Below are positions 1 through 19,044 of a stretch of DNA of 19,044 nt, one piece after another. The notes beneath the pieces are model-generated. The model did not search any database. It saw nothing but the letters and a program-made list of their open reading frames with translations, and had not been told where the DNA came from. A program made the translations under genes and the position numbers. The stretch's first letter is position 1, and each line of letters begins with the position of its first letter. Source of the stretch: Candidatus Latescibacterota bacterium (GTDB lineage Bacteria > JAAXHH01 > JABIQT01); NCBI GenBank assembly GCA_018667995.1, contig JABIQT010000642.1, forward strand, positions 1-19,044. Direction: 5' to 3'.

Positions 1-1186
1 CACTGGAATAACACCAACAGTGTTCACCATGGATGTATCGTCGCCAATCTTGCGTAGAGCCCTTCATCAAGGACAGCAGACTGCGGCCTGTGACCGTTGG
101 GGGAATATCGATTCCTGCCGCATCGAGAATGGTCGGCATTATATCGCGCAACTCTGTAACTCCGTCTACAATATGTTCAGACACATCTGTCTGCTGTGTG
201 TCCGGGGGACAGACAATCATTGGGATTCTGGCGCTGCCTTCGTAGGCGTACGTTTTTCGCCACAAATTGTGATCCCCTACCATGTCTCCATGGTCAGACG
301 TGAAGATGATCCAGGTATTTCGCAGCGTCTCCGGTTGATGCCTTTCCAGCCAGTTTTTTAGCCTCCCAACCTGCATATCGATGAATGAGATCTCACCATA
401 ATAGCCTGCTCGCCCTCTATGTATTCTCGAATCAGATAGCTTTCCACGCCAGGCATTTACGTCTGATGCATCGTCTGCATTATCGTGCATGGCGGCCCAA
501 TCCCCGATGTACGGCTGCGGTGTATCCTGATTGTTGTACATGTCAAAATAGGATTGGGGTGGCACATAGGGCGAGTGGGGCCGCGCAAAGCTCAAATGCA
601 GAAAGAATGGCGTCTCTTTGTCATGCTGTTCGATAAAGTGGAGGCCTCGACTCATTGTCCAGGCGGAGGGATGAAGGTATTCCTCCGTATGCCAAGGCCG
701 TCCAATCCAGGAATTCCAAAATACACCATGGTCATCCGGTGTGATGTCGCGGTCCTTTTCGGCATCAAACCAGGTCCTGTACTCGTCTTTGTGATGGTCA
801 TCGATCATACGGCCCGATTCGTCTAATTCTGCTGACTGGAAGCCCATACTGGTTCGTTGTGGCGTGAAATGCCCTTTTCCTACCAGGTGAGTTCGATACC
901 CAGCAGATGACAGCGTACCCGCAAGCGTATGCGGAAAATCGTTTGGAATGGGCCCTTGCCCTTTACCCATACCCAGAACTCCCGTGTGCCACTGATCCAT
1001 GCCGGTCATAATTGTTGAGCGTGCAGGAATACACGATGGGACCGCTGTATAAGCATGCTGGAAACGCGAGCCAGAGGCCGCGAGGTGGTCAAGATTAGGC
1101 GTCTCCACTACGGGATGGCCATCGCAGCTCAAACAGTCGCCACGCATTTGGTCGACCAGTATGAAGATTACATTGGGACGTGTCAT
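1..1186 (-). CDS. Sulfatase, formylglycine-dependent (3' part beyond the left edge)
   Basis: Hydrolyses a sulfate ester (or a related phosphonate or phosphate ester) of an unidentified substrate. 395 codons are visible and the frame is still open at base 1. The start ATG at 1184-1186 has AGGAG about nine bases upstream. The N-terminus enters the alkaline-phosphatase-like fold directly (MTRPNVIFILVDQ) with no signal peptide, so a cytosolic location is predicted. The sulfatase signature PSCIPARSTIMTG puts the cysteine that becomes formylglycine at residue 52. Metal and active-site residues expected in the family are D12, K104, H106, H204 and the D298-H299 pair in TSDHGD. The DQ rather than DD near the N-terminus recalls choline-sulfatase and iduronate-sulfatase-like groups. 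It is divergent from the Tat aminotransferase gene. Family confidence is high; the substrate is unknown. Confidence 0.93.
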   Translation of the reverse strand, partial: MTRPNVIFILVDQMRGDCLSCDGHPVVETPNLDHLAASGSRFQHAYTAVPSCIPARSTIMTGMDQWHTGVLGMGKGQGPIPNDFPHTLAGTLSSAGYRTHLVGKGHFTPQRTSMGFQSAELDESGRMIDDHHKDEYRTWFDAEKDRDITPDDHGVFWNSWIGRPWHTEEYLHPSAWTMSRGLHFIEQHDKETPFFLHLSFARPHSPYVPPQSYFDMYNNQDTPQPYIGDWAAMHDNADDASDVNAWRGKLSDSRIHRGRAGYYGEISFIDMQVGRLKNWLERHQPETLRNTWIIFTSDHGDMVGDHNLWRKTYAYEGSARIPMIVCPPDTQQTDVSEHIVDGVTELRDIMPTILDAAGIDIPPTVTGRSLLSLMKGSTQDWRRYIHGEHCWCYSS

Positions 1187-1308
1187 ACTTCTGGACTCCT
1201 GAGGATAACGGTGTGAATAGGGGCACCGGCAAGCACGTGTCGCATATGGAAATCAATTCGAGCACTTGAAAACAAGACCAGACTTGAGTGGACGGCGTCT
1301 ACGGGTAA

Positions 1309-1337
1309 TTGACAGTCTCGGTATTTGCGATTATATA
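1309..1337 (+). promoter_or_regulatory. Sigma70-type promoter for the Tat aminotransferase
   Basis: TTGACA at 1309-1314 and TATATA at 1332-1337 are separated by exactly 17 bases: a perfect -35 box and a five-of-six -10 box. Transcription should start near 1344, leaving a leader of about 44 bases before the ATG at 1388. This is the best promoter match found in the window. Confidence 0.7.
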
Positions 1338-1387
1338 GCAGCCGTACGAGATGTTGACCATAAGAATCTATAACTCGGAGAAACAGT

Positions 1388-2641
1388 ATGGGCCCCACCA
1401 ATAGCACCGACAGCACGTTTTCCAGACGAGGTTTCATGAAAGGAGCACTGATAGGAAGCGTTGGTGCTCTGACGGCCGACCCATCTTCCATCGCCTACGC
1501 CATGTTGGCTGGAACCACCCCGGCAGATATACAAGGCATCGGAATCCGAAAGGGACTCGTTAATCTCTCGTCAAACGAGAATCCTCTCGGCCCTTCCGCA
1601 AAAGCCGTAGAAGCAGTGGCACAAAATATGTTCCACGTAAACCGGTACGGTTGGAGCATGACTCCTGTGCCTGAGGACTTACTCAGGAACGCCATAGAAA
1701 AGCACCACAATTTGCCTGAAACTACGGTAACCATGGAGAACTGGCAGGAGGCCTGGAAAGAAAGACGAGTCATGATCAGCGCGGGTTCCGGACCGATCTT
1801 GGAGTTTGCAGCCATAACCGCCATCAAAGATGGAGCGGAGTTGGTGCAAGCGCGTCCTGCCTACTCAGATATAGCCGAAGTATGGATGAAATTCAAGAGA
1901 CGCCAAAATGCTAATGTGAAATTACACCTGGTTCCGCTGGATGATGCCTACCTGCACGACCTGAATGCTATGTACAAGCGCATCAATCAGAATACCACCA
2001 TGGTGGTGATCACGAATCCCAACAACCCCAGTGGCACACTACTGGGCCACGATGAACTGGCCGACTTCGTTCAGTCTGTGCCCAAACACGTTACGGTATT
2101 CATCGATGAGGCCTATATCCACTTCGTTCGAGAACCAGGATATCGGGATGCCGTTCATCTGGCAACTGAACATGATAATGTAATAGTGGCTCGGACCTTT
2201 TCAAAGATCCACGGTTTGGCGGGTATGCGTGTGGGGTACTCAGTAGCTCATCCCGACACTCACCGCAGAATGGACCTCTACCCAGTTCCCGAGCCGTCAG
2301 TGCTCGGATGTTTCGCGGCTGCAGCTGCGCTTGAGGATCACGACCATATTGCGCGGTGTCGTCAGGTTGCCAAAGCAGGAAAAGACTATCTAGGAAAGTC
2401 CTTCGACCGCCTGGGAATTGAATATGTGCCCAGCGACGGTTCCTTCATGCTATTCAACATGAAGCGAGAAGTCGCGACCACTTTTGCCGCACTGGCAGAA
2501 AAGAATGTCGAAATTGCCGATGCAAACTGGTGGGGTGTTAAAGAACACCTGCGGGTGACAGTAGGTACTCCGGCTGAAAACGAAGCATTTATAGGTGCGC
2601 TCGAGCAGGTACTTCAGGAATCACGCCCAGTCGCACAATGA
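1388..2641 (+). CDS. HisC-fold aminotransferase with a Tat signal peptide
   Basis: A fold-type I, PLP-dependent aminotransferase, 417 residues. The N-terminus carries a twin-arginine motif (S12-R13-R14-G-F-M-K18), a short hydrophobic stretch and a possible signal-peptidase site after A36-Y-A38, so export of a folded, PLP-loaded enzyme is predicted. Mature-part motifs are NENPLGPS near 63-70, TNPNNPSGT with N210, D240 and Y243 in IDEAY, Schiff-base lysine K273 in SKIHGLAGMRVGY with PLP-phosphate arginine R281, and the C-terminal substrate-carboxylate arginine R389 in LRVTVGT. All catalytic residues of the histidinol-phosphate aminotransferase family are therefore kept. CGGAG lies seven bases before the ATG. 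No other histidine genes are nearby, so a histidinol-phosphate role is doubtful; an extracytoplasmic amino donor or acceptor is inferred. The last 21 bases overlap the convergent kinase fusion gene. Confidence 0.92.
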   Translation: MGPTNSTDSTFSRRGFMKGALIGSVGALTADPSSIAYAMLAGTTPADIQGIGIRKGLVNLSSNENPLGPSAKAVEAVAQNMFHVNRYGWSMTPVPEDLLRNAIEKHHNLPETTVTMENWQEAWKERRVMISAGSGPILEFAAITAIKDGAELVQARPAYSDIAEVWMKFKRRQNANVKLHLVPLDDAYLHDLNAMYKRINQNTTMVVITNPNNPSGTLLGHDELADFVQSVPKHVTVFIDEAYIHFVREPGYRDAVHLATEHDNVIVARTFSKIHGLAGMRVGYSVAHPDTHRRMDLYPVPEPSVLGCFAAAAALEDHDHIARCRQVAKAGKDYLGKSFDRLGIEYVPSDGSFMLFNMKREVATTFAALAEKNVEIADANWWGVKEHLRVTVGTPAENEAFIGALEQVLQESRPVAQ

Positions 2642-5600
2642 CTCGAGATAAGCAGCGGACAGGTCTCGGAGCCAGCCGTCCAGTTGGGCTGAATCCTTAA
2701 GCTGCTGACCTCGCATCCTTGGCACCGCTATGTACCGACATGACAGTTCCGGAAGGGCCGTCATGTCGCCCCATAGTTTCTCAAACTGTATGACCGGATA
2801 TATATCCTCCTGACCTTTGCCCCATCGCTTCTTAACATCCTTCAGCGTGATATATGTGGGCATCCTGGCGGCCACGGCTCGGACGGATTCCGCCAGTTTG
2901 ATCTCGTCTCCCAAATCGGATCTTCCGAGTCCGAACACGGCGAGCATACGATCAATATCTATCCAAGTAGTGCTCGTATTGTAGTAGGAAAGATCAAATT
3001 CCACTTCCTCCCTGGGAAGTGCAAGACCCTCTATAAGGCGCAGATTCCCATCGACTCTGGCGAGGCCACCTCCCCGGTCATCGATTCGGCGAGTGATGAC
3101 CTCCGTAGTCAGAGCCGCTTCGCTGTTGATGTGCCAGCCAAGTAGTGCAGGGTCCACGTTGGCGCCCAGCGTATCAATGTTATGTACCATCAGATACTTC
3201 AGGCTCGGACGGTCGTCCAGAAGTCTGGCCAGAACACCATTACGTAGAAGGTTCGGAATCTCATACCAGTGCCCCACGGGATGGAGACACTGCCGCGGGA
3301 GATTATCTACGTAGTCAGTGGCCTCACCAGCCGTTTCCGCCCAACTGATCAACGCCGCTCTCAGACTATCCTGGACCTTCTGCGCCTGATCATCGAGTAT
3401 TCGCTGAGGCAGTTCCTCCCATGCGAAACGCAGGTCCCTCGCCGTAGGTATGAGTCGAAGCCCAACCGCCCTACCCGGTGAGAGAATCAGTGGACCTTCA
3501 TACCCGTAATTACCCTCCGACTTCAGGTAGTTCTCGATCGGCTCATGGGTCATGTAACTGGTGGTGATGACATGGGGCAGGAATGTGCCGGAGATTCGGC
3601 TGGTATGCCGACTCTTGGCCAGATGGGCTTCGATAAATGACCGGTGCTTTCCACTTAGATTGCAGAATGGATTCAGCGCCTTTACAACACCTGCCCCCTG
3701 GGTCCACCTGCTACCAGCGCCGCCGGCCATGGAAACAACAGCCAGTTCTCCAGCAGCCAATGCGCGCATCCCATCGTCATAACACCGCTGCGGCAGTTCA
3801 CCTGTGGCGTCATACACATCATTAGGTTCTACGTCTACGATTTGACTGTTCACGGGCAATCTGTTCTGAGCTAAGCCGATACGTCCATTTTTTAAATCGG
3901 AACGTACCTGCTCGTGCTCTACGCGATCAAATCCCAGTCGCGCCAGCAGATCATCGATGCTTTCTGCACCGCCTTCTCCTTCCTCACCATGGGGCAGCAA
4001 ATGGTCGAAGAGCGTCTGTACCATGCCACTCATTTCAGGCTCGGTTCGTGTCGCTTCGCTGAAGCGATCGAGTTCCGCTCTTCGGGTAGCTGATAGATTG
4101 CGCGGCTCAAGGCGAAGCAAATCCGGTACAACGATAGGATAGTATCCCGCGGGCATGAGGGCATCGGGCCCCGTAACCATGGAAGCGCAGGAACCTCGTT
4201 CATTCACTGAAAAGTCATACACCACGGGCTCCATGGCAAATGGAACCGCTGACTCAAAAGCACGCTTTGTCTGGCTCATGATCTCTTGGAGGCGCCCCTG
4301 GGCCTCTGACTTCCGTGCCGGATCGAAGATGAAACCCATTCCGCCGCCGGACATACCTCCCAGCATCCAGAATCCCCAGAATTGCTCGCCAAACTCACTC
4401 TGAACCCGCTGGATAAGCGTTTCTGTATATAGGTTGGATGCCCATGGAATTATGGTCTGTATGGGACCCTCAAAATTCCTCTGCGTCGCGCTTCCGATAC
4501 CTTTAATATCGCCTGACTTCAGCCGCTTGAGAACGTCATTCAACAACTCCATAGCTTGTCTGCGACCGCGCCACTCCGCTTCGGAGCGAAGTAGGTACTT
4601 CTCGGTCACCATTTCCAACACAGGGCCCACGTCCTGAGCCATACCGCCGTGCACAAGTACCAGACTATCCTGCAGCCGCTGGCGCGTCAGTTCGGCCATA
4701 TCGGTCAATATCTTGTGTTCGGGTAGCAACCGGCCTCTGCTAATTCCAAATTCGGGATCGCTCTCGCTGGCAACCACTCCCTGAATCAGCTTGATGCCCG
4801 GCCATACACCGCCCGAATCCTGCCAGCCACCGCCCGAACCAGCCAGCCACTCCCCCAGTATGGCCCGTGCAGCCACCTGACGTCTCTCATCTTCCCTCAG
4901 TTCTCCCGTAAGAGCGTGCGTCTGGCCAGTGGCACGCATGCATACAGAAATAAGTGAGGCAAGGAGATTGGTGGAGACGGCCAGTCGCGATCCCTTAGGG
5001 ATACCGTTGACCCGGCTGACCAATTCAATTCCGTGCCCCGGGCGCCCAAGCCGACCCAGCAGGTCCGACAACGGTTGCTCGGCCCCCTCCATCCCAGGCG
5101 GTACGATTCCGGAGCTGATAATTGCCGCTTTGAGCAACCCCAGATAGTCTTTGGCGAAATCGAATATCTCCGCCAGGGTCGTGATCTCGGCACTTGTGGC
5201 CAGGTCGACGCTCACAAGACGCAGCACCGGCTTATCGATAATGCGAAAGTAGGCCTCTACGGGCGGCCGGGGCAGATTTGGTGCTGCGGTGCCATCCGGA
5301 TCTCGCACGCTCAGATCCACGGAGATGTTAATGACGCGGGCCGCTTCCGGGAAATCCATGCCAAGGAAGAAGATGTCACTCCAACCACTGTGGGTAAGAT
5401 CCATTCGAACGGGCGTCGCTTCACGGAGAATGGGGAAGAGCAGCCTACCTGGCTGTAACTTAAAAAGATCGGGTCTGATTCGGAGCGGTTGATCGGCCGT
5501 ATGGCCGGTACGGAACATCCATTGGTTGCCTCGTACGGACCGCACACTCTTTCGGACCTGATCGGCCAGAATCTGAAAGCCAAGCCGGTGGTATGACTCC

Positions 5601-5950
5601 GCAAGGGCGCTTGAGATGCCGTCATTGGCTCCCTGTTCGCGTTGCGTCTTCTGGAAAATCTCAATCGCCTCCTCGAATCGGCGGTTGAGCAGATTGGTGT
5701 ACCCTTCATAGGGAATCAGCGCCCTTGCAGCCATGCCGGGTTTGGTTGGGAGGTGATATCGGTGAATCGCGTAGAGGAAGAAGAGCGCGCGGACGCGTTC
5801 ATAGAGATTCCCACTGTCGGTCCTGAATCGTTCGAGCGACTCACATTCGTCGAGTAATTCTTGCGATGAGGCACCGCGACAGAATGCGTCGAGCGACTGG
5901 TCACGTATATGGGGATCGGTCGCCGTGATAATCCGAATCAGTGCGCTCAA
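2621..5950 (-). CDS. Fusion of L-fucokinase-like GHMP kinase and UDPGP-type sugar-1-phosphate pyrophosphorylase
   Basis: A 1109-residue protein expected to phosphorylate a sugar at C1 and then join it to a nucleotide. Residues 1-150 are mostly helical and unassigned. Residues about 160-600 resemble the GHMP kinase part of L-fucokinases: [12 protein letters not shown] at 317-328 (motif 2), GGGWQD at 373-378 and the glycine-rich [10 protein letters not shown] at 531-540. Residues about 700-1109 resemble eukaryote-type UTP-glucose-1-phosphate uridylyltransferases: nucleotide loop MAGGAGSRW at 741-749, K757 in VVKALNPF, and [11 protein letters not shown] at 923-933 with the likely metal ligand D926. 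The kinase loop has R322, A324 and T327 where fucokinases usually read GLGTSS. Bacteroides FKP has the opposite order and a different pyrophosphorylase domain. The start is TTG at 5950, overlapping the upstream TGA by four bases (TTGA), with only a weak GGA site, so translational coupling is likely. The sugar and the nucleotide are unknown. Confidence 0.85.
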
Positions 5951-6819
5951 TTTGTATCCAGTTTCCTGGCGGCGCCAAGCTCACGCTGTGCCAGCAATTC
6001 AAGTAGATTAGACAGTACCTCATCACGGTCGCTGCCGCTGAGACTGAGTGCCAGCTGCGCATTCATCAGGCCATATTTTACGCCGATGTCATAGCGCCAG
6101 TCATCCTTCTCCAACGCCAGATATTGCTCGTGCTTTGCAAGCTCGGAACTTGCATCGGATAAGGTGACGCCAATGGGTTGATTGCTCGTCGCCAACAGAC
6201 TTTCCAGAATGTCAAATATCCCGGGAGTTAATACATGGATTCCATATAAACAGAGATAGTATCCAGCCCTTAGTCCTGGAACGATCAGTTGCTGTTCCGC
6301 GACCGTAGGGGAAGGTTTCTCTATAACGGTCTCTATACGATAGAGATCCGGCCTTCCTTGAATCCGCTGGCCGCCGACTGTTCCGAAATAGGGCAGGAGG
6401 CTTTCCCGGGTTGCCTGTACTGCGGAAACGGCACAATTTTCTGCCTCAGCAACCTCCACAACCTGCTGTGCGCACCCCTTCTCATGCCTACTTATAAATA
6501 GATGGTCGCCTACCAGATGCAAAAACGGATCGCCTGAGACAAAATCGCGTGCGCTGTATATGGCATGTCCGTAGCCCAACGGCTCGGACTGGTGAACGAA
6601 CTGAAGCCGTGCGGCGTGTTCACCGGCGACCTCACTGTAGGGCTTCTCATCGCCCGGTTGGACGACCACGCAGATCTCTTCCACACCCGCACGTAACGTC
6701 TCCTCAACGATTATCGCCAGCACTGGTTTTTCTGTTCCATCACGGTCTATCAATGTTTGAAGAGGCAGATTTCGCTGATTGCTGCCCGCTGCTGTGATCA
6801 CGGCTTTATTAATGTTCAC
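5947..6819 (-). CDS. GalU/RmlA-like sugar nucleotidyltransferase
   Basis: A 290-residue protein with the fold of UTP-glucose-1-phosphate uridylyltransferase (GalU) and similar nucleotidyltransferases, which form nucleotide sugars in the cytosol. Visible motifs are [11 protein letters not shown] at 9-19 (nucleotide loop), EKP at 30-32, [10 protein letters not shown] at 78-87 (base and sugar site), GDH at 104-106 (metal site) and IEKP at 166-169. The loop differs from the usual GLGTR or GxGxR: it reads GSNQR, so a glycine is lost while the arginine stays. The start is GTG at 6819, with GGAG six bases upstream. It overlaps the hydrolase gene before it by 11 bases and the kinase fusion after it by 4. 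Acting on the same sugar pathway as the fusion protein is inferred. The altered loop leaves open that it is regulatory or of changed specificity. Confidence 0.85.
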
Positions 6820-8512
6820 TTTGAGCTCCGCGGTAGTCGGCCACTGGTATTACTGGCAGTACCAGGTGCGATGGGTAGATGTCACTGTGGCAAATAGTCT
6901 GCCGGGCTTGGCGCAGCTCGGTATCTTCCCGTGCGGGTTTCCCCGTATTGTGATTGCGGTCAAAACGAGGAAAATTGGACGAAGAGATCTCAACACGAAT
7001 CCGATGTCCACTCCGAAACACATTCCCCGTCACACCTACTTCGATCTCGTATCTGTAAACCTGATCGGGCTCCAGCAGGACAGGATTACATCGGTCCTCA
7101 CGTAAGCGACCACGAATAATGCCATCACACAAATTCATGGCATATCCTGAGGGCGATACATCCACGAGCTTGACTGTCCAATCCGTATCGGGACCATCGG
7201 TGGCGGCATGAAGAATCATTCTGATGGGGCCTGTCACCTCGAGGTCTTCCTCCAAGGGCATGCTGCTATAGCAGAGCACATCACTTCGCATTTCGGCAGG
7301 ACGCTGATCGTGGGGGCCCCAAGGCACCAGATCCGGTGAACAGCAGTTGTTGCCGCCAAGCGTTTGAACCGGGTAGGCCGGATCGAAGATAAACTGGTCA
7401 TTCGGTTCGGATAGAGGTACGTCTGTTGAAAGTACACCGTCACCGAGCAGCGTATTCGCGCTACCGTTCGAGTGCAAATACCATTCCTGCCAATCCGTTC
7501 GCGCTAACGGCCACTCGTACTCGTCGTGCCAGACGTTGGCGCCCATGATGAAGAGTCGAATGGGCGGTTCGTCGGCGATGCCGTTCTCTATGCCCCTCTG
7601 CCAATAGTCGAACCACCGCATCTCCAACGCCTCAAGATCCACGAGAGAACCGTCGCCGAAATCGACATCACCCGTGCGTGTAGAGGCGCTCAAACTGTGA
7701 GGCCAAGGACCCACAATGAGCTTGCTTTGCCGGGCCTCAGGTGTTCGCCCATTCAAACGTAGTCCATTGAAATTGGTGAACGTCTGCGGGGCATAGAGAT
7801 CATACCATCCCCCCATATTCAGTGCCGGCACTGAAATCTCGTCCCATCGTTGCTCATCGTCCATAGCCTGCCAGTATGCGTCATAGGTATCGTGTTCCAT
7901 CCAATCTTTCCAGAACGGCAGGTCGCGGCCAGCCAATTCATCCATTTGTCCGAGCGGCAGACTTCTGAATGCCTCATTCCAGTTATGATAGTCGATATCC
8001 TGACCCGTTCGTGCATTTGTACGCATGCCCCAGGTCATTGCCACATTGAGCTGAAGTGCCCCGCCGGGATAAATGAGACCATCGTAGTAGTCGCAACAAA
8101 TAACTCTGGGTGCTATACACTTCAGATGTTCGCTTCTGAAAGGTGCGCTCTGCCATTGTACGGTGCCGAGATAGGAAGCCCCTGACATTCCTATAGTGCC
8201 GTCGCTCCAGGACTGCAAACCAATCCATTCCTGTGTATCGTAACCGTCGGGCCCTTCCCGGAATGGATAGTAGGTACCGTCCGAATCCCAGCGTCCGCGA
8301 ACGTCCTGAGCCACGCACACATAGCCGTGATTAGCGAGGCGTCGCGCCTTCTCTATCATGCCAGCAATGTTGTTACTGTATGGAGTACGCATCAACACGG
8401 TAGGAAAGGCGCCCGGTGCGTCCGGCCGATATATATCGGACGACAGAGTGACACCGTCCCGCATGGGCACCCTAACGTCCAACTCCATAATTATATCAAA
8501 TGGTTCCGTCAC
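6809..8512 (-). CDS. CocE/NonD family serine hydrolase (X-Pro dipeptidyl-peptidase S15-like)
   Basis: An alpha/beta hydrolase of the cocaine-esterase/X-Pro dipeptidyl-peptidase group, about 567 residues, cleaving an ester or amide of unknown structure. The N-terminal domain shows [15 protein letters not shown], typical of the family. The nucleophile is S113 in GASYLG, with candidate triad partners D238 in GGWYDLY and H272 in GPWPHS. The C-terminal half is the jelly-roll PepX_C-type domain ([12 protein letters not shown], then [11 protein letters not shown]). No signal peptide is seen. Two in-frame GTG codons lie six bases apart. The one at 8512 is preferred because AAAGGG sits six bases before it; the one at 8518 directly abuts that site. 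The stop overlaps the downstream nucleotidyltransferase start, pointing to coupled translation. Cysteine pairs (C140-C141 when counted from 8518) are unusual but not diagnostic. Confidence 0.92.
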
Positions 8513-8563
8513 GTTCACCCCTTTGGCTGACCAATCGACTCTCGTGATCGATCATCCCAGATG

Positions 8564-9124
8564 TTAATCGTCAATAGCTCTAATCACGAAGTCCTCAAAC
8601 CGAATCCAGTGGTCTCCCTCTTCTGGACCGTTGTAGCACTGTATACTGACCTGATCGGTATCGGGTGGCGGAAGCTCTCCCGTAGCGGCTGTCAGAAATG
8701 CAGATTCCCCCTCGGGGCGGTACTGTGCTTCCCATGAGTCTGCCGAAACGATCAGACGAAGTCGCACACTCTGAGATGCCATCGGCGGTTGGCCCGGGAT
8801 GATGTAAATATCCCCATCGATGAGTTCTTTTACCTCTTTGAATACCGGTTTTCCGCCACTGTACCACGTGATCCCAGCCTGTTCATACTGCTGAGTCGGT
8901 ACCGTATGGCTGTAGACGGTGACCTCGACGACAAATCTGCCATGCCTGCGATCCGGGGCCTCCCGGACCAGCGCATTCTTTACGGTATCAGCAAGACCGG
9001 GACGTACACATACTTCCAGGCCCTGGGCAGCCTTACGCCAATCATTGGGCACCTCACGCAGCCAACTCCAACCTTTGTCAAAGTCGCCACTGAAATCATC
9101 CTGAAACACTGTCTTCTCGCCCAT
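8564..9124 (-). CDS. DUF1349 concanavalin A-like domain protein
   Basis: A 186-residue single-domain protein of the DUF1349 family, which has a concanavalin A-like beta-sandwich related to C-terminal domains of some GH43 glycosidases. The hallmark WSWLREVPNDWR at 19-30 is followed by LVREAP at 52-57 and a beta-rich remainder ending IRFEDFVIRAI. No signal peptide or membrane segment is visible, so it should be cytosolic unless exported otherwise. AGGAG lies about seven bases before the ATG. It lies 51 bases before the CocE hydrolase gene in the same direction and probably shares its transcript. The family is often annotated only as hypothetical; carbohydrate binding or a small enzymatic role is possible. 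Confidence 0.88.
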   Translation of the reverse strand: MGEKTVFQDDFSGDFDKGWSWLREVPNDWRKAAQGLEVCVRPGLADTVKNALVREAPDRRHGRFVVEVTVYSHTVPTQQYEQAGITWYSGGKPVFKEVKELIDGDIYIIPGQPPMASQSVRLRLIVSADSWEAQYRPEGESAFLTAATGELPPPDTDQVSIQCYNGPEEGDHWIRFEDFVIRAIDD

Positions 9125-9293
9125 CTCTCATCTCCTGTGAATTAACTCTGAACGATTGCAGGAACATCTATGACACTTCAAGCCGGATTTCCTACCATAC
9201 CATCTAATAAAACGAATGCTGCGATTCAAATGGATTCTCGCCTTGCATGCCACCAACTCAAGAGGCGTATGTACGATAGTTGCCTGACTGCTC

Positions 9294-10106
9294 TTACTCC
9301 TTGTGGCTCCGAATCGCATTGGCCTTTACATCACGCCAAGATGTGCGAAATCCCTCAATATCGGGATGGCTGACGATGTCGTGTATCGTGGCACGCGGTT
9401 GATAGGGCAAGTAGAGTCCGGTATGCCATCCCAGATTTCGGTAGATCATGAAATCGCCTGGTCCCAAATGTACAGGAATGGCTCCCGGCATGCTTCTACA
9501 ATGCTCGAAAAGTCGCTGTTCCGTTTCCTCGTCCGAAATCTCATCCGAAGGATGGCGCAGTGCTGCGTCACCAGTTGACTGTGCCTCGCCCGGCAAGTCT
9601 TCCTGCCGTAGATGGCTTCCCGGGACGAACCAAGTGCAGGAATCAGCGTAGATGGCACAATTGACCTGGTTGTAGAACCTAAGGTCATGCCAGATATCTG
9701 CCATGAAGGACTTCACGCTATCGTCCCGTGCTTCGGGAGGTACTTCGACCACGCCATCACGATGCCATCCGCAATGCCACGGCCGTTCGACCGGCTCGAC
9801 CAGCAATCCCATGATATCGAGATGGGCGTGTGTATGGCCTGGACCAAGCAAACCTGTTACCGCGTCCTTCAATTCGCTGAGTTCAGCGTAGTCCTGAAAA
9901 GGCTGCAGATCGATCCGATCGCCATATTTTTCCAGAGGCTGAATTCTCTGTGTCTGTGGACCATTGAGTTCGTGGGCAAGGTCCCGGGCCTTGTCTGCTT
10001 CGCGCCGCAGGTCACCCAGCAAAGCAGGAGGAATAATCCGCTCAAAAATCAGGAATCCCTGGTCCAGATACTTCTCTACCATGGATGGATGAAAATGAAA
10101 GGGCAT
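9294..10106 (-). CDS. Phytanoyl-CoA dioxygenase (PhyH) family protein
   Basis: A 270-residue non-heme iron, 2-oxoglutarate-dependent oxygenase of the PhyH family, presumably hydroxylating a small molecule in the cytosol. The iron ligands are visible as H115-x-D117 in GWHRDG and the distal H228 in GWHTGLY, and R238 ten residues later fits 2-oxoglutarate binding. The double-stranded beta-helix core is recognisable from the HLDIMG region to the ATIHDIV strand. Length is typical. AGAGG lies seven bases before the ATG at 10106. It is first in the minus-strand run that continues into DUF1349, hydrolase and nucleotidyltransferase genes, 169 bases ahead of the DUF1349 gene. The substrate cannot be read from sequence; phytanoyl-CoA itself is unlikely given the context. 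Confidence 0.92.
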   Translation of the reverse strand: MPFHFHPSMVEKYLDQGFLIFERIIPPALLGDLRREADKARDLAHELNGPQTQRIQPLEKYGDRIDLQPFQDYAELSELKDAVTGLLGPGHTHAHLDIMGLLVEPVERPWHCGWHRDGVVEVPPEARDDSVKSFMADIWHDLRFYNQVNCAIYADSCTWFVPGSHLRQEDLPGEAQSTGDAALRHPSDEISDEETEQRLFEHCRSMPGAIPVHLGPGDFMIYRNLGWHTGLYLPYQPRATIHDIVSHPDIEGFRTSWRDVKANAIRSHKE

Positions 10107-10180
10107 GAAAGTACCTCTGTGTGACGGGCAGGTCCTCTATTGCTTCGGGCCATAGATACCTGTCTAATATCCACGGATGC

Positions 10181-10210
10181 GTTATAAAATCATAGCCAGC
10201 GCCGGATCAA
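10181..10210 (-). promoter_or_regulatory. Candidate sigma70 promoter for the PhyH operon
   Basis: Read on the minus strand, TTGATC (plus coordinates 10205-10210) and TATAAC (10181-10186) are 18 bases apart, matching four and five of six consensus bases. Transcription would start near 10174, about 68 bases before the PhyH ATG. Confidence 0.4.
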
Positions 10211-10530
10211 CAAATGATCGTGATCACTTTCAGGTGCGAATAGCCCGCGACCTGCAGCTGACCACTGCAAGTGTAATATCTGGAGCTGCGAATTGCCAGC
10301 CAGATTGTCAGCCGAAGGTAAAATTGCGCCATCGGTCATCGGTTTTGTATGCACGTGGTCTGCAGAACGGAGATACTTGCGTGTCTATATTCACTCGTGG
10401 CGATATATGGCGTCATGCTCTGAGAGGAATTCAGCAGGGCCTTAAGATGAAGCGATTGAGAGGGAGGTTTGTTCTACGGTCGCTGCAAATCGGGAGGACA
10501 GTACTTGGTGCTGGACAGCCTTTAGCAGCA

Positions 10531-10561
10531 TGCGGAGTGGCCTCGAACTGGCCACCCCGCA
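10531..10561 (-). terminator. Stem-loop downstream of the second aminotransferase
   Basis: Arms of 12 bases (10531-10542 and 10550-10561) pair with one mismatch around a 7-base loop. The stem is GC-rich (TGCGG.GTGGCC) and starts 12 bases past the aminotransferase stop on the minus strand. No T-run follows on either strand, so it is either a factor-dependent terminator or an mRNA 3' end stabiliser. Confidence 0.45.
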
Positions 10562-10572
10562 CGGTTGCCAAA

Positions 10573-11808
10573 TCAAAGCAATTTGGTCAGTACGGTCCGT
10601 AACGTCTTAAGAAATACCTGTGTTTCTTCTTTCGTACCGGCAGACACCCGAATCCAGCCCTTCATATGATCACTGCCTCGGTCGCTGATTCTCACACGCC
10701 GACGCCACATTTCATCCGATACAGTCTCGGAATCATGCTTTACATTCACCATTACGAAGCTACTCTGGCTGCGAATATATTCCAATCCCATTTCATCAAA
10801 TCCATTGTACATCATAGCTTTGGAATCTTTCACCGCCTGCCTGCTTTTCTCAAAATGCGCGGTATCCTCTACCGCAGCGGCCCCTGCCATTTTAGCAATC
10901 ATGCTTGGCGATCCCGTACTGTACATTGACATTCTGTCGAGGATTTTTGATCCTGCTACGGCATAACCCAGGCCCAACCCCTTAATGCCATAAACCTTCG
11001 AAAAGGTCCGTACTACTATCACATTATCATGCTCGAGAGCCAGGGGGATTGCGGACTGATAGTTGGCATCATCCACAAAGTGTACATAGGCCTCGTCTAT
11101 AAGAACGATCACTTCAGGCGGCACCGACTCCACAAACCTGCGCAGCTCGTCGAAGGTGAGCAATGTGCCCGTGGGGTTGTTGGGATTCGTAATAGCAACC
11201 AAGGCGGTCTGAGGCGTAATGGCATCCCGCATGCCGTCCAGATCATGCTTGTAGTCCGACGTCATCGGGACCAAGGTGACCTTGGTTGGAATACCAGCCG
11301 TATTCAAGTCCTCCGCTTCCTCGGCGATGTCCACATAGCCTACCTGAGCCTCAACGACCTCCTTGCCGCCCTGACTGAGATAAGCTATGGCCAGCAATTT
11401 CAGGATATTCCCTGAACCAGGTGCGAAAAAGTAGGGACTATCGTGTTCGCGGCTATCGAAATTCTCCGGCAGCGGAACACCATCAACCTTTGCCAGAGCC
11501 ACTGTGAGTCGCTCCTCGGTATCCAGACTGGAAGGCATGCCCTTCTCATCCAACTCATACCAGCCATAGCGATTCACATTATACACGTACTTATGCACGG
11601 CACCTATGGCCTTCGGTGACGGCCCCATGGGATTCTCGTTCGAGCCCATCCGAACCAGGCCCGGAGGCAGGCCGGCGCTGTCGATATCCTTTACCGAAAG
11701 TGTCTGGGCAGACGACAAACCGGACGTTAGCGTAACGGTGAATAGAGCAACCGTCAGGTACTTGACACAGGCCCTGACATAATTGACGTCATGTATTCGA
11801 TCATTCAT
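10573..11808 (-). CDS. HisC-fold aminotransferase with a Sec-type signal peptide
   Basis: A PLP-dependent fold-type I aminotransferase of 411 residues, closely related to the cytosolic copy at 16885-18018 and more distantly to the Tat copy at 1388-2641. The start ATG at 11808 is preferred because AAGGAG lies eight bases upstream; an in-frame ATG at 11838 has no such site. The N-terminus has a basic region, a hydrophobic core (YLTVALFTVTLTSGL, 17-31) and a likely signal-peptidase I site after S32-S-A34, without a twin arginine. Motifs: SNENPMGPS, TNPNNPTGT, IDEAY, Schiff-base K271 in SKVYGIKGLGLGY, and R387 in WIRVSAG. The arginine that normally binds the PLP phosphate is G279, and a lysine appears at 276. 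The amino substrate is unknown. A cleaved periplasmic enzyme is predicted; an uncleaved membrane anchor is the alternative. Confidence 0.9.
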   Translation of the reverse strand: MNDRIHDVNYVRACVKYLTVALFTVTLTSGLSSAQTLSVKDIDSAGLPPGLVRMGSNENPMGPSPKAIGAVHKYVYNVNRYGWYELDEKGMPSSLDTEERLTVALAKVDGVPLPENFDSREHDSPYFFAPGSGNILKLLAIAYLSQGGKEVVEAQVGYVDIAEEAEDLNTAGIPTKVTLVPMTSDYKHDLDGMRDAITPQTALVAITNPNNPTGTLLTFDELRRFVESVPPEVIVLIDEAYVHFVDDANYQSAIPLALEHDNVIVVRTFSKVYGIKGLGLGYAVAGSKILDRMSMYSTGSPSMIAKMAGAAAVEDTAHFEKSRQAVKDSKAMMYNGFDEMGLEYIRSQSSFVMVNVKHDSETVSDEMWRRRVRISDRGSDHMKGWIRVSAGTKEETQVFLKTLRTVLTKLL

Positions 11809-11884
11809 ACGTGAGCTCCTTGGAGTGAAAGTTGACATGGTAGTGTTGATATTCGTTGCAAACCGTACCTAATAACTGCACCCG

Positions 11885-11913
11885 ATCTTATTGTTGATTA
11901 TCTGTCGGGTAAA
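11885..11913 (-). promoter_or_regulatory. Candidate promoter for the second aminotransferase
   Basis: On the minus strand TTTACC (11908-11913) and TAAGAT (11885-11890) are 17 bases apart, each matching four of six consensus bases. The start would be near 11878, about 70 bases before the ATG at 11808. Modest match. Confidence 0.3.
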
Positions 11914-11977
11914 AAAGGTACCAATTCAGCCACTAAACCATTGGGACGTTGTGAGCCAACATCGCTATATTTTTTCT

Positions 11978-12036
11978 ACGGTAGACTTGTTTTTCCGAGG
12001 GAGTGACACAATATACAATGTCGGAAGATCTACCGT
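11978..12036. repeat. Inverted repeat ACGGTAGA / TCTACCGT
   Basis: ACGGTAGA at 11978-11985 is matched in reverse by TCTACCGT at 12029-12036, 43 bases apart. The left copy is also part of a small palindrome TCTACGGTAGA (11975-11985). A third copy, ACGGTAGATC, is at 13266-13275 beyond the isomerase gene. A regulator site is possible, but chance is not excluded. Confidence 0.25.
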
Positions 12037-12344
12037 CAAATTATATCGCGTATGGCCTGATTGGATCTTCGAATATTGCTAAGTATGATACCAGAAGACC
12101 TGCTCCAACCAGGTCCGCAACGACCATTTCTTCATAGTGCCTTTTATAGAAACTCCGAATGCCCTGGAGGTCTATTCCGCGTGAACAGAGTCTCTCTTCT
12201 GTGTTCTAACTATATTTACCATTTTCAAATCCCTGGAGAGAGGACGTCTACGACTGTTCTGAGCTCGGCGCACTCGTATGGGGGTTCCGCCTCAAAAACA
12301 TACAAAGGAAGATCTGTTGCCGTATGTAACACGGAAACCTGACA

Positions 12345-12373
12345 TTGACATCGGTGAACTCCCAACGAATATT
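12345..12373 (+). promoter_or_regulatory. Candidate promoter for the isomerase-like gene
   Basis: A perfect -35 box TTGACA (12345-12350) is followed after 17 bases by AATATT (12368-12373), four of six -10 matches. The leader would be about 56 bases long. Confidence 0.4.
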
Positions 12374-12435
12374 CAGGCAAGCTCAGAACTCATATAAGGT
12401 GTCCCTGAAGCGTAACATCGAAAAGGAGAGGTAAT

Positions 12436-13194
12436 ATGGGAATCAATCAGTCTGTCTGTTTTGGCTGCTTCACTCGCGGTAACGCCAGCCCGAAGGACGT
12501 GATCACACAAGCATCGCAAATCGGATACAGCTCGGTGGAAATGCTCCCTCAGGAACACTGGAGCCTGGTCCATGACAATGGCATGGAGATCGCAATCATC
12601 GTAGGACATGGATCATTGCCCGACGGTCTCAACAAGAAAGAAAATCACACTCGAATTGAGGATGAACTGCTCGCCAACATCGATCTTGCCGTGGCGAATA
12701 ACATCCCAAGCCTTATTACGTTCTCGGGTAATCGCGAAGGCAAGTCCGATGATGAGGGAAGGGACAACTGTATCGAGGGTTTGCTACGAGTGTCATCTGC
12801 GGCAGAGAAAGCCGGGATTACACTCTGCATGGAACTCTTGAATAGCAAAGTCAACCATCCGGATTACCAGTGCGACTTCACGCCATGGGGCGTGGATGTG
12901 TGCAAGGGCGTCAACTCACCGCGGGTCAAACTGCTCTATGATATTTATCATATGCAGATTATGGAAGGCGACCTGATCCGGAACATCACGGACTACAGTG
13001 ATTACATCGGTCACTATCATACGGCTGGCAATCCAGGGCGCAATGATCTGGATGATGAGCAGGAGATCTACTACCCGCCTGTGATGCGAGCCATCGCTAA
13101 ATCCGGTTATGAAGGCTACGTCGGCCATGAGTTTGTGCCGAAGGCCGATCCTTTAGAGGCGATGAATGCGGCGTATGGAACCTGTGATGTGTAA
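12436..13194 (+). CDS. Hydroxypyruvate isomerase-like / sugar phosphate isomerase-epimerase TIM barrel protein
   Basis: A 252-residue protein of the xylose-isomerase-like TIM barrel family, close in pattern to hydroxypyruvate isomerases, which interconvert keto and aldehyde or epimeric sugars in the cytosol using a divalent metal. Candidate metal ligands are E133 in CMELLNSK, D169 and H172 in LLYDIYHMQ, H195 in GHYHTAGNPGR and E232 in GHEFVP. Length is usual for the family. AAGGAG lies seven bases upstream of the ATG. It stands alone: divergent from the second aminotransferase and separated from the next gene by about 885 bases. Specificity cannot be settled; an epimerase acting on a product of the neighbouring dehydratase is one possibility. 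Confidence 0.9.
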   Translation: MGINQSVCFGCFTRGNASPKDVITQASQIGYSSVEMLPQEHWSLVHDNGMEIAIIVGHGSLPDGLNKKENHTRIEDELLANIDLAVANNIPSLITFSGNREGKSDDEGRDNCIEGLLRVSSAAEKAGITLCMELLNSKVNHPDYQCDFTPWGVDVCKGVNSPRVKLLYDIYHMQIMEGDLIRNITDYSDYIGHYHTAGNPGRNDLDDEQEIYYPPVMRAIAKSGYEGYVGHEFVPKADPLEAMNAAYGTCDV

Positions 13195-14079
13195 TCTAGC
13201 TGGCCAGTCACAACGACTTGGCGACGATAGCTGCTGAACTCTCTCTGTAGGTGGGCACTCGTATTACGGTAGATCGGCGCTCCAGATCTGTGCCATTGAC
13301 AATACGATTCTTGTTACCTGATTGTAGCTGTCAACGGGGCGCTATAGCTGCCGGTTTCGAATCCTGAACGACCATCCTGCCAAACCATGTGTCTTTACAC
13401 CGTTAGTCACGATACTTATTCCCCGCGCCTGAGGTCGCACGCTCACCCGCTAAGTCTGAAATCAGGTGTTCGGACATCTTAGCCTGGCCTCGGACGGCAA
13501 AGGCCTGCCATATGAACCGATAACAGCATTACACATAGTGAAGAAACCGTACCAGCCAGCCTATTTGTATTAGCGCCGCTATGGGTAATTCCCTACAAGG
13601 TCGAAAGCACGAACATCGCGTTCAATTCAATACAAGAGTACCGAATACGGCGAGCCCGTACCGTAATCTGGGTTCCGCAATGACCTATTTCGTAGCTCAA
13701 CCTTTATGAGCTCCTACCATGAGTGGTGCGACGATAAAGGGTAGCCTGGGAGGAACCCGCCACGCCACCCGCTTGCGGCCATCTCGAAATTCAGTAATCA
13801 TATGGACAAGATAGCAATTGAGGAATTGCATCGGACCGCGTGAGACATTAATGTAGGAGATCTTCAATGGACGAAGTAGGGCGGCATAGCATGCTGTTTG
13901 CAGGAGTTTCGTGCGTTTTCTCCTCTTACGCCAGAACTTCGCGAAGACAGGGCCTCAACGATCAAGCATCATACTCCCAGATCATACGTGGCTTGTAATC
14001 ATGATGCCGAAATTGTGAATTAAAAAGGATCGTCCAGTCTTCAATCTGAACGTCGAACTCCAAAAAGGGCCCCGGAACA
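13195..14079. other. Gene-poor stretch between isomerase and sulfatase
   Basis: About 885 bases in which all frames are broken by many stops. No tRNA, rRNA, CRISPR repeat or transposase remnant is recognised. It contains one short frame with a good ribosome binding site (13867-13998) and one copy of the ACGGTAGATC motif. It is otherwise unexplained. Confidence 0.6.
13867..13998 (+). CDS. Possible small ORF (43 aa), unrecognised
   Basis: An ATG-started frame of 43 codons preceded by AGGAG seven bases upstream, ending TAA about 80 bases before the downstream sulfatase gene. The product has a short weakly hydrophobic stretch (MLFAGVSCVFSS, residues 9-20) followed by an arginine-rich part, faintly like a signal or leader peptide. 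No family is recognised. It could be a leader peptide, a small membrane protein or chance. Confidence 0.2.
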   Translation: MDEVGRHSMLFAGVSCVFSSYARTSRRQGLNDQASYSQIIRGL

Positions 14080-15543
14080 ATGAAGAATTCCATGCAACGC
14101 CCCAACATACTCTTCATCATGCCCGACCAGCTGCGCGCCGATTTTTTGTCCTGCTACGGAGCTGAATTCCTGGCCACACCACACATTGATAGTCTGGCTT
14201 CTTCCGGACTTCGATTCGAACGGGCCTATTCCCCATCACCGATCTGCGTCCCAGCCCGAGCCATGCTCATGACTGGTCGAAATGCCATCCAGAATGGTGT
14301 GCTGACCAACGAACACTATCTACGTCCAGACCTCGCGGAGTGTGGCATTCACACGTGGCCTGAACTGATTTCAGATGCTGGATACGCCACCTCAGCCATC
14401 GGCAAGATGCATTTCTACCCTTGGGATATTGACCTCGGATTCCAGACCCGGGTGATCTGTGAAGATAAGCGATGGCTTCTGATTGAAGACGACTACCACG
14501 AGCATCTGAAGGAACACGGCCTGCGCAAGTTGCATGGCAATGAGCACGAAGGTTACTTCGAAAATAAGGGAGCCTTCGTACATAATAACCCAAGGGAGCA
14601 CTCATGGGACCACTATGTGGGCACCGCAGCATGCCATCACATTCGGAATCAGCCGAAGGATCGCCCGTTCGCTATGATGGTGGGATTTCCGGGCCCACAC
14701 TGCCCCTATGATCCAAATGAGGAGGACCTGGCTGGACTTGACGAGAAGGACATGCCGGAGCCTATACCAGCCGTGCCAGACAATGCGCCTGGCCTCCGAG
14801 AGACTAATATCGTAGGAAACCGAATGCCATGGAATGGTGTCGACTACGAAGAATTCACGCCGGCCCAAAAACGAAAGATCCGGCTTCATTACGCGGCTCT
14901 TGTCAAACAGATAGATGATGAAGTTGGTGATATCATCAGTGCCCTGCGCGAGACAGGCCAGTTGGACAACACGTTGATCATATTTTCCAGCGATCACGGT
15001 GACCATCTGGGCGATCATGACCTGATAGGCAAGGCCACCTACTACGAGTCGAGTATACACGTCCCGCTCATCGTTTCTGGTCCCGGAGTACCGCAGGGCG
15101 AATGCTCGTCTGATCTGGTAAGTATAGGAGACATCACGGCGACGATGCTGAAGACCGGAGGCTGCGAGTTACCGGACTATCTGGATGCCCGGCCGCTTCC
15201 TGGGATCGACAACTCGGAGTCACCTTCCAGAGAACAGATTTTCGGGTACCTGGCTAAGGGTTGCATGGTGTTTGACGGTACCTGGAAGCTCTGCCGGTAT
15301 ACTACAGGTGAAAGCCTCTTGTTTAATCTCCAGGAGGACCCCCGGGAGCAGCTCAATCGCATAGACGATCCAACCTGCCAGGACGTCCTACGACGGTTAG
15401 ATGCAGATCTTACGAGCGATATGTTGCGGTCTATCGCCGACAGTAACCAGGAAAAGCTCGTTGCTCATTCGGCACTTTACGATGAAACGGAGTTCGGCCG
15501 TAAAGGATGGAAGCGGCGGTATCCGCAGGACTATGGCGGATAG
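14080..15543 (+). CDS. Sulfatase, formylglycine-dependent (choline-sulfatase/arylsulfatase-like)
   Basis: A complete 487-residue sulfatase that should release sulfate from an imported small molecule or oligosaccharide. RPNILFIMPDQLRAD near the N-terminus carries metal ligand D16. The signature ICVPARAMLMTG places the formylglycine cysteine at C56. Other expected active-site residues are K109 and H111 in GKMH, H207 in GPHCPY, and D305-H306 in SSDHGDHLGDH. There is no signal peptide. The chosen ATG at 14080 has only a weak upstream site (AAAAAGGG); the in-frame ATG at 14092 aligns with the start of the other sulfatase in the window and is an alternative. It is first in a same-strand group with the enolase-superfamily, aminotransferase and aldo/keto reductase genes. 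Only the family, not the substrate, is secure. Confidence 0.93.
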   Translation: MKNSMQRPNILFIMPDQLRADFLSCYGAEFLATPHIDSLASSGLRFERAYSPSPICVPARAMLMTGRNAIQNGVLTNEHYLRPDLAECGIHTWPELISDAGYATSAIGKMHFYPWDIDLGFQTRVICEDKRWLLIEDDYHEHLKEHGLRKLHGNEHEGYFENKGAFVHNNPREHSWDHYVGTAACHHIRNQPKDRPFAMMVGFPGPHCPYDPNEEDLAGLDEKDMPEPIPAVPDNAPGLRETNIVGNRMPWNGVDYEEFTPAQKRKIRLHYAALVKQIDDEVGDIISALRETGQLDNTLIIFSSDHGDHLGDHDLIGKATYYESSIHVPLIVSGPGVPQGECSSDLVSIGDITATMLKTGGCELPDYLDARPLPGIDNSESPSREQIFGYLAKGCMVFDGTWKLCRYTTGESLLFNLQEDPREQLNRIDDPTCQDVLRRLDADLTSDMLRSIADSNQEKLVAHSALYDETEFGRKGWKRRYPQDYGG

Positions 15544-15563
15544 TGGATGAAAGCATCCGCCAT
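15533..15563 (+). terminator. Stem-loop spanning the sulfatase stop codon
   Basis: ATGGCGGAT (15533-15541) pairs perfectly with ATCCGCCAT (15555-15563) over a 13-base loop. A competing hairpin, GTGGATG (15543-15549) with CATCCGC (15554-15560), uses part of the same right arm. No T-run follows, so this may be a weak or factor-dependent end, or an RNA-stability element. Confidence 0.35.
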
Positions 15564-15626
15564 TCGCAGAGACCAAACCCTAAAGCACACGGAACCACAC
15601 CTCTCTTTTGAGAAAGCAGCATCGGT

Positions 15627-16787
15627 ATGAAGATCACACGCCTTGAATCATTTCTCGTAAACGCCGGTCTACGTAATTACCTATTCATCCGGTTGACGAC
15701 CGACGACGGTCTCACCGGAATCGGTGAGGCATCGCTGGAATGGCAGGAAATGACGGTTCAGACGGTGCTCCACGAATGGGTTGAAGATCGTGTTCTCGGA
15801 ACAGATCCCTTCGATCTGGAGGCTGTGATTGGAGGCATGATCCGAGATCAGTACCAGGGCGGCCCGACGGTCATGACCGCCATTAGCGGGGTCGAAATCG
15901 CCTGTTGGGATCTAATTGGGAAGGCCTGTGCACAACCCGTTTACCGGCTTCTGGGCGGTCAATGTCACGATTTTCTTCCGGCATATGCCAATGGCTGGTA
16001 TGGAAACTGCGAAACGCCGAAACAGTATGCCGAAAAAGCCCGAACGGTGGTTGAACGAGGTTATTCAGGGCTCAAATTTGATCCCTTTGGAACGGCCTGG
16101 AAAGAGATGAGCCAGGAACAAATGGACCAGGCCGAAGCTGTGGTGGAAGCAGTTCGATATGCAGTTGGTGATCGCATGGAATTGATGATAGAGGCACATG
16201 GCCGGCTCTCCGTGGCGTGCGCCATCGAGATGGGGCTTCGATTGGTGCCCTACCGTCCCGCATGGTACGAAGAGCCTGTGACGCCAAACAGCCTGGACCT
16301 CTTGGCGGAAGTCAAAGCGGCGCTCCCCTATCCCATAGCCGCAGGTGAGCGGTTGTATACCTTGCCCGACTTCTTCAGGCTGATCCAGATGAGGGCGGCC
16401 GATGTGGTCCAGATGGATCCGGCACACTGCGGCGGATTGCATATTTCTCGCAAAGTCGCAGCCATGGCGGAGGCCCAGGATATGACCGTGTCGCCCCACT
16501 GTTCCATCGGCCCCGTCGCCTTGTGCGCAGCCCTGCACTTTGACTGGGCGACGCCGAACGTCCAGATTCAAGAGAACTTCGCAGATTTTGATGTACCGTG
16601 GCGTGATGATCTCGTGCATGGATGGAACCCGACGGCCAACGGAATGTACATTCTGCCCGACAGACCGGGGTTGGGCCTGGAATTGAACACCGAAGTCTGC
16701 AACGCTCACCCCTATCGTAAGAATAGTTTTCCGTCACTTTGGAACAGCACGTGGCAGACTGATTTCACACAGTCGACGAAGAGCTGA
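15627..16787 (+). CDS. Enolase-superfamily sugar acid dehydratase (galactonate dehydratase-like)
   Basis: A 386-residue mandelate racemase/muconate lactonizing-type enzyme, most like D-galactonate dehydratases, which remove water from an aldonic acid to give a 2-keto-3-deoxy acid. The capping domain is N-terminal and the barrel follows from about residue 115. Spacing matches the galactonate dehydratase active site: metal ligands at E189, E215 (YEEP) and E241 (GERL), catalytic histidines at H191 (EAHGR) and H291 (PHC), and E316 (IQEN). The first metal ligand is glutamate where DgoD has aspartate. The cytosolic location is inferred from lack of a signal. The ribosome site is weak. It follows the sulfatase by 83 bases and precedes the third aminotransferase by 97. 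Another acid sugar is equally possible. Confidence 0.9.
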   Translation: MKITRLESFLVNAGLRNYLFIRLTTDDGLTGIGEASLEWQEMTVQTVLHEWVEDRVLGTDPFDLEAVIGGMIRDQYQGGPTVMTAISGVEIACWDLIGKACAQPVYRLLGGQCHDFLPAYANGWYGNCETPKQYAEKARTVVERGYSGLKFDPFGTAWKEMSQEQMDQAEAVVEAVRYAVGDRMELMIEAHGRLSVACAIEMGLRLVPYRPAWYEEPVTPNSLDLLAEVKAALPYPIAAGERLYTLPDFFRLIQMRAADVVQMDPAHCGGLHISRKVAAMAEAQDMTVSPHCSIGPVALCAALHFDWATPNVQIQENFADFDVPWRDDLVHGWNPTANGMYILPDRPGLGLELNTEVCNAHPYRKNSFPSLWNSTWQTDFTQSTKS

Positions 16788-16812
16788 TGTCGTACCTAGC
16801 TGGTCAATTTGG

Positions 16813-16828
16813 GAATCTCCTGAGATTC
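16813..16828 (+). repeat. Short hairpin upstream of the third aminotransferase
   Basis: GAATCTC (16813-16819) is followed after two bases by its exact reverse complement GAGATTC (16822-16828). In RNA it would form six pairs with a four-base loop. It sits 25 bases after the dehydratase stop. Confidence 0.35.
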
Positions 16829-16841
16829 TACTTCAGACTAC

Positions 16842-16868
16842 AAACAGGGACGAGAACCTGCCCTGTTT
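16842..16868 (+). terminator. Second hairpin upstream of the third aminotransferase
   Basis: AAACAGGG (16842-16849) pairs exactly with CCCTGTTT (16861-16868) around an 11-base loop. Only three T residues end the right arm. It may be a weak terminator of the dehydratase gene or a leader structure of the aminotransferase, whose ATG is 16 bases downstream. Confidence 0.35.
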
Positions 16869-16884
16869 CAACTACAGAGAAGAC

Positions 16885-18018
16885 ATGGTAGAACACATCC
16901 ACAGTGCGGGCCTACCGCCCGGGCTCCTTCGAATGATGGACAACGAGAACCCGCTGGGGCCGTCCCCAAAGGCGCTTGACGCCATACAGACCCATATGCA
17001 GTCACTGAATCGCTATGAGTGGTTCGATTCCGATTCAGATGGAAATTTGACGCACCTGCAGCCGGCCGAAATGCTGATCCGGGCACTTGCCGATGAGAAT
17101 GGAATCAGTCTACCGGAACCATTCGATCTTGAGAAACCACATCCCATCTTTCTTGCTCCGGGGGTAGACCAGATCCTGAAACTATTGGCTGTCGCCTATC
17201 TCTCTCCCGGGCATGGTGAACTCATTGAGGCTGAAGTGACCTACGGCGAAATATCTGAGAAAGCCAGAGAGCTCGATAGTGCAGGAATAGACACGAACGT
17301 CGTTCAGGTGCCCATGACGGCCGACCACAAACATGACCTCGATGCCATGCTGGAAGCGATTACGCCTCGCACGCGACTGATGGTGGTCACAAACCCCAAC
17401 AACCCTACCGGTAGCCTTTTGACGTATGAAGCCATATCGGCTTTCGTCAATTCCGTGCCAGGTGAAATCGTCGTCGTGATCGATGAGGCTTATTTCCACT
17501 TCGTCAAGCAACCGAACTATCAGTCGGCAATGTCCCTGGCACTATCCCGTGATAACGTGGTCGTGGTCAGAACATTTGCGAAGGTCTATGGGATCAGGGG
17601 TGTCATGGTAGGCTATGCCGTGAGCAGTCAGGCCATCAAAGAGAAACTGATGCTTTACAACAGTGGCCGGACGAGCCCTCTATCCTTGATGGCTGCGTTG
17701 GCCGCCCTCGGCGACCACGACCATGTACAGCGGAGCAGGGATACTGTGATCAGCTCGCGTGAGAGGCTGTTTCACGAATTCGAAGCGATGAATCTGGAAT
17801 ACATACCCAGTGAGACGAACTTCGTTCAGGTCAACGTCGAACGAGACACAGAAGAGGTCCGCCTGGCGCTTTGGGACAAGCGGATTGCCGTCTCGCCAAG
17901 GGGCAGTCAAGTTATGAAAGGCTGGATCCGTATTTCAGTGGGTACCATGAATGAAATCGAGACATTCCTCTCAGCCTTCAAAGAAGTACTACCCACGATC
18001 TCGCGACTCGGGGAATGA
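16885..18018 (+). CDS. HisC-fold aminotransferase, no signal peptide (cytosolic)
   Basis: A 377-residue PLP-dependent aminotransferase, closely similar to the Sec-signal copy: both read HSAGLPPGL or DSAGLPPGL at the mature start and share RGS..MKGWIR near the C-terminus. It begins almost exactly where the mature part of that copy begins, so no export signal is present. Motifs: DNENPLGPS, TNPNNPTGS, IDEAY, Schiff-base K233 in AKVYGIRGVMVGY, and R349 in WIRISVG. The usual serine before the lysine is A232, and the usual PLP-phosphate arginine is M241; an arginine appears three residues earlier at R238. The ribosome site (GAGAAGAC) is weak. The aldo/keto reductase follows after 15 bases, so the two are probably co-translated. 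The acceptor may be a keto product of the neighbouring pathway, which is inference. Confidence 0.92.
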   Translation: MVEHIHSAGLPPGLLRMMDNENPLGPSPKALDAIQTHMQSLNRYEWFDSDSDGNLTHLQPAEMLIRALADENGISLPEPFDLEKPHPIFLAPGVDQILKLLAVAYLSPGHGELIEAEVTYGEISEKARELDSAGIDTNVVQVPMTADHKHDLDAMLEAITPRTRLMVVTNPNNPTGSLLTYEAISAFVNSVPGEIVVVIDEAYFHFVKQPNYQSAMSLALSRDNVVVVRTFAKVYGIRGVMVGYAVSSQAIKEKLMLYNSGRTSPLSLMAALAALGDHDHVQRSRDTVISSRERLFHEFEAMNLEYIPSETNFVQVNVERDTEEVRLALWDKRIAVSPRGSQVMKGWIRISVGTMNEIETFLSAFKEVLPTISRLGE

Positions 18019-18033
18019 TGGCGGAGAAAACGC

Positions 18034-18969
18034 ATGCAATACCGTAATCTCGGGAATAGTGGCCTTAAGGTATCATCGATCAGTATGGGTACGGTTTTTC
18101 GGGGCAATCCCGATGAACAGACCTGCAAGGCGACTATCTCGCGCGCAATCGAGCTCGGAGTCAGTCTGATTGATTGTGCGAACACGTACCAGAATGGCCA
18201 TTCAGAGCGAATGGTTGGGGACGTGGTAGGCCAACATTCGCGAGATGAGTTGGTGGTAACTACGAAAGTATGTGAACCGGTCGGAGACGGTCCCAATGAC
18301 CAGGGCCTTTCGCGAGGGCATATTCTTCGTGAGATTGAAAGCAGCCTGTCTCGCCTACAAATGGATTATGTGGATATCTACCTGCTCCACCATTATGACC
18401 CCGCGGTGCCGATAGAGGAGACCCTCGGAGCATTGGACAATCTTGTGCAGCGAGGTCTCGTTCGGTACATAGGATGCTGCAATTTTGCCGCATGGCAGGT
18501 CTGCAAGGCCAATGGACTCGGTGAGAGGAACGGCATTGTATCATTCAACTGTGTACAAAATCCCTACAATCTGATCAGTCGGGAACTCGAAAACGAGATG
18601 ATGCCTTTCTGTCGCTCGGAAGGTTTGGGCGTCATGGTGTACAGTCCGATCGCCCTTGGCTTACTTTCAGGTAAGTACCGGGCCAACACAAACCTACCGG
18701 CGGGTTCATACTGGCACAGCAGACAGGACAAGCTGAAGAAGAGAGGGACCCCCGCTGTGGAAAAGATCGTCGAAGCCATCGGCCGAATTGGCGCGTCCCA
18801 CGGCAAATCGTCTGCTCAGACGGCCATCGCCTGGCTACTGTCACACCCAGAGGTATCAACTGTTATAACGGGTCCGGACACGATCGCTGAGCTCGAGGAG
18901 AATCTCGGCGGTAGCGATTGGGAGCTCTCGCCCGCGGAAAGGCTTGAACTGGATGAACTCTCGAGTTGA
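18034..18969 (+). CDS. Aldo/keto reductase
   Basis: A 311-residue NAD(P)H-dependent oxidoreductase of the aldo/keto reductase superfamily, reducing a carbonyl or oxidising an alcohol in the cytosol. The catalytic tetrad is complete: D47 and Y52 in IDCANTY, K78 in TTKV, and H119 in YLLHHYD. Cofactor-binding parts include YSPIALGLLSGKY and, near the C-terminus, VITGPDTIAELEENLG, which fit the usual nucleotide site. GGAG lies seven bases before the ATG. It is 15 bases after the third aminotransferase and probably in its operon. Similar proteins act as sugar dehydrogenases or general reductases; specificity is not visible. Confidence 0.94.
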   Translation: MQYRNLGNSGLKVSSISMGTVFRGNPDEQTCKATISRAIELGVSLIDCANTYQNGHSERMVGDVVGQHSRDELVVTTKVCEPVGDGPNDQGLSRGHILREIESSLSRLQMDYVDIYLLHHYDPAVPIEETLGALDNLVQRGLVRYIGCCNFAAWQVCKANGLGERNGIVSFNCVQNPYNLISRELENEMMPFCRSEGLGVMVYSPIALGLLSGKYRANTNLPAGSYWHSRQDKLKKRGTPAVEKIVEAIGRIGASHGKSSAQTAIAWLLSHPEVSTVITGPDTIAELEENLGGSDWELSPAERLELDELSS

Positions 18970-19011
18970 TCCCAAGGGGCCTGATGTACTCATCCACCGG
19001 AAAAAGGCCCT

Positions 19012-19044
19012 ATGACTATTCTGCGACACAGTCACCAACCATCA
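19012..19044 (+). CDS. Possible start of a next gene, cut by the right edge
   Basis: An ATG at 19012 opens an unbroken frame of 11 codons to the window end. GGAAAAAGG ends four bases upstream, a plausible though close ribosome site. The fragment is too short to identify. Confidence 0.22.
   Translation, partial: MTILRHSHQPS

Follow-up and report, generated by a model that had tools for sequence, protein, structure and literature searches.

Three HisC-like aminotransferases with different predicted locations on one Candidatus Latescibacterota contig: members of an order-wide family expansion

Why should a single short stretch of bacterial DNA encode three related PLP-dependent aminotransferases that seem to be destined for different sides of the membrane? 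This question is raised by contig JABIQT010000642.1 (C147) of a Candidatus Latescibacterota bacterium, which was analyzed over its entire length of 19,044 bases (hereafter the window) and belongs to a 6.06 Mb metagenome-assembled genome (MAG). An earlier sequence-only reading had listed three open reading frames for aminotransferases of the HisC fold, and all of them were found: P1 (1388..2641, + strand), P2 (10573..11808, − strand) and P3 (16885..18018, + strand), each encoding a class I/II PLP aminotransferase with HisC fold that matches Pfam Aminotran_1_2 (2e-40 to 3e-41). As had likewise been stated, no further histidine-synthesis gene was found in the window.

The predicted locations of the three proteins derive from their N-termini. 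P1 begins with the motif SRRGFMK, followed by a Gly/Ala-rich h-region. Since an RR-x-F-type motif occupies the same place in 49 of the 53 family members with intact N-termini (from five genomes), its occurrence in P1 is not due to chance, and the Tat signal proposed for this protein is confirmed at the level of the motif. P2 starts at 11808, with an AAGGAG ribosome site just upstream, and its leader YVRACVKYLTVALFTVTLTSGLSSA-Q contains no twin arginine; the segment YVRACVK is found where relatives align with SRRGFMK. A longer start at 11838, in which a twin arginine might have been overlooked, was rejected as it contains none either. Over 20 residues, the leader comprises one Gly and seven L/I/V/F residues, whereas the RR-bearing members average 3.5 and 4.5, respectively; by overall hydrophobicity it is not distinguishable from the RR-bearing (Tat) leaders. 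Of the Sec-like signal that had been claimed for P2, the hydrophobic leader without RR thus stands, while its Sec-like nature is, from sequence features, plausible but not proven, and cleavage after SSA is possible. P3 carries no leader at all, just as had been proposed. This is not an annotation error, as its start lies only a few residues 5' of the conserved GLPPG core and a 65%-identical ortholog (G013:C131), which also lacks a signal, has a stop codon just before its start. A signal hidden 5' of P3 was rejected on the same ground and because the frame toward the preceding gene offers no start codon. A signal is also lacking in family member G002 C1:1954k, a case distinct from that of P3. 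Each of the 15 order genomes searched for TatC contains it. Three different predicted locations for P1, P2 and P3 are supported.

The three genes are far from being the only family members in this organism. The genome contains at least 15 family loci with an N-terminus, a Tat (RR) motif being present in 13; C-terminal family fragments occur in addition at contig ends, and the copy number is approximate as it comes from searches of a fragmented, 85% complete MAG. All 15 relatives searched, which belong to other families of the same order, yielded about 5-17 matches per genome. Outside the order, 272 sampled genomes were searched with the family alignment and the PRK09105 model, scoring the best six candidates per genome, and at most two significant matches per genome were obtained among the genomes listed; the scoring of six candidates has no effect on counts as low as these. 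Because the genome has at least 15 copies, three of them within 17 kb are unremarkable, and P1-P3 are not a special trio but a chance sample of the order-wide expansion. The constellation had been described as unusual, which is true for bacteria at large, where at most two matches per genome occur, but not for this order, in which copies predicted to be exported are standard. The expansion itself is genuine and stands out among bacteria in general; the kind of enzyme is already known.

Phylogenetic analysis was based on an 85-row tree, calculated by a quick method with SH-aLRT support, and on a second, careful tree of 33 rows. In the former, the copies of the order form a single clade, with Tat-type HisC-like proteins of Bacteroidota, Verrucomicrobiota and Pseudomonadota as its sister; housekeeping HisC proteins, including the order's own HisC encoded beside hisG, fall outside this expansion in a separate clade. 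The tree does not group P1-P3 with ordinary HisC encoded next to his genes, the placement that would have spoken against the earlier reading. In the 33-row tree, P1 pairs at 100/98 with its ortholog from another family of the order (G002 C3; 58-60% identity), while P2, P3 and G013:C131 form a clade at 98/95 within a 14-row clade supported at 100/100. Thus, P2 and P3 are sisters and P1 belongs to a different subfamily; no P2 ortholog was found in the genomes searched. All remaining members of the 14-row clade with intact N-termini carry RR and, given this nesting, descent of P2 and P3 from a Tat-bearing ancestor would by parsimony be the simplest history.

We therefore regard it as quite likely that P1-P3 fall into two subfamilies of a HisC-like aminotransferase family which expanded throughout the order and had a Tat-exported ancestor, the signal of which is kept in P1, lost in P3 and decayed in P2. 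In this scenario, the proteins would belong to fold type I, subfamily I-beta, and the ancestral form would have been exported by Tat in folded state with PLP already bound, working in the periplasm in the manner of the Pseudomonas periplasmic transaminase PtaA. P1 would retain this state. P3 would be cytosolic, its signal having disappeared in an ancestor common to the P3 lineage and a genus from a different family, and decay of the twin-arginine motif would have left P2 with a leader of Sec-like or membrane-retained type. While sequence, phylogeny, copy number, TatC, motif tally and active-site residues were observed, actual export, the loading of PLP prior to it, transaminase activity and the route of P2 are what we infer here.

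Folding of PtaA, together with PLP, takes place in the cytosol, and Tat then carries the folded enzyme across the membrane (PMC6206403); besides this enzyme, little else was found in the literature on periplasmic or exported aminotransferases. P1-P3 align across nearly the whole PtaA model (NF051461) with 164-170 bits, but remain far under its equivalog cut-off of 500 bits. A Tat signal on a HisC-like aminotransferase is shared with PtaA, as judged by motif, by P1 and 48 other members, but not by P2 and P3. PtaA acts on the glutamyl side chain of pyoverdine and thus tailors a siderophore, while no pyoverdine genes were seen in the window, and a single PtaA contrasts with the many copies per genome in this order. 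By analogy, a PtaA-like working model of folding with PLP and subsequent Tat export offers the best reading for P1.

Active-site residues were assigned according to those described for subfamily I-beta, in which an Arg at position Lys+8 bridges the PLP phosphate and is strictly conserved (PMC4703992). The catalytic Lys, the pyridine Asp, the Asn, the Tyr and the Arg for the substrate carboxylate of this I-beta set are kept in all three proteins, and conservation of the C-terminal Arg argues for putative amino donors or acceptors with an acid group. In P1, catalytic Lys273, PLP-phosphate Arg281 and carboxylate Arg389 are all present. P2 has Gly279 in place of the PLP-phosphate Arg, with Lys276 three residues earlier, and P3, in which Lys233 and Arg349 are kept, carries Val94, Ala232 and Met241 at positions of the PLP-phosphate pocket that are occupied in relatives by Ser, Ser and Arg, respectively. 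The two Ser positions, which are Ser in nearly all other members, are presumably both contacts of the PLP phosphate in this fold. Since the strictly conserved PLP-phosphate Arg is missing, activity of P2 and P3 is uncertain; a Lys or Arg at Lys+5, present in both, might possibly substitute for it. Replacement of this Arg also occurs elsewhere in the family, by Lys in C907 and by Gly or Ala in several genera of a clade that includes the second G000 C749 copy. Tandem pairs of Tat-type aminotransferases are found at this G000 C749 locus (L149) and at L171.

The exchange of Arg for Gly in P2 and of Ser, Ser and Arg for Val, Ala and Met in P3 could also be taken to mean that both are degenerating copies under relaxed selection, with PLP-phosphate ligands gone and signals decaying. 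We consider this unlikely, as the changes of P3 are common to its 65%-identical ortholog, with Val, Ala and Leu at the respective positions, and the catalytic Lys, Asp, Asn, Tyr and carboxylate Arg are retained in P2 and P3. Moreover, the reading frames are open, and the predicted model of P3 has a mean pLDDT of 91, with HisC-type structures as its best Foldseek matches.

A further explanation had been put forward by the sequence-only reading, namely that related compounds are transaminated inside and outside the cytosol by a single pathway; the window would then be its gene cluster. Three paralogs with different predicted locations within 17 kb and the sister relationship of P2 and P3 would fit such a pathway, but P1 is of another subfamily, and P1 and P2 lie on opposite strands (+ and −, respectively) with unrelated genes between them. 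P3 is preceded by two co-directional genes for a sulfatase (14080-15543, + strand) and an MR/MLE enolase-superfamily enzyme (15627-16787, + strand), and an aldo-keto reductase gene (18034..18969, + strand) begins 15 bases 3' of it; none of these was seen beside the P3 ortholog. Neither this ortholog (G013 C131) nor that of P1 (G002 C3) has any neighbor gene in common with the window, and a conserved partner gene for the window copies was not found. The trio as a conserved cluster was rejected on these grounds. Hence, a pathway of this kind is improbable. What survives of the claim is that PLP chemistry probably occurs within the cytosol as well as beyond the membrane, but not a single pathway or unit.

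Two other parts of the window drew attention. A 1,109-aa protein (2621-5950, − strand), adjoined by a nucleotidyltransferase gene (5947-6819), resembles fucokinase/GDP-fucose pyrophosphorylase (PRK13412) only weakly and in part, and no relative of it was found among the neighbor genes compared. Between a gene for a TIM-barrel isomerase-like protein and the sulfatase gene, about 880 bases (13195-14079) are without recognisable gene.

Conserved gene neighborhoods exist for some other family members. In four genomes, a GMC oxidoreductase gene is adjacent to that of a Tat-type aminotransferase (L162, L172, L188 and G011 C116 = L180), with Gluconate_2-dh3, bearing a Tat motif, and a cytochrome c also nearby at L188. 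A run of DUF5916, Tat-type aminotransferase and HEAT/TPR genes recurs in two families of the order (L148, L161), and the DUF5916 and HEAT/TPR proteins have apparent leaders. These neighbors point to a location outside the cytosol. Speculatively, the GMC pairing might reflect a route in which an alcohol is oxidized to a ketone that is then aminated, or the reverse. In several genera (L163, L173, L183, L195), the order RelA/SpoT-like, Tat-type aminotransferase, GH39-like and family 2 glycosyltransferase is conserved, some of these genes not being seen at every locus.

Comparison with named families places P1-P3 apart from HisC, with which they share the fold and most active-site residues. Against the HisC model TIGR01141 they score 198-219 bits, below the curated equivalog cut-off of 276.55, and most family members differ from HisC also by their export signals. 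A gene on contig C315, in contrast, lies directly after hisG and exceeds this cut-off with 322 bits; the same hisG-HisC order occurs in two related genomes, and the C315 gene is the true HisC of the organism. HisC identity of P1-P3 was therefore rejected. The best NCBIfam match of P1 (230 bits) and P2 (207 bits) is PRK09105 (NF006580), the cut-off of which (444 bits) is passed by no protein of the order genomes searched; the match of P1 starts at model position 4 and thus includes the Tat motif. Among named subfamilies, PRK09105 and HisC match best, followed by PtaA, all three far below cut-off. That P1-P3 are all ordinary histidinol-phosphate aminotransferases, as the HisC fold and the Foldseek ranking of the P3 model might suggest, is exceedingly improbable in view of their separate grouping and low scores, the distinct gene beside hisG and the export signals of most relatives.

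Under the preferred reading of an order-wide expansion with a Tat-exported ancestor, the order probably performs much of such transamination chemistry outside the cytosol. A more far-reaching proposal, to which we attach only tentative belief, is that the order maintains a large and diversified periplasmic transamination by at least ten Tat-exported PLP enzymes, some of them coupled to periplasmic GMC dehydrogenases, and that the P3 branch has become cytosolic again, its PLP-phosphate pocket having been rebuilt without the arginine. If about 5-17 enzymes per genome are exported in this order, extracytosolic amine/keto chemistry can be a major metabolic activity. This raises the questions of which amino donor is used in the periplasm, how PLP stays on an exported enzyme and what becomes of a Tat-exported PLP enzyme once its twin arginine is lost. 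Separately, a Tat-motif member at L031 (= G013:C232; 5076-6308), the gene of which adjoins that of an ECF-type sigma factor, has Arg in place of the catalytic Lys (TFSR vs TFSK) and is probably not a normal transaminase.
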